From Acidobacteriota bacterium (GTDB taxonomy: Bacteria > Acidobacteriota > Aminicenantia > JBFLYD01), in assembly GCA_040756905.1 (NCBI GenBank), contig JBFLYD010000046.1, positions 1 to 57,641 of the forward strand: a stretch of DNA of 57,641 bases, written 5' to 3'. This document shows, one piece after another, positions 1 to 57,641 of the stretch; the first letter of the stretch is position 1; each line of letters opens with the position of its first letter. The notes under the pieces are model-generated. The model made no database searches. It saw only the letters and a list, made by a program, of their open reading frames with translations, and was not told the DNA's origin. The position numbers were made by a program, and so were the translations under genes.

Positions 1-83
1 ACATGCATCCGACGAAAAGGTGTTTGAGCCCAGGAGACGAAATGTTTCCTTTTAGAAATAAAGGAGAAAACATGGGATAATAA

Positions 84-458
84 CTATTTAAAGCTCTTGA
101 CATAGGCAGCGCTTTCATACATGCGTTATTTTTTAAGATGGTTTTTAACTATGCCAAGGTAATCATCGTAAAAGAGGAAAGCAGAAAAGCAGTCAAATCG
201 TGTTTGAAGGCTTTGTCTTTTTCCTTAAAAAATATCTGGAGGTCCTATTTACTTTATCTAATTTTAAGTATTACAGGGGTTGTTCTCTTTGTAATTTTCT
301 TCCTTCTTTTAAGAGTATTTCCCATTACAAACTGGATATCGATTGTTTACATGATAATTCTCCAGCAGGTTTTTATATGGAGCAGAGAAGCCCTTAAAGT
401 TACAATTCTTTCCTCTCAGAAACACTATCTCTCTTATTCTTCATTTCAATTCTTATAA
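84..458 (+). pseudogene. C-terminal remnant of a multi-span membrane protein
   Basis: The frame is open from just after a stop codon at 81-83 to a stop at 456-458, with the first ATG at 138. The translation has two strongly hydrophobic segments (around LLYLILSITGVVLFVIFFLL and ITNWISIVYMIILQQVF) separated by short polar stretches. It begins with a run resembling the inner part of a membrane protein (FNYAKVIIVKEESRKAVKS). I recall integral membrane proteins of unknown function that end in a similar Lys/Arg-rich loop followed by two helices. No ribosome binding site precedes the ATG at 138, so this looks like the 3' end of a longer gene whose 5' part is lost or frameshifted. A short intact gene is possible but less likely. 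Confidence 0.4.
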
Positions 459-512
459 ATTGACTATGGTGCTTTACCATTAAAATCTTCAAATGCAAAT
501 GATTTATAGCAA

Positions 513-557
513 GGGGAAAAAGGAAAAAGGGGACAGGCTACTTTTTTCCTCTTCCCC
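513..557. repeat. REP-like imperfect palindrome with GGGGACAGGCTAC core
   Basis: AGGAAAAAG (521-529) pairs with CTTTTTTCCT (541-550) with one bulge. The outer GGGGAA and TTCCCC extend the stem, and the loop contains GGGGACAGGCTA. From memory, this core occurs as a dispersed palindrome in many bacterial genomes. Here it abuts the partial element-B repeat at 551-622. Confidence 0.5.
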
Positions 558-622
558 ATACCCCTTCAGTATGCTGACAGAAGGATTTTTTATATACTGA
601 GATATTTATGGGACAGCACACT
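551..622. repeat. Partial copy of dispersed element B (3' hairpin only)
   Basis: The segment CTTCCCCATACCCCTTCAGT (551-570) and the end ATTTATGGGACAGCACACT (604-622) match the last third of the longer copies at 5105-5292 and 11607-11795. The sequence between them differs. AGTATGCTG near 569 can pair imperfectly with CAGCACACT at the end. The upstream two thirds of the element are absent. Confidence 0.75.
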
Positions 623-1064
623 AAAAGGAAAAGAAAAGGCCTGCATAGATTCGATTGGTTTTATAGTCTTTAAATTTAAGGGTTCTGTAGTCGAATCTCA
701 TAGATAGGAGTTCGCTCATTGAAAGAATCACCCCTCCTCCGTAGCTTCTATATCTGCTAAGCAAATCCAGATCGAACTTTTCACCTTCGTAACCAATTCC
801 TCCTGCAAGATAAGGCCTAAGGTTTTTTAAAGGAAATGTGACCACGATGTTTCCCGAAACATTCTTTATTGGAGAATGAACATATCGGAAACCCTCAAGC
901 TCTAATCTTGCAAATGGAAACATAGACCATCCTAGGGAAATACCATATATTTTTTCTTGTGTTTCAGTGTCGAACCCTCCAAATCCTGTCAGGTCAATGG
1001 CATTGAGGTTGGATACTGAAAGAAATGTAATAATGACAAAAAAAATAAAAAAATTTTTTTTCAC
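621..1064 (-). CDS. Small outer-membrane beta-barrel-like protein
   Basis: A 147-residue exported protein if read from the GTG at 1064, which has AAAGGAG about nine bases upstream. An in-frame ATG at 1115 would add 17 residues but lacks a visible ribosome binding site. The N-terminus is a typical signal peptide: Lys-Lys, then a hydrophobic run ending near Leu-Asn-Ala. The rest is made of alternating polar and hydrophobic strands rich in Gly and aromatic residues, and it ends in Phe-Ser-Phe. A terminal Phe is the usual signal for the outer-membrane barrel assembly machinery. The size suggests a barrel of about eight strands. The ligand or role cannot be told. The last codons overlap the repeat ending at 622. 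Confidence 0.65.
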   Translation of the reverse strand: MKKNFFIFFVIITFLSVSNLNAIDLTGFGGFDTETQEKIYGISLGWSMFPFARLELEGFRYVHSPIKNVSGNIVVTFPLKNLRPYLAGGIGYEGEKFDLDLLSRYRSYGGGVILSMSELLSMRFDYRTLKFKDYKTNRIYAGLFFSF

Positions 1065-1268
1065 CCTTAATTTTTCTCCTTTGATTTTGCTAATTCTATT
1101 ATCTAATTTTTTCATATTTTTTGATAATTATATATTTTAAATTAACAGATTTTCAAATAAAAATTAATCAAAATCATTTTTTTATCTTTAAATTGATTCA
1201 AAGCATATAATTAATAAGATAATATATTACACCAGGAATGGGCCTAAAAGTAGAATCCATCTCTGATT

Positions 1269-1313
1269 AAAAATGCAAAAAATGAGACCTGACCCCAATT
1301 TCTTTGCATTTTT
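1269..1313. repeat. Hairpin with GAGACCTGACCCC loop (REP-like, possible terminator)
   Basis: AAAAATGCAAA (1269-1279) and TTTGCATTTTT (1303-1313) form a perfect 11-bp stem around a loop containing GAGACCTGACCCC. It lies just past the stop of the minus-strand dehydrogenase gene and could serve as its terminator. I recall GGGGTCAGGTCTC-type palindromes as dispersed REP-like elements in many genomes. Confidence 0.5.
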
Positions 1314-1318
1314 TGTGA

Positions 1319-2299
1319 TTAAGATGAGACTGTTTTCCATTCATCTATCAGGTTTTCTGGGATTTTTCCTTCCAATCCCATTGCGAGATTTTTAGCGGCC
1401 ATCATTGACATCTTAAGTCTCGTTTCATAAGTAGCTGAACCGATGTGAGGAAGAAGTACAACTTTATTTAATTTTAAAAGCTTATCATAAACTTCTGGCT
1501 CTTTTTCATATACATCTAGACCTGCTCCCCAGAGATGTCCATCTTCAAGGGCATCAGCAAGGCTTTTTTCATCAATAACTTCTCCTCTTGATGTGTTAAT
1601 TAAAATTGCACCCTTTTTCATCATATAGATTCTTTCTCTGCTCATAAGATGAAAAGTCTGTTCATTGAGGGGAACATGAATTGTGATGATATCTGCTTCT
1701 TTTAGAAGATTTTCTAATTCTTCAAATCTTACTCCAATAGATTTTTCTTCTTTATTTTGCAATTTTATTTTATCCCAGTACAGCACTTTCATCGAAAAGC
1801 CCGTTGCTCTTTTTGCAACTGCTTTTCCAATTCTTCCAAGCCCAATTATTCCGATGGTTTTTCCATATACATCCTTTCCAAGAAAAAGTAATGGATCCCA
1901 TCCTTTAAACCTTTTTTTCCTTGTAAATTTATCGGCCTCAGGAATCATTCTTGCCACAGAGAGAATAAGTGCCCATGTTAGGTCAGCAGTGGTCTCTGTT
2001 AAAATCCCAGGAGTGTTTGTTACCCATATTCGTTTTGATATCGCATAGTGGTAATCTATGTTATTATATCCAACAGCACAATTTGAAATTATTTTCAGTT
2101 GGGGAGCTGAATCTATAATCTCTCTGTCAATTCTATCAGTTAATAAACAAAGCAGACCCTGTTTATCCTTAATTTTCTGGATTATTTCCCTTTTCTCCGG
2201 AGCTCTTTTTTTCCAACACACTTCCACTTCTGCATGAGCTTTCAAATAATCCATCGCTTCTTTTATTATTTCTCTTGTAAGCAGAACTTTATATTTCAT
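1319..2299 (-). CDS. D-isomer-specific 2-hydroxyacid dehydrogenase (glyoxylate/hydroxypyruvate reductase type)
   Basis: At 326 residues this is the normal length for the family, which reduces 2-keto acids such as glyoxylate or hydroxypyruvate to D-2-hydroxy acids with NAD(P)H in the cytoplasm. The NAD-binding motif GLGRIG is at 153-158. The catalytic Arg is in NTSRGEVID (Arg238), the Glu in DVYEKEP (Glu267) and the His in LLPHIGSAT (His285). VGYNNID (76-82) is the substrate-binding loop. The start ATG has GAGAAGAG about nine bases upstream. The gene is monocistronic, with flanking gaps that hold repeats. The exact substrate cannot be deduced; glyoxylate reductase (GyaR-like) is the closest match by eye. 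Confidence 0.88.
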   Translation of the reverse strand: MKYKVLLTREIIKEAMDYLKAHAEVEVCWKKRAPEKREIIQKIKDKQGLLCLLTDRIDREIIDSAPQLKIISNCAVGYNNIDYHYAISKRIWVTNTPGILTETTADLTWALILSVARMIPEADKFTRKKRFKGWDPLLFLGKDVYGKTIGIIGLGRIGKAVAKRATGFSMKVLYWDKIKLQNKEEKSIGVRFEELENLLKEADIITIHVPLNEQTFHLMSRERIYMMKKGAILINTSRGEVIDEKSLADALEDGHLWGAGLDVYEKEPEVYDKLLKLNKVVLLPHIGSATYETRLKMSMMAAKNLAMGLEGKIPENLIDEWKTVSS

Positions 2300-2413
2300 A
2301 AAATATTCTCTTCTCTATTTTACTCTCTATTTTACAAATTTCTATATAAATATTTGAAGTACAAAATTAATTATATTAGCAGAAATAGATATTTTAAAAA
2401 CTAATTTAAATAA

Positions 2414-2583
2414 AGAGATCAAGCATCTCCTGAGCGATATATCGACAAGCATATTACTACTTAAGAGAGAATGAATTCTAAACATACAGAGTGAGCAGGA
2501 AGGGTTGCCCTCCAATTTATTCAATGCGTTTGTATTAGGTAATAATAAGTTAGTGCGGGACGGAGTCACCCTTGCTGATCACT
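2414..2583. repeat. Dispersed element A, copy 1 (GTGAGCAGGAAGGGT inverted repeat)
   Basis: The left module (about 2414-2489) contains the palindrome CGATATATCG (2435-2444) followed by ACAAGCATATTA. It matches 23564-23648, including a shared TGAATTCT. The right module is an inverted repeat: AGTGAGCAGGAAGGGT (2490-2505) against ACCCTTGCTGATCACT (2568-2583), 14 of 16 paired. The 62-base centre is unrelated to that of the other copies. It fills most of the 383-base gap between the dehydrogenase and ParB-like genes. I see no gene in this gap. Confidence 0.8.
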
Positions 2584-2682
2584 CTTAAACTATAATTACA
2601 GATAATTTCTAGGCGGAGGAGATGGTTGGACTCTTTTAGTTTTTGCTTTTTCATATATATTTTTTAAGATAAAATAGGTATT

Positions 2683-3600
2683 ATGAGAAATCAAGTATTA
2701 AAGATTTCTGATATCTACATTGATGATAAAAGGTTTCTTATAAGCTATCCCCTTCTTTCACGAAAATTGATGGAATCAATAAAAAAAATCGGCATAATAA
2801 ACCCGCCTGTTCTCGTAAGAAGAAATGGAAATCCGATTATTTTATGTGGCTGGAGGAGGATTGAGTGTTTAAAGAAAATGAAAATAAAAAAGACTTTATT
2901 CAAAATTTTTGATAAAGAAGATGACCTGAAAGCATTTGCATTTTCTTTTTTTGAGAATGTATCAGAACGAATTTTTAATCCCGTTGAAATCTCCAATATT
3001 TTAAATAAGTTCAGAGAGTTTGGATTGAGTGACAAGAATATAATAAGAAAATATCTTAAATTTGTGGATTTAATCCCGAACCGTAATTCATTCGAAAGAT
3101 ATATAAGAATTGGAGAGCTTCCTGAAAAAATTAAAAAATCAATAGCAAAAGGAGAGTTTTTAGTATCAAACGCAAATTTGTTAATGAAATTTAATCATTC
3201 TTCAAGGTTAAAACTCTTTACTATTCTAAAAAGATTTCATCTCACAGCCAGTGAGCAAAGAGAAGTATTTGAGATGATATGGGAAATAATGAAGAGAGAT
3301 GAAAAATCTCTTGATGGGATATTTTCAGATTTGAATTTAGAAGAGATTTTAAAGAATATAAATTTAAAGGAAAAGAAAAAGATTTTGAGAGGCAGGCTCA
3401 AAAAATTAAGATATCCAATTTTTAGTAAAAAAATTGATGATTTTCTAAAGAATCTTCAATTTTTTACTGAAGGAATTAGAGTTCATCCCTCAAAATATTT
3501 TGAGTCTGAAAAATATAGAATGGAGATAGAATTTAAAACCTGGGAAGAGTTAAGGGAGAAAATTAAAGAAGTTCAATTGAGAATTAAAGATGATAGATGA
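2683..3600 (+). CDS. ParB-like (ParB/Srx fold) protein paired with an SPL-like enzyme
   Basis: This 305-residue protein has a ParB-type N-terminal domain at about residues 5-105. The phosphate-binding motif appears as CGWRRIECLKKM (GWRR at 56-59), and a second ParB box appears as ENVSERIFNPVE (91-102), resembling the ENxQRxxLNPxE of ParB CTPases. The middle is helical like a ParB HTH region, and the C-terminus is Lys-rich and unlike classic ParB dimerisation domains. The stop codon overlaps the start of the radical SAM gene (ATGA at 3597-3600), so the two are co-translated. No parA or parS-like array is near, which argues against chromosome partitioning. A TAAAAT box (2670-2675) lies only eight bases before the ATG and there is no clear ribosome binding site. 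I infer a DNA- or nucleotide-linked role with its partner. Confidence 0.7.
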   Translation: MRNQVLKISDIYIDDKRFLISYPLLSRKLMESIKKIGIINPPVLVRRNGNPIILCGWRRIECLKKMKIKKTLFKIFDKEDDLKAFAFSFFENVSERIFNPVEISNILNKFREFGLSDKNIIRKYLKFVDLIPNRNSFERYIRIGELPEKIKKSIAKGEFLVSNANLLMKFNHSSRLKLFTILKRFHLTASEQREVFEMIWEIMKRDEKSLDGIFSDLNLEEILKNINLKEKKKILRGRLKKLRYPIFSKKIDDFLKNLQFFTEGIRVHPSKYFESEKYRMEIEFKTWEELREKIKEVQLRIKDDR

Positions 3601-4730
3601 GCCAAACTTTTAAGTTTGAAAAAATATTTGTGGATGAGAAAGTTAAAGATCATGAATTTACTGGAATAGTTTTGCAGAAAACAAAGGGAATCCCGGTAAA
3701 AATAATAAAGGATGCAAAAAAAGTTGTAGAGGATTTAGCTCTTGAAGATAATTCAATTACCAGAGGAAAGAGATTTATTTTATTGACAGAGAAGAAGGGA
3801 GGTTTTTTAAAACCATGCCCTGGAACTTCTGAGTATTTGTGCTGTGATTATTATGTATTAAACATTTCTGAAAATTGTGTGATTGATTGCACATACTGCA
3901 TACTACAGGAATATTTAATGAACCCTTTTATAACATTATTTGCAAACTGGGAAGATTCATTCAATGAAATCAATGGATTTCTTTCGGAGAAAAAAAATGA
4001 TTTAATAAGACTTGGAACAGGTGAGCTTTCAGATAGTCTGGCAATTGAAGATATATTCCCTGTTTCAGAAAAGATTTTGGAATTTTTAAAAAATAGGAAA
4101 AATGTGATTTTTGAATTTAAAACAAAATCTGAAAATATAAAAAAATTTTTGAATTTAGAACCAATAAATAATGCAGTCTTTTCTTTTTCATTGAACACTG
4201 AAAAGATTGCCAAAGAAGAAGAATTAAAAGCTCCAGAACCTCTTAAGAGAATTGAAGCCGCATCAAAGTTAGCAGAAGAAGGGTGGAGAGTGGGATTCCA
4301 TTTTGATCCAATTGTACATTATAAAAACTGGGAAATTGATTATCATAGAGTTATTAAACTTCTTTTTTCAAAAGTTGAAGCAGAAAAAATAGCTTGGATT
4401 TCCCTTGGAACCCTTAGGTTTAATCCAAAATTAAAACCTATTATCGAGAAAAGATTTCCTAAATCAAAAATTATCTATGGAGAGTTAATAAAGGGAGAAG
4501 ATGGAAAACTCAGGTATTTCAGACCACTACGGGTAGAGCTTTATAAAAAAATTTATAATTTTATAAAGGAAAATATTCAAAAATATTCCCGAGATAAGAA
4601 GTCTATAAGGAAAATAAATATCCCTGTTTATCTCTGTATGGAAAACGAAGATGTATGGGAAGAGGTTTTTAAATGGACTCCGGCGAATAGCAGTGTATTG
4701 AATAACTATATATTAAAGCTTTTTCGTTAA
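3597..4730 (+). CDS. Spore-photoproduct-lyase-like radical SAM protein lacking the H-donor Cys
   Basis: This 377-residue protein resembles SplB along its length. The radical SAM cluster motif is CVIDCTYC (Cys94, Cys98, Cys101; CX3CX2C), followed by LQEYLMNPFITLFANWED, which matches the SPL core. The later block GWRVGFHFDPIVHYKNWE and the segment ISLGTLRF are also SPL hallmarks. In B. subtilis SplB, Cys141 donates the hydrogen atom within a CTSD segment. Here the aligned segment is TGELSDSLA, with Glu143 where the Cys should be. This is therefore probably not a true spore photoproduct lyase but an SPL-family paralogue of unknown substrate. Nothing else in the window suggests sporulation. It overlaps the ParB-like gene by four bases. 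Confidence 0.8.
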   Translation: MSQTFKFEKIFVDEKVKDHEFTGIVLQKTKGIPVKIIKDAKKVVEDLALEDNSITRGKRFILLTEKKGGFLKPCPGTSEYLCCDYYVLNISENCVIDCTYCILQEYLMNPFITLFANWEDSFNEINGFLSEKKNDLIRLGTGELSDSLAIEDIFPVSEKILEFLKNRKNVIFEFKTKSENIKKFLNLEPINNAVFSFSLNTEKIAKEEELKAPEPLKRIEAASKLAEEGWRVGFHFDPIVHYKNWEIDYHRVIKLLFSKVEAEKIAWISLGTLRFNPKLKPIIEKRFPKSKIIYGELIKGEDGKLRYFRPLRVELYKKIYNFIKENIQKYSRDKKSIRKINIPVYLCMENEDVWEEVFKWTPANSSVLNNYILKLFR

Positions 4731-4809
4731 TTTTTATTAAAAAGACATTCATCCCCTTCTCTCAGAAGACAGGTTTCCTCTCCATAAAAATGTACCCCTC
4801 AATTTTTTG

Positions 4810-4838
4810 TTGACACAAATAGATTACAAAATTAAAAT
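4810..4838 (+). promoter_or_regulatory. Sigma-70-type promoter
   Basis: TTGACA (4810-4815) and TAAAAT (4833-4838) are separated by exactly 17 bases. The expected transcript start is near 4845, followed by the ribosome binding site AAGGAG and the ATG of the small membrane protein at 4867. Confidence 0.6.
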
Positions 4839-4866
4839 TTAATCATCTTAATAAGGAGAGAAAAAA

Positions 4867-5058
4867 ATGAAATTAGTTTCTATTATTTTATTGGTTGCAG
4901 CAGCTCTTGCGTTTATTCTTGGCATTGTGATGAGATTTGCTGGAATTGAAACTTTCCTCGGACAGCCTCCATTAACAATCTGGAGATTTGTCATAGCTTG
5001 TATTGGATTTGCTATTGCCCTTATTCTTCTTGAGATGAGTGAGAAAAAGAAGGAGTAA
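4867..5058 (+). CDS. Small two-helix membrane protein
   Basis: This 63-residue protein has two hydrophobic helices (about residues 4-24 and 39-56) joined by a short loop, and a charged EMSEKKKE tail. AAGGAG lies eight bases before the ATG and a good promoter sits upstream, so it is very likely a real gene even though it is short. I do not recognise a family. The Lys/Glu tail would lie in the cytoplasm if both ends face inward. Downstream are dispersed repeats; it appears to be monocistronic. Confidence 0.7.
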   Translation: MKLVSIILLVAAALAFILGIVMRFAGIETFLGQPPLTIWRFVIACIGFAIALILLEMSEKKKE

Positions 5059-5104
5059 AAAAATATAATTTGCTAATACGAACACACTAATATTTGTTAC
5101 ATTC

Positions 5105-5292
5105 TATTGTCGTGTTACTTAAATATCTTTTGTTATTCCTTTGTGACACGACACTTTCCCTATGGGAGAAAGATTTCCTTAGACGCTTCGCTGAGCACCC
5201 CCCAGACATGGGAAAGTTCCTTCCCCATACCCCTTCAGTGGGCTTTATGAGAAATTGTTTGTTTATAAAGATATTTATGGGACAGCACACTA
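5105..5292. repeat. Dispersed element B, copy 2
   Basis: This 188-base copy aligns end to end with 11607-11795. It has a 5' hairpin (GTCGTGTTA, 5109-5117, against TGACACGAC, 5144-5152), a shared middle TAGACGCTTCGCTGAGCACC, a second hairpin around ATGGGAAAG and CTTCCCCAT, and the end ATTTATGGGACAGCACACT. The 5' stem differs from the other copy by two compensatory pair changes. Short open frames run through it on both strands, but they follow the repeat rather than any protein family. Confidence 0.8.
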
Positions 5293-5298
5293 TTTTTG

Positions 5299-5370
5299 CC
5301 CCTCACCCCCGTATCAAGTACAGGGCAGGCTTTAATCTTCTCCCCTCAGGGGAGAGGGAGGGGTGAGGGG
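5299..5370. repeat. Long GC-rich palindrome (CCCCTCACCCC / GGGGTGAGGGG)
   Basis: CCCCTCACCCC (5299-5309) pairs perfectly with GGGGTGAGGGG (5360-5370). Inside is a second hairpin, CTCCCC TCA GGGGAG (5340-5354). It directly follows element B. Palindromes of this kind are common dispersed repeats in bacteria. Only one copy is seen in this window. Confidence 0.6.
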
Positions 5371-5413
5371 ACAGGAATGCATCAGAATTAAATACGTTTG
5401 TATTAATTACGGT

Positions 5414-5437
5414 GTCAAGACTGAAATTAGTCTTGAC
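5414..5437 (-). terminator. Hairpin just past the mttB-family stop (weak terminator candidate)
   Basis: GTCAAGACT (5414-5422) and AGTCTTGAC (5429-5437) form a perfect nine-bp stem with a six-base loop, 18 bases downstream of the methyltransferase stop. No clear T-run follows on the minus strand, so termination is only possible. The rest of the gap to 5454 shows nothing else. Confidence 0.3.
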
Positions 5438-5454
5438 CCAAGAAAGCATTGGTT

Positions 5455-6912
5455 TCAAGGCTGACACTGGGATATTTTAAAATTCTTAGTTTCTATTATT
5501 TTGGTAAGTTCTCTTCTCGTGAATTCATCAAGGCGATAGAAATCTTTTTTACTCAATATTTCATTTGCTTTTTCAAGGGCTTTTTGAGGAGAAGTTTTAG
5601 CTCCATTTCTAACCCATTCTTCATAAGTTCCCCTATCTATTATATTACTTAAAAATAGAAATTCATTTTTATACTCTCTTAAAGTTTCAGGCATTGTAAG
5701 AAAATGTTTCTTTTCTTCAAACCTTGATAAGAGATTATAAGCGAAGGGTCTTTCTTTTTTCTCAATCCCTCTAATTAACCTTAAAGCAATTCCACATATT
5801 TCATTATCTATGATCAATTTTTCTATGCTTTGGCAGCTTTCGAAGCTTAACATCCCAGCTCCAGAGACTACGTTTATTCCGGCTAAAGCGGAAAGGATTA
5901 TCCCAACTCCGGATTCAATTCCAGATTGAGAATCAAGCGATTTAGAATCACTCAATCCCATATAACTATGAGTGGGAAGTCGTAGATATTTCCCTATTTC
6001 TGCATATGCGCAATCTATCATCATTGTTTCAATTGCACCCATTGGTGTGGTTCCATTTTTCATATCAAATATCGAAGGCGAACCTCCATATATTATAGGA
6101 GCTCCTTTTCTTGCAAGTTGAGAAATCACGATTCCGCTTAGATTTTCTGCGGTATGCTGGACAAGGGTTCCTGCAAGAGTTATAGGAGATGTTGCTCCAG
6201 CAAGAGGCATGGAAACGAGTTCGACAGGAATGCCAGATTTTGCACATTCAATAAAACTTTGACATGTAAGGTTGCTCCACTTTAGAGGAGGAGAGGGACA
6301 TGCATCAAAAATCGCAAGGGGTTTTTGTTCTAAATTTTTTTTATTTCCCCTTACTGCTACAAGCATATCTTTCATAAATTTAAAACTTTCTACAGTGAAT
6401 GTTCCTGTGACAACTGGCTTTGAACAGTAAATTAAAGATAATAATAATCTGTATCTATCAGCAATTTCTTCTGGTACGTCTGAAGGAACAATTGCTGTGC
6501 TCTGAAGTTTTATGTTTTCCATTTCTTCAGTTACTTTGCAAAAGTTTATGTAATCTTCAGTTAAAGGTTTTCTGAATCTTTGGGTTTTAAAGTCAAGAAT
6601 TTTGATTGCTGCAGAGCCTGGGTCAAAATAGACATTATCTCCTTCAAGCTTGAATGATTTTTCTCCGGTAGAATTGTAAATTTCAATCAATGAAGGCACT
6701 GATTTCAGACTTTTTTCCACAAGGTGCTGAGGGATGTGAACTCTATTTTTTGATATGTTAATGTTTGCTCCTGAATCTGAAAGTAATTTTATTGCTTCCC
6801 TGTTTTCCACTTCTACACCTATTTTTTCAAGGACTTCAAATGCCTCCTGGATAATATCTTCGATAAGATTCTTTTCAAGAAATTTAACTTTTGGCCTTAA
6901 TGTATTGTTCAT
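5455..6912 (-). CDS. MttB-superfamily corrinoid-dependent methyltransferase (non-pyrrolysine)
   Basis: This 485-residue cytoplasmic protein matches trimethylamine methyltransferase MttB family members, which move a methyl group from a quaternary or tertiary amine onto a corrinoid protein. Family stretches include YFDPGSAAIKILD, PLAGATSPITLAGTLVQHTAE, GAPIIYGG and GINVVSGAGMLSF. The reading frame has no internal amber codon, so it belongs to the non-pyrrolysine branch, whose known members use substrates such as glycine betaine, proline betaine or carnitine. It lies 23 bases after the MetH-activation-like gene and is the third gene of a minus-strand operon with its corrinoid protein. The actual methyl donor cannot be read from the sequence. 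Confidence 0.85.
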   Translation of the reverse strand: MNNTLRPKVKFLEKNLIEDIIQEAFEVLEKIGVEVENREAIKLLSDSGANINISKNRVHIPQHLVEKSLKSVPSLIEIYNSTGEKSFKLEGDNVYFDPGSAAIKILDFKTQRFRKPLTEDYINFCKVTEEMENIKLQSTAIVPSDVPEEIADRYRLLLSLIYCSKPVVTGTFTVESFKFMKDMLVAVRGNKKNLEQKPLAIFDACPSPPLKWSNLTCQSFIECAKSGIPVELVSMPLAGATSPITLAGTLVQHTAENLSGIVISQLARKGAPIIYGGSPSIFDMKNGTTPMGAIETMMIDCAYAEIGKYLRLPTHSYMGLSDSKSLDSQSGIESGVGIILSALAGINVVSGAGMLSFESCQSIEKLIIDNEICGIALRLIRGIEKKERPFAYNLLSRFEEKKHFLTMPETLREYKNEFLFLSNIIDRGTYEEWVRNGAKTSPQKALEKANEILSKKDFYRLDEFTRRELTKIIETKNFKISQCQP

Positions 6913-6935
6913 ACATTTTCTCCTTACAGTAATCG

Positions 6936-7580
6936 TTAATTCTTTCTGAAATTACAATTCTTTATCGGACAGGCTTTACAGCCAGAAGAACCTTTTATTT
7001 TAGTCGGGTTATCGAATAAGTTAATCGCAAAGGATACGGATTTTCGAGGAACCATCATAAAATGAGAGGTGAGGGTTACTTCGATTGATTCGGCTGGAAG
7101 AAGTTCGAATATGTACCTCTGATAATCGAGAGTCCATTTTCCATATCCAGGGCTGAATCTTTTCGATGGGAAAAGTTTTAGTTTTTTTGCTTCACTGCAT
7201 ATTCTCTGATTTGCTTGAACAGCTACGCTTTCTGCCATTTCTGACCCGATTACATCATAAATTAAACCTTCCAAAAGATTGTTTTCTCTCATTAGCTTTT
7301 TCGCTAAATCTTCAAGTTTATTACCAATCGTGCATATACAGAGAGCTATTTTCTCAGCCCTGTTAAACACAGAATGCTCTGGTATTTCATTATTTTCAAA
7401 GATCTTGCAGACATATTTTGGTTCAATATATTTCATCGAATTTTTTTTGCACTCTTCAACCATAGAAATTATAGAATCTGTTTTTTCTGTTATCTTTTTT
7501 TTATATCCGATGAGTCGGATTAATCTTCTTGTGTCTAATTCAGGAAGAGGAAATTTAACTTCTCTTATAATTATTTCCAT
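6936..7580 (-). CDS. MetH activation-domain-like protein (corrinoid reactivation candidate)
   Basis: This 214-residue protein resembles the vitamin-B12-dependent methionine synthase activation domain, which binds AdoMet to remethylate oxidised cobalamin. The block KRFSPGYGKWTLDYQRYIF (about 143-161) corresponds to the AdoMet-binding RPAPGYP region of MetH, and LTSHFMMVPRKSVSFAINL is also typical. The C-terminus carries Cys201, Cys204 and Cys209 (CX2CX4C), which could bind a metal or Fe-S cluster, something MetH lacks. It sits between the corrinoid protein and methyltransferase genes, so reductive reactivation of the corrinoid is a fair inference. Odd point: the only ribosome-binding-like GGAGGT touches the ATG directly, which is unusually close. 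Confidence 0.72.
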   Translation of the reverse strand: MEIIIREVKFPLPELDTRRLIRLIGYKKKITEKTDSIISMVEECKKNSMKYIEPKYVCKIFENNEIPEHSVFNRAEKIALCICTIGNKLEDLAKKLMRENNLLEGLIYDVIGSEMAESVAVQANQRICSEAKKLKLFPSKRFSPGYGKWTLDYQRYIFELLPAESIEVTLTSHFMMVPRKSVSFAINLFDNPTKIKGSSGCKACPIKNCNFRKN

Positions 7581-7694
7581 ACCTCCAGCGGTCTAAATTT
7601 TAGTAAGCGAGTAAGGTTTTGTAACATGAGAATTTAATATAACTTTTCCTGCTCAAATTATTAACCACCAAAAGACTTTACATGCTTGCAAATT

Positions 7695-8342
7695 TTACTC
7701 AAAGAATGATTTAGCAATTTTTACTGCAAGGGCAGCATTGTCAGCAGTTCCATCAGCACCAATTGAAAGGGCCCATTCTTTTGTGACAGGGGCTCCTCCG
7801 ACCATAACTTTATATTTTTCCCTTAATCCTTTTTGTTTGAGAATCTCAATAACTTTTCTCTGTCCAATCATTGTTGTTGTGAGCAGTGCTGACATGCATA
7901 TCATATCTGCCTTTTCTTCTTCAGCTTTTTCAACAAAAAGGTTTAACTTTACATCTGCTCCAAGATCAATCACATCGAACCCATTTGCAGTGAACATTGA
8001 GGCAACAAGAGTTTTCCCAATATCATGAATGTCTCCCTCAACAGTCCCGATTATAACCTTTCCTAAGGAATGGATTTTTTCCTTTCTTTTGGAGAGAATC
8101 GGGTTGAATATATCAAGGGCAGCTTTCATTGCCTCAGCGCCAAGAATAAGCTCCGGAAGAAAATATTCTCCCTTTTCCCAGAGGTTTCCAACCTCTTGAA
8201 TTCCTGGTACATACCCATCATCAATCGATTCGGAAGGGTCAATCCCAATTTTTAAAGATAATTCTGCAAGTTCCAAGGCTTTTTCTTTATCTCCCACAAT
8301 GATAGCATTTTTCATCTGGCTGAAAAGTACCTCTCTATTCAT
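7695..8342 (-). CDS. Corrinoid (B12-binding) methyltransferase carrier protein
   Basis: This 215-residue protein has the two-domain form of MttC/MtbC-type corrinoid proteins. A helical cap covers residues 1-88, including PGIQEVGNLWEKGEYFLPEL. A Rossmann B12-binding domain follows, with DIHDIG at 104-109 (His106 is the lower cobalt ligand), SALLTTTM at 151-158 and GGAPV at 182-186. It carries the methyl group between the MttB-family enzyme and an acceptor methyltransferase, which is not in this window. It is the first gene of the minus-strand operon and is divergent from the APC permease, with only 66 bases between them, so both promoters share that gap. Confidence 0.88.
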   Translation of the reverse strand: MNREVLFSQMKNAIIVGDKEKALELAELSLKIGIDPSESIDDGYVPGIQEVGNLWEKGEYFLPELILGAEAMKAALDIFNPILSKRKEKIHSLGKVIIGTVEGDIHDIGKTLVASMFTANGFDVIDLGADVKLNLFVEKAEEEKADMICMSALLTTTMIGQRKVIEILKQKGLREKYKVMVGGAPVTKEWALSIGADGTADNAALAVKIAKSFFE

Positions 8343-8408
8343 TTATTTCTCCAGGTAATAAAGCCTTTCGCAATTTTCATTTTTTGAGTATATTTAATAG
8401 GCAAAATA

Positions 8409-9749
8409 ATGTCAATTCAACAGGATTCAGGAAAAGTAGAATTAAAAAGGGTTCTCAATCTATTTGATTCATCGATGATAATAATTGGAACAACTATCGC
8501 ATCTGGGATTTTTCTCGTTCCTACAGTGGTGGCAGGACATATAAAATATTCAATACCAACGATTATAGGATGGATGTTAGGAGGGATAATAACTCTATTT
8601 GGAGGGCTCTCTCTGGCAGAACTCGGAGTATTGTACCCGAGAGCTGGAGGGATGTTTGTGTATCTTAAGGAAGCTTATGGAAAATTCTGGGGGTTTTTGT
8701 ATGGTTGGACATTGTTTACCGTAATCCAAACAGCTTCAATTGCAGCAGTTGCGGTAGTTTTTGCCACTTATTTGGGACATTTCGTAGAGCTATCAAGATA
8801 TTCTATCGTCGGGATAGCGATAATATCGATTGTGTTTCTTTCGATTGTGAATTGCTTTGGAGTAAAATTAGGGGCAAAGATTCAAAATTTTTTTAGTGTT
8901 TTAAAAATCTCTGCAATCATTGTATTGATTTTTCTTACTTTTTCAAAGCAATTAGGAGCGACTTATTCAAATTTCTTTCCACTTTTTCCTGAAAATAATA
9001 CATTCCCATTTCTTGCAGCCTTTGGGCTTTCAATGGTCTATATTTTATTTACTTATGATGGATGGATTCATATAAATTATATAGCAGGCGAGGTAAAGAA
9101 TCCTTCAAGGAATATCCCTGTTTCTCTTATAGTTTCAATCATGATAATAACGGGCATTTATTTATTAGCAAATATAGCATATATAAAGGTTTTATCGATT
9201 CAAGAAATTGCAAATTCTGAGAGGGTAGCTGCTGATGTTGCCGAAAAAATAATCGGATCTTACGGTGGTGCTCTAATATCAATAATGGTTATTGTAGCCA
9301 CTTTTGGCGCTAACAATGGAATGATACTGGCTGGTCCGAGAGTTTACTATGCTATGGCTGAAGATCAGCTTTTTTTCAGTTTTTTATCGAAGATAAATAA
9401 GAGATATCATACACCCGTAAATTCTATCTTAATCCAGGGTTTATGGTCTTCAGTGCTTGTTCTTTCAGGAAGCTATGAACAGTTGCTTACATATGTGATA
9501 TTTACATCATTTTTATTCTATGGGATGTCAAGTTTTGGTGTGATTTTATTAAGAAGAAAGAGGCCTGATTTAAAAAGAGAATATAAAACATGGGGATATC
9601 CTTATACTCCTGTAGTGTTTATTTTATTTTCTGCTGCCCTTGTTTTAAACACAATAGCATCAAATCCAAGAGATTCTTTGATTGGAATTTTCATCATGTT
9701 TTTGGGCATCCCTGCATATTATTACTGGAAGACAAAAAAAATTGTATAA
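8409..9749 (+). CDS. APC-superfamily amino acid/polyamine permease
   Basis: This 446-residue integral membrane protein has about 12 hydrophobic helices. The first carries IIGTTIASGIFLVP, the APC substrate-backbone motif in helix 1. GGLSLAELGVLYPRAGGMFVYLKEAYG is the usual helix 2-3 region. It resembles the LAT/AGT exchanger-like branch (serine/threonine or amino acid exchangers). The gene lies 28 bases before the GNAT-deacetylase fusion on the same strand, so the two are probably one operon. That suggests a substrate that can be acetylated or deacetylated, such as a polyamine or lysine derivative, but this is inference. It is divergent from the corrinoid operon, so a methylated amine is an alternative substrate. 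Confidence 0.85.
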   Translation: MSIQQDSGKVELKRVLNLFDSSMIIIGTTIASGIFLVPTVVAGHIKYSIPTIIGWMLGGIITLFGGLSLAELGVLYPRAGGMFVYLKEAYGKFWGFLYGWTLFTVIQTASIAAVAVVFATYLGHFVELSRYSIVGIAIISIVFLSIVNCFGVKLGAKIQNFFSVLKISAIIVLIFLTFSKQLGATYSNFFPLFPENNTFPFLAAFGLSMVYILFTYDGWIHINYIAGEVKNPSRNIPVSLIVSIMIITGIYLLANIAYIKVLSIQEIANSERVAADVAEKIIGSYGGALISIMVIVATFGANNGMILAGPRVYYAMAEDQLFFSFLSKINKRYHTPVNSILIQGLWSSVLVLSGSYEQLLTYVIFTSFLFYGMSSFGVILLRRKRPDLKREYKTWGYPYTPVVFILFSAALVLNTIASNPRDSLIGIFIMFLGIPAYYYWKTKKIV

Positions 9750-9777
9750 TTATTTTTTAGATGAGGAGATTGAATAG

Positions 9778-11511
9778 ATGATAAGGTTTTATCAGATTTT
9801 TGACCCTGATTCAGAGTATCAGAGGGAAAAGCTCAATGCATCTCTGGATATATTCAAAAAATATTACAATTATTATGAGGATTATGCTGAAAAGATACCT
9901 CAGAAAATAAAACAGCAGGCTGAGCTTGGTTATAAGGTTGGTATGATAATAGCTGAGAGTCTGAAGGATGGAGTTGTAGGATTTGCCCTTTACAATCATT
10001 TCTGGGATGTCCAGCTAAGCTATCTTGAATTCATAGTGACAAGGAGGGACATAAGAGGAAGGGGGCTTGGAGGAGCACTGTATGAATCATTAAGAGAAAC
10101 CCTTTTCTACCATGGGTCAAAGGGCCTATTTCTTGAGGCAAGGCCTGATGTGTCAAAGCTGGTTAGACAGAAAGAGGAACTAAAACAGAACAAGATCAGG
10201 ATGAAATTTTATGAGTCATATGATGTGAGGCCGATTCAGGGAATTCTTTATGATATACCTCCTTTTGGAAAGTGGGTTCCTCCCTTTCTTCTTTATGACC
10301 ATCTTGGTAGAAATAGACCATTAAAAGCATCTGATTGCAAAAAAATAGTAAAAAAAATATTGGTGGAGAGATATGGAGTATCTCCCACTGATAGATATTT
10401 AAAGAAAATGATTAAATCAATTAAAAAAGAAAATATATCTACAAGACCATTTAAGTACATAAAAAAAGTCGAAAAAATTTTCCCTTCCGTGAAGAAAAGT
10501 TTGTTTAATCCTCTAAAAGTTGTTTATAATGAAAAGCATAAGATCCATCACATAAAAGAGATAGGATATGTTGAAAGGCCTGTAAGAGTCCAAACTATTT
10601 TAAAAGCGATAGAAGACCTGCCATTCATTGAATTTAAGTCACCAAGGGTTTTCAGCGAAAATTATATAAAAGAAGTTCATGCTAAATATTATGTAAATTA
10701 TATAAAAAATGTATGTAAGAGTCTGAAAGAAAATGAGGTTATATACCCATATGTTTTTCCGATCAGATATCCTGATAGAAAACCGAGGGATAGGGGGATC
10801 AGGGCTGGATATTACTGCATTGACACATTCACCCCCCTTACAGGGAATGTGTACCCCGCAGCAAGAGATGCAGTTAACTGTGCTCTTACTGGAGCAGAGT
10901 TGATTATGAAAAAGGGAGAACACATTGTTTATTCAATCTGCCGGCCTCCTGGTCACCATGCAGAGAAGGATTCATATGGAGGTTTCTGTTACTTTAACAA
11001 CAGTGCAATAGCTGCAAATTATCTCTCAAAGAAAGGAAAAGTAGCAATACTGGATATAGATTTTCATCATGGGAATGGAACCCAGAATATTTTTTATAAT
11101 TCTAAAAAAGTGCTTTTTGTCTCTATCCATGGAACCCCATACACAGAATACCCTTATTTCAGTGGCTTTTCTGAGGAGAAAGGGAGGGGAAGGGGATATG
11201 GATATAACTATAATTTTCCTCTTGATGAGAAGGTAAAGGATGAGAAATATTTAAAGATATTAAAAAAAGCATTGAGAACAATTAGGAGATTTAGCCCAAA
11301 GTTTCTTGTGGTATCAACGGGATTTGATATTTCTAAGGATGACCCCACAGGAAGCTGGATGATTACATCAGAGGGTTTCAGGGAGATAGGGAAGGCATTG
11401 TCAACATTTTCAATTCCTATTTTAATCGTTCAGGAGGGAGGTTACACAACAAGAGCACTCGGAAAAAATGTTAGAAATTTTCTTGCAGGAATATGCTCAA
11501 AGTATTTCTAA
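9778..11511 (+). CDS. GNAT N-acetyltransferase fused to a histone-deacetylase-family amidohydrolase
   Basis: This 577-residue protein has two opposing catalytic domains in one chain. Residues about 1-165 are a GNAT fold: FIVTRRDIRGRGLGGALYES holds the acetyl-CoA loop (RGRGLG, 93-98). Residues about 240-577 are a class II HDAC/acetylpolyamine amidohydrolase domain. RPPGHHAE (389-396) contains the active-site His pair His393/His394. DIDFHHGNGT contains zinc ligands Asp428 and His430. STGFDISKDDP contains zinc ligand Asp517, and QEGGY ends with Tyr556, the transition-state Tyr. All key residues are intact, so deacetylase activity is likely. A linker rich in Lys joins the halves. Substrates may be acetyl-polyamines, acetyl-lysine proteins or small amides. 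It is co-directional with the permease gene upstream. Confidence 0.88.
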   Translation: MIRFYQIFDPDSEYQREKLNASLDIFKKYYNYYEDYAEKIPQKIKQQAELGYKVGMIIAESLKDGVVGFALYNHFWDVQLSYLEFIVTRRDIRGRGLGGALYESLRETLFYHGSKGLFLEARPDVSKLVRQKEELKQNKIRMKFYESYDVRPIQGILYDIPPFGKWVPPFLLYDHLGRNRPLKASDCKKIVKKILVERYGVSPTDRYLKKMIKSIKKENISTRPFKYIKKVEKIFPSVKKSLFNPLKVVYNEKHKIHHIKEIGYVERPVRVQTILKAIEDLPFIEFKSPRVFSENYIKEVHAKYYVNYIKNVCKSLKENEVIYPYVFPIRYPDRKPRDRGIRAGYYCIDTFTPLTGNVYPAARDAVNCALTGAELIMKKGEHIVYSICRPPGHHAEKDSYGGFCYFNNSAIAANYLSKKGKVAILDIDFHHGNGTQNIFYNSKKVLFVSIHGTPYTEYPYFSGFSEEKGRGRGYGYNYNFPLDEKVKDEKYLKILKKALRTIRRFSPKFLVVSTGFDISKDDPTGSWMITSEGFREIGKALSTFSIPILIVQEGGYTTRALGKNVRNFLAGICSKYF

Positions 11512-11526
11512 AAATTAGAAAATTAG

Positions 11527-11972
11527 GGACACATCCGAATTAATTAGATTAATTAGAACGTGAGCAGGAAGAGTGACTACGAAAACACGCTGTATTTTCC
11601 CCATCAAAGTGTTGTGACACTCAAAATTGTCTTTGTTATTTATTTGTGTCACAACACTTTCCCTATGGGGGCAAGCCCCCCTTAGACGCTTCGCTGAGCA
11701 CCCCCCAGACATGGGGAAGATACCTTCCCCATACCCCTTCAGTGTGCTGTCAAAGAACTCCTTTCTCTGGGAAAAGATTTATGGGACAGCACACTTGGAA
11801 AACTCCAGCTCGGCACTCATGCTTCGCTCTTTCCCGAGCCTTTAAGCTCGGGAAAACCATGCCCGCTACGCATTCGTGACGGTTTTCTCCGCCACCCTTC
11901 CTGCTCACTATTTTATTCTTTAAAGAAATCTCCAAGTTCATGGAATACAATCTTGATAAATTCGGATGTGCC
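11527..11972. repeat. Composite element with two concentric inverted repeats
   Basis: The outer arms GGACACATCCGAATTAAT (11527-11544) and GATAAATTCGGATGTGCC (11955-11972) share an inverted CACATCCGAATT core. The inner arms GTGAGCAGGAAGAGTG (11560-11575) and CACCCTTCCTGCTCAC (11893-11908) pair at 15 of 16 positions and belong to element A. Between them lies a full element B (11607-11795). A separate hairpin follows, TTTCCCGAGC (11830-11839) with GCTCGGGAAA (11846-11855), and then a stretch that is the reverse complement of part of the 23.65-kb copy (GGCGGAGAAAACCGTC). There is no credible gene in this 545-base gap. Confidence 0.8.
11607..11795. repeat. Dispersed element B, copy 3
   Basis: This is the best-formed copy, with three hairpins. 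AAGTGTTGTGACA (11607-11619) pairs with TGTCACAACACTT (11647-11659), a perfect 13-bp stem. ATGGGGAAG (11711-11719) pairs with CTTCCCCAT (11724-11732). AGTGTGCTGT (11741-11750) pairs with ACAGCACACT (11786-11795). Confidence 0.82.
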
Positions 11973-12056
11973 GCTCATTTCTAAAGATTTTTAAGACCTA
12001 TGAGTTACAATCTCTCAAAATTAATAGTTAGGGGTAAGGAGCGAACGGAGAGCGCT

Positions 12057-13097
12057 TCAGGTGTAAAGGATTTCTTTTAGCTTTTTAGAATATTCTGAAC
12101 TTTTTTTGTCTTCGGTAATGATTTTTATTTGTTCAGGAGATTTTATTCCAAGTTCGAGCTCAACTGCCCTTGAAATCTGCTCCTGCTCGAAAATTTTTCT
12201 TTCCATAATGTCTCTGTTGCTCCCCAGCTCTTTCAATATGGCAAGACCTACTGCATCTATTGCAATTCTATCTATTCCTGCAAGGAAGACATTTGCATTT
12301 TTTCTTTCTCCTGTCATGGGACCTCCATCCACAAAGGCTTCAATTCCATCTAACACAATGAGTGAAGGTTTATAAGCGTAGTTTATTTCTGCAATCATTT
12401 TTCTCATGTCAGGCGATCCATGGAGCTCTCTCATAAAAGGGTGTCCTTTTCGTGAAACAATTCCAACTGAATTTTTTAGGGACATTGTGAATATTCCTCC
12501 ATATTGATGGGTTTTAAGGCAGCATGTGGAGATTATACATTCAGATTCGATGATTGGCTTTGCAACTAAAAACCCATCTTTCCAGTGGGAACCTGGAGGA
12601 ACTATTTTCACATATCCATCTTCGCCGAGTTCATCAAAATTTATCATTTCTGTATCTAATTCCTTTGCCAGTTCATAAATATTTTTTCTCTGCAATACTA
12701 AACTTGTTGTTTCAGGACCGCTTCTATCTCCGATTGATATCTTTTTTCCGCCCATTTCTTTTACCTTTATGATAATTTCTCTTAATGTATCATTGTGGGT
12801 TGAACCAGGCGTTGGATGAGAGGTGTTGAAATTAGGTTTTACAAGGACATTCTTATCCTTGAATGGGTTTATGTTTAAAAATTCAATCGATTTTCTCACA
12901 CCTGTTCTTCGATCATCAGTTTTAACTAAAGAAACTGGGGTTTTTTCTTGTTTTGATTTTTTATCTGAAGGAAACTTTTCCTCTTTTTTGGTTCTGAAAA
13001 AAGAAGAGTTTATTGAGGATTTAAAAGATATTAACCCTATTCCTCCCATTACAAAAAAATCTCTCCTTGTAATTTTTCCGTAAAAAAATTTTTTCAT
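12057..13097 (-). CDS. DUF362-family protein with Tat-like signal
   Basis: This 346-residue protein opens with KITRRDFFVMGGIGLISF, a twin-arginine-like signal, so it is probably exported folded or membrane-anchored. The body matches DUF362: VLVKPNFNTSHPTPGSTH, ISTCCLKTHQYGGIFTMSLKN and VLDGIEAFVDGGPMTGER. Proteins of this family are uncharacterised and often carry ferredoxin domains, but none is seen here. The Cys pair at CCLKTH could bind a cofactor. The gene stands alone on the minus strand, with repeat-rich sequence downstream. No function is assigned. Confidence 0.75.
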   Translation of the reverse strand: MKKFFYGKITRRDFFVMGGIGLISFKSSINSSFFRTKKEEKFPSDKKSKQEKTPVSLVKTDDRRTGVRKSIEFLNINPFKDKNVLVKPNFNTSHPTPGSTHNDTLREIIIKVKEMGGKKISIGDRSGPETTSLVLQRKNIYELAKELDTEMINFDELGEDGYVKIVPPGSHWKDGFLVAKPIIESECIISTCCLKTHQYGGIFTMSLKNSVGIVSRKGHPFMRELHGSPDMRKMIAEINYAYKPSLIVLDGIEAFVDGGPMTGERKNANVFLAGIDRIAIDAVGLAILKELGSNRDIMERKIFEQEQISRAVELELGIKSPEQIKIITEDKKSSEYSKKLKEILYT

Positions 13098-13187
13098 TTT
13101 CTCCTCTCATAATAATTTACTTAATAATGGAATGTAATTTCATATAAATAGCTATAGCATATTTTTCCTTTTTTCTCATCCTCATTT

Positions 13188-13382
13188 ATGGTTACTCAAT
13201 CCTCAGAATCTATGGGAGGAAGGATAATTGATGGACCCATAAGCGCATCCTGTTTCGGAAGATGCTGGACATGGTGCAAAATTTACTATGACGATGGCAC
13301 ATCGGGATGGTCCCCAGAAGATGGATTGATCTTTGAAAAGGGGACAGAGTCTAAGAAAAAAAGAAGGAAAACTCCAAGATAG
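13188..13382 (+). pseudogene. SH3-like domain fragment
   Basis: The 64-codon frame contains RIIDGPISASCFGRCWTWCK followed by IYYDDGTSGWSPEDGLIF. This matches the end of a bacterial SH3-type repeat (pattern: DGP, aromatic pair, K-x-x-YDDGTxGW). The ATG lacks a ribosome binding site and the segment starts in the middle of the fold, so it is probably a broken piece of a larger cell-wall or surface protein gene. A tiny intact gene cannot be excluded. Confidence 0.4.
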
Positions 13383-13450
13383 GCAAAAGGAATTTTAGAG
13401 AAGTGTGATCAAAATGGAGTAAAAAATTCTTCTATCAAGTTTTAATGTTT

Positions 13451-13459
13451 GATATAATC
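13451..13459 (+). promoter_or_regulatory. Extended -10 promoter element
   Basis: TGATATAAT fits the extended -10 pattern TGnTATAAT. No good -35 box is seen 17 bases upstream. It would give a leader of about 60 bases before the glycosidase start at 13528, where GGGAGG serves as ribosome binding site. Confidence 0.4.
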
Positions 13460-13527
13460 ACTCTCGAATTGTTTTTTAAACGGATAAAATGGGGCGATTG
13501 AGTTAATGAAATCAAAAGGGAGGAAAA

Positions 13528-16317
13528 ATGAATTATGTGTTTAGAAGAGTAAAATTATTTTTTGTTGTCATTTCTTTTTTATCTTTCTTTATACAAGCCA
13601 GTTCATTTTTAACATATTCGGAAGAAGTTAAATTCATTGATATTTCTAAAGAATGGAAATTTCAGATAGACCCGGATGAGCTCGGAATCAAAAATGGATG
13701 GTTCAAGTTAAACTTTGATGATTCAGAGTGGAAAATTTTAGAAGCAGGAAAGATATGGGAAAACCAGGGATTTGAAGAATATGATGGAACTGGATGGTAC
13801 AGAAAGTCAGTCATAATTCCTGAAGGATGGAAGGGAAATCGTGTTTATATCGGGTTTGGTGGAGTTGATGACGAATATGAACTTTTTATTAACAGTAAAA
13901 AGGTTGCTGCATTTGGCAGTAAAGAAGAAGTTGAGAGTTTCCATAACAGAAGCTCATCCACAGACATTACTGAGTATGTAAAATTTGGTGCCTCTAACCT
14001 TATTGTTTTGAGAATTAACGATTGGGGAGGTGGTGGAGGTATTTCTAAACTTCCTGCAGGTTTATCGATTGAAAGAGAGTTGCTTTTAGACCCACGAGAG
14101 TATGTTATCGAAAAGTCGAAGAAATATCCGGATTTATTCTGGCCCTACTGGGTTCAGGGAAAAGGAATTGCCTGGACAATGGTTGGAACTGAAAATACCC
14201 TCGAAGAGTTTCTCAGAAGCCATGATGGGTCTGTTGGTGCAACAACCTGGCCTTTTACTTTGAATTGCTGGGTAATGGATGGAGAGAATAATAAAGTGGT
14301 AGCTCCTGAAAAGATGCCGTTTGATAAAATAAAATCAAATTTATATGGAGGATACATACCTATTTCTGAATATAGTTTTAAACTAAATGAAATTAGCCTC
14401 AAAACTTCATTTTTTTCAGCAGACATTGATAAAGATTTAATGTTCAAAAAAGAGTCTGGAATTTATCAAATTTTAATTGAGAATCCTACAAATAAAACAA
14501 AAAAAATAAAAATTTTTGTCAGCATTAGGCCATATCTTGTAAATGGAAATGTAGGAAAAGTTCATAAATTGGAATGGGATAAGGAGTCCAATTCGATAAT
14601 AATAAACGATAATTTAAGCATTAGCTCAGATGTTATGATATCAGGGTTTTATGCATCTTCCATAAGAAAGGAAAATGATATATCAAAATTTATATTAGAT
14701 GGAAATTACCAGGAAAAGTTAGAATCAAAAATCGAAGATGAAACAGGAATGGCGAATGGTTTTTTGTTGTATAATTTGAGTATACCTCCAAAAATTATAG
14801 CTAAAATTAATGTAATAGGGTTTTTTGACCCTCACAGGTTTTCTAAGGAAGATTTTTTATCTTTAAAAGAAATTGATTTTGAAAAGATATTGCAAAATCT
14901 TAGTTCAAGCTGGGAAAACAGGCTGAAGAAAGCAAAGATTGAAATCGCTGACAAAAGAGTCATCGATGCTTTTTATGCTTCTTTAGCGTATATACTAATC
15001 AGCATGGATAACAATATGCCACACCCCGGTCCCCTTGCTTACAATCTTTTCTGGGCAAGAGATTCAGCATATATTACAGCTGCTTTACTTAGAGCCGGAT
15101 TTTCAGATGTTGTTGAAAAATCCCTTCCATATTATATGAAATCCCAGAAGGAAGACGGAGAGTTTCCATCAATTTTTGATATAAACCTTAAATCAGTTGG
15201 ACCTCATGAATGGGATGCTCAGGGTCAGGCTATATTTTCCCTGGCTGAATATTATAGATTCACAAAAAATAAAGATTATTTAAAAAATTATTTTCAGAAT
15301 GTTTTAAAAGGATGTCAGTTTTTAGGAAAAATAAGAGAGAAAAATCTCGATGAAAAATTGAGGGAAACTTTTTTCTACGGGATTCTTCCTCCTTCTGTGT
15401 CTGCAGAAGATTTAGGTCCTGGAACCTGGCATCATTACTGGGATGATTTCTGGGCAATAAGAGGATTGTACGATGGAGCATACCTTGCAAAGGAGATTGG
15501 AAAAAAAGAGGAAAGTAAATGGATGAAACATGAGGCTGAAAATTTAAAGATGTCTGTTAAAGCTTCATATGAAAAAATAATGAGAGAAAAAGAAATCGAC
15601 TGGATTCCCAATGGGCCTGATGACCTTGAGGGTTCTTCAATGGCTCGAGGGACATCTCCAGGGTTATGGCCAGGAGGAGGGTTGAGTCCTGAAGATGAAA
15701 AAGTTAGAAAATCTTTTGAGAGGTATCATGAAAAATGGATTGCTCCTTATGGTGGAGCATATCTCCATCAGAATAGATTTTGGCCCTATGGATTTGAACT
15801 CGGTTATTGTTTCCTGATTTTAGGAATGAACGATAAAGTCCATCAGATAATTGATTGGCATTTAAACCATCAAACCTTCCCTGAGAATTATTCATGGGCA
15901 GAGCAAATTGACCCTAAGACTCTTTATTTTCAATCAGGAGACATGCCCCATTGCTGGGTAGCTGCTGATTATGTGAACTTAGTAAGAGCCCTGTTTTTAA
16001 GAGAAGATGAGGAAAAATTAATATTGTGCTCAGGGATTAAAGAAGAATGGTTTCAAAATGGAAATAAGATTAATATAGAAAACCTTCCTTCATATTTTGG
16101 AAATCTTTCATACTATCTAGGAAGGAAAGATGAGGAGAGAAAGCTTATCTTAAAAATAGAAGGGAATGCCCAACCTCCTTCCGGTTATAAATTAATCATT
16201 CCATTTAAAGATTTTGAGATAAAGAAAGTCTTCATCGATGGAAAAGAATTAAAAGAATTCAAGAAAACAGAGGTCCATTTTCCTGCTGGTTCTAAAGAGA
16301 TCTTAATTTATTATTAA
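13528..16317 (+). CDS. Secreted glycoside hydrolase with GH2-like sugar-binding and six-hairpin domains
   Basis: This 929-residue exported protein has a signal peptide at about residues 1-31. Next is a galactose-binding-like jelly roll similar to the GH2 N-terminal domain (about 36-180), with DDSEWK and YDGTGWYRKSVIIPEGW. A beta-sandwich linker region follows. The C-terminal half looks like an (alpha/alpha)6 six-hairpin glycosidase: YNLFWARDSAYITAALLRAG (about 504-523), then EDGEFPSIFD, HEWDAQGQAI and DMPHCWVAADYV. The acidic residues in WARD and DEW-like positions are candidates for catalysis, but I cannot assign the CAZy family. It probably trims plant or microbial oligosaccharides outside the cytoplasm. 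The fucose/arabinose isomerase-like gene lies convergently next to it. Confidence 0.75.
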   Translation: MNYVFRRVKLFFVVISFLSFFIQASSFLTYSEEVKFIDISKEWKFQIDPDELGIKNGWFKLNFDDSEWKILEAGKIWENQGFEEYDGTGWYRKSVIIPEGWKGNRVYIGFGGVDDEYELFINSKKVAAFGSKEEVESFHNRSSSTDITEYVKFGASNLIVLRINDWGGGGGISKLPAGLSIERELLLDPREYVIEKSKKYPDLFWPYWVQGKGIAWTMVGTENTLEEFLRSHDGSVGATTWPFTLNCWVMDGENNKVVAPEKMPFDKIKSNLYGGYIPISEYSFKLNEISLKTSFFSADIDKDLMFKKESGIYQILIENPTNKTKKIKIFVSIRPYLVNGNVGKVHKLEWDKESNSIIINDNLSISSDVMISGFYASSIRKENDISKFILDGNYQEKLESKIEDETGMANGFLLYNLSIPPKIIAKINVIGFFDPHRFSKEDFLSLKEIDFEKILQNLSSSWENRLKKAKIEIADKRVIDAFYASLAYILISMDNNMPHPGPLAYNLFWARDSAYITAALLRAGFSDVVEKSLPYYMKSQKEDGEFPSIFDINLKSVGPHEWDAQGQAIFSLAEYYRFTKNKDYLKNYFQNVLKGCQFLGKIREKNLDEKLRETFFYGILPPSVSAEDLGPGTWHHYWDDFWAIRGLYDGAYLAKEIGKKEESKWMKHEAENLKMSVKASYEKIMREKEIDWIPNGPDDLEGSSMARGTSPGLWPGGGLSPEDEKVRKSFERYHEKWIAPYGGAYLHQNRFWPYGFELGYCFLILGMNDKVHQIIDWHLNHQTFPENYSWAEQIDPKTLYFQSGDMPHCWVAADYVNLVRALFLREDEEKLILCSGIKEEWFQNGNKINIENLPSYFGNLSYYLGRKDEERKLILKIEGNAQPPSGYKLIIPFKDFEIKKVFIDGKELKEFKKTEVHFPAGSKEILIYY

Positions 16318-16356
16318 AATAAAAATACTTTAATACATCCATTTCAAGGAGAGACG

Positions 16357-16383
16357 ATGAAAGTATGGTTTTATGATTATTAA
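16357..16383 (+). other. Eight-residue open frame with a good ribosome binding site (truncated gene head?)
   Basis: AAGGAG lies six bases before an ATG at 16357, which encodes only MKVWFYDY before TAA at 16381-16383. The end overlaps the stop codon of the convergent isomerase-like gene. A strong initiation site with almost no coding sequence suggests the start of a lost gene or a chance match. Confidence 0.3.
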
Positions 16384-17960
16384 GAAGGCCGGGAGTACTC
16401 GCGGCCTGTAGAACTAAACACTCGGTAGCCGATTCCAACTCTTTCCGCAAATTCAACAAGATGGGGAGTATAATCTCCAAATGAAAAACCTAAATGGTTG
16501 CATGGCCAGACATTTACCATAAGTTCATCCTGGATTGGAATCTTTCCGAGTATTATAGGCCACGAGAAATTATATTTTTCATGGTCTTCCTTCTTTACAT
16601 CTAAGGTTTTAATTGGAGCTGCGACAAGCTGATACCTAAGGTTTTCCCTTCCGAGCCTTGCGACTGTCATAGTTATACCACCAGGGGTTCTTCCCCTTAC
16701 AGATGAACCTCCTGCATCGTAGAATATTTCCTGACCCATGTATTCTATGTTTTTTAATTTCTTTATTGGATTTTCCTCAAGTTTTCCAAAAAAATATGGA
16801 GGATGCTGTCCGCAGTTGACAATTGCGAGAATTCCATTTTCTAAATCCCTGAAATCTCCAAATCCAGCTGGTTTCCCACCGTTTAAGAGATATAGAATTA
16901 ACTGTGTTAAAGCAGAATCCATATCATTCTCACATGCAGTCGGAAATATTTTTTTCTTTTTTCCGTTAGGACCAACATCATTTGATAAGAATGCTGTTGT
17001 TATACATTGTGTGCAGTCGAAAGCACTCAGCTCATCCTGACATTTTATGCCCAGGAATGTGACATTGTATTCATTTATCACATCAAGGGCAGAATAGTAA
17101 TAGGATAGCTGGTATAAAAATTTATTTTCATTTTTTAGTTTATCTCTTGAAAAATCAAAGTTTCCTGTTTTTCTTTTAAAAAGGAAATCAAAGGCTTTTT
17201 TTAATCTCAAATCTTTTATTTTTTCTGGTCTGCTCTCCCCAGGAATTCCTTCCCATTTTACCATCATGAGAGCTCTTCTTTTCAGCTCAGACTGGTCAAG
17301 TGATTCATAGGATATCCCGAAAGCCTTTGCCCACTGATCAACATCTGCAGTGGTTGTACACATTTTAAGGCTCATCCCCCCGAGAGCCAGATATTTCTGT
17401 CGCTTTAACATTTCTATAGCTTTGATAACAGTTCTGGAAGAATCGGCTCTTTTTTTATAAAATTTGATTATGTCAATTAGATCATTTAAAGCTTTCTTTT
17501 CTTTATCTATTTTTCCATATACAAGTTGATAACTGATTCCGATTCTCTTCAAAGCTCCTCCAACTGCCATTCCAGCAACCATACCGGGAACCTTAGTGTC
17601 TTTGTAAGAAAAAATTATTACCCTGGCTATTCCTTTATCATCGCCTTTAATTTGATTCATAAATGTCTGAATAGCGTCCCTTGAGTCATAAGGAAACGTC
17701 CAGGAGCCCTCATTTATAATTAAAGCATCTGGTTTAAAATTAGCCAGTTTTTTTGCATGTTCTCTTACAAGTTTTGTATTCCAGGCTATCTGATCCTGTT
17801 CTGGATAACCTTCTCCTCCCCTTAGAACTTCTATTCCTTCATTTCTTAGTGCGTTTATGAGCAGGGATTCGTGCTTTATCATTAAATCGATATTTTCTTT
17901 TCTTACCCATGGCCTCGGGTCGTTTGGAGAAAAGATACCAATTTTTATCCTTTCATTCAT
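16380..17960 (-). CDS. L-fucose/L-arabinose isomerase-like protein
   Basis: This 526-residue cytoplasmic protein belongs to the FucI/AraA-like group (COG2407 type), which interconverts aldoses and ketoses. Telling stretches are IGIFSPNDPRPWV at the N-terminus, GGMSLKMCTTTADVDQWAKAFG in the middle, and CQDELSAFDCTQCITTAFLSN followed by CENDMDSALTQLILYLLNGG. The acidic residues in the last two blocks match metal-binding positions of the family. It has lower similarity than true FucI, so the sugar is uncertain. It ends head-on against the secreted glycosidase gene, whose products it could metabolise. Confidence 0.72.
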   Translation of the reverse strand: MNERIKIGIFSPNDPRPWVRKENIDLMIKHESLLINALRNEGIEVLRGGEGYPEQDQIAWNTKLVREHAKKLANFKPDALIINEGSWTFPYDSRDAIQTFMNQIKGDDKGIARVIIFSYKDTKVPGMVAGMAVGGALKRIGISYQLVYGKIDKEKKALNDLIDIIKFYKKRADSSRTVIKAIEMLKRQKYLALGGMSLKMCTTTADVDQWAKAFGISYESLDQSELKRRALMMVKWEGIPGESRPEKIKDLRLKKAFDFLFKRKTGNFDFSRDKLKNENKFLYQLSYYYSALDVINEYNVTFLGIKCQDELSAFDCTQCITTAFLSNDVGPNGKKKKIFPTACENDMDSALTQLILYLLNGGKPAGFGDFRDLENGILAIVNCGQHPPYFFGKLEENPIKKLKNIEYMGQEIFYDAGGSSVRGRTPGGITMTVARLGRENLRYQLVAAPIKTLDVKKEDHEKYNFSWPIILGKIPIQDELMVNVWPCNHLGFSFGDYTPHLVEFAERVGIGYRVFSSTGREYSRPS

Positions 17961-17991
17961 ATCTGCCTCCCATCAGGTGATTTATTCTTAA

Positions 17992-18020
17992 ATATTATAT
18001 TTTAATGCTTTATCTTTCAA
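17992..18020 (-). promoter_or_regulatory. Possible promoter for the isomerase-like gene
   Basis: On the minus strand TTGAAA (18020-18015) is followed after 17 bases by TAATAT (17997-17992); a TATAAT overlaps at 17999-17994 with a shorter spacer. The 267-base divergent gap between this gene and the peptidase gene holds nothing else that I can name. Confidence 0.35.
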
Positions 18021-18227
18021 TGGAGTTTTTCTAATTCTTTCACTCTAAATATTTATCCATGTGCAACTCTTAAATTTTACATAAAACTTTGTATGCATAA
18101 AAGTTGAAGAATAAAAAAAATTAGTTTAATATATTTTTTAATTAATCAAGAGTGGGTAAAAGGGAAATTTTTCTCAGAAGTTTAAAAATTTGGGTGAGTT
18201 TAAATATATTTAAGAGAGGGGTTAAAA

Positions 18228-20459
18228 ATGAAGGCTTTCAAAAAAAATAACATTTTATTTGTTTTTATTTTAATTTTTTTATGTATCTTTTTCTCTGACT
18301 TGAGTGAGCTTTATGCAAAAAAATTTAAAAAATTGACTATATCGAGGCTTTTCGACCCAGATCAAGCAGGCTTCAGTGGCAGTTTACCTACCCGGATCGA
18401 ATGGGCAAAGGATGGAAAAAATCTTTTTTTTGTTACTACTGATGAGAAAACTAAGAAATCATTACTCTGGAAATATGATGCTGAAAAAGGAGAGAAGAAA
18501 GTTTTTTTAGATTTTGAGGAGGTTCAAAAAGCATGGGAAAAAATTGCAAGGAATGAGGAGGAAAAGAAAAAAAGATTCAGTTTTCTGCGATATACTTTTT
18601 CTCCAGATGAAGAACACCTTCTTTTCTCCCACGCAGGAGATTTATTTTATTACATATTTGGAACAAAGGAATTAAAAAAACTCACAGCAAGTATTGATGA
18701 AGAACAAAACCCTGAATTCTCTTCAGATGGAAAATACATCGCATACACAAGAAAAAATAATCTTTATGCAATTGAAGTTTCAACTGGACTTGAAATTCAG
18801 CTCACCTCTGATGGAAGTGATGATATTCTCAATGGATATTTAACCTGGGTTTATTTTGAAGAGCTTTTCGGCAGAAGTTCCAAGGGATTCTGGTGGTCAC
18901 CAGATAGTAAAAAGATTGCTTTTTATCATTTTGATGAATCTCCAGTTTTTAAGATGACAATGATAGACCATATGCCTTTTGCTGCAAGAGAAGTCCCTGT
19001 GATATATCCAAAAGCAGGCATGACAAACCCCCTTGTGAAAGTTGGTATTGTTTCATTGGATACTCAGAAAACTATATGGATGAACCCTGAATATAATGAA
19101 GAGATTTACATAGCAAGAGCCAATTGGCTTCCTGACAGTAAAAAAATAAGCCTTCAGATATTGAATAGAGATCAGAATAAACTAGATTTATTACTTGCAG
19201 ACTCAAACAATGGCGAATGCAAGGAGATTCTTCAGGAAAGGCAGGACACATGGGTTGATGTAAAAGGGAGTGCATATTTTTTCAAGACTAAACCGTATTT
19301 ACTATGGACTTCTGATGCTGATGGCTGGAATCATCTATATCTTTATAATTTAGAGGGGAAGCTGATTCAAAAAATTACTAAAGGGAAATGGTCAATAGGA
19401 AATATTTTGCATGTAGACGAAGAAAATGAGTGGATATATTTTATCTCCAACAAAGAATCAAGTTTAGAGCGGCATTTTTACAAAGTGAGATTTAATGGAG
19501 ATAATTTGGAGAAATTAACAAGTGGGATGGGTTCCCACTCTGTAAAAGTATCACCAGCTGCTAATTATTTTGTTGACACATATGACACTATATCAACTCC
19601 TCCGAGGATGGATCTATATAATGCTGATGGAAGTTTTATCAGGACAATCGATGAAAATAGAGTTAAAGAATTGGAAGAATACAGATTAAATCGGTGGGAA
19701 TTCTTATACATACCGACTGAAGATGGATTAAAATTGCCAGCGATGATATTAAAACCATCAGACTTTGACCCTAAGAAAAAGTACCCTGTAATTTTTTCAA
19801 TTTATGGAGGCCCTTTGAGTCAATCTGTAATAAATAGATGGGGAGGAACGAGAGGCATGTGGTATCAATACCTAGCCCAGAATGGAATCATTGTTTTTTC
19901 AATGGATAATAGAGGTTCAGCTCACTTTGGCAAAGAAGGAGCCTCCAGGATGTATCGAAATCTTGGCTACTGGGAAATTGTCGATTATGTGAGTGGGGTT
20001 AAGTATTTATCAAAACTTCCCTATGTTGATAAAAAACGAATCGGGATATGGGGGTGGAGTTACGGAGGATATTCAACTCTGATGGCAATGCTTACAGCAC
20101 CTGATTATTTTCAGGTGGGAGTTTCAGTTGCTCCAGTTACTCACTGGAAAAATTACGATACTATTTACACTGAAAGATACATGGGGCAGCCAAAAAATAA
20201 CCCTGAAGGTTATGAAAAAAGTGCTCCGATAAATCATGCTGATAAGCTAAAGGGAAAGTTGCTAATAATTCATGGAACGCTCGATGATAATGTGCATTTT
20301 CAGAATTCAGTTCAGATGGCTAATAGCCTTATCAGCAAGAATAAACAGTTTATGGTTATGATTTATCCTGGAAGAAATCATGGAATATACGGCGATAATG
20401 CAACAAGGCATCTTTTTACATTGATTACAGATTTTTTATTAGAAAATTTAAAAGAATGA
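18228..20459 (+). CDS. Dipeptidyl peptidase IV (family S9B)
   Basis: This 743-residue exported serine peptidase has a signal peptide at about residues 1-30. A beta-propeller (about 40-490) follows, with the WVYFEELFG segment; Glu211-Glu212 are the double Glu that anchors the substrate N-terminus in DPP4. The alpha/beta-hydrolase domain carries GWSYGGY with catalytic Ser611, HGTLDDNVH with Asp685, and GRNHGIYG with His718. It cuts X-Pro or X-Ala dipeptides from peptides in the periplasm. GAGAGGGG lies close before the ATG. The window has no other peptide-uptake gene next to it. Confidence 0.93.
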   Translation: MKAFKKNNILFVFILIFLCIFFSDLSELYAKKFKKLTISRLFDPDQAGFSGSLPTRIEWAKDGKNLFFVTTDEKTKKSLLWKYDAEKGEKKVFLDFEEVQKAWEKIARNEEEKKKRFSFLRYTFSPDEEHLLFSHAGDLFYYIFGTKELKKLTASIDEEQNPEFSSDGKYIAYTRKNNLYAIEVSTGLEIQLTSDGSDDILNGYLTWVYFEELFGRSSKGFWWSPDSKKIAFYHFDESPVFKMTMIDHMPFAAREVPVIYPKAGMTNPLVKVGIVSLDTQKTIWMNPEYNEEIYIARANWLPDSKKISLQILNRDQNKLDLLLADSNNGECKEILQERQDTWVDVKGSAYFFKTKPYLLWTSDADGWNHLYLYNLEGKLIQKITKGKWSIGNILHVDEENEWIYFISNKESSLERHFYKVRFNGDNLEKLTSGMGSHSVKVSPAANYFVDTYDTISTPPRMDLYNADGSFIRTIDENRVKELEEYRLNRWEFLYIPTEDGLKLPAMILKPSDFDPKKKYPVIFSIYGGPLSQSVINRWGGTRGMWYQYLAQNGIIVFSMDNRGSAHFGKEGASRMYRNLGYWEIVDYVSGVKYLSKLPYVDKKRIGIWGWSYGGYSTLMAMLTAPDYFQVGVSVAPVTHWKNYDTIYTERYMGQPKNNPEGYEKSAPINHADKLKGKLLIIHGTLDDNVHFQNSVQMANSLISKNKQFMVMIYPGRNHGIYGDNATRHLFTLITDFLLENLKE

Positions 20460-20491
20460 GCAGCAAAGTTAAGAGGGTTGACCTCTAATTA

Positions 20492-20520
20492 TTGAATCAA
20501 TAAAATAGTTCTGGTATATT
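20492..20520 (+). promoter_or_regulatory. Promoter directly abutting the trmH-family start
   Basis: TTGAAT (20492-20497), 17 bases, then TATATT (20515-20520), preceded by TGG as an extended -10. The expected transcript start falls at about 20527, which is the first base of the GTG start codon. Confidence 0.6.
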
Positions 20521-20526
20521 TTTTTT

Positions 20527-21111
20527 GTGCCTACAAAGGAAAGAATTGAGAAGATAAAAGAAGTTCTCTCTTTAAGACAACTGGATTTAAGAGTTGTTCT
20601 TGAAAATATTAAAAATGTTCATAATGCCAGTGCCTTATTGAGAACATGCGATGCAGCAGGGGTGCTGAATGTGGATGTAGTTCTTAGCGAAAATGAGGAA
20701 TTTTCAATAACTGAAGCAATTTCAACTGGCGCTGAGAAATGGCTTCAAATAAATTATTTTAAAAATTTTTCAGAATTTTATTCATTTGCCAGAGAAAATG
20801 GCTATAAAATTATTTCAACTTGTCTTTGTAAAGATTCAATCCCATTCTGGGATGTAGATTATTCGGATAAAGTTTGTATAATTTTTGGAAATGAGAGAGA
20901 AGGTGTATCTGAAGAGGCATTAAAATTTTCAGATTATAAAATAAAAATTCCGATGCTGGGAATGGTAAGGAGTTTGAATGTTTCAGTTTCAGCAGGAATA
21001 ATTTTATATGAAGCAATTAGACAGAGGAATGCAAAAAAATTTTTTGAGAGTTCAAGATTACAATTAGAAGATTTTAAGAATTTATTTAAAAAATTTATAA
21101 GTGAGAAATAA
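20527..21111 (+). CDS. TrmH/SpoU-family tRNA 2'-O-ribose methyltransferase
   Basis: This 194-residue SPOUT methyltransferase probably modifies G18 of tRNA with AdoMet. Motif 1 is NVHNASALLRTCDAAG (about 31-46, with the catalytic Arg), motif 2 is IIFGNEREGVS, and motif 3 is IPMLGMVRSLNVSVSAGIIL, which forms the trefoil-knot cofactor site. The N-terminus MPTKERIEKIKEVLSLRQLDL is the usual TrmH start, so the GTG at 20527 is right. There is no ribosome binding site, only a T-run, and the promoter ends seven bases upstream, so the transcript may be leaderless. It overlaps the next gene by 11 bases. Confidence 0.88.
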   Translation: MPTKERIEKIKEVLSLRQLDLRVVLENIKNVHNASALLRTCDAAGVLNVDVVLSENEEFSITEAISTGAEKWLQINYFKNFSEFYSFARENGYKIISTCLCKDSIPFWDVDYSDKVCIIFGNEREGVSEEALKFSDYKIKIPMLGMVRSLNVSVSAGIILYEAIRQRNAKKFFESSRLQLEDFKNLFKKFISEK

Positions 21112-22201
21112 ACTAATTTTAAAAATTTTTTTTCTAACATCAATATTGTCAGTGATTTCAATTAATTATCTTTTATCCACTGATATGGTAAATGTTTTTA
21201 CTAATAAATATTCATGTATGAGCTATATTTCCTGGAAAAAAGATGAATTTACTACAGAGAAGAATAAAAATCGAAACTTTGGTGAAGCCAGATTAACAAA
21301 TGAATCTACCTATATCCTCTGGTATATAATGAAGGGAAAAGCTTATGGGAGAATACTTTTTATAATACCTTTCAGGGTTTATTATGAGAATTTTGCATCA
21401 TTGATTTTAAAAACAAGAAAAAATTCAGATGGAACCACGGAGTTTAGATATGTGGATATAGGCTTTCCCGGATATCTTTTCAGAACTATTGATTTTATGG
21501 GACATGAAATCCATATAAGGATAGCTTCTCATAGCCTTGAGGAGTCATTATACACGGGAAGAAAAATTTTAATTAACTGGGTGGATGAATATCCTGAATT
21601 TAGTAGAGTTATAAAACCTGAGAAAAGGAAGGCGCTTCCATTTGGGTTTGATGTAGATGATCCTGATAATTTTTCTTTTTTAATGGATGAAAATGGTCTT
21701 GTTATTCCTGATTCAGTGAGAACCAGAATAAACCCTCAATATCTCTGGACAGCTAAAGACGAAATTCCCCTTGCTGCATACGGAGCATTGACAGAAGCTT
21801 TGAAATTTTTTTCAAGGCCATTCACTCCGAATGGAAATATTGAAGATTTGAAAAATTTACCTGAAGAGTGGCTTGATAATGGGCTGGACTTCACATATGA
21901 CTTTAATAAAATCGGAAGAATGCTTGAACAGGTTATAAGAGATTTTGTTGTATTCCATCAGGAAAAACCTTTTTCTGTGAGATATTATTTAAAAGAAAAA
22001 GAAAATGGAATTTTTAAAATTAGGGGAGAAGCATTTCCAAATGTTGAGATATGGTCCGGTTATCACATAACTTCTTACATAAGGGAAGTAGAGTGGGATG
22101 AAAAGAATATGGATATTATTCGAGAGTCTCTTAGAATGGAGCTTTATAGTAAAAAAGGAAGAGGCGGATATGGAATAATGGAGCTAAAAAAAATAGAATA
22201 A
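21101..22201 (+). CDS. Unknown exported protein
   Basis: This 366-residue protein starts at GTG 21101, inside the end of the methyltransferase gene. The N-terminus MRNKLILKIFFLTSILSVIS is a clear signal sequence, probably cleaved near residue 26. The rest is soluble and rich in aromatic residues (YISWKKDEF, YVDIGFPGYLFRTIDFMGH, PFTPNG). It vaguely recalls DUF3108-like periplasmic proteins but I cannot support that. Translational coupling to the tRNA methyltransferase looks incidental. It ends 41 bases before the convergent tyrS stop. Confidence 0.65.
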   Translation: MRNKLILKIFFLTSILSVISINYLLSTDMVNVFTNKYSCMSYISWKKDEFTTEKNKNRNFGEARLTNESTYILWYIMKGKAYGRILFIIPFRVYYENFASLILKTRKNSDGTTEFRYVDIGFPGYLFRTIDFMGHEIHIRIASHSLEESLYTGRKILINWVDEYPEFSRVIKPEKRKALPFGFDVDDPDNFSFLMDENGLVIPDSVRTRINPQYLWTAKDEIPLAAYGALTEALKFFSRPFTPNGNIEDLKNLPEEWLDNGLDFTYDFNKIGRMLEQVIRDFVVFHQEKPFSVRYYLKEKENGIFKIRGEAFPNVEIWSGYHITSYIREVEWDEKNMDIIRESLRMELYSKKGRGGYGIMELKKIE

Positions 22202-22242
22202 AGAATGGTTGGCTTCTTATTTAAAGTTTAACCAGATTTAAT

Positions 22243-23472
22243 TTAATTATATTTGAGTTTAAAAAACCTGCGTTTGCCAATTTTGAGAATGAAGGTAGAC
22301 TTTTCTTTGAAATTAATTTTCTTCTCTATATCGTTAACTCTTTCGCTATCAATGTAAACTCCGCCTCCTTTAATTGCTCTTTTAGCTTCTCCTTTTGATG
22401 AAAAAATCTTTTTTTCGATAAGAAAATTTATCAAATTGACCTCGATGGATGGAGAATGGATTTCTTCAATCTCTTCAGGCACTTCTTTTTTGGAGAAGAT
22501 TTTTATGAATTCCTCGCTTGCTTTTCTGGCTTTAGCCTCTCCATGAAAATCTTTTACAATGAGATATGCTAAATCAAGTTTAAAGTCCATCGGATTTTTG
22601 TAGTTATTTGATACATCATTTTTCATTCTGTTGATTTCATTCTCTGTTATATCAGTCAATAACTCATAGTATCGAAACATTAAAGAATCATTAATTGACA
22701 TTATTTTCCCGAAGATTTCTGAAGGAGGTTCATTAATTCCCACATAATTTCCTGCAGTCTTTGACATCTTTTCGATTCCATCAAGGCCTTCAAGAAGGGG
22801 CATTGTAATGATAACCTGGGGCTCCTGATTATATTCTCTCTGTATTTCTCTTCCTACTAATAGGTTGAACTTCTGATCTGTACCTCCTAATTCCACATCT
22901 GCTCTTAACGCTACTGAATCGTATGCCTGAAAGACAGGGTAGAGAATTTCATGGATTCCAATCGGCTGAGAGTTTTTCATTCTGTTAGTAAAGTCATCTC
23001 TCTCGAGTATTCTTGCGACAGTGTATTTTGAGAGAAGGTTTATGATTTCTATTGAAGAAAGGGAAGCCAACCAACGGGAGTTGAAATCAATGATTGTTTT
23101 CTTAGGATCCAAGATTTTGAATATCTGAGACTTATAAGTTTCAGCATTTTTGTTTATCTCCTCCCTTGTCATTGGTTTTCTCATAGAAGATCTACCTGAA
23201 GGGTCTCCGATTAACCCTGTAAAATCTCCAATCAGAAAAACAACTCTGTGTCCTAAGTTCTGAAAATGTTTCATCTTTCTTATAAGAACTGTATGACCTA
23301 AATGAATATCTGGAGCAGTAGGGTCAAACCCAGCTTTAACGGTAAGAGCAACACCTCTTTTATAAGAATTTTCGAGCTTTTTTAATAAATCCTCTTCCTG
23401 GATTATCTCGACAGTCCCTTTTTTTATGTATTCGAACTGCTGTTCAGGTTTCAAAAATTTTAATTTAGTCAT
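22243..23472 (-). CDS. tyrS: Tyrosyl-tRNA synthetase
   Basis: This 409-residue class I synthetase charges tRNA-Tyr. HLGH at 57-60 is the HIGH motif and KMSKT at 235-239 is the KMSKS motif. [16 protein letters not shown] (195-210) is a TyrRS signature, and the C-terminal about 65 residues are an S4 RNA-binding domain ([13 protein letters not shown]). Length and motifs fit the TyrZ-like branch. No T-box leader is visible upstream. Confidence 0.95.
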
Positions 23473-23563
23473 TATTGTTTTAAAAATATATTCTATTCAA
23501 ACAATCCAATAAATTCAATAAATCTTACAAATAAAGAAAAAGGACATGTCTAAATTTTTTCGA

Positions 23564-23696
23564 GGAGTCAACCATTTCCAGAGCGATATATCGACGAGCA
23601 TATTAATATCAAAGAAACATTGAATTCTGAATAATGAATATATATGAGAGTGGGCAGGAAGGGTGGCGGAGAAAACCGTCACCCTTCCTGATCACT
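23564..23696. repeat. Dispersed element A, copy 2
   Basis: The left module with CGATATATCG (23584-23593) and GAGCATATTA matches 2414-2489. The right module is a hairpin of AGTGGGCAGGAAGGGTG (23649-23665) against CACCCTTCCTGATCACT (23680-23696), 15 of 17 paired, with GCGGAGAAAACCGT as loop. The same 33-base stretch occurs inverted near 11876-11908. The remaining gap (23697-23866) shows no gene; it is somewhat GC-richer near 23740-23760. Confidence 0.8.
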
Positions 23697-23866
23697 ATAC
23701 AATTCTGAGCGAAGGGAATGTTTGAACGGAATGCTCGCCGCAATCCTGCCCCGCCCTCTATGTTTTATATTGGCATGAGAGACCTAATTATAGGGGAAAG
23801 ATGTGATTAGAAATATCTTCAATAAAGCCAATAGCTTAGAGGGTGGGGATTCTTCAATTCTCTCTC

Positions 23867-24475
23867 TTATTTAATAAATACTCGACGGCCTTGGATTTCC
23901 AGGCGATTTTCAAAGAATAACTTTATGGCCTCAGAATATATCCTGTGCTCTTCTTTTAAAATTCTATCAGCGAGTGTTTCAGGAGTATCTTCCTGATGCA
24001 CAGGAACAACTGCTTGAAGAATGATCGGTCCGGCATCAACTTCTTCTGTTACAAAATGCACTGTACAACCAGAAAATCTTACTCCGTGTTCAAGGGCTTT
24101 TCTCTGAACATCAAGGCCCGGAAACGCTGGAAGAAGAGCTGGATGAATGTTCATAATTCTGTTTTCAAATTTCTGGACAAAATATGGTGTTAAAATTCTC
24201 ATCCAGCCAGCAAGGCAAACAAGGTCAGTCTCTCTTTTCTCAAGTTCCTCGACAAGATATCTGTCATATTCTTCTCTTGATTGGAATCTTTTCGGGTCTG
24301 CAAACATAGCCTCAAGTCCTCTTTCTTTTGCAATTTTTAGCCCAGGTGCTTCCTCCTTATTCGATACAACGATAGATATTTCTGCATTTATTTTGCCTTC
24401 GAGAATTGAGTTGTGGATTGCCTGAAAATTCGAACCTCTTCCGGAAAGGAGTATTGCAATTCTACCTTTTTTCAT
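23867..24475 (-). CDS. purN: Phosphoribosylglycinamide formyltransferase
   Basis: This 202-residue enzyme transfers a formyl group from 10-formyl-THF to GAR, the third step of purine synthesis. The N-terminus RIAILLSGRGSNFQAI is the phosphate loop. NIHPALLPAFPGLDVQRKAL holds the catalytic Asn-His pair, and GCTVHFVTEEVDAGPII holds the catalytic Asp. It is the last gene of the purine operon and overlaps purM by four bases. Confidence 0.95.
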   Translation of the reverse strand: MKKGRIAILLSGRGSNFQAIHNSILEGKINAEISIVVSNKEEAPGLKIAKERGLEAMFADPKRFQSREEYDRYLVEELEKRETDLVCLAGWMRILTPYFVQKFENRIMNIHPALLPAFPGLDVQRKALEHGVRFSGCTVHFVTEEVDAGPIILQAVVPVHQEDTPETLADRILKEEHRIYSEAIKLFFENRLEIQGRRVFIK

Positions 24476-25509
24476 TCGATAAATTTGACGCCTTTTTTGC
24501 CTTTTTTTATCTTTCCAATAATAAAATACTTTTCATTAATTGATTCAAAATGGGAAAAGATTTTCTCAGCTTCCCCTTCATTTGAGATTCCTATCATGCC
24601 TATTCCCATGTTGAAGGTTCTGAAGCTTTCCTCAAGATTTAAATTAGCTTCTTTTATCAGGTACTTAAAAATCGGAGGAATTTTCCATGAATTAAGGTTT
24701 ATCTCAGCATAGTGTTCTTCTGGAAGGATGCGGGGGATATTTCCTATAAATCCTCCTCCTGTGATATGAGAGAGTCCTCTGAGAAGATTTTTTTCCACAG
24801 AAAATCTTAATACACGTAAATAGTTTCTATGAACCTTAAGGAGAATTTCTTTTATACTTCCATTCAATTCTTTTATCTCCTGATTTATATCGAATTTATT
24901 TTTCTCAAACAATATTTTTCTTGCAAGGGAATACCCGTTTGTGTGCAATCCTGATGAGGGAAGCCCAAATATAATATTTCCTTCTTCTATTCTGGATCCG
25001 TCGATTATTTTATTTTTCTCAGCTATTCCTACGATAAATCCAGCAAGGTCATATTCTCCTCCCTCGTAAAATCCAGGCATTTCTGCAGTCTCTCCACCTA
25101 TAAGATAAACTCCAGATTCCTTGCAGGCCTCGACAATTCCCTTCACAATCTCTTCAACAACATCCGGGTTCATTTTTCCAGTTGAAATATAATCCATAAA
25201 AAAGAGGGGAAATGCACCGTGGGTTAGAATGTCGTTGATGCAGTGATTAACAAGATCCTTTCCAACCGTGTTGTGAATTCCTGCCATGAATGCAACTTTA
25301 AGTTTAGTCCCTACCCCATCAACGCTCGAGACAAGAACAGGCTCTTTAAACTGGCTTAGATTCAGCGGAAAAAATCCCGCAAATTTACCTATCCCTCCAA
25401 AAAGTGATTCTAATTTTGATTTTTTAAGAAGCTCTTTTATTCTCCTCTTTGCTTCATCAGCTCTATCAATATCAACACCAGAATCCCTGTAGAGAATTCG
25501 GTGTTTCAT
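24472..25509 (-). CDS. purM: Phosphoribosylformylglycinamidine cyclo-ligase (AIR synthetase)
   Basis: This 345-residue enzyme closes the imidazole ring, converting FGAM to AIR with ATP. Recognisable parts are YRDSGVDIDRADEAKRRIK at the start, PVLVSSVDGVGTKLKVAF, GGETAEMPGFY and LSHITGGGFIGNIPRILPE. The length is normal. It overlaps purF and purN by four bases each, so the three are translationally coupled. Confidence 0.95.
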   Translation of the reverse strand: MKHRILYRDSGVDIDRADEAKRRIKELLKKSKLESLFGGIGKFAGFFPLNLSQFKEPVLVSSVDGVGTKLKVAFMAGIHNTVGKDLVNHCINDILTHGAFPLFFMDYISTGKMNPDVVEEIVKGIVEACKESGVYLIGGETAEMPGFYEGGEYDLAGFIVGIAEKNKIIDGSRIEEGNIIFGLPSSGLHTNGYSLARKILFEKNKFDINQEIKELNGSIKEILLKVHRNYLRVLRFSVEKNLLRGLSHITGGGFIGNIPRILPEEHYAEINLNSWKIPPIFKYLIKEANLNLEESFRTFNMGIGMIGISNEGEAEKIFSHFESINEKYFIIGKIKKGKKGVKFIE

Positions 25510-26909
25510 AAATTCTCAGTCCTTTCAAAAAGCCTTATCTGAAGGAACTTATCTTCTGGCAACTCAACAGGATAATTTAAATCAAAACAGGCTGTGCAGA
25601 AATTTTCTCTGTCTCCTACAGCTTCAAGCATTCCGTTAAGGCTCAGATAACCGAGTGTTCCAACACCTAAAAATTTTGCAATTTCTTCAATTGAGTGAGA
25701 GGAAGCGATTAACTCGTCTTTCATTGGGGTGTCAATCCCATAAAAACAGGGACCGATAATTGGAGGAGAAGATACCCGGTAGTGAATTTCTTTTGCTCCA
25801 GCATTCCTCACCATTTTTACTATTCTTCTGCTTGTAGTTCCCCTCACTATTGAATCATCGATCAACACAACCTTTTTTCCCTGGATTAGCTCTCTTACAG
25901 GGTTTAACTTAATTCTTACACCAAAAGTTCTTTTTGACTGAAATGGCTGAATGAATGTTCTTCCTACATAGTGATTTCTTATCAATGCAAATTCCAGGGG
26001 GATTTTTGACTCTTCTGAGTATCCAAGAGCTGCCCAGAGCCCTGAATCCGGTATCGGAACAACAATATCAGCATCTGCAGGCTGCTCGATTGCAAGCATT
26101 CTTCCAAGTCTTTTTCTTACCTCGTTAACATTTTTTTTGAATACAAGAGAATCAGGTCTTGAAAAATAGATGTATTCGAATATGCAGAATCTTGGCATCT
26201 CATCCCTGAAGGGACGGATTGAATTAATTCGATTTTTTTCTATGATAATCATTTCACCTGGTTCGATATCGCGGATGTATTTTGCTCCGATAAGGTCAAA
26301 CGCACAGGTTTCAGAAGCAGTGACATAAGAGTTCCTTAATTTTCCAAGGGAAAGGGGACGGAATCCTCTTGGGTCTCTTACTGCAATAAGTTTATCAAGA
26401 GTAAGAAAAAGAAGGGAGTACGCTCCTTTCAGTTCCATAAGAGCATCTATTATTGAAATCTCGATTTTTTCCTCTTTTGATTTCGCTATTAAATGAAGGA
26501 TTATTTCTGTATCAGATGTGGACTGAAAAATAGATCCTTCTTTCTCAAGCTTTCCTCGAAGCTGAACTGCATTGACAAGATTTCCATTATGGGCAACCGC
26601 AATCGGGCCTCGATGACTGTCGATTAAAAAAGGTTGAGTATTCCTTAGAGTAGATTCTCCATGGGTAGAATATCTTGTATGTCCAATTGCAATTTTTCCC
26701 TTTAATTTCTTTAATGCTTCTGTATCGAATATTTCGAATACATATCCAAGGCCTCTTTCAGCGATGAGTCTTTTTTCATTTGAAGCAACTATTCCGGCGC
26801 TCTCCTGTCCCCTGTGCTGTAATCCATAAAGTCCATAATAGGTTAATTCAGCAGCCTTTTCAGAATTGTAAATTCCAAAAATACCGCATTCTTCCTTTAA
26901 TTTTTTCAT
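25506..26909 (-). CDS. purF: Amidophosphoribosyltransferase (Fe-S type)
   Basis: This 467-residue enzyme carries out the first committed step of purine synthesis, PRPP plus glutamine to phosphoribosylamine. The N-terminus MKKLKEE is followed by CGIFGIY, so Cys8 is exposed by propeptide removal as the glutaminase nucleophile. The PRPP loop is VVLIDDSIVRGTTS. Cys residues in PRFCIFEY, IIGPCFYG and FCTACFD match the four ligands of the [4Fe-4S] cluster in B. subtilis PurF, so this is the cluster-bearing, propeptide-processed class. It sits five bases after purL. Confidence 0.95.
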   Translation of the reverse strand: MKKLKEECGIFGIYNSEKAAELTYYGLYGLQHRGQESAGIVASNEKRLIAERGLGYVFEIFDTEALKKLKGKIAIGHTRYSTHGESTLRNTQPFLIDSHRGPIAVAHNGNLVNAVQLRGKLEKEGSIFQSTSDTEIILHLIAKSKEEKIEISIIDALMELKGAYSLLFLTLDKLIAVRDPRGFRPLSLGKLRNSYVTASETCAFDLIGAKYIRDIEPGEMIIIEKNRINSIRPFRDEMPRFCIFEYIYFSRPDSLVFKKNVNEVRKRLGRMLAIEQPADADIVVPIPDSGLWAALGYSEESKIPLEFALIRNHYVGRTFIQPFQSKRTFGVRIKLNPVRELIQGKKVVLIDDSIVRGTTSRRIVKMVRNAGAKEIHYRVSSPPIIGPCFYGIDTPMKDELIASSHSIEEIAKFLGVGTLGYLSLNGMLEAVGDRENFCTACFDLNYPVELPEDKFLQIRLFERTENL

Positions 26910-26913
26910 TTTT

Positions 26914-29118
26914 TTAAAAATGCCTCATTTTTTCCGTTATTGAATTCATCCATAGATATTTTGCCTCATCAAGTTTAATGTTTAAAACCTCATTTCCATT
27001 AACCCTGAATTTAAGTGAATCCCCTCCAACCCTTCCAATTATTCTATAGGGTATTTTCTTCTCGTTTGCCATGGATTCAAATTTATTGAGTTTTGTTTCG
27101 TTCAGAGAAACTACAACTCTTGATTGGCTTTCACCAAATAAAATTGCTTCATTTCTTATTCCATTTTTAACATCATAGTTTACTTCAAAACCTGAATTTC
27201 CGTAAAACGACGATTCAGAAAGGCATACCACCAACCCTCCTTCAGAGACATCATGGGCAGAGTTAATAATCTTTTTATTTATTAAATTTAAGAGAAATTT
27301 CTGGATTTTCTTTTCAGCCACAAGGTTCAAAGAAGGAGTCTCTCCTTTGTTTCCAATTTTCATTACCCTTAAAAATTCTGAGCCACCAAGCTCATAATTT
27401 TCTGGGCCGATCAGGATTATAAGATCTCCTTTATTTTTAAAAGAGGGTGTCATAATGTTTTTAACATTTTGAATCAATCCAAGGATTCCCAATACAGGCG
27501 TTGGATATACAGGAAACCCGATTGTTTCATTGTAAAATGAAACATTTCCTCCTGTGATTGGAATCGATAAAAATCTGCATGCTTCTGCAATTCCCTCAAC
27601 AGCCTGTTTAAATTGCCCCATTATTTCCTCTTTTTCAGGATTTCCAAAATTGAGACAATTTGTAGCTCCAACAGGCTTAGCTCCAACGCACGATAAATTT
27701 CTTGAACCTTCTGCTACTGCTATCATCGCTCCCTTTTTTGGGTCAATTGCACAGTAGAAAGGATTTCCATCAAGGGTTAATGCAAGGGCTTTGTTTGTGA
27801 CTCTGATTCTCAAAACAGATGCATCTCTACCTGGTAGAAGGGCAGTATTTGTTTGAACCATGTGGTCATATTGAGTGAATATCCATCCTTTATGGGCTAT
27901 ATTTGGCGAAGAGATTATCTTTTTATATATATCGTTTAAATCATTTAATTCAGGAAGTTCTTTTATATTAAGTTCTTCAGAAGTTTTTACTATTTTAAAA
28001 GGCCTTCTGTATCTTGGAGCCTTTTCTGTTAGAGCATTTACAGGAAGGTCTGCGAGGAGTTCTTCGTTTAAGAAGATTCTAACTCTACCTGTATCAGTTA
28101 CTTCTCCTATTTTGATAGCATCGATATCCCATTTTTTAAATATTTCAATTATCTTATCGGTTTTTTCTTTTTTTCCGATGAGAAGCATTCTTTCCTGGGA
28201 TTCAGAGAGCATTATTTCGTAAGGTGTCATTCCTTCTTCCCTTAAAGGAACATGCTCAAGATGAATATCAATTCCTGATTTTGCCCTTCCTGCCATCTCT
28301 GTCGATGAGGAAGTAATTCCTGCTGCTCCCATATCCTGTATTCCTACAATTAGCTCCTTTTCCATTACTTCAAGACATGCCTCAAGGAGGACTTTTTCTT
28401 TAAAAGGATCTCCAACCTGGACATTGGGTCTTTTTTCCTCTGAATCCTTTCCGAATTCCTCAGAAGCCATCGTTGCTCCATGGATTCCATCTCTTCCGGT
28501 TGTGGCTCCTACATAGATTACAGGGTTTCCTGGTCCAGTGGCCCTTGCGTAAAATATTTTATCTTTTCTTGCTATTCCAAGGCAGAGAACATTTACAAGA
28601 GGGTTCTGGGAGAAATTATCATCAAAATATGTTTCTCCTCCAACTGTCGGAACTCCAACTGAATTTCCATATCCTGCAATTCCTGATACAACTCCTTCGA
28701 ATATCAGGCGGTTTTTAGGGTTATCAAGAGACCCGAATCTTAATGAATCCAAGAGAGCGATTGGTCTTGCTCCCATCGTAAATATATCTCTGAGGATTCC
28801 TCCCACACCTGTAGCAGCTCCCTGGTATGGTTCGATGAAAGATGGATGATTGTGGGATTCGATTTTAAAAACAGCCACGAGATTATCTCCTATATCGATA
28901 ATTCCTGCATTTTCACCAGGTCCCTGGACAACTCTTTTTCCTTTTGTTGGAAGTTTTTTTAGATGAACCTTTGAGCTTTTATAAGAACAATGTTCTGACC
29001 ACATGACAGAGAACATTCCTAATTCAAGTAAATTTGGCTCTCTTCCAATCAGTCTTTTTATCATCTTGAACTCTTTTTCTGTTAGATTGTGGTCTTCTAA
29101 GGTCTTTTTATCGATCAT
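26914..29118 (-). CDS. purL: FGAM synthetase large subunit
   Basis: This 734-residue protein is the short PurL that needs PurS and PurQ, both encoded just upstream. It amidates FGAR to FGAM with ATP and ammonia delivered by PurQ. Typical parts are [12 protein letters not shown] (substrate site), [20 protein letters not shown] and GGNVSFYNE. It overlaps purQ by 11 bases. Confidence 0.95.
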
Positions 29119-29803
29119 TTTTCATCCAGTTAGTCAGTGAAAGGAATAACTTTCTTCCGTCCTCACTTCCAAGGAGTTTATCGCTTGCTCTTTCAGGATG
29201 GGGCATCATTCCCATGACATTTCCTCTTTTATTTATTATGCCTGCAATATTTTCTAAAGAGCCATTTGGGTTCGAGCTGCCGTTTATCTCTCCGTTTTCA
29301 TCACAATACCTGAAGACAATCTGATTATTTTGTTTGAGTTGTTCCAGGCCTTCCTTATCTATAAAGTAATTTCCATCCATGTGGGCGATTGGAATTTCTA
29401 AAATCTCCCCATCTTTCATCAGGTTGGTGAAAGGAGTATTTCTGTTTTCAACTTTTATATGAACAAATTTGCAGATAAACTTTAAATCTCGATTTCTCAG
29501 CATCGCTCCCGGCAGAAGTTCGGATTCTAAAAGTGTTTGGAAACCATTGCAGATTCCAAGTACAAATCCTCCTTTCTCTGAAAATTCTTTTACCTTTTCC
29601 ATGATTGGAGAAAATTTTGCGATTGCTCCGGATCTGAGATAATCACCGTAGGAGAATCCTCCTGGAAGGATTACTGAATCAACTCCATTCAAACTTTTAT
29701 CCTTATGCCATAGAAATTTTACATCCTGATTCAAATCCTTAAGAGCATAGTATGTGTCCCAATCGCAATTGGAACCAGGGAAGACTACTATTCCAAATTT
29801 CAT
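29108..29803 (-). CDS. purQ: FGAM synthetase glutaminase subunit
   Basis: This 231-residue class I glutamine amidotransferase supplies ammonia to PurL. The nucleophile Cys lies in [10 protein letters not shown], the catalytic His and Glu lie in MPHPERAS, and the oxyanion segment is [15 protein letters not shown]. It overlaps both purS (4 bases) and purL. Confidence 0.95.
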
Positions 29804-30042
29804 TCTATTTTCTTTACTTCATAGGATTCAACCACAGGGTTTGATAGAACTTTTCTTCCTATCTCGTCTGCAAGTTCAAAAGCTCTTTCTTTATTGTTTT
29901 CATCCATTACAATGTCAAAAAACTTTCCCTGCCTTACATCCTTTATTGAATTATATCCAAGACTGAGAAGAGCCCTTCTTATCGTTTCCCCTTGTGGCTC
30001 TAAAATTCCCTTCTTGAAAGATACAAGAACTCGAAGCTTCAT
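29800..30042 (-). CDS. purS: FGAM synthetase subunit PurS
   Basis: This 80-residue protein bridges PurL and PurQ. I place the start at the ATG at 30042, which has AAGGAG seven bases upstream and gives the usual N-terminus [18 protein letters not shown]. An upstream in-frame ATG at 30087 would overlap purB and add 15 residues with no ribosome binding site. The segment [13 protein letters not shown] is typical. Confidence 0.92.
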
Positions 30043-30052
30043 CTTTTTCTCC

Positions 30053-31348
30053 TTAATCTGATAAGACTCTATTAAATATATAGTCAATGTTCCTGAAAAA
30101 ATAATTCATATCAAACGCATCTTCCAGTTCTTTTTCACCGATTAAATCCATTATTTCTTCATCAGTTTTTATAAGCTCTTTTAGTGAGATTTTTTCATTC
30201 CATGCTTTCATCGATTTTTCCTGAACAATTTTATAAGCTTTCTCCCTTGATAAACCTTTTTCTCCGAGCAATAAAAGGAGTCTTTGGGAAAAGATAACAC
30301 CCTTTGTAATTTGGATGTTTTCCTTCATCCTTTCCGGATAAACGATTAAATTAGAAATTACATCGTTTATTTCTTCCAGGATAAAATCAGAAAGAAGAAA
30401 AACATCAGGAAACATAATTCTTTCTGAAGAAGAATGGGATATGTCCCTTTCATGCCAGAGAAGGTTATTTTCAAGAGAAGTGTTTACATGCGACCTTATC
30501 AAACGGGAAATGCCTGATATTCTCTCTGACCTCACAGGATTTCTTTTATGGGGCATAGAGGATGAGCCTTTCTGGCTCTCTAAAAAAAATTCCTCTGCTT
30601 CAAGAACCTCTGTTCTCTGAAGATGTCTTATTTCAGTGCTTATTTTTTCTATAGTGCTTGAAAGGATCGAAAGTGCTGCTATAACTTCTGAATGCCTATC
30701 CCTTTGAATTACCTGACTGGACACTTTTTCGGGAATCAGGCCGAGTTTTTTACAAACGATTTCTTCAACTTCAGGGTCAAGATGGGAGTAAGTCCCAACA
30801 GACCCTGAAATTCTTCCAATTCTTATGTTCTCCTTTGCTCTTTTTAACCTTTCGATGTCTCTTTTGAGTTCAGCATACCAGATAAGAAACTTGAAACCGA
30901 GTGTAACTGGCTCAGCATGGACTCCATGGGTTCTTCCTATGATAGGTGTATATTTATACTTGAGAGCTTTTTCTTTTAGGGTTTCTGAAAACTTTTCAGC
31001 CTTTTTTATGATTAAATCTAACGAGTCATTTATTAAAAGGGAAAGAGCTGTGTCAACAACATCATAGGAAGTAAGTCCCATATGAAAGAATCTGGAATCT
31101 TCACCGATAAATTCAGACACTGAGGTTGTGAAGGCGACTAAATCATGTTTTGTTTCCTTTTCAATCTCACTTATTCTTTCAATTGAAAAATTTGCCTTTT
31201 CTTTTATTCTTTTCAGGGCATCCTCTGGAATTTTTCCAAGATAAGTCCATGCCTCACAGACTGCAATTTCTACATCTAACCACTTTCTGAACCTGGTCTC
31301 ATCGCTCCAGATTTTTTTCATTTCAGGAAGGGAATATCTTTCAATCAT
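30053..31348 (-). CDS. purB: Adenylosuccinate lyase
   Basis: This 431-residue fumarase-superfamily enzyme cleaves SAICAR and adenylosuccinate, releasing fumarate. The signature GSSSMPHKRNPVRSE is the flexible catalytic loop with the active Ser, TSYDVVDTA is the first conserved block, and GRTHGVHAEPVTLGFK holds the catalytic His. It follows the M16 peptidase gene by one base and precedes purS. Confidence 0.95.
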   Translation of the reverse strand: MIERYSLPEMKKIWSDETRFRKWLDVEIAVCEAWTYLGKIPEDALKRIKEKANFSIERISEIEKETKHDLVAFTTSVSEFIGEDSRFFHMGLTSYDVVDTALSLLINDSLDLIIKKAEKFSETLKEKALKYKYTPIIGRTHGVHAEPVTLGFKFLIWYAELKRDIERLKRAKENIRIGRISGSVGTYSHLDPEVEEIVCKKLGLIPEKVSSQVIQRDRHSEVIAALSILSSTIEKISTEIRHLQRTEVLEAEEFFLESQKGSSSMPHKRNPVRSERISGISRLIRSHVNTSLENNLLWHERDISHSSSERIMFPDVFLLSDFILEEINDVISNLIVYPERMKENIQITKGVIFSQRLLLLLGEKGLSREKAYKIVQEKSMKAWNEKISLKELIKTDEEIMDLIGEKELEDAFDMNYFFRNIDYIFNRVLSD

Positions 31349-31349
31349 T

Positions 31350-32609
31350 TTAAAAATTAAATTTATATTTTAATTCATATGAATTTATATTTCCAAGAAG
31401 AAATGTTCCAGAATTTTTGGAATTAATTATTTCTTTTGAAACCCTCTTTAAATCATCAAGATTTACTGAATCGATTGATTTTAGAATTTCTTCCAATGAT
31501 ATTTGTTTTTTAAAATATATTTCATTTCTGGCAATCTGCGCCATTCTGCTTACAGCACTTTCAAGGTTTAAAACAACAGAGCCCTTAAGATGATCCTTTG
31601 ACCTTGCAAGTTCTTCCTCTTTTATCTTTCCCTCTTTAATTTTAACTAATTCCTCATCGATGATTTTAACAACCTCAGGGATGTTTCTTTTGTCAGTGGC
31701 TCCATATATTCCAAAGAAACCTGTGTCGATGAAAGTGGATACAAAAGAAAATATGTTATAAACAAGGCCCTTTTTCTCTCTGATTTTCTGAAAAAGCCTG
31801 GAACTCATTCCACCGCCAAGAATATCATTTAGTATAAATAGGGAGTATCTCTCAGGATGAGGCTGGGGAAGGGCTCTCATCCCGATTATAAAATGCACCT
31901 GTTGAAGCTGTTTTTTATTTTTGCAATAAATTCCTGGAAAATCTAAAGGAGGGCTTGGATTCTGAATTCTGGGGTTAGCATTTTTAAGGGAAGAGAAATT
32001 TTTCTCAATCTTTTCGAATATTTCGTTGTGCTCTAAATTTCCAGAAGCTGAAAATACGATATTTGATGGTGTGAAAGAATAAAAATAGCATTCAATTAAA
32101 TCTTTTCTTTTTATGGATGATACTGTTTCTTTTGAGCCAAGTATTGATCTTCCCAGAGGGTGGTCTTTCCAGTAAGAATCAAGAAATAAATCAAGGATAA
32201 GCTCATCAGGAGAATCTTCTACGGACTTTATCTCTTCAAGGATTACCTGTCTTTCTCTTTCAAGTTCATTCAAGGGAAAAGTTGGGTTAAGTATAAGTTC
32301 TGATAAAACATCAAATGCCTTACTAAAATTTTCATCATGCACATGGAAGTTTACTGATAAAAATTCTTTTGATGTGAATGCATCTAAGTTTCCACCGATA
32401 GAGTCTGTAATTTTTGCTATGTCAATTGCTTTATATTTTTTTGAGCCTTTAAAAAGCATGTGCTCTATGAAATGATACACTCCATTATGATCTTTTTCTT
32501 CATTTCTTGACCCGCTCTTTATCCAGACGCCGAGACTGATAGACCTTAAATGGGGAATTTTTTCAGATACTATTTTGATACCATTGGAGAGGCTTCCTTC
32601 TTTTATCAT
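31350..32609 (-). CDS. M16-family zinc peptidase heading the purine operon
   Basis: This 419-residue protein is a single-chain M16B (mitochondrial processing peptidase-like) enzyme. HFIEH at 46-50 is the inverted zinc motif HXXEH, and a further Glu in LEEIKSVEDSPDE completes the site. The C-terminal half has the paired non-catalytic fold with GGGMSSRLFQKIREKKGLVY, the R/Y motif found in active complexes. No signal peptide is visible, so it is probably cytoplasmic. It is the first gene of the purB-purN operon, only one base before purB. The start lacks a ribosome binding site; the transcript leader would be about 19 bases. Confidence 0.88.
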   Translation of the reverse strand: MIKEGSLSNGIKIVSEKIPHLRSISLGVWIKSGSRNEEKDHNGVYHFIEHMLFKGSKKYKAIDIAKITDSIGGNLDAFTSKEFLSVNFHVHDENFSKAFDVLSELILNPTFPLNELERERQVILEEIKSVEDSPDELILDLFLDSYWKDHPLGRSILGSKETVSSIKRKDLIECYFYSFTPSNIVFSASGNLEHNEIFEKIEKNFSSLKNANPRIQNPSPPLDFPGIYCKNKKQLQQVHFIIGMRALPQPHPERYSLFILNDILGGGMSSRLFQKIREKKGLVYNIFSFVSTFIDTGFFGIYGATDKRNIPEVVKIIDEELVKIKEGKIKEEELARSKDHLKGSVVLNLESAVSRMAQIARNEIYFKKQISLEEILKSIDSVNLDDLKRVSKEIINSKNSGTFLLGNINSYELKYKFNF

Positions 32610-32634
32610 CTGAGGAAAGATATCTTTAAGTTAA

Positions 32635-32663
32635 ATAATAGCATACACATTTATAGCCGTCAA
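32635..32663 (-). promoter_or_regulatory. Promoter of the M16-purine operon
   Basis: On the minus strand TTGACG (32663-32658), 17 bases, then TATTAT (32640-32635). Transcription would start near 32628, just before the M16 peptidase ATG. No purine riboswitch or PurR-box-like repeat is visible in the short leader. Confidence 0.5.
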
Positions 32664-32693
32664 TTATTTATTGGAAGGCTCTAAAAATTTTTG

Positions 32694-32722
32694 TTGATTA
32701 TAAGAATTTTTTTTATTATAAT
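32694..32722 (+). promoter_or_regulatory. Promoter of the sigma-54 activator gene
   Basis: TTGATT (32694-32699), exactly 17 bases, then TATAAT (32717-32722). Ribosome binding site AAGGAAG lies before the ATG at 32753. It is divergent from the purine operon promoter about 30 bases away. Confidence 0.6.
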
Positions 32723-32752
32723 CTCCAGAAATTTGATAGGTAAGGAAGTGCT

Positions 32753-34186
32753 ATGATTTACGAGGAAAAAAGTTGGTCTGAAATTGTTGAAAAATTAATT
32801 TCTATGATTCTATCAAAGAAAGACTTTGATGAAACTTTAGAATATTTATTAGAAGAAGTAATAAAATTCTCAGGTGCAAAATGGGGAGCAATAACTGAAG
32901 AAAAAGAGGATAAAATTTCGATAAGATCTTCTGCTGGAATGAGATTACCAGAAGACAAGCTAAAAGCTCTTGTCAGCCTGAGGGAAAATGCAAATTTAGA
33001 GATAAAGGAGAATCCTGGATATAACTTCAGAGATTATTATATAGTTTCTTATTCAATATCCTCAAATGGAATGAGAGATTTTGATTGGGGAATTTATTTT
33101 GCCTTTAAATTTGTGAGAAAAGAGTTATTCGATAACACAGATAAAATAAAAGAAATTTTTATTCCAGTAATTGAAATAGTATTGAAGAAAGAAAGTGAAT
33201 GGGCGAGCCATCTTTCTTCAAGAGATAGAGTTGCAAATGCAATTAAAAGAAAAACATTTGAGAAATTAAAAACAAAATTTAAAGGGAAAAGCAAAATTTC
33301 AGATGAAATTATTGAATTTATTTATAGAATTTCAAGATTTGAAGAACCTGTTCTTCTTTATGGAGAGACAGGCGTCGGAAAAAGTTTGGTTGCAAGATTA
33401 ATCCATGAGGAAAGTCCTCGAAAAAATGGTCCTTTCATTGAGCTAAATTGCGCAAATGTGAAGGATGAATTTTTCGAAAGCGAGCTTTTCGGCTCAGAAA
33501 AAGGTGCTTTTACTGGAGCCCATGAAAGAAAAATTGGGTTTTTGGAAGAAGCAGATGGAGGCACTCTTTTCCTGGATGAGATTGGTGAGATGTCAAAAAA
33601 TTCCCAGGCGAAATTTCTAAAGGCAATTGAAGAAAAGGGAAACTATAAGTTTTTCAGACTCGGAGGAAGAAAGGAGATAAGGGTTGATGTAAGGATTATT
33701 TCAGCAACTAACAAAGACATAAAAAATGAAGTAAAGGAAGGGAAATTCAGAAAAGATCTTTATTACAGGCTCAGCAATTTTGAATTGTTCATCCCTCCTC
33801 TGAGACTGAGAAAAGAGGATATTCTTTTGCTGATCGATGAGTATCTTAATAGGAAAAAAGCAATGGTGAAGAGAGAAGTCTATCTCACAAAGGGAGCAGA
33901 AAAGATCCTTTTAAACTATATGTTTCCAGGAAATATAAGGGAGCTATACAACATCCTTGATAGAGCTATGTTTTATTCAAGTTCTGACTGTATCGATGAA
34001 AATATAATAAATCGATGTCTTAAAGATTCTATCGAAAGAGAAATTATTTTTAAGAAAAGGAATTTATCCGATGTAATAGATTTACTAAAGAAGTGCAATG
34101 GAAACAAATCAAAAGCATCCAAACTTCTTGGCATAAGCAGACAGCATCTATACCGTCTTCTTAAAAACAATAATGTAAAAATTTGA
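32753..34186 (+). CDS. Sigma-54-dependent transcriptional activator
   Basis: This 477-residue regulator has a GAF-like sensor region at about residues 1-150 (LLEEVIKFSGAKWGAITEE), an AAA+ core and a Fis-type HTH. Walker A is GETGVGKS at 204-211, the sigma-54 contact loop is GAFTGA at 251-256, and Walker B is GTLFLDEIGE at 270-279. The C-terminal helix-turn-helix covers LLKKCNGNKSKASKLLGISR. There is no receiver domain with a phosphoryl Asp, so it senses a ligand or partner rather than a histidine kinase. No sensor kinase gene or clear -24/-12 promoter is next to it, so its targets are probably elsewhere. The left direct repeat begins 40 bases downstream. Confidence 0.9.
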   Translation: MIYEEKSWSEIVEKLISMILSKKDFDETLEYLLEEVIKFSGAKWGAITEEKEDKISIRSSAGMRLPEDKLKALVSLRENANLEIKENPGYNFRDYYIVSYSISSNGMRDFDWGIYFAFKFVRKELFDNTDKIKEIFIPVIEIVLKKESEWASHLSSRDRVANAIKRKTFEKLKTKFKGKSKISDEIIEFIYRISRFEEPVLLYGETGVGKSLVARLIHEESPRKNGPFIELNCANVKDEFFESELFGSEKGAFTGAHERKIGFLEEADGGTLFLDEIGEMSKNSQAKFLKAIEEKGNYKFFRLGGRKEIRVDVRIISATNKDIKNEVKEGKFRKDLYYRLSNFELFIPPLRLRKEDILLLIDEYLNRKKAMVKREVYLTKGAEKILLNYMFPGNIRELYNILDRAMFYSSSDCIDENIINRCLKDSIEREIIFKKRNLSDVIDLLKKCNGNKSKASKLLGISRQHLYRLLKNNNVKI

Positions 34187-34225
34187 CAATAAAAAGCATG
34201 AGCTATTGGAATGGGCACGATTCAA

Positions 34226-34489
34226 TTGATTTCATGATTTCATCGTCCTTGATGCACGGAGAATACCATCGTCTGATTCCTGATTATGAGGATTATAGGG
34301 AACGGATAAAAGGAGAGCATCTCACCTAAAAATAGAAGCAATTAGCTTTATTGTAGTTGTCTATCGAACTTAGTGTATTGATTTCCTCATCAGATTTGGA
34401 TACAGAAGAGCTATTGAAAGTAAAGGATAAGATAAACTATATTTGACATTGGTTTAATTATTTAAGAAAATAAAAAGAGATTTTAATGA
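34226..34489. repeat. Left copy of a 264-bp direct repeat
   Basis: It matches 40640-40902 with about five substitutions and one deleted base (about 98% identical). It carries the last 33 codons and stop of a methylglyoxal synthase reading frame (to 34329) and then non-coding sequence up to the ATGA shared by both copies. After 34489 this copy runs straight into the middle of a DUF932 gene. Confidence 0.92.
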
Positions 34490-35391
34490 AAAAGTCTTGG
34501 CCGAGAATCAGATGAAGTTTCAAATTAATGGAAATGGAAAAAGTGCTTTTTCTATCACAAAGCCCTGCCATGGTCAGATAGCCGAAAAGCTCGACATCCC
34601 CCTTAAATACTATCACAAGATGGAAGAGGAAACCCCGGAACTCCTGGCTCAGAATGTGAACACCTGGCTTGAAAGAAGCGAAAAAGAGTATTTTGTCCGA
34701 GGAATGGGAGACTCAGTTCCGAGCGTTTCTCAGCGATCGGTACCGGGTAATCGACCATCTGGACATTCTTTTTTGCGCTTTGAACGAGCTTCAGGCTCAT
34801 AAAGCTGAAATTGAAGACTGCTTCCTTTCCGAGACCGAGATGAATATCAAGGTCAAAAGCCAGAAGCTCAGAGATTTCGTCAGGCACAAAGATGACTTGA
34901 TGATCGGCGGGATATTCCTCACTAATTCGGAAACAGGACATAAAGCCCTAAGAGTTGAGCCAAGGGTCTTTAGAGTAAAATGCTCAAATGGGATGATAAT
35001 GGAGGAATTTGTCACAGGAGAAATCCATCTTGGAGATGAGGTTTTAGATGAAATGATTTACCTTTCCGGCAGAAGATCAATTAAGGAACTATTCAATAGG
35101 TTTGGAGAAATAACTCAGATTTTAAGGGAAGCGACAGAAATAAAAGTCAAGAACCCTCAGAAGGTGATAAACAACGTTGTGGAACAATACAAACTTAGCG
35201 AGGCCCAAAAAGAGAATATTCTTATAGCATTTGGTACAGAGCCTGAATATGATAAGTACGGAATCGCAAACGCCCTGGCCCTGGCTGCCCAGAAGGAAGA
35301 AACTTGGGAGAAAAGCGTGGAACTTGAAAGGAGAGGCCGAAAGCTTGTGACCCTTCCCCTTGAAGAGTTCAAGGCGATGGATGAAGCATAA
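34490..35391 (+). pseudogene. DUF932 (phage/plasmid-like) gene, 5'-truncated and frameshifted
   Basis: Two overlapping frames together encode most of a DUF932 protein. The first (from about 34490, internal TTG at 34497) reads FSITKPCHGQIAEKLDIPLK then NTWLERSEKEYFVRG. A one-base shift near 34700-34725 moves the match to the second frame, with RAFLSDRYRVIDHLD and on to GRKLVTLPLEEFKAMDEA before the stop at 35391. The expected first 40 or so residues are missing, and the loss coincides exactly with the repeat edge at 34489. DUF932 proteins occur mostly on phages and plasmids and their function is unknown. The G+C looks higher than in the neighbours. A sequencing error could explain the shift but not the truncation. 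Confidence 0.8.
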
Positions 35392-35519
35392 ATAATTCAT
35401 TACTTTGCAAGCTTGCGTTTTGAATAGATGGCAGAGAGGAAAAAGGAGATGCAAAAGCATCTTCTTTTATTCAATGAGAATTATTTTCGCCATTTATCGT
35501 CTATAAAATGAAACGATAA

Positions 35520-35563
35520 TTCGCGAAAGCGTCCTGCTTTATTTCGCGAGGTCAGAGCTTTCC
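35520..35563 (+). other. Structured motif, copy 1
   Basis: TCGCGAAA (35521-35528) pairs perfectly with TTTCGCGA (35542-35549), with CTGCTTTA in the loop. GAAAGC (35525-35530) can instead pair with GCTTTC (35557-35562). The same pattern recurs at 40033-40078. The 324-base gap here also holds a weaker stem (TTATCGT/ACGATAA) upstream, and a TATAAT at 35673-35678 before the next gene. Confidence 0.45.
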
Positions 35564-35715
35564 CGCCAGGCCTCCACCCGCCTCAATTATTTATATAATT
35601 TATACCTTCGGTTCTTTATAATCCTTTCTAGGCACTCATTATTGCGATGTGCCCCTGTCTTGACAATAATGTTATAATTTAAAAGAAGAGAAAAACAACG
35701 TAATAGGAGGAAAAG

Positions 35716-38700
35716 ATGAGAAAAAATCGCCTTCTTTTTTCATTAATTCTTTATTTTATTCTTTTATTTACCTTATCCCAATTTTCAGACTCTCTCTCTA
35801 CTTTCCAAGAAAAAATCAAGACAAAAGAATTCCAATTCGAAGTAAGGGCGATTTTTGGTGACAGTGATGTGTTTGAATTTAATGTTACGCAAGAAGGGAC
35901 AATAACTGTTGAAGCTTCATGGACAGGCGGTGCATCGAACCTTGCCTTAATATTGAACGGACCAACACGTCAAGAATTTGCAAGAAAAGATGGAACAAGT
36001 CCTCTTATAGTATCCCATGATGTTACTCAAGAAATCCTGAATAAAGGAACAAATTGGAAAGTTTCAATAGTAAACTTTAGTCGTATAGGTTCAGCAAGAG
36101 GAACTATTAAAGTCACATATCCGGAAGAAAAAAAGATAGCTCCATTGATAAAGTTTATCCCTCCAAAAGTTAAGATGACAGTGGTTCCAAATGTAGTGGG
36201 AATGTCGTTAGAAGAAGCAAAGAAATCATTAAAAGAAAAGGGATTTGAAACAAGAGTAAAAGAAATAAATCAATTTGATCCTCGATACAAAGGGAAAGAG
36301 GGAAAAGTTGTTAGCCAAGCTCAGAAACCAGGAAGTAAGCGTACACCTGGCTCAACTATGGAAATTATTTACTTCAACCCAAAAATTACTCCTAAGAAAC
36401 CTCTTTATAAGCCAAAAGTTACTGCTCCTGTGGTTACTCCAAAAAAGCCACTAATACCTCCTCAACCTCCGTCAGTTACTTTACCACCTTTGAATATGAA
36501 TCCTACGATTGCCGATATTGAATTTCCTGTAAAATTTCAAGATGTAATAACAAAGTTTCATCTTATTGGAATCATTACTGCACAAGATCTCTTAGAAAGG
36601 GCTTGTACCTATGAGAAGCTAGAAATTTTGAGTAAACAAATTAATATTACCGAAGATGACCTCTTGAGAATAGCTCTCAGAACAGAGATGCGTACAGTCT
36701 TTGATAAGAATACGCTTACAAACGATCACCTTGATCTTTTATTTACAGCTGGTGTAGGAACGGTTTCTCAATTAAATTCAATTGACATTAACAATCCAGA
36801 AGAGCTGAATCAGATGTATATGTTGTTAAAATGGACGGCAGTAGCAACAGGATTTAAGAGTAGAGGAAAAATACCATCTATAAACGACATTAAAAATTGG
36901 ATACAAATAGCAAAAAATGCAAAGCCTATTTTTGATCTTAGCAAAATCGATGGTCCTATTTTTATGGATGGGATAGGCTTTCCTAAGAAAGAAAAATTAG
37001 AAGTTAGTAGAATTCCATCCGAAATCCCTATGCCTCCTTCTTGGACAAGAGAGAAGATTCCTGCTCCTGCAGAGATTATCAAGAAAGATTTGGAGAAAAT
37101 TGGTGAAGAAATCACTTCTTTTTTCCTCGCTAACCCAAGAGATATTAAACAACTTGGAGCGAAATGGTTAGTAGATAAGGCCGGAATTTTAAAATTTAAG
37201 GTTAATGTTACTCAAGGACGAATAAAAATTATAGTTTTTGATAGAGATGTAGATGTTGAGACTGCAAGACGTGAACTAGAAAATCGATTTGGCTATATAG
37301 AAACAAAATTTATATCAGATGATATACAAGGAGACAATTTCCTATTTATTTCGGTATCAAGAGAAGAGATTGGGAGTATAATCTATTTTTACATTTACAA
37401 TGCTACCGATTATGGCATAGATGCTGGTCCAGCTGAAGGTGATATTCAGTTCCTGAAAACTATCGAGCCCGAAACTCCTCCCACGTTTGAAACCCGTCTA
37501 ATCCCACCCCTGGAAAACTTTGTGCTAGGTGACATTAAGCTTTATGAGTTTCAAGTGTTTGAAAAAAATGAAAAAATAGAAATCTTATTAGGTTTACATC
37601 CTTTTGCTCCTTTAAGAAGGGAACCTATGGAGCACCTGTTCTATAAGATAATCTTACCAAGTGGAGAAGAGTTTCATGGACGTGATTTATTCCATCAGAC
37701 CTTTTACGCAGATTCGGATGATATAGGTCTGTGGAGAATAGTTTTAGGTCATGGAGTTGGAGTGGAATATTATCTATATATCAATTTATATACTCATGAT
37801 GAACAGAAAAAGCCGGGTATATTTGTTGTGAATGTCAAGCATTATGTTCCTCCAGAATATTATATAGTTGAATTGGCAGAAATTGTTTTTAGCCATGATT
37901 CAGATACAGATAATGGAGAAATGTTTCTTACAGCAACTGGTTATGATGATAATAATGAATTTTCACTGAAATATCCGGAGAAACAATGGATTCAGGTCAA
38001 TGATTTAGGTTCTCCTAGAAATAAAACTCCTTTTGCCTGGCCAAGAATGCCGATTTTTGCTCTTCCTAGGGATCAATTAGGTGATGGTTTAGGAATTACA
38101 CTTAGTGCTTTTGAAGATGACCATGATTTACTTTATTATTTTAACCCTCTGAATTGGCTTGAATATGCAGAAAACCTGCTAATGGCAGGTCTGGAAGCAA
38201 TAGCATGTAGCACAGGCGTAGGTGGCCCTGCTGCTTGCACAGATGCTTTGTGTAACATAACGGCAGCTGTCACAGGAATAGCTGATCACATAAGAAGTAA
38301 AGCAGATGATGATATGGGTACTGCTAACTTTATCACTAATAAAAATCAGCAATATGGGCTTAGAATGGGAAATGGCAGTTATAGAGAATTTACTGTGAAA
38401 GGAAGTCCGGATCAAAGATCAAATGATATGCTTGATACCATACATAATTACGCTTCAATATGCTTGGACAGGCTCAGGCCCTTCAATGGAGAAGCTGCAA
38501 GTGGCATATCGGAAGGAGCTTTTCCATGGCTGCAGGGAAAAATATGGATCCGATCTGTCAAATCTGTTCCGGTTAAGGAGATTCAAGTAATTTTAAAAAG
38601 AATAACTGTTTTTGATGATGGAGATACATCGGGGCGAGGTCTGGGAGATATATTTGTTAATACTAAGGTTGCTGCCATAGGAGGAAACCCATCAGGAAGT

Positions 38701-39153
38701 AGCCATAGTTGGGAAAATGAGATAGATAAGCATCCTTTCTCTGCTATAGATATTTATAGATTCCCTAATTCTGGAGAGCACGACATGGACGACGGAGATA
38801 CATGGGATTTTGGTGGTCCTCAATTAATTTTTAGCCGCCTTTTTAACAATTCTTATATTCCTGCTATTTATGTAGAAGTTGGCATATGGGATGAAGATGA
38901 TCCAGAACCGGATGACGAAATTGGCATCACCTCTGAAACACTATATCTATCTGACCTAATAGAACATTGTGAATATTATTCACGGTGTAGAAGAGAAGGA
39001 GATCAGTACATTATTACTTGTGAGGATCGCGTTTTTAGTAAAAAATTCTATGAAAATGGCCATATATATCATATTGTTAATGAAGATGCTGCACAGGATG
39101 GATCTGGTTACAAGGGAGGAGCAAAGATAGAATATGAGATAAGAATTAAATAA
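35716..39153 (+). CDS. Large exported multidomain protein with PASTA domain
   Basis: This 1145-residue protein has a signal peptide at about residues 1-28. A PPC-like beta domain (about 38-136) comes first. A PASTA domain follows (about 156-222), with VPNVVGMSLEEAKKSLKEKG and VVSQAQKPGSKRTPGS. Then comes a Pro-rich linker with repeated PKKPL (222-262) and a helix-hairpin-helix-like stretch resembling DUF4332 (about 273-375, DVITKFHLIGIITAQDLLE). The C-terminal 500 residues are beta-rich and contain two similar Asp-rich segments, EIVFSHDSDTDNGEMFLTAT and RITVFDDGDTSGRGLGDIFV, which may bind calcium. AGGAGG precedes the ATG. It is probably a surface or periplasmic adhesion or envelope protein. 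It lies inside the repeat-bounded insert and 36 bases before another exported protein. Confidence 0.75.
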   Translation: MRKNRLLFSLILYFILLFTLSQFSDSLSTFQEKIKTKEFQFEVRAIFGDSDVFEFNVTQEGTITVEASWTGGASNLALILNGPTRQEFARKDGTSPLIVSHDVTQEILNKGTNWKVSIVNFSRIGSARGTIKVTYPEEKKIAPLIKFIPPKVKMTVVPNVVGMSLEEAKKSLKEKGFETRVKEINQFDPRYKGKEGKVVSQAQKPGSKRTPGSTMEIIYFNPKITPKKPLYKPKVTAPVVTPKKPLIPPQPPSVTLPPLNMNPTIADIEFPVKFQDVITKFHLIGIITAQDLLERACTYEKLEILSKQINITEDDLLRIALRTEMRTVFDKNTLTNDHLDLLFTAGVGTVSQLNSIDINNPEELNQMYMLLKWTAVATGFKSRGKIPSINDIKNWIQIAKNAKPIFDLSKIDGPIFMDGIGFPKKEKLEVSRIPSEIPMPPSWTREKIPAPAEIIKKDLEKIGEEITSFFLANPRDIKQLGAKWLVDKAGILKFKVNVTQGRIKIIVFDRDVDVETARRELENRFGYIETKFISDDIQGDNFLFISVSREEIGSIIYFYIYNATDYGIDAGPAEGDIQFLKTIEPETPPTFETRLIPPLENFVLGDIKLYEFQVFEKNEKIEILLGLHPFAPLRREPMEHLFYKIILPSGEEFHGRDLFHQTFYADSDDIGLWRIVLGHGVGVEYYLYINLYTHDEQKKPGIFVVNVKHYVPPEYYIVELAEIVFSHDSDTDNGEMFLTATGYDDNNEFSLKYPEKQWIQVNDLGSPRNKTPFAWPRMPIFALPRDQLGDGLGITLSAFEDDHDLLYYFNPLNWLEYAENLLMAGLEAIACSTGVGGPAACTDALCNITAAVTGIADHIRSKADDDMGTANFITNKNQQYGLRMGNGSYREFTVKGSPDQRSNDMLDTIHNYASICLDRLRPFNGEAASGISEGAFPWLQGKIWIRSVKSVPVKEIQVILKRITVFDDGDTSGRGLGDIFVNTKVAAIGGNPSGSSHSWENEIDKHPFSAIDIYRFPNSGEHDMDDGDTWDFGGPQLIFSRLFNNSYIPAIYVEVGIWDEDDPEPDDEIGITSETLYLSDLIEHCEYYSRCRREGDQYIITCEDRVFSKKFYENGHIYHIVNEDAAQDGSGYKGGAKIEYEIRIK

Positions 39154-39189
39154 AATAAATATATCAACTAAAAATTTTTAGGTGCGTAA

Positions 39190-40014
39190 ATGAATAAAAA
39201 AACTTCTTCATTTTGTTTACTTCTTTCCTTTATTCTTTTATTTAATTTTTCAGAGGCTTTCTCAGAAAAAACTCAAATCACGATCACCCGATTTATTTTC
39301 AATCCCTCGAATCCAACTCTGGACAGTTCAGTTCAAATATCGGTGGAGGTCAAAAACTACGGAAGCCTTCGTTCACAAGAGACAACAATCATGGTTGATT
39401 CTCCAACATTAAAGTGGAGAAGCAGAAGAACGCTTCCAGAATTAGATCCGGACCAAAGCACAGTTCTTGAATTTGACACCATTCATATCCCTTCCACTCC
39501 TCTTCATGAAAATATAGAATTCAGGGTTTACAGGACTAATGGTGGGCAGGCACTCATGGCAAACATTACTTTAAAGATATCTTGCATTTATTCTGCTGGG
39601 AGGCTGAGCGGAACTGGTATCGATATCCCTGCCAAAAAAGAGCTTATACGCAAGGTTTTTATACATAAGCCTTCGCCCAAAATTACTTTAAATGATAAAG
39701 ATAGCTATGATTTTTCAGAGGGAAAAAGAGGTGAGACTACCGGCGGTGATTTCTATCTTTTGGATTTAAAGTTTTGGGCTAATAACGAGGGTCAGAGAGG
39801 AGTATTAGATTTAGGTGATATCGGTCAAGTTCCACTGAATCAGGTTGATATCCCATCAATTGGTTACAATCGCTTTGGTGTATCAGCAGTAGAAGGCCAC
39901 ACTTATGTCTCTCTTGCCCAGGAAGGAGAGGAAGGAAACTATATTATCTTCAGAATAATTAAAATAGAAGATCTCAGTGTAACTATAGAATTTTTTTATT
40001 CCAGCCAGCTTTGA
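39190..40014 (+). CDS. Exported protein with CARDB-like domain
   Basis: This 274-residue protein has a signal peptide at about residues 1-25 (ending near EAFSEK). Residues about 28-130 form a CARDB-like beta-sandwich: ITRFIFNPSNPTLDSSVQIS, VEVKNYGSLRSQETTIMVDS and LDPDQSTVLEF are the usual strand pattern. The C-terminal half (about 150-274) is unrecognised and rich in Gly and charged residues. It follows the 1145-residue PASTA protein by 36 bases in the same direction, so the two probably form one exported system. Its start has only a weak ribosome binding site (AGGTG). Confidence 0.7.
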   Translation: MNKKTSSFCLLLSFILLFNFSEAFSEKTQITITRFIFNPSNPTLDSSVQISVEVKNYGSLRSQETTIMVDSPTLKWRSRRTLPELDPDQSTVLEFDTIHIPSTPLHENIEFRVYRTNGGQALMANITLKISCIYSAGRLSGTGIDIPAKKELIRKVFIHKPSPKITLNDKDSYDFSEGKRGETTGGDFYLLDLKFWANNEGQRGVLDLGDIGQVPLNQVDIPSIGYNRFGVSAVEGHTYVSLAQEGEEGNYIIFRIIKIEDLSVTIEFFYSSQL

Positions 40015-40032
40015 GAGTCAAAAATTAAATTT

Positions 40033-40078
40033 TTCGTAGAAAGTTGATCTGCTTTAATCTACAGGGTTGCAGCTTTCC
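40033..40078 (+). other. Structured motif, copy 2
   Basis: GTAGA (40036-40040) pairs with TCTAC (40058-40062) around a loop containing CTGCTTTA. GAAAG (40039-40043) can pair with CTTTC (40073-40077). GAAAG, CTGCTTTA and AGCTTTCC are conserved with copy 1 at 35520-35563, while the stem bases differ. Confidence 0.45.
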
Positions 40079-40103
40079 TTCTGGTCGCCCGTACTGGAGT
40101 AGT

Positions 40104-40175
40104 TATTGATTGTTATTTATTGTAGACTATAATCAGTAATAATGTAATAATTATTGCTGATTATAACCATCAATA
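40104..40175. repeat. Long AT-rich interrupted palindrome
   Basis: The inner stem ATAATCAGTAATAAT (40129-40143) pairs with ATTATTGCTGATTAT (40150-40164) at 14 of 15 positions around GTAATA. The outer TATTGATTGTTAT (40104-40116) pairs with ATAACCATCAATA (40163-40175) at 12 of 13. It lies between the CARDB-like gene and the methylglyoxal synthase remnant. It could be a bidirectional terminator or a recombination site. The stretch from 40176 to 40560 holds only unconvincing short frames. Confidence 0.6.
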
Positions 40176-40560
40176 ATATGGATTAAGAAGATGATAAGAA
40201 ATAATTCAGAATTCAGGAGAGAACTTGAAAAAGTAAATGATGGATATGATGGATATGGACAAGGAATTCCTTTTCGGCTGCGTTGGCCGAGGGAGCATCT
40301 TTATCTCCATTTACCCCTTCAAACATCGTGAGGAAGTATAAATCACGACTCAAAAAAATGTCAAGGAAGGCTTTTGGGGCTCGGAAATCTCTACGAAGCC
40401 GTCCGAAGCGCCAAAAGTGCCAGAAATCTCCCAGACCTCTCCTCCTGGTTAAAGTGAAGCTCATGAGAGATATTCAGTTGAGGCCTCAGCGGCCATCAAG
40501 AGTTCCTGATAGACCAGGTGTGGTGGCGGTGGCCTCTCCGCCACAAACGTCAAACCGCTC

Positions 40561-40743
40561 CCCCATGATCCAGATGTGAAAGCTCTCCTACGGATCTCTG
40601 TGGTCTGGAACATTCCAGTAGCCTGCAACAGGGCTTCCGTTGATTTCATGATTTCATCGTCCTTGATGCACGGAGAATACCATCGTCTGATTCCTGATTA
40701 TGAGGATTATAGGGAACGGATAAAAGGAGAGCATCTCACCTAA
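40561..40743 (+). pseudogene. mgsA: 3' end of a methylglyoxal synthase gene
   Basis: The frame reads [20 protein letters not shown], then [20 protein letters not shown], then [20 protein letters not shown] and stop. This is clearly the C-terminal part of MgsA, which turns dihydroxyacetone phosphate into methylglyoxal. The E. coli protein has [20 protein letters not shown] at the same place. The N-terminal two thirds, including the catalytic Asp and phosphate-binding residues, cannot be found upstream: a stop lies at 40510 and the earlier sequence is degraded or unrelated. The last 33 codons lie inside the direct repeat and so occur twice in the window. Confidence 0.85.
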
Positions 40744-40902
40744 AAATAGAAACAATTAGCTTTATTGTAGTTGTCTATGAACTTAGTGTATTGATTTCCT
40801 CATCAGATTTGGATACAGAAAAGCTATTGAAAGTAAAGGATAAGATAAAGTATATTTGACATTGTTTTAATTATTTAAGAAAATAAAAAGAGATTTTAAT
40901 GA
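40640..40902. repeat. Right copy of the 264-bp direct repeat
   Basis: This 263-base partner of 34226-34489 ends at ATGA (40899-40902), just upstream of the SPFH gene. It holds the end of the methylglyoxal synthase remnant and about 160 bases of non-coding sequence. A TTGACA at 40856-40861 may be part of the promoter of the SPFH gene, but the -10 box is poor. Confidence 0.92.
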
Positions 40903-40955
40903 GAAGAATAATAAATTTAAGGAAAAGGAGAGATTTTTTTGAACGAGGAGGAAAA

Positions 40956-41825
40956 ATGCAAAAAAATATCGCAAAATTGATTTTTATAGGTTTGATAGCA
41001 ATAGTGATTTTGGTGTTTATTTTTAAATCCTATGTTATCGTTGAACCTGGAGAAAGAGGAATTATTTTTAATAAACTATCTGGAAATTTAAGAGTTACAT
41101 CTGCAGAGGGATTTTATCTACTCATTCCGATTATTGAATCAGTTGTTATCTACGATATAAAAGTTCAATCCTACACGATGGCAAAAGCTTTTTTAGAGGG
41201 TGAAGTAAAAGGGGATGATTCCCTTCTTGCATTAACATCAGATGGACAGCAGGTTTCTCTTGATGTGACAGTTCGATATCATCCGGACCCTGAGAAATTG
41301 ATTAACCTTCACAGAAGGATAGGAAGAGATTATATTCAAAAAATCGTGAGACCTCAAGTAAGAAGTGAAGCAAGATTAACGGTCTCAAACTATCCTGTGA
41401 TGGATGTTTATTCAGGAAAAAGAGAGAACATTCAGAATCAAATTGAAGAAAAATTGAAAAAGTCTTTTGCAGAGAATTTCATTATTCTCGATGAAGTTTT
41501 GTTGAGAGATGTTCGATTCTCCACTGAATTCCAGCAGGCAATTGAGCAGAAACAGATAGCTCAGCAGGAAGCGGAGAGGATGAAGTATGTTCTTGAAAGG
41601 GAAGAAAGGGAAAAGCAGAGAAAAATTATTGAGGCAGAGGGAGAAGCAGAAGCAATAAAATTAAAAGGAAAAGCTCTGGGCCAGAATCCAGCTTTGATCC
41701 AGTATGAGTATGTGCAGAAGGTAGCTCCTAATGTGCAAGCAATAATAAGTGATGGAAGGTCAATTTTGAGTTTAGGAGAATTTTTGAGACCTCCAGCTTC
41801 ATCAGCTAAAAAAGAAAAGGAATGA
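40956..41825 (+). CDS. SPFH/Band 7 (prohibitin/HflC-like) membrane protein
   Basis: I choose the ATG at 40956, with GAGGAGG five bases upstream, giving 289 residues; an in-frame ATG at 40899 inside the repeat adds 19 basic residues and has no ribosome binding site. One N-terminal helix (about residues 7-25) anchors it in the inner membrane, facing outward like HflC. The SPFH domain runs from about 28 to 210 (VIVEPGERGIIFNKLSG, DGQQVSLDVTVRYHPDP). A charged coiled coil follows (EQKQIAQQEAERMKYVLERE). Such proteins form large ring assemblies that regulate FtsH proteolysis. No partner hflK or ftsH is next to it. It is followed 17 bases later by the DUF4139 gene. Confidence 0.82.
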   Translation: MQKNIAKLIFIGLIAIVILVFIFKSYVIVEPGERGIIFNKLSGNLRVTSAEGFYLLIPIIESVVIYDIKVQSYTMAKAFLEGEVKGDDSLLALTSDGQQVSLDVTVRYHPDPEKLINLHRRIGRDYIQKIVRPQVRSEARLTVSNYPVMDVYSGKRENIQNQIEEKLKKSFAENFIILDEVLLRDVRFSTEFQQAIEQKQIAQQEAERMKYVLEREEREKQRKIIEAEGEAEAIKLKGKALGQNPALIQYEYVQKVAPNVQAIISDGRSILSLGEFLRPPASSAKKEKE

Positions 41826-41842
41826 GGTAGGGAGAAAAAAGA

Positions 41843-43249
41843 ATGAAAAAATATTTTGTACTTTTATTCCTTTTTCTATTTTTCAATTCTTTTATTCTTG
41901 CTCAAGAGCTTTCAACATCTTCTGAGGATCAGATCTCAATATCTTTAACAGTTTACAATTTAAATATCGGCCTTATAAAAGAGATAAGGCAACTTAAGCT
42001 CCCAAAAGGTGAATTTGATTTGAAGTTTGAAGATGTTCCCTATCAGATTAATCCAGTGACAGTTCATATTAAATCAATCACTTCTCCAAATGCTATTTTT
42101 GTACTTGAGCAGAACTATGAGTATGACTTAATGAGCCCATCAAAACTTTTGGATAAATACATAGGGAAGGAGTTGTTTTTGATCCATACAGACCCGAAGA
42201 CCAAAGAGGAGATAAGAGAAAAAGCAGTTCTTCTGAGCACAAATGAAGGAAATATATTTAAAATGGATGATAGAATTCTGATCGGACATCCTGGAAGGAT
42301 AGAACTTCCAAAACTTCCTGAAAATTTAATCTCAAGGCCCACTCTTATCTGGAGATTGAAGAATAATTTTGATGGAACCCAGAAAATTGAAGCATCATAT
42401 CTCTCGAATGGAATTAACTGGAAAGCTGATTATGTTCTGCTTCTTAATAAAGATGATACAAAAGGAGATTTAACAGGATGGGTCACACTCGATAATAGAA
42501 GCGGAGCAGGCTATAAGAATGCTTCTTTAAAGCTAATAGCAGGAGAAATTCATAGAGTTGAGGAGGAGGTAGTGAGAGGCAGAGAATTATACAGGGCTGA
42601 GGCTAAAGCAGTGCCTCAATTTGAAGAGAAAGAATTTTTTGAATACCATATCTATATTCTTGAAAGAAAGACAACGATTAAGAATAATCAAACCAAGCAG
42701 ATAACCCTTCTTTCTTCAGCGGACATTCCTTTAAGAAAGAGGTTTATATTTTTTGGGAAAAATTACTATTTCCTTTCTTCTTATTCAGACTTTGAAAAGA
42801 GCGAGAAAGTTGGAGTTTACATAGAGATTAAAAATTCTAAAGAGAATAATTTAGGAATTGCTCTCCCAAAGGGGATAGTAAGAGTTTATAAAGAAGATCA
42901 TAGGGGAGAGATTCAATTTGTCGGAGAGGATAGAATTGACCATACACCAAAAGATGAAAAGTTTAAATTGAAGATGGGAGAGGCGTTTGATGTTGTAGCA
43001 TCGAGAAAACAGATGGATTTTAAAAAAATTGCGAGGAATATTTATGAATCATCTTGGGAAATTTCTATAAGAAATCATAAGGAAGAAGATGTAGTTGTCG
43101 AAGTTCTTGAGCCGATGAGTGGGGACTGGGAAGTGGTAGAGAAAAATTTTGAATTCAAGAAGGAAGATGCAAGAACCATTCTTTTTAGCGTTCCAGTAAA
43201 GAAAAACTCAGAATCAATCCTGAAGTATAGAGTGAGAGTAAAATATTAA
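41843..43249 (+). CDS. Exported DUF4139-family protein
   Basis: This 468-residue protein has a signal peptide ending around AQ at residues 20-21. The body matches DUF4139: LTVYNLNIGLIKEIRQLKLP at the start, WKADYVLLLNKDD in the middle (about 195-207), a stretch ending GWVTLDNRSGAGYKNASLKL, and the final YRVRVKY typical of the family. The role is unknown; such proteins are periplasmic or outer-membrane associated beta-rich proteins. It is co-directional with and 17 bases after the SPFH gene. The 140-base gap downstream contains TTAACTGTAAACTGTAAA, a short direct repeat, and no gene. Confidence 0.8.
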   Translation: MKKYFVLLFLFLFFNSFILAQELSTSSEDQISISLTVYNLNIGLIKEIRQLKLPKGEFDLKFEDVPYQINPVTVHIKSITSPNAIFVLEQNYEYDLMSPSKLLDKYIGKELFLIHTDPKTKEEIREKAVLLSTNEGNIFKMDDRILIGHPGRIELPKLPENLISRPTLIWRLKNNFDGTQKIEASYLSNGINWKADYVLLLNKDDTKGDLTGWVTLDNRSGAGYKNASLKLIAGEIHRVEEEVVRGRELYRAEAKAVPQFEEKEFFEYHIYILERKTTIKNNQTKQITLLSSADIPLRKRFIFFGKNYYFLSSYSDFEKSEKVGVYIEIKNSKENNLGIALPKGIVRVYKEDHRGEIQFVGEDRIDHTPKDEKFKLKMGEAFDVVASRKQMDFKKIARNIYESSWEISIRNHKEEDVVVEVLEPMSGDWEVVEKNFEFKKEDARTILFSVPVKKNSESILKYRVRVKY

Positions 43250-43389
43250 AACCATTAACTGTAAACTGTAAATAGTTAGCATTGAGCAGTGAAAAGTTGA
43301 CAGAAGTCAGAGAATAATAAACCATAAGCTGGAGACAATAAAGAGTAAAGTGTTAATAGTTTGTTAACTAAAGGATATATTGGTAAAGA

Positions 43390-44031
43390 ATGAAAAGATT
43401 GATAAAAATAGACCCTGAAAATCCTGATTTCAAAAGAATTGAAGAAGTTGCATTTTATCTAAAAGAAGGGAAAATAATGGTTTATCCAACCGATACTTTC
43501 TACGGACTGGGTGGAGACCCCTACAATAGAGAGGTGGTGGAAAGGATCTACAGAATCAAAGAGAGAGAAAGGGGCAAGCCAATTCCAGTGATTGTATCAG
43601 ATGTAAAGATGGCAGAAGAAATGGCTGGAAGCATTCCAGATATATTTTACAAATTAGTTGAAAAATTCTGGCCGGGGGCTCTTACTGTTGTTTTAAAAGC
43701 ATCATCAAAAGCGCCACGCTCTATAATGGCTAACAGTAATTCGATAGGCGTTAGAATCCCAAATTCCAAATTCTGTGTAGAACTTATTCGAACCTGCGAA
43801 TTTCCTATTACGTCAACTTCAGCAAATGTATCGGGTGAGCATGAAATTTCTTCACCAGAGAGAGCTATTAAAGATCTTCTGAATAAGGTAGAGTTACTGA
43901 TTGACGGTGGAAATACCAAAGGATTCAGACCTTCTACAGTTATAGATTTATCTTCAGGCAGATTAACTATTCTCCGGGAAGGAGCAATCAGAAAAGATGA
44001 TATCTTATCTGTTTGTAAAAATAGAGCATAG
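43390..44031 (+). CDS. L-threonylcarbamoyladenylate synthase (Sua5/YciO/YrdC)
   Basis: This 213-residue enzyme makes threonylcarbamoyl-AMP from threonine, bicarbonate and ATP for t6A37 tRNA modification. The N-terminal MVYPTDTFYGLGGDPYNRE with KERERGKPIPVIV is the substrate pocket. PGALTVVLKA, GVRIPNSKF, STSANVSGEHE and PSTVIDLSSGRLTILREGAI are all typical. It is the short YrdC/TsaC form without the Sua5 C-terminal domain. It is convergent with the nrnA gene, with 11 bases between the stops. Confidence 0.9.
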   Translation: MKRLIKIDPENPDFKRIEEVAFYLKEGKIMVYPTDTFYGLGGDPYNREVVERIYRIKERERGKPIPVIVSDVKMAEEMAGSIPDIFYKLVEKFWPGALTVVLKASSKAPRSIMANSNSIGVRIPNSKFCVELIRTCEFPITSTSANVSGEHEISSPERAIKDLLNKVELLIDGGNTKGFRPSTVIDLSSGRLTILREGAIRKDDILSVCKNRA

Positions 44032-44042
44032 ATATAAGGTTT

Positions 44043-45011
44043 TTAGAAATTAATTCTGGTTTTTATTTCTTTTATGGCACATTTTACCACATCTTCATAC
44101 TTTCCTGAAAGAGAGAAGCCAGCAGCGTGGTAATGTCCACCACCTCCAAAATTCTCAGCTAATTTTCCAGAATTTATATCCCCTTTTGATCTGATACTTA
44201 TTCTGAAATTATTATGCGAGATTTCTTTAAAGAAAAGAACAATTTCAACCCCTCTTATAGATCTAACAAGAGAAATTATCTCTTCTGTGTCCACTTCTTT
44301 CAGATGGAGCTCATCGAGGAATTTCTTGAACATTGTAATATGGGCTAATTTTCCATTTTCCTCTAAATTTAAAGTGGAGAGAACAAGTCCTTGAAGTTTG
44401 ATTCTTTGGTAGGTGTTATTGTCGATTAGCATATTTGATACTGAATGAGGGTTAACGCCTTTTTTTGCAAGATATGAACAGATTTCAAGGGATTCTGGTG
44501 TTGTATTTGAAAATCTGAAGAAACCAGTATCAGAAGCAATTGCTCCATAAAGATTTGTGGCAATTTTTTGATCAATTTCCACTCTCAGGCTTTTTGCGAG
44601 GTAAAAGATCATTTCACCCAATGCAGAAGCTTTTTCATCGATCCAGTTGATGTTTCCATATTTTCCATTGATTGTATGGTGATCCACGTTTATGATAAAA
44701 CTATTTGAGATGTTTTCCTGGCCTGAACGATCAATTTCACTGCACTCTAAAAGAATTACCAGGTCATATTTTGAAGAAGGAATCTGACCTATTATTATTT
44801 CGTCAGCTCCTGGAAGATTCATAAAAGGAAAAGGAGTATTGTCTTTATTTATGAAATCTGCAGATTTATTTAATTTATTGAACATTAATTTTAATGCAAG
44901 TCCTGAGCCAATTGAATCTCCATCGGGTCTTAAATGGGATGAAATAACAATTGATTTGCTAAAATTAATTTTTTTCTTGATTTTATTTATTACTTCTGAA
45001 TATTTCTTCAT
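44043..45011 (-). CDS. nrnA: DHH-family phosphoesterase, NrnA-like (nanoRNase/pAp phosphatase)
   Basis: This 322-residue enzyme breaks down short oligoribonucleotides and pAp. The DHH-domain metal motifs are SSHLRPDGDSIGSGLAL near residue 21 and VDHHTINGKYGN in the middle. The DHHA1 domain ends with FGGGGHYHAAGFSLSG, which binds the substrate. It sits two bases after rbfA, in the common order infB-DUF503-rbfA-nrnA. truB, often next, is missing here. Confidence 0.88.
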   Translation of the reverse strand: MKKYSEVINKIKKKINFSKSIVISSHLRPDGDSIGSGLALKLMFNKLNKSADFINKDNTPFPFMNLPGADEIIIGQIPSSKYDLVILLECSEIDRSGQENISNSFIINVDHHTINGKYGNINWIDEKASALGEMIFYLAKSLRVEIDQKIATNLYGAIASDTGFFRFSNTTPESLEICSYLAKKGVNPHSVSNMLIDNNTYQRIKLQGLVLSTLNLEENGKLAHITMFKKFLDELHLKEVDTEEIISLVRSIRGVEIVLFFKEISHNNFRISIRSKGDINSGKLAENFGGGGHYHAAGFSLSGKYEDVVKCAIKEIKTRINF

Positions 45012-45012
45012 T

Positions 45013-45369
45013 TCAATCCTTTTTTCTGAGAATCTTATCTATTTTTTCTCCGATAATGTGGGAGTTGTCTAAATAAAAATTTATTTCAGGATTCCATTTC
45101 AAGTTTAATTTTTTAGCTATTTCTCTTCTGATGTAACCCTTTGAGTTATTCAATATTTCGATTGTATTTTCCTTCATACTTTTTTCAGATAGGACACTTA
45201 TATAAACACTTGCAATTTTTAAGTCTCCACTCATTCTCACATCAGTTACAGTTATAAAGCCTATTTTTGGGTTTTTCATCTGATAAAGTATAATTTTCGA
45301 AATTTCTTCCTTCAAAAGACTTCCTATTCTTTCTTTTCTTCTGTCCATCTCAAAAAAATTTAGTTTCAA
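45013..45369 (-). CDS. rbfA: Ribosome-binding factor A
   Basis: This 118-residue KH-type protein matures the 30S subunit. MDRRKERIGSLLKEEISKII, KIGFITVTDVRMSGDLKIASVYISV and the final NSHIIGEKIDKIL are characteristic. Translation may begin at the second Met (45348), which would give the family-typical start and remove a 20-base overlap with the DUF503 gene. Confidence 0.92.
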   Translation of the reverse strand: MKLNFFEMDRRKERIGSLLKEEISKIILYQMKNPKIGFITVTDVRMSGDLKIASVYISVLSEKSMKENTIEILNNSKGYIRREIAKKLNLKWNPEINFYLDNSHIIGEKIDKILRKKD

Positions 45370-45631
45370 AATTTAATATATGCCCATCTAAACTATTTTC
45401 AAGGTCTTTTAGAATTGAATTAAACACTTTCTCTATAACACTTTTCTCTGCATTTATTGAGACTATCCCTATCTTGGCCCTTTGCCAGAGATTCTGAAAA
45501 TCGATTTCAGAAATTGAAACATTATATTTAGGTTTTATTTTTTCAATAATTTTTCTGATTACCGCTCTCTTTTCTTTAAGACTTCTGGAGTATGGTATCC
45601 AGATTTCAAAAGAACATAATCCGATTATCAT
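45350..45631 (-). CDS. DUF503 (YlxP-like) protein
   Basis: This 93-residue protein has the DUF503 pattern: [40 protein letters not shown] and the later WQRAKIGIVSI. YlxP-type proteins lie in infB operons and have been linked to ribosome assembly or tRNA methylation. It overlaps infB by four bases. Confidence 0.85.
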   Translation of the reverse strand: MIIGLCSFEIWIPYSRSLKEKRAVIRKIIEKIKPKYNVSISEIDFQNLWQRAKIGIVSINAEKSVIEKVFNSILKDLENSLDGHILNFETKFF

Positions 45632-47742
45632 TGGATCTTTTCCCTGACGAACGCCTCTATTAAATCTCCTGGTTTGATATCATTGAATCTTTCTATTGCA
45701 ATTCCACATTCAAGACCATTTTTAACCTCATCCATGTCATTCTCAAATCTCCTTAAAGATGCTATTTTTCCAGTAAAAACAATTTTGTTTTCCCTTATAA
45801 TTCTTACCTCAGCATTTTTTGCAATTTTTCCATCATTTACATAGCATCCCGCAACAATTCCAACCCTTGATATTCTAAATGTCTTTTTTACTTCAGCTGT
45901 TCCCAGGTATACTTCTCGAAATTCTGGTTGAAGCATTCCAGCAAGGGCATTTTTTATGTCGTTAATCAATTCGTAAATAACAGTATAGAGTCTCATTTCA
46001 ACTTTTTCTTGTTGGGCAAGCTCTACTACTTTCCTCGGAGGCCGTACATTTAGGCCTATTATGATACCATTTGAAGCAGATGCAAGGAGTATATCAGATT
46101 CAGAAGGAGCTCCAGGAGAGCTATGAGTTATGTTTATCTTTAATTTTTCGCTTCCTAATTTCAATAATGCATCTTCGACAACTTCAACTGAACCCTGGAC
46201 ATCTGCTTTTATAATTACAGGAAGCTCTCTGAATTTTCCCTCTTCTATTTTTTTAAAGAGATTTTCAAGAGTTATCTTTGACGGTACTCTTTCCATACTT
46301 TCTTTGATTTTTTCTTTTCTATAAAGCGCAATCTGCTTTGCTTTTTCTATATTTTTTACTGCCTGAAAAGTCTGTCCTATTTCAGGAACTTCGTCAAATC
46401 CCATTACAACAACTGGAGTTGAAGGACCTGCATGATTCACTCTGAGGCCATTTTCATTGAAGAGAGCTCTTACTTTACCGAGAATTGACCCTGAAAGAAA
46501 GAAATCTCCCTCATGAAGAGTTCCTTTTTGAATCAAAACTGTTCCGAGAGACCCTTTTTTTGGATCAAGCTTGCTTTCTAATATTATACCCTGAGCAAGG
46601 GCATTTGGGTTTGCCTTTAAATCTTGGAGGTCACCAACTAAGAGAATCATCTCGAGTAATTCTTCTATGCCTTTTCCAGTTTTTGCTGAAATTTCTACAG
46701 ATACTGTATTTCCTCCCCAGTCCTCAGTAACTATTCCATGACTTGAAAGCTGTTTTTTAACTCTTTCAACATTTGTCTCTGGTTTATCTATTTTATTTAT
46801 AGCCACGATTATTGGAACCTTTGCGGCCTGTGAATGACGAATGGCTTCTACTGTTTGGGGCATTACTCCATCATCTGCAGCTACCACCAGAACAACGATA
46901 TCAGTTACTTTTGTACCCCTTGCTCTCATTCTTGTGAAAGCTTCATGGCCAGGAGTATCGATGAAAGTTATTTCTCTTCTTTTGACATTTACTTTATAAG
47001 CTCCGATATGCTGGGTAATTCCTCCTGCTTCTTTCTCTGCGACCCGGGTTTTTCTTATGTAATCGAGGAGAGTAGTTTTTCCATGGTCTACATGCCCCAT
47101 TACCGTTACAACAGGGGGTCTTGGCCTTAAATCCTCAGGTTTTTCTTCAATTTCCAGGGAGATTTCTTCTTCAAAAGATAAAATCTCGATATTTAAATTG
47201 AATTCTTTTGATATCATCTCAATTAAACTTCTATCAAGAGATTTGTTTACTGTAAGCATGATTCCTTTGAAAAATAATTTCTGAATTATATCTTTTGCTT
47301 TAATACCTGCTCTTTCAGATAGCTCTCTAAGAGAAATACCCTCTCTGATTTTAATAGGAACTTTTTCAGGTATGATCTCTTTTTTAATTTCTTCTTTTAG
47401 TTCCTCAGTCTTTTTTTCTTCTATTGTTTCTTTAATTACTATAGGTTCTTCAATTTTTATTTCTTCTAACTTTTCTTCTCTCAATTTTTCTTCCTTAACC
47501 TTTTTGGGTATTTTTTTCTTTTCTGCTTTTTTTGGTTTCTCTCTGACAATTTGTTTTGCCCCGACTTCTTTTTTTTCTTTAGGCTTCTGTTTGAAGTGTT
47601 TCTCAATTTCTTTTGCAATTTCTGAGCTTATTGTTTTTTGTGAGCTTTTTGTAGAGATGCCATATTTTTCGAGTATTTCAATTATTTCTCTGGACGGTTT
47701 GTTAAGTTTTTTTGCTAATTCATGAATCTTGATGTTGTCCAT
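45628..47742 (-). CDS. infB: Translation initiation factor IF-2
   Basis: This 704-residue GTPase brings fMet-tRNA to the 30S subunit. An N-terminal IF2_N helix (1-45) is followed by a highly charged Lys/Glu linker (about 50-130) and a second IF2_N-like region (about 133-185). The GTPase has G1 GHVDHGKT at 216-223, DTPGHE as G3 and NKID as G4. The C-terminal domains are complete. It lies 11 bases after nusA, and no rnpM/ylxR or L7Ae-like gene is between them. Confidence 0.96.
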
Positions 47743-47753
47743 TTTTTTCTTTT

Positions 47754-48827
47754 TTAATTTTTTTCTCCTTCAATTTTTTTCAGTATCTCATCTATCTTTT
47801 CCTCGTTGCTTTTTATCTCAATTTTCCACTCTAATAATCTTGATGCCAGCTTTACGTTATGTCCTTTTTTTCCAATTGCAAGGGAGAGCTGATCTGAAGA
47901 TACTATAATTTCTGCTGTTCTTTCTTTTGTATTTAGAATTGATATTTTGTCAACCTTCGCAGGGCTCAGAGCGGCTCTTACATATTCTTCTATGTTGGGT
48001 GACCATGGAATTATATCAATCTTTTCTCCCCTGAGTTCTTTTAGAAGGGAACTTATTCTTGCTCCTTTCATTCCAATACAGGACCCAACGGGGTCAACAT
48101 CTTTCTCTTTTGACCATACTGCAACCTTTGACCTTTCCCCTGGAATCCTTGATATTCCCTTTATCTCAATTATACCTTCGGATATTTCAGGAATTTCTAA
48201 TTCCAATAGCTTTATAAGAAACTTAGGGTCTGACCTCGAAAGGATAACCTGAGGGCCTTTTGAATCTTTTAAAACATTCTTTATCAGTACCTTAATCATG
48301 TCACCCCTTGGATAGGTTTCATTTTCCGGCCTTTCCTTTTTTGGAAGAACTCCTTCTGCTTTTTCAAGGTCTACAATTACATCGTCGTTGTCAAACCTTC
48401 GGATTATTCCAAAGGTTAATTCTCCTATTTTTGGAGAAAATTCTCTGAAAACCATTTCTTTCTCAGCTTCTCTAACTTTTTGAAAGATTATGTTTTTTGC
48501 AACCTGAGCTGCAATTCTCCCCAAAGTTTCAGCAGGAAGATTGATCTCAACAATCTTCCCTATCTTTACATCCGGGAAAATTTTTCTTGCCTGTTCCCAG
48601 GCGATTTCTTTCGCTTCATTTACTACTTTCTGGACAACTTTTTTCTTAACATATACTTTAACCTCTCCTGTTTTTTCATTGAAATCCACATCAACAATTT
48701 CATTAGCTCCAAAGTATTTTTTTGATGCTTCACTGATAGCTTCTTTTATTGCCTTAAAGACAGCTTGGGGAGAGATTTTTCTCTCCGCACTTATTTCCCT
48801 GATCATTTTGATAAGATTGTTTTCCAT
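47754..48827 (-). CDS. nusA: Transcription elongation factor NusA
   Basis: This 357-residue protein has the N-terminal RNA polymerase-binding domain (1-125), an S1 domain (about 130-200, IGELTFGIIRRFDNDDVIVD), then KH1 and KH2 with DPVGSCIGMKGARISSLLKE and SSDQLSLAIGKKGHNVKLAS. It lacks the C-terminal acidic repeats of E. coli NusA, like the short Gram-positive form. It is the first gene of the operon in this window. rimP, usually just upstream, is absent: the next gene is on the other strand. Confidence 0.94.
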   Translation of the reverse strand: MENNLIKMIREISAERKISPQAVFKAIKEAISEASKKYFGANEIVDVDFNEKTGEVKVYVKKKVVQKVVNEAKEIAWEQARKIFPDVKIGKIVEINLPAETLGRIAAQVAKNIIFQKVREAEKEMVFREFSPKIGELTFGIIRRFDNDDVIVDLEKAEGVLPKKERPENETYPRGDMIKVLIKNVLKDSKGPQVILSRSDPKFLIKLLELEIPEISEGIIEIKGISRIPGERSKVAVWSKEKDVDPVGSCIGMKGARISSLLKELRGEKIDIIPWSPNIEEYVRAALSPAKVDKISILNTKERTAEIIVSSDQLSLAIGKKGHNVKLASRLLEWKIEIKSNEEKIDEILKKIEGEKN

Positions 48828-49026
48828 TTCTAATTCCTGAATTTTATATCAATAATTGTAGATTTTAAAAGTATCCCTTGATTCTCAAACTTATTTTTAA
48901 ATTCTTCTATCATCATTTTATTTTTAAAGAGATTTCGACTCTTGGAAAAATAATGAAATTAATTATAGATTAATCTGAGGAAAAATTACAAGGATTAAGT
49001 GTAAATAAAAAAAATCTTCCCGTGAA

Positions 49027-49605
49027 TTGGACTTGCTTCTATTAAAAAGTAAGTATATAAAAATAAAAGTGGAATATCTGAATAAATTTAAAAAAGTAAA
49101 ACTTATCTGTGGAGTTATATTCGGTCGAGAAGAATACCTCATAAAATTAGAGAGAGATTTAAGAAAAAAATGGGGAGAAATTGATTATAAAACAAAAATT
49201 GTTCCATTTGATTTGACAGATTATTATGAAGAAGAAATGGGGAAAAATCTTAAAAGGATTTTTTATTCATTTAAATCCCTCATAAAGCCTGAAGAAATCT
49301 CAAAAATAAAGCTAAGAGCAATAAAAATTGAGAAAAAATATAAAAAAATTTTTAACCCTATGGGAAGGGTTGTAAATATCGATCCTGGATATGTAACTGC
49401 CACAGCCTTAATCATGGCAACAACAAAAAATTATTCCCATAGAGTGCCTCTTCAACATGGAATATATGCTCATCTGGAATTTCTATTCAAAAAGAATGAT
49501 ATTAAATATCTTGAATGGACCTATTCTGACCTGAGAAAAACAGACTGGAAGGATGAATTCTTGTCGATCAGGAGGCTATATTTAAAACAAATAAAAGATG
49601 GATGA
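49027..49605 (+). CDS. DUF4416 protein
   Basis: This 192-residue protein contains VKLICGVIFGREEYL, FDLTDYYEEEMG, KIFNPMGRVVNIDPGYVTAT and ATKNYSHRVPLQHGIYAHLE (reads TTKNYSH here), the DUF4416 blocks. The function is unknown; it is common in anaerobic bacteria. The TTG at 49027 is a weak start, and the family start probably lies near the FKKVKLICG segment, so the first residues are uncertain. Confidence 0.78.
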   Translation: MDLLLLKSKYIKIKVEYLNKFKKVKLICGVIFGREEYLIKLERDLRKKWGEIDYKTKIVPFDLTDYYEEEMGKNLKRIFYSFKSLIKPEEISKIKLRAIKIEKKYKKIFNPMGRVVNIDPGYVTATALIMATTKNYSHRVPLQHGIYAHLEFLFKKNDIKYLEWTYSDLRKTDWKDEFLSIRRLYLKQIKDG

Positions 49606-49663
49606 TAAAGAATTGTTTTTTTGTATGGTATAATTTAATTGAAAAGAGATATGAAAGAAGAGC

Positions 49664-49767
49664 GGAAATGTTTTAATCCACAGGTATCATTTTGAGGTTT
49701 TAAGGAATGATATTCAGCAAGTAAATGTAAGCATTGTAAGAAAATTATTCCTGGAACCTGGGTTTAA
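49664..49767 (+). pseudogene. C-terminal remnant of an AmmeMemoRadiSam-type radical SAM protein
   Basis: One frame reads GNVLIHRYHFEVLRNDIQ (49664-49717). After a one-base shift it reads SKCKHCKKIIPGTWV and stop (49720-49767). This matches the zinc-ribbon tail of the radical SAM protein AmrS, with pattern GN-x-L-I-x-R-x-x-F-x-V-L-x-N, then C-x-x-C, then IPGxW. The rest of the gene is absent upstream, so it is a relic. Confidence 0.6.
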
Positions 49768-49778
49768 AAAATATAATA

Positions 49779-49919
49779 ATGGAAAATTTAAAAAAACATC
49801 AGGATAAAGCAAAGAAAGGAACTGGAAAAAGTCAAGGAAAAGGCAGAGGGAAACAAAAAGATGATGAACATCCTGGAAAAGGAAAGAAGAAAAAAGGGAA
49901 AGATGTATTTGACAGTTAA
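49779..49919 (+). CDS. Tiny Lys/Gly-rich basic protein (uncertain)
   Basis: A 46-codon frame from ATG at 49779 encodes a very basic protein with repeated Lys-Gly units (GKSQGKGRGKQK, then GKGKKKKGKDVFDS). It could bind nucleic acid. There is no ribosome binding site, and the last codons overlap the -35 box of the hslV promoter. It may be a relic or a small real gene; I favour neither. Confidence 0.3.
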   Translation: MENLKKHQDKAKKGTGKSQGKGRGKQKDDEHPGKGKKKKGKDVFDS

Positions 49920-49937
49920 TATCTTTTGATTTAAAAT
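49909..49937 (+). promoter_or_regulatory. Promoter of the hslVU operon
   Basis: TTGACA (49909-49914), 17 bases, then TAAAAT (49932-49937). The transcript would start near 49944, before the hslV ATG at 49969. No CIRCE or sigma-32-type element is visible. Confidence 0.65.
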
Positions 49938-49968
49938 ATTTTAAGTGAAAAATAGCTCAGGATAATAA

Positions 49969-50505
49969 ATGAAATCAGGTTTTAAATCCACAACCGTTAT
50001 TTCTGTAAGGCATAATGGAGCAGTTGCGATGGCTGCTGACGGACAGGTTTCAATGGGAGAGACAATTTTCAAGCATAAGGCAAAAAAGATAAGGAGAATT
50101 TACAACAATCAGATTTTAGCCGGCTTTGCAGGAGCTACTTCAGATGCTCTTGCCCTTTTTACAAGGTTTGAATCAAAACTTGAAGAATATAGAGGGAATT
50201 TATACAGAGCCTCAATTGAACTTGCGAAAGAATGGAGATTGGACAGAGCTTTAAGAAGACTGGAGGCTCTTTTGATTGTTTCGGATAAGGAAAGGTCATT
50301 TCTTCTTTCAGGAACAGGAGATTTAATCGAGCCGGATGATGGAATTTTAGCTGTTGGATCTGGAGGACCTTATGCTCTGGCAGCAGCAAGAGCGCTTAGA
50401 AAACACACAGAGCTTTCAGCAAAAGAGATCGCCATGGAGGCTATGAAGATTGCTTCTGAGATATGCGTTTATACAAATTCAGAGATCGTTCTGGAGGAAT
50501 TATAA
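49969..50505 (+). CDS. hslV: ATP-dependent protease peptidase subunit HslV (ClpQ)
   Basis: This 178-residue proteasome-like threonine peptidase assembles as a double hexamer. The catalytic Thr follows a short propeptide: MKSGFKS then [10 protein letters not shown] (Thr8 or Thr9). [18 protein letters not shown] and [15 protein letters not shown] are family hallmarks. It ends one base before hslU, and the pair makes a complete protease. Confidence 0.95.
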
Positions 50506-50506
50506 T

Positions 50507-51919
50507 ATGAATACTCAAATTTCATTGCCATCTGTTTTTCAAAAAGATGAGGTAATTTTAAAAGATAAAGATGAGTTGACTCCAAGAGAAATCGTAGAAG
50601 AGCTGGACAAGTATATAGTGGGGCAGAGAGAAGCAAAAAAGGCTGTTGCGATTGCTTTGAGAAACAGGATAAGGAGGAGAAAGTTATCGCCTGAGCTTGC
50701 AGATGAAGTCGCTCCCAAGAATATTCTGATGATAGGTCCCACTGGGGTTGGAAAAACTGAAATAGCCAGAAGGCTTGCGAAGTTGACCTTATCTCCATTT
50801 CTGAAAATTGAAGCTTCCAAGTTTACTGAGGTTGGATATGTGGGAAGGGATGTGGAATCGATAGTCAGAGATTTAACCGAGCTTTCTGTAGATATGGTAA
50901 AAGCTGAGAAGATGGAAGAAGTGAGGGACAAGGCTTATAGAAATGCTGAGGAGAGAATCCTGGATTTACTCATACCCCCGCCTCCAAAGATAAAAGGAAA
51001 ATTGAACAATAATGTAATTAATTCTAATCATGAATATTTTAAAGAGACAAGAGAGAAACTCAGAAAACAGTTAATGGAAGGAAAACTGGATGATAGAAAA
51101 ATTGAAATAGAGGTCAGAGAAAGAGCATTTCCTCCTTTTGAAATTTTTACGAGCACTGGTTTTGAGGAGATAGGAATATCAATTCAAGAAGTAATACCAG
51201 GATTTTTAGGTGGGAAAATAAAGAAAAGAAAGTTAAAAATAAAGGAAGCACTCAGATACCTTGTGGAGGAGGAGCAGAAAAAGTTGGTTGACATGGACCA
51301 GGTGATAAAACTTGCCATTGAAAAGGTTGAGCATTCAGGAATTGTTTTTCTCGACGAGATTGATAAAATTGCAGGAAGAGAATCAGGTCATGGACCTGAG
51401 GTGAGTCGTGAAGGAGTTCAAAGAGACCTTCTTCCCATCATAGAAGGAACAACGGTAAATACAAAATATGGAATTCTCAGAACAGACCATATTCTTTTCA
51501 TAGGAGCTGGAGCTTTTCATGTGTCGAAGCCTTCTGATTTAATTCCAGAACTTCAAGGCAGGTTTCCTATAAGAGTAGAATTGGAACCTCTGAATAAGAA
51601 CGATTTTATAAGAATTTTGAAAGAGCCTCAGAATGCTCTGGTAAAACAATATAAAGCATTGATGAAAACTGAAGGTATTGATGTAGAATTTACAGATGAT
51701 TCTCTTGAAGAGATAGCTGAAATTGCAGAAATGGTTAATCAGGAAATGGAAAACATTGGTGCTCGAAGACTTCATACAGTAATGGAAAAAGTTATGGAAG
51801 AAATTTCTTTTCAGGGGCCTGAGATAAGTGAGAAGAAGATAATAATTGATAGAAAATATGTAAAAGAAAGGCTTGATGGTGTTTTGAAGAATCAGGATTT
51901 GAGCAGGTTCATTCTTTAA
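50507..51919 (+). CDS. hslU: ATP-dependent protease ATPase subunit HslU (ClpY)
   Basis: This 470-residue AAA+ unfoldase feeds HslV. I place the start at the ATG at 50507, with GGAGG upstream; the reading frame is open further 5' but only inside hslV. Walker A is GPTGVGKT at 77-84, the pore loop is GYVGRDVE, Walker B is FLDEID, and the C-terminal LSRFIL is the tail that inserts into HslV to activate it. The inserted I-domain of normal size lies between about 140 and 245. Confidence 0.95.
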
Positions 51920-51934
51920 TATAAATTAAAAAAT

Positions 51935-52987
51935 ATGTTCATCAAGAATTTTTTTATAATAATAGTTTTATTTTTTTTAAATTTTTGTGGGATAAAGGGT
52001 CCTCCACTTCCCCCAGTAATCCTGAATCTAAAACCACCTGAAATTCTGGATATCAATCAGATTGGAGATAAAGTGGTAATAAAATTCAGGATAGCTGCTA
52101 CATATAAAAACGGAACTCCTGTAAAGGGGATCTCACGAATTCAGGTTTTAGAATACACTGGGAAGGAAAAATCATTATCATTCTCAAAATTCAAGAAAAA
52201 AGCAATTGTTTTAAAGGAACTCATGGGAGTTGAAACTAAAAATTTTAATCCATTTGAGGATATAACAACAGAAAAAAACATTAAATTAAATGATATTAAC
52301 AGGAAAAACTATTTTTTTTCAGTCAATTACTGGGATGATAAAAAAAGAAAATATGAATCAAAGAGTTTAATATTCTATTCTCCTTCAATTGTCTCTACTC
52401 CTCCTGAGAATTTTTCTTATGAAATAAAAAAAGATGAAATAGAAATAAGATGGAATCCTCCATCAAAAAATATTGATGAATCAGTTCCTCCTTTAGTTTC
52501 TGGTTATAACATATATAAAAAGATTGGAGAGGAAAAAGAATTTAAAAAAATGAATGAAGCACCTCTTTTAGAAGAAGTTTATCGAGATAAAGATTTTGAA
52601 TTTGGAGAGCAATACTATTACAAAGTAAGGTCAATTAAATCATTTTATGAGCGAAATATAGAGAGTTCAGATTCTATGGTTTTAAAAATAGTGCTAGTGG
52701 ATACCTTTCCTCCTGAGCCTCCTCATGGGTTACAGAGTTTTTCAGGGGAAGGCTTCATAATGCTTAGTTGGGTTGAAAACAAAGAAAAAGATATTCTTGG
52801 ATACAATATATATAGAAGAGAGGAAAGAGGGAAGGAGATATTGTTGACAAAGAATCCAGTTTTGGGAAATACTTTTAAGGACGAAGGTTTAAAGCCGATG
52901 GTTAAATATACATACAGAATATCAGCTGTGGATAGAAATGGAAATGAAAGTAAAAAATCTGCAGAAATTCAGGAAATTGTGAGATAA
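51935..52987 (+). CDS. Lipoprotein with fibronectin type III domains
   Basis: This 350-residue protein has a short hydrophobic signal and the lipobox LNFC at about residues 15-18, so Cys18 would be lipid-modified. It is followed by GIKGPPLPP, similar to the CGxKGPLxxP start of the small lipoprotein LptM/YifL. Two FN3 domains can be seen, about 155-255 (PPENFSYEIKKDEIEIRWNP) and about 258-350 (PPHGLQSFSGEGFIMLSWVE). An N-terminal beta region precedes them. It lies 15 bases after hslU in the operon and is probably an outer-membrane or periplasm-facing lipoprotein. Confidence 0.75.
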   Translation: MFIKNFFIIIVLFFLNFCGIKGPPLPPVILNLKPPEILDINQIGDKVVIKFRIAATYKNGTPVKGISRIQVLEYTGKEKSLSFSKFKKKAIVLKELMGVETKNFNPFEDITTEKNIKLNDINRKNYFFSVNYWDDKKRKYESKSLIFYSPSIVSTPPENFSYEIKKDEIEIRWNPPSKNIDESVPPLVSGYNIYKKIGEEKEFKKMNEAPLLEEVYRDKDFEFGEQYYYKVRSIKSFYERNIESSDSMVLKIVLVDTFPPEPPHGLQSFSGEGFIMLSWVENKEKDILGYNIYRREERGKEILLTKNPVLGNTFKDEGLKPMVKYTYRISAVDRNGNESKKSAEIQEIVR

Positions 52988-52993
52988 GGATTG

Positions 52994-53758
52994 ATGAAGA
53001 TTGTAAGGTTTCATTATAAGGAAAAAGAATCTTATGGGGTTCTGAGAGAAGAAAATCTATTTTTTATAAGAGGGTCTATTTTTAATGAATTTGGAATTGA
53101 AGAGAGATCTATTTCAATATCAGAGGCTATAATTCTTCCGCCAGTTTCCCCAACAAAAATTGTATGTGTAGGTTATAATTATAAAAGCCATGCTGGGGAA
53201 AGGAATGTGGAGATTCCAGAATCTCCCCTGATTTTTATAAAGCCTTCAACTTCTGTGATTGGTCAGAATGATAGTATTATTTTGCCAAAATTGAGTAAGA
53301 GAGTTGACTTTGAAGGCGAGCTGGCAGTAGTAATAAAAAAAAGAGCTTTTTGTCTTTCAGAAAATGATAATCCATCGGATTATATTCTTGGGTATGCATG
53401 CTTTAATGATGTTACTGCAAGAGATATTCAACAGAAAGAGCAACACAACACAAAGGCCAAATCCTTTGACACTTTTGCTCCTTTAGGCCCATGGATAGGA
53501 ACTGAAGTTGACCCAAAAAACCTCACGTTGAAAACTTTTTTAAATGGAAAATTAAAACAATCATCCAAAACAAAAAATATGATTTTTGATCCCTTTTATT
53601 TAGTCTATTATCTTTCACAGATTATGACCCTTCTTCCTGGAGATGTAATAGCTACAGGAACTCCAGCAGGCAGTGGCCCTTTATCTCCAGGGGATAGGGT
53701 TGAGGTTCAAATCAGTGAGATTGGAACACTGAGCAATACTGTTCATAAGATTTATTGA
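52994..53758 (+). CDS. Fumarylacetoacetate hydrolase (FAH) family protein
   Basis: This 254-residue protein starts at the ATG at 52994. The FAH fold is shown by VGYNYKSHAGE, FIKPSTSVIGQ and VDFEGELAVVI (the Glu residues bind Mg or Ca), GYACFNDVTARDIQ, and LLPGDVIATGTPAGSGPLSPGD. The family hydrolyses or decarboxylates acylpyruvates and related beta-diketo acids, for example oxaloacetate or homoprotocatechuate intermediates. The exact substrate is unknown. It is six bases after the lipoprotein gene. Confidence 0.88.
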   Translation: MKIVRFHYKEKESYGVLREENLFFIRGSIFNEFGIEERSISISEAIILPPVSPTKIVCVGYNYKSHAGERNVEIPESPLIFIKPSTSVIGQNDSIILPKLSKRVDFEGELAVVIKKRAFCLSENDNPSDYILGYACFNDVTARDIQQKEQHNTKAKSFDTFAPLGPWIGTEVDPKNLTLKTFLNGKLKQSSKTKNMIFDPFYLVYYLSQIMTLLPGDVIATGTPAGSGPLSPGDRVEVQISEIGTLSNTVHKIY

Positions 53759-53801
53759 AGAGAAATAAAATAATAAAAAGTAGAATTTTAGGAGGAATAA
53801 A

Positions 53802-54446
53802 TTGAAAATATTTCTTGATACTGCAAATTTAAATGAAATTCGAGAGGGTGTTGCATGGGGAGTGGTGGATGGAGTTACAACAAATCCGACATTAATATCA
53901 AAAGAAGAAGGGAAATTCGAAAAGATAATCAAAGAGATATGCAGAGTAGTGAATGGTCCTGTTTCTGTCGAAGCTGTATCTACTTCCTCTGATGAAATAG
54001 TCGAAGAGGGAAAAGAATTATCAAAGATATCTCCAAATGTAGTAATAAAAATTCCCATGACGGTCGATGGAATAAAAGCTGTAAAAAAATTGAATGATTT
54101 AAAAATAAAAACCAACGTGACTCTTGTGTTTTCGCCTTCCCAGGCCATTCTTGCCGCAAAAGCTGGAGCTGATTATATAAGTCCTTTTATTGGAAGGCTT
54201 GATGATATAAGTACAGATGGGATGAATTTAATTGAAGATATATTAACAATGTATGAGAATTATTCTTTCAAAACCCAGGTTATCGTTGCTTCTATAAGAC
54301 ATCCAGTGCATATCGTAGAAGCTGCTTTAATTGGTGCGCCGATAGTAACAGTTCCATTTCCAGTGCTTGAAAAACTTGTAAGGCATCCATTAACAGATAT
54401 TGGTATTAATAAATTTTTAGAGGACTGGAAAAAAGTGAGGAAATAA
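53802..54446 (+). CDS. Transaldolase / fructose-6-phosphate aldolase family protein
   Basis: This 214-residue protein has the short transaldolase fold. The start is TTG at 53802, with AGGAGG seven bases upstream. [16 protein letters not shown] and [14 protein letters not shown] begin the barrel, and Lys83 in VIKIPMT is the Schiff-base residue. [20 protein letters not shown] and [14 protein letters not shown] are typical of TalC/FSA proteins. It probably works in the non-oxidative pentose phosphate path. The carboxyltransferase ATG follows its stop codon directly. Confidence 0.92.
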
Positions 54447-55997
54447 ATGGCGATAGAAGAGAAATTTAAAACATTATCTGAGAAAATAAAATTAGCTGAA
54501 TTAGGAGGAGGAAAGGAAAAAATAGAGAAACAGCACAAGGATGGGAAATTAACCGCAAGAGAAAGGATTGAAATACTTTTGGATAAAGGTAGTTTTGAAG
54601 AAATAGATAAACTTGTTGTTCATAAATGTCATGATTTTGGAATGGAAAAACAGAGGATTTATGGTGATGGTGTGGTTGCTGGATGGGGAAAAATTAATGG
54701 AAGATTGGCTGCCATTTTTGCTCAGGACTTCACTGTTTTTGGTGGAACGATGAGCGAGGCAAATGCAGCTAAAATATGTAAGATCATGGATATGGCGATG
54801 AAAATAGGTGTTCCTGTTATAGGATTGAATGATTCTGGAGGCGCGAGAATCCAGGAAGGAGTGGGAAGCCTTGGAGGATACGCAGATATTTTCCTCAGAA
54901 ATACTCTTGCCTCTGGTGTAATTCCACAAATTTCAGCTATCATGGGCCCCTGTGCAGGGGGAGCAGTTTACTCTCCGGCAATTACAGATTTTATCATCAT
55001 GACAAAAGGAAAAAGTTACATGTTTATCACCGGCCCTGATGTAATAAAGGCTGTAACTCACGAAGAAGTTACCATGGAAAAGTTAGGAGGTACAGAGACT
55101 CATAGTACTGTGAGTGGAGTTGCCCATCTGGTAGGAGAAAATGAAGAACACACTCTTTCAATTATAAAGGAGCTTTTATCTTTTATCCCATCAAATAATT
55201 TAGAAGATCCTCCTTTTAAAGAGGCAAGTGATCCTTTCGATAGAATCGATGAAGAGTTAGACTTTGTGGTTCCAGAAAATCCAAATCAGCCTTATGACAT
55301 AAAAAAAATAATTCTAAAAGTTTTAGATGATAATTATTTTTTTGAAATACAGGAACATTTTGCTCCAAACATTATAATCGGTTTTGGGCGATTGGGAGGA
55401 AAATCTGTGGGAGTCGTTGCAAATCAGCCTGATTATCTTGCTGGTGTCCTTGATATAAATGCTTCGATAAAAGGAGCAAGATTTGTAAGATTCTGTGATG
55501 CCTTTAACATTCCCCTTGTTACTTTTGAAGATGTTCCTGGATTTCTTCCAGGAGTGGACCAGGAACATGGCGGTATAATAAAGCATGGAGCTAAACTCTT
55601 GTATGCCTTTGCAGAAGCAACTGTTCCAAAGCTTACAGTGATTACGAGAAAGGCTTATGGAGGAGCATATTGTGTGATGGCCTCAAAACACATAAGAACC
55701 GATGTAAATTTTGCCTATCCAACAGCAGAAATCGCTGTAATGGGACCTGAGGGTGCAGTAAATATTATTTATAAAAGAGAGATTTCCCAGCATCCAAATC
55801 CAGACGAGCTGAGAGAGAAAAAGATTAAAGAATTCAGGGAGAAATTAGCAAATCCATACATCTCAGCAGAAAAGGGTTTCATAGATGAAGTGATTGAGCC
55901 AAAATACACCAGGATGAAGCTCATTGAGTCTCTTCAACTGCTTGATAATAAAAGAGATAAAAATCCACCCAAAAAGCACGGAAATATACCACTATGA
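54447..55997 (+). CDS. Acyl-CoA carboxylase carboxyltransferase subunit (propionyl/methylmalonyl-CoA type)
   Basis: This 516-residue protein matches PccB/MmdA carboxyltransferases that move CO2 between biotin and propionyl-CoA or acetyl-CoA. It has both crotonase-like halves: [20 protein letters not shown] and [39 protein letters not shown], then [19 protein letters not shown] and [15 protein letters not shown]. The following genes are biotin carboxylase (four-base overlap) and a biotin carrier start, so this is a three-part enzyme. No membrane decarboxylase subunit is visible in the window, so direction is unknown. Confidence 0.92.
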
Positions 55998-57505
55998 GAA
56001 AGATAAGAGCAATTGAAAAAGTTTTGATCGCCAATAGGGGAGAGATAGCGGTAAGAATTATAAGAACGCTGAGAGAGATGGGAATAATATCAGTGGCGAT
56101 CTATTCTGATGCAGATAGAACTGCCCTTCATGTTAGAATGGCAGATGAGGCATACTATGTAGGTCCTTCTCCATCTTCAGAGAGTTATTTAAACATGGGA
56201 AAGATCATTCAAATTGCAAAGGATTCAGGATGTCAGGCAATTCACCCGGGTTATGGATTTTTAGCTGAGAATTCCGAATTTGGAAGATTGGTGGAAAAGG
56301 AGAGTTTGATATTTATCGGCTCGCACCCTGAATCGATTTCTCTGATGGGTTCAAAAACTGAAGCAAGAAAAACCATGAAAGATCTTGGAGTGCCGGTTGT
56401 TCCTGGAACGTTGTATCCAGCAAAGGACATTAAAGAACTCATAAAAGAAGCAGAAAAATTGGGATACCCTGTTCTCTTAAAGGCAGACCTGGGAGGAGGT
56501 GGAAAAGGAATGAGGTTTGCAAGAAATATCGATGAGTTGAAGTCTTTCTACGAGCTTTCCAGATCTGAAGCTTTATCATCTTTTGGCGACCCTTCGATTT
56601 ATATTGAAAAATATATTAACGAACCGCATCACATCGAAATTCAGATTCTTGGCGATAATTATGGTAATGTAATATATTTAGGAGAGAGAGAATGTTCAAT
56701 TCAGAGAAGATACCAGAAGGTGGTTGAAGAAACTCCTTCTCCTTTCCTGGATTCTGAATCAAGAAAAATAATGGGTGAAATTGCAGCAGAAGCCGCTCGT
56801 AAATTGGGATACAGGAGTGCAGGAACAATGGAATTTATCGTGGACAAGGATAAAAATTTTTATTTTTTAGAGATGAATACAAGGTTACAGGTGGAGCATC
56901 CCATTACTGAAATGGTTACAGGGATTGACCTTGTTAAATGTCAGGTTGAGATAGCCTCAGGGAAAACCCTCCAATACACTCAGGAAAGTATAAATCCAAA
57001 AGGATGTTCGATTGAGTCCAGAATATATGCAGAAGATCCGGATAATGATTTTGCTCCTTCACCCGGAAAAATTTTAGCAATTCAAAATCCCTCGGGATTT
57101 GGGATAAGGGATGATTGTGGAGTTTATGAAGGTTATGAAATTCCAATTTTTTATGACCCGTTGATATCAAAACTGATTTCGTGGGGAAATGATAGAAGAG
57201 AAGCAATCAACAGAATGTTAAGGGCTCTTTCTGAATATTACATCATTGGAGTAAAAACAACGATTCCGTTTTTTGAGAAGATACTGAAACATCCAGAGTT
57301 TATGAGCGGTAGTTATAATACCCATTTTATTGACAAATTGGAGAAGAAAAAAGAAGAGTTTGAAGAGACAAGAAAAATTGCGGTGATCGCAGTTGGGTTA
57401 AGAGAAATTATGGATAAATCAGAAAGTATAAGACAGGATGATAGAAAGATTTCGTCTCCTTGGAAAACAATTGGAAGATGGCTCTATTTACAGAGCAGAT
57501 TGTAA
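55994..57505 (+). CDS. Biotin carboxylase subunit
   Basis: This 503-residue ATP-grasp enzyme carboxylates biotin on the carrier protein. [20 protein letters not shown] at the start, the glycine loop GGGGKGMR at about 166-173, [10 protein letters not shown], and the active-site [20 protein letters not shown] are all present. It is about 50 residues longer than E. coli AccC, with a charged C-terminal tail. It overlaps the carboxyltransferase gene by four bases. Confidence 0.94.
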
Positions 57506-57512
57506 ATTTGAT

Positions 57513-57641
57513 ATGGAGTTTCAAACAGGAAGTAAATTAATTAAGTTTGATCTCATTGGGAAAGAAGAGAGAGGATATTGCGTTTCTGTGGATGGAGAAA
57601 AATATAGTGTTGAAATAGAAAAAATAAATAATAATTTATAT
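57513..57641 (+). CDS. Biotin/lipoyl carrier protein, N-terminus (partial)
   Basis: The frame opens at ATG 57513 (eight bases after the biotin carboxylase stop) and runs to the window edge with 43 codons. It reads RGYCVSVDGEKYSVEIEKI, the N-terminal pattern of small biotin carboxyl carrier proteins that accompany propionyl-CoA carboxylases. The biotinylation motif (MKM) would lie beyond the window. Confidence 0.65.
   Translation, partial: MEFQTGSKLIKFDLIGKEERGYCVSVDGEKYSVEIEKINNNLY

Follow-up and report, generated by a model that had tools for sequence, protein, structure and literature searches.

A conserved gene pair of a ParB-like protein and a spore photoproduct lyase-fold radical SAM enzyme with a rebuilt active site in Acidobacteriota

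The locus described here lies on the forward strand of a 57,641-nucleotide contig of an Acidobacteriota bacterium (GenBank assembly GCA_040756905.1, contig JBFLYD010000046.1), which was analysed at full length and is called the window below. Two genes were identified: the first (2683–3600) encodes a ParB-like protein of 305 aa, hereafter the partner, in which the open reading frame, PDB matches and an AF2 model delineate a ParB-fold N-domain, an HTH region and a C-terminal domain of the dimerisation type, and the second (3597–4730) encodes a 377 aa radical SAM enzyme with the fold of spore photoproduct lyase (SPL), as indicated by Pfam, TIGR04070, phmmer and an AF2 model. The first-pass annotation had claimed a four-base overlap of the two genes, and they indeed have positions 3597–3600 in common, an ATGA in which a start and a stop codon overlap; similar -4/-8 overlaps occur in relatives, and the ATGA type was found between partner and enzyme genes in many of them. 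Elsewhere in the window, an MttB-type trimethylamine methyltransferase, a protein like the activation domain of B12 methionine synthase and a corrinoid protein constitute a methyltransfer cluster (5455–8342), and a single protein (9778–11511) carries a GNAT acetyltransferase domain together with a histone-deacetylase-family domain. No Rfam match was obtained in the window.

The partner scored 16.8 bits against Pfam ParB_N, below the threshold, and matched ParB and Spo0J structures in the PDB at 1e-5. Its AF2 model (pLDDT 92.7) gave ParB, Noc and KorB as the best structural matches, and Foldseek also listed free-serine kinase and sulfiredoxin with weak E-values. Two nucleotide-binding boxes, which had been described as kept, were recovered from the PDB match and the comparison of partners: the nucleotide-binding motif Box I reads GWRR (residues 56–59; 2848–2859), and Box II reads EN (residues 91–92) at the start of the Box II/III region ENVSERIFNPVE (residues 91–102; 2953–2988). 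Most partners likewise retain Box I (GxRR) and Box II ((E/D)N), which are lost in L065, L003, L004 and both partners read from family f3, so a nucleotide switch cannot be essential in all lineages; judged by its motifs, the window partner likely has one. Past the HTH region, the AF2 model continues as a helix-strand-strand-helix C-terminal domain (residues 223–305; 3349–3597), which we read as the probable counterpart of the dimerisation domain of ordinary ParB. The model and the partner comparison place a signature of P245 and KYFE (3493–3504) in the hairpin of this domain. The hairpin is Lys-rich in ordinary ParB, reading KKTKKGG in the genome's own, and is a conserved P-Y-F-E-like segment in the partner family, and the signature is kept even in partners without nucleotide boxes. 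The partner is basic, with 67 K+R vs. 43 D+E. The ParA-binding motif was found in none of 27 partners, and the genome's own ParB (G000:C44) carries it as LGRGI; no parS was found near the pair, the genome having a single parS-like 16-mer (G000:C44:6706), which adjoins that other parB. These results agree with the earlier claim that the protein has no partition partner, and a second partition system was ruled out on the same two grounds. Two genomes encode a further ParB-like protein (G146:C25:34403–35113 and G186:C61:447–1160; model positions 3–244) besides the canonical and the paired ones.

The enzyme matched Pfam SPL with an E-value of 5e-32, and its best curated model was TIGR04070, spore photoproduct lyase (1.5e-36), at 126 bits, which is far under the 400-bit equivalog cut-off. 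Its AF2 model (pLDDT 91.5, pTM 0.91) aligned with six SPL crystal structures at TM-scores of 0.77 (query) and 0.84–0.85 (target) over about 357 columns, and no structural match of comparable score was obtained besides SPL. Using phmmer and the family alignment, the CX3CX2C radical SAM motif was located at 3876–3899 (C94-VID-C98-TY-C101), all three cysteines being present as first reported. The same methods showed that Glu143 (4023–4025), in the segment GTGELSDS (residues 140–147; 4014–4037), replaces the catalytic Cys of SPL: it aligns with that Cys in the Geobacillus thermodenitrificans enzyme by phmmer and with C141 of Bacillus velezensis SPL in the family alignment, and Glu occupies the position in 31/31 family members, which confirms the substitution originally proposed. 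Within the family, E143 is part of an (I/V/L)GTGEL.DS segment. In most radical SAM enzymes a GGE motif holds the amino group of SAM, and from its sequence the segment appears to read like this motif.

The alignment further revealed that Cys74 (3816–3818), which lies in the loop from which the alternative hydrogen donor of SPL comes, is invariant (31/31), as is Cys83 (3843–3845), which sits in a four-residue insertion not present in SPL. E173 and K175 of EFKTK (residues 173–177; 4113–4127) and H235 and D237 of HFDP (residues 235–238; 4299–4310) are family-specific, K177 is common to SPL, and a C-terminal Cys347-Met-Glu motif (4635–4643) stands in an extension past the end of SPL. The family and B. 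velezensis SPL have 20 near-invariant positions in common, among them the SAM lysine, the cluster cysteines and Y97, and differ at 21 (C74, C83, Y85, G140, T141, G142, E143, S147, L148, E173, K175, H235, D237, W267, S269, R306, R312, C347, M348, E349, and W354). In the AF2 model, E173/K175/K177 and H235/D237 alternate along predicted barrel strands, as would be expected of a rebuilt pocket. Because E143 sits in the invariant GTGEL.DS together with about 20 further family-specific invariant residues, the enzyme is, judged by alignment, a separate subfamily and not an SPL with one mutation. Glu143 alone was rejected as a subfamily marker, as L075 and the viral L088 have TGE(L/I)ADS with neither C74 and C83 nor a ParB gene. 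L088 carries two tandem SPL-like radical SAM genes (5866–7996 and 8017–9144; also in the viral contigs L089 and L090), the first of which has NTGELADS and lacks the extra cysteines; the gene next to them resembles TcmP by eye, with no Pfam match. The tree of the subfamily has long outgroup branches, and its branching does not settle between a single and multiple origins.

To what extent the two genes are inherited together was determined by gene-neighbourhood surveys. When the proteins of 198 genomes from the phylum were searched, 41 had an SPL-like enzyme. Alignment assigned 33 of these to the type found in the window, with C74, C83, E143 and Cys-Met-Glu; the enzyme of G064, which is masked at these positions, was added to give a total of 34, and the other seven are different SPL relatives. 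A partner profile (A1) built from 26 aligned relatives of the ParB-like protein found full-length partners in exactly these enzyme genomes (34/34), whereas among the matches listed a dedicated partner was present in 0/164 of the remaining genomes, the listed matches there being ordinary ParB, most of which stop before model position 245. The naive Fisher p for this co-occurrence is 5e-39, a figure inflated by relatedness. Presence varies inside families f3, f5, f24 and f34, where both genes vary together, and both are present though unlinked in seven genomes of the phylum survey (G008, G016, G034, G056, G064, G079, and G120). In a survey of 142 genomes of the class, the enzyme was found in 84. 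Outside family f3, 59 class genomes have the enzyme and 59/59 have the partner, in 58/59 immediately upstream of the enzyme gene and on its strand (a count that combines two tables); in G252 it lies on a different contig from the enzyme. G212 has no enzyme and a partner truncated by the end of its contig, and genus g14 has both genes in 17 genomes and neither in two (G253 and G262). The f3 enzyme has an N-terminus shorter by about 55 residues, and at the strict cut-off used the partner was not matched in three f3 genomes (G299, G302, and G308). At L062, L064, L102 and L103 of this family, from genomes G034 and G120, these ~55 enzyme residues and the nucleotide boxes of the unlinked partner are both lost, possibly a correlated simplification. 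One genome scan beyond the phylum found the pair also at L003 and L004, hot-spring-type MAG loci titled Proteobacteria. The pair is thus conserved in both surveys, and the refutation first proposed, a pair missing from other genomes, fails. Retention and loss of the two genes go hand in hand, so that joint action in one system is very probable, and that they are one functional unit is almost certain; chance neighbours were ruled out by the co-inheritance, unlinked cases included.

Comparison across families revealed no third gene that consistently accompanies the pair. A syntenic block of dxr, rseP, ispG, a 2-hydroxyacid dehydrogenase, a nucleosidase and ExbBD/TonB/SecDF surrounds it at the class level (assigned by eye except for the nucleosidase), and a wider operon was rejected because these neighbours are conserved only within the class, as synteny. 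The PNP_UDP_1 nucleosidase gene adjoins the pair in 7 class genomes and is not beside it in the window; a clear example lies upstream of the pair at L036:9519–10262. Among other SPL relatives, a 623-aa Fusobacterium ORF (L091:4110–5981) starts with a half that is nucleosidase-like by eye, with no Pfam match there, and continues with the SPL domain, and on a faecal contig a weak PNP_UDP_1 gene precedes the SPL relative (L093:1229–3155). A nucleosidase beside SPL relatives may clear 5′-deoxyadenosine. No shared palindrome, either operator- or parS-like, was found upstream of 29 partner genes and two unlinked enzyme genes. The pair matched no PADLOC model and the phage and plasmid collections held distant SPL relatives only, on which grounds a mobile or defence element was rejected. 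DNA photolyase is present in 11/34 carriers vs. 74/164 non-carriers (p 0.19), showing no complementarity, and a link with photolyase loss was likewise discarded. Neither Spo0A nor SASP was found in the genome, in line with the claim that the host shows no sign of sporulation.

Four known systems resemble the pair in part. With SplB (PF20903, TIGR04070; PDB 4fhc, 4fhe, and 4rh0) the enzyme shares the fold, the CX3CX2C motif, Y97 of Bacillus (Y100 here), the SAM-binding Lys and the 20 invariant residues, but Cys141 and Tyr99 of the Bacillus enzyme are replaced by Glu143 and Ile102, the family-specific C74, C83, E173, K175, H235, D237 and C347-M-E are added, and a partner protein accompanies the enzyme in a genome where no sporulation genes were found. 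The SPL family protein of non-sporulators such as Nostoc (TIGR03886) is also an SPL fold in a non-sporulating organism; however, the window enzyme scores 46 bits against its 438-bit cut-off, and the Nostoc protein has Cys at the Glu143 column and no ParB gene listed beside its gene. The partner shares the ParB-CTPase fold, the HTH, the C-terminal domain and the lack of a nearby ParA with ParB, Noc, KorB, VirB and the 'orphan ParB' proteins (PMC12704722), but differs in being dedicated to one enzyme, in having neither a ParA motif nor a nearby parS, and in having lost Box I/II in some lineages. The survey of the orphan ParB fold describes many fusions, and its text contains no photoproduct or lyase term (PMC12704722). 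Radical SAM mobile pair protein B (TIGR04470) is by name part of a two-gene unit, and 10/31 family members are similar to it (best 3.6e-9), but the partner there is, by name, another radical SAM protein, and the window enzyme itself does not match the model. A literature search, mostly of papers outside subscription, found none that names the pair, and the combination with its rebuilt active site is without description in the papers and curated models searched. The unrecognised unit that the first-pass annotation had suspected is therefore real, conserved and apparently undescribed, with no visible partition role.

The system acts most likely on DNA, and DNA as the substrate is somewhat better than an even call. 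The chance that the two proteins form a two-component system for processing nucleic acids, in which a clamp delivers a radical SAM DNA enzyme of predicted chemistry, is a little less than even. In this model the ParB-like dimer would bind DNA, load and slide, gated by CTP or another NTP where the nucleotide boxes survive, and its C-terminal hairpin (P-Y-F-E) would dock the enzyme and bring it to DNA, a docking role suggested by conservation. The GTGE of the enzyme would bind SAM as ordinary radical SAM enzymes do with their GGE motif, and the resulting 5′-deoxyadenosyl radical would attack a base or lesion by hydrogen abstraction; SAM would be consumed, whereas SPL recycles it. Cys74 would be the likely hydrogen donor or radical quencher, and Cys83 and Cys347 may be structural or cluster ligands. 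A repaired rather than a modified base is slightly favoured as the product because the surroundings are ordinary chromosomal ones with no defence-system signature. The clamp-delivery model is supported by the strict co-occurrence in phylum and class, adjacent in 58 class genomes and maintained in the seven genomes where the genes are unlinked, by the ATGA-type overlaps, by the whole SPL fold of the enzyme with its 20 shared and 21 differing invariant residues, by the ParB/Noc/KorB fold and basic character of the partner, and by the 27 partners without a ParA motif and the absence of a PADLOC match. Against it stand the loss of the nucleotide boxes in several lineages, the fact that no palindrome or parS-like site is conserved in the regions upstream of the pairs and the missing complementarity with DNA photolyase. 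In its specific form, a nucleotide-gated ParB-type sliding clamp that brings the enzyme to DNA, where it would catalyse a base reaction distinct from cleavage of the spore photoproduct, the model is put forward tentatively.

It is unlikely that the ParB-like protein is instead a transcription regulator, as are KorB, VirB and the unrelated SplA for Bacillus splB, and that the enzyme needs no partner to act on DNA, RNA or a small molecule. KorB and VirB are ParB relatives without ParA that can regulate, the gene order is that of a regulator followed by its target, and action in trans would be compatible with the unlinked genomes; but the 29 partner and two unlinked enzyme genes have no common operator-like palindrome upstream, the co-loss is stricter than is usual for a local regulator, and the many gene overlaps suggest translational coupling of subunits.

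The spore photoproduct forms mainly in SASP-bound spore DNA, and the host has neither Spo0A nor SASP, which weighs against a divergent thymine-photoproduct lyase, in which Cys74 would donate hydrogen from across the pocket and the ParB-like protein would help to find lesions. In the list of structural matches, PDB 4rh0 is the solved structure of the C140A/S76C variant of G. thermodenitrificans SPL, which reportedly mimics the clostridial enzyme. In a MAFFT alignment the window C74 lies in the loop of the alternative donor, two columns from the S76C site, and 12/31 relatives have Cys exactly at that column (position 76). The Clostridium acetobutylicum SPL repairs the spore photoproduct with its own C74, on the opposite side of the pocket (PMC5368176), and because this Cys belongs to another loop, E143 by itself is compatible with photoproduct lyase activity. 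The earlier step from Glu143 to a non-SPL activity is weakened to that extent, and the stronger argument is provided by the ~21 invariant changes together with the loss of the relay Tyr, Tyr99 of Bacillus being Ile102 in the window enzyme and Y in only 9/31 relatives. Although the whole SPL fold and the 20 common residues are kept, E173, K175, H235, D237 and the Cys-Met-Glu tail stand in place of SPL residues. We regard the lyase reading as doubtful, and the enzyme is quite probably something other than a SAM-recycling spore photoproduct lyase. A role in nucleotide or cofactor metabolism, in which the ParB/Srx-fold protein would serve as an enzyme using nucleotides or as a sensor and the substrate of the radical SAM protein would be a nucleoside, would fit the adjoining nucleosidase genes, the further SPL-family branch that follows a nucleosidase-like gene or N-terminal half and the weak Foldseek matches, but is improbable, as the partner, which has both the HTH and the dimerisation domain, is a complete ParB rather than a bare Srx/SerK fold, the nucleosidase linkage was seen in one class only, not in the window, and may just remove 5′-deoxyadenosine, and the nucleotide boxes are dispensable in some lineages.

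Both halves of the pair come from well-studied families, and what is apparently new is their combination and the rebuilt active site. If the tentative reading of a nucleotide-gated clamp delivering the enzyme to DNA is true, the pair would represent a repair or modification system, so far undescribed, in bacteria most of which are uncultured, and a new use of the ParB clamp, as the carrier of a radical enzyme. A clamp that carries the enzyme along DNA would add radical DNA chemistry and would give the ParB-type CTP switch a new job beyond partition, nucleoid occlusion and gene silencing, and the strict co-inheritance makes the link between partner and enzyme directly testable.
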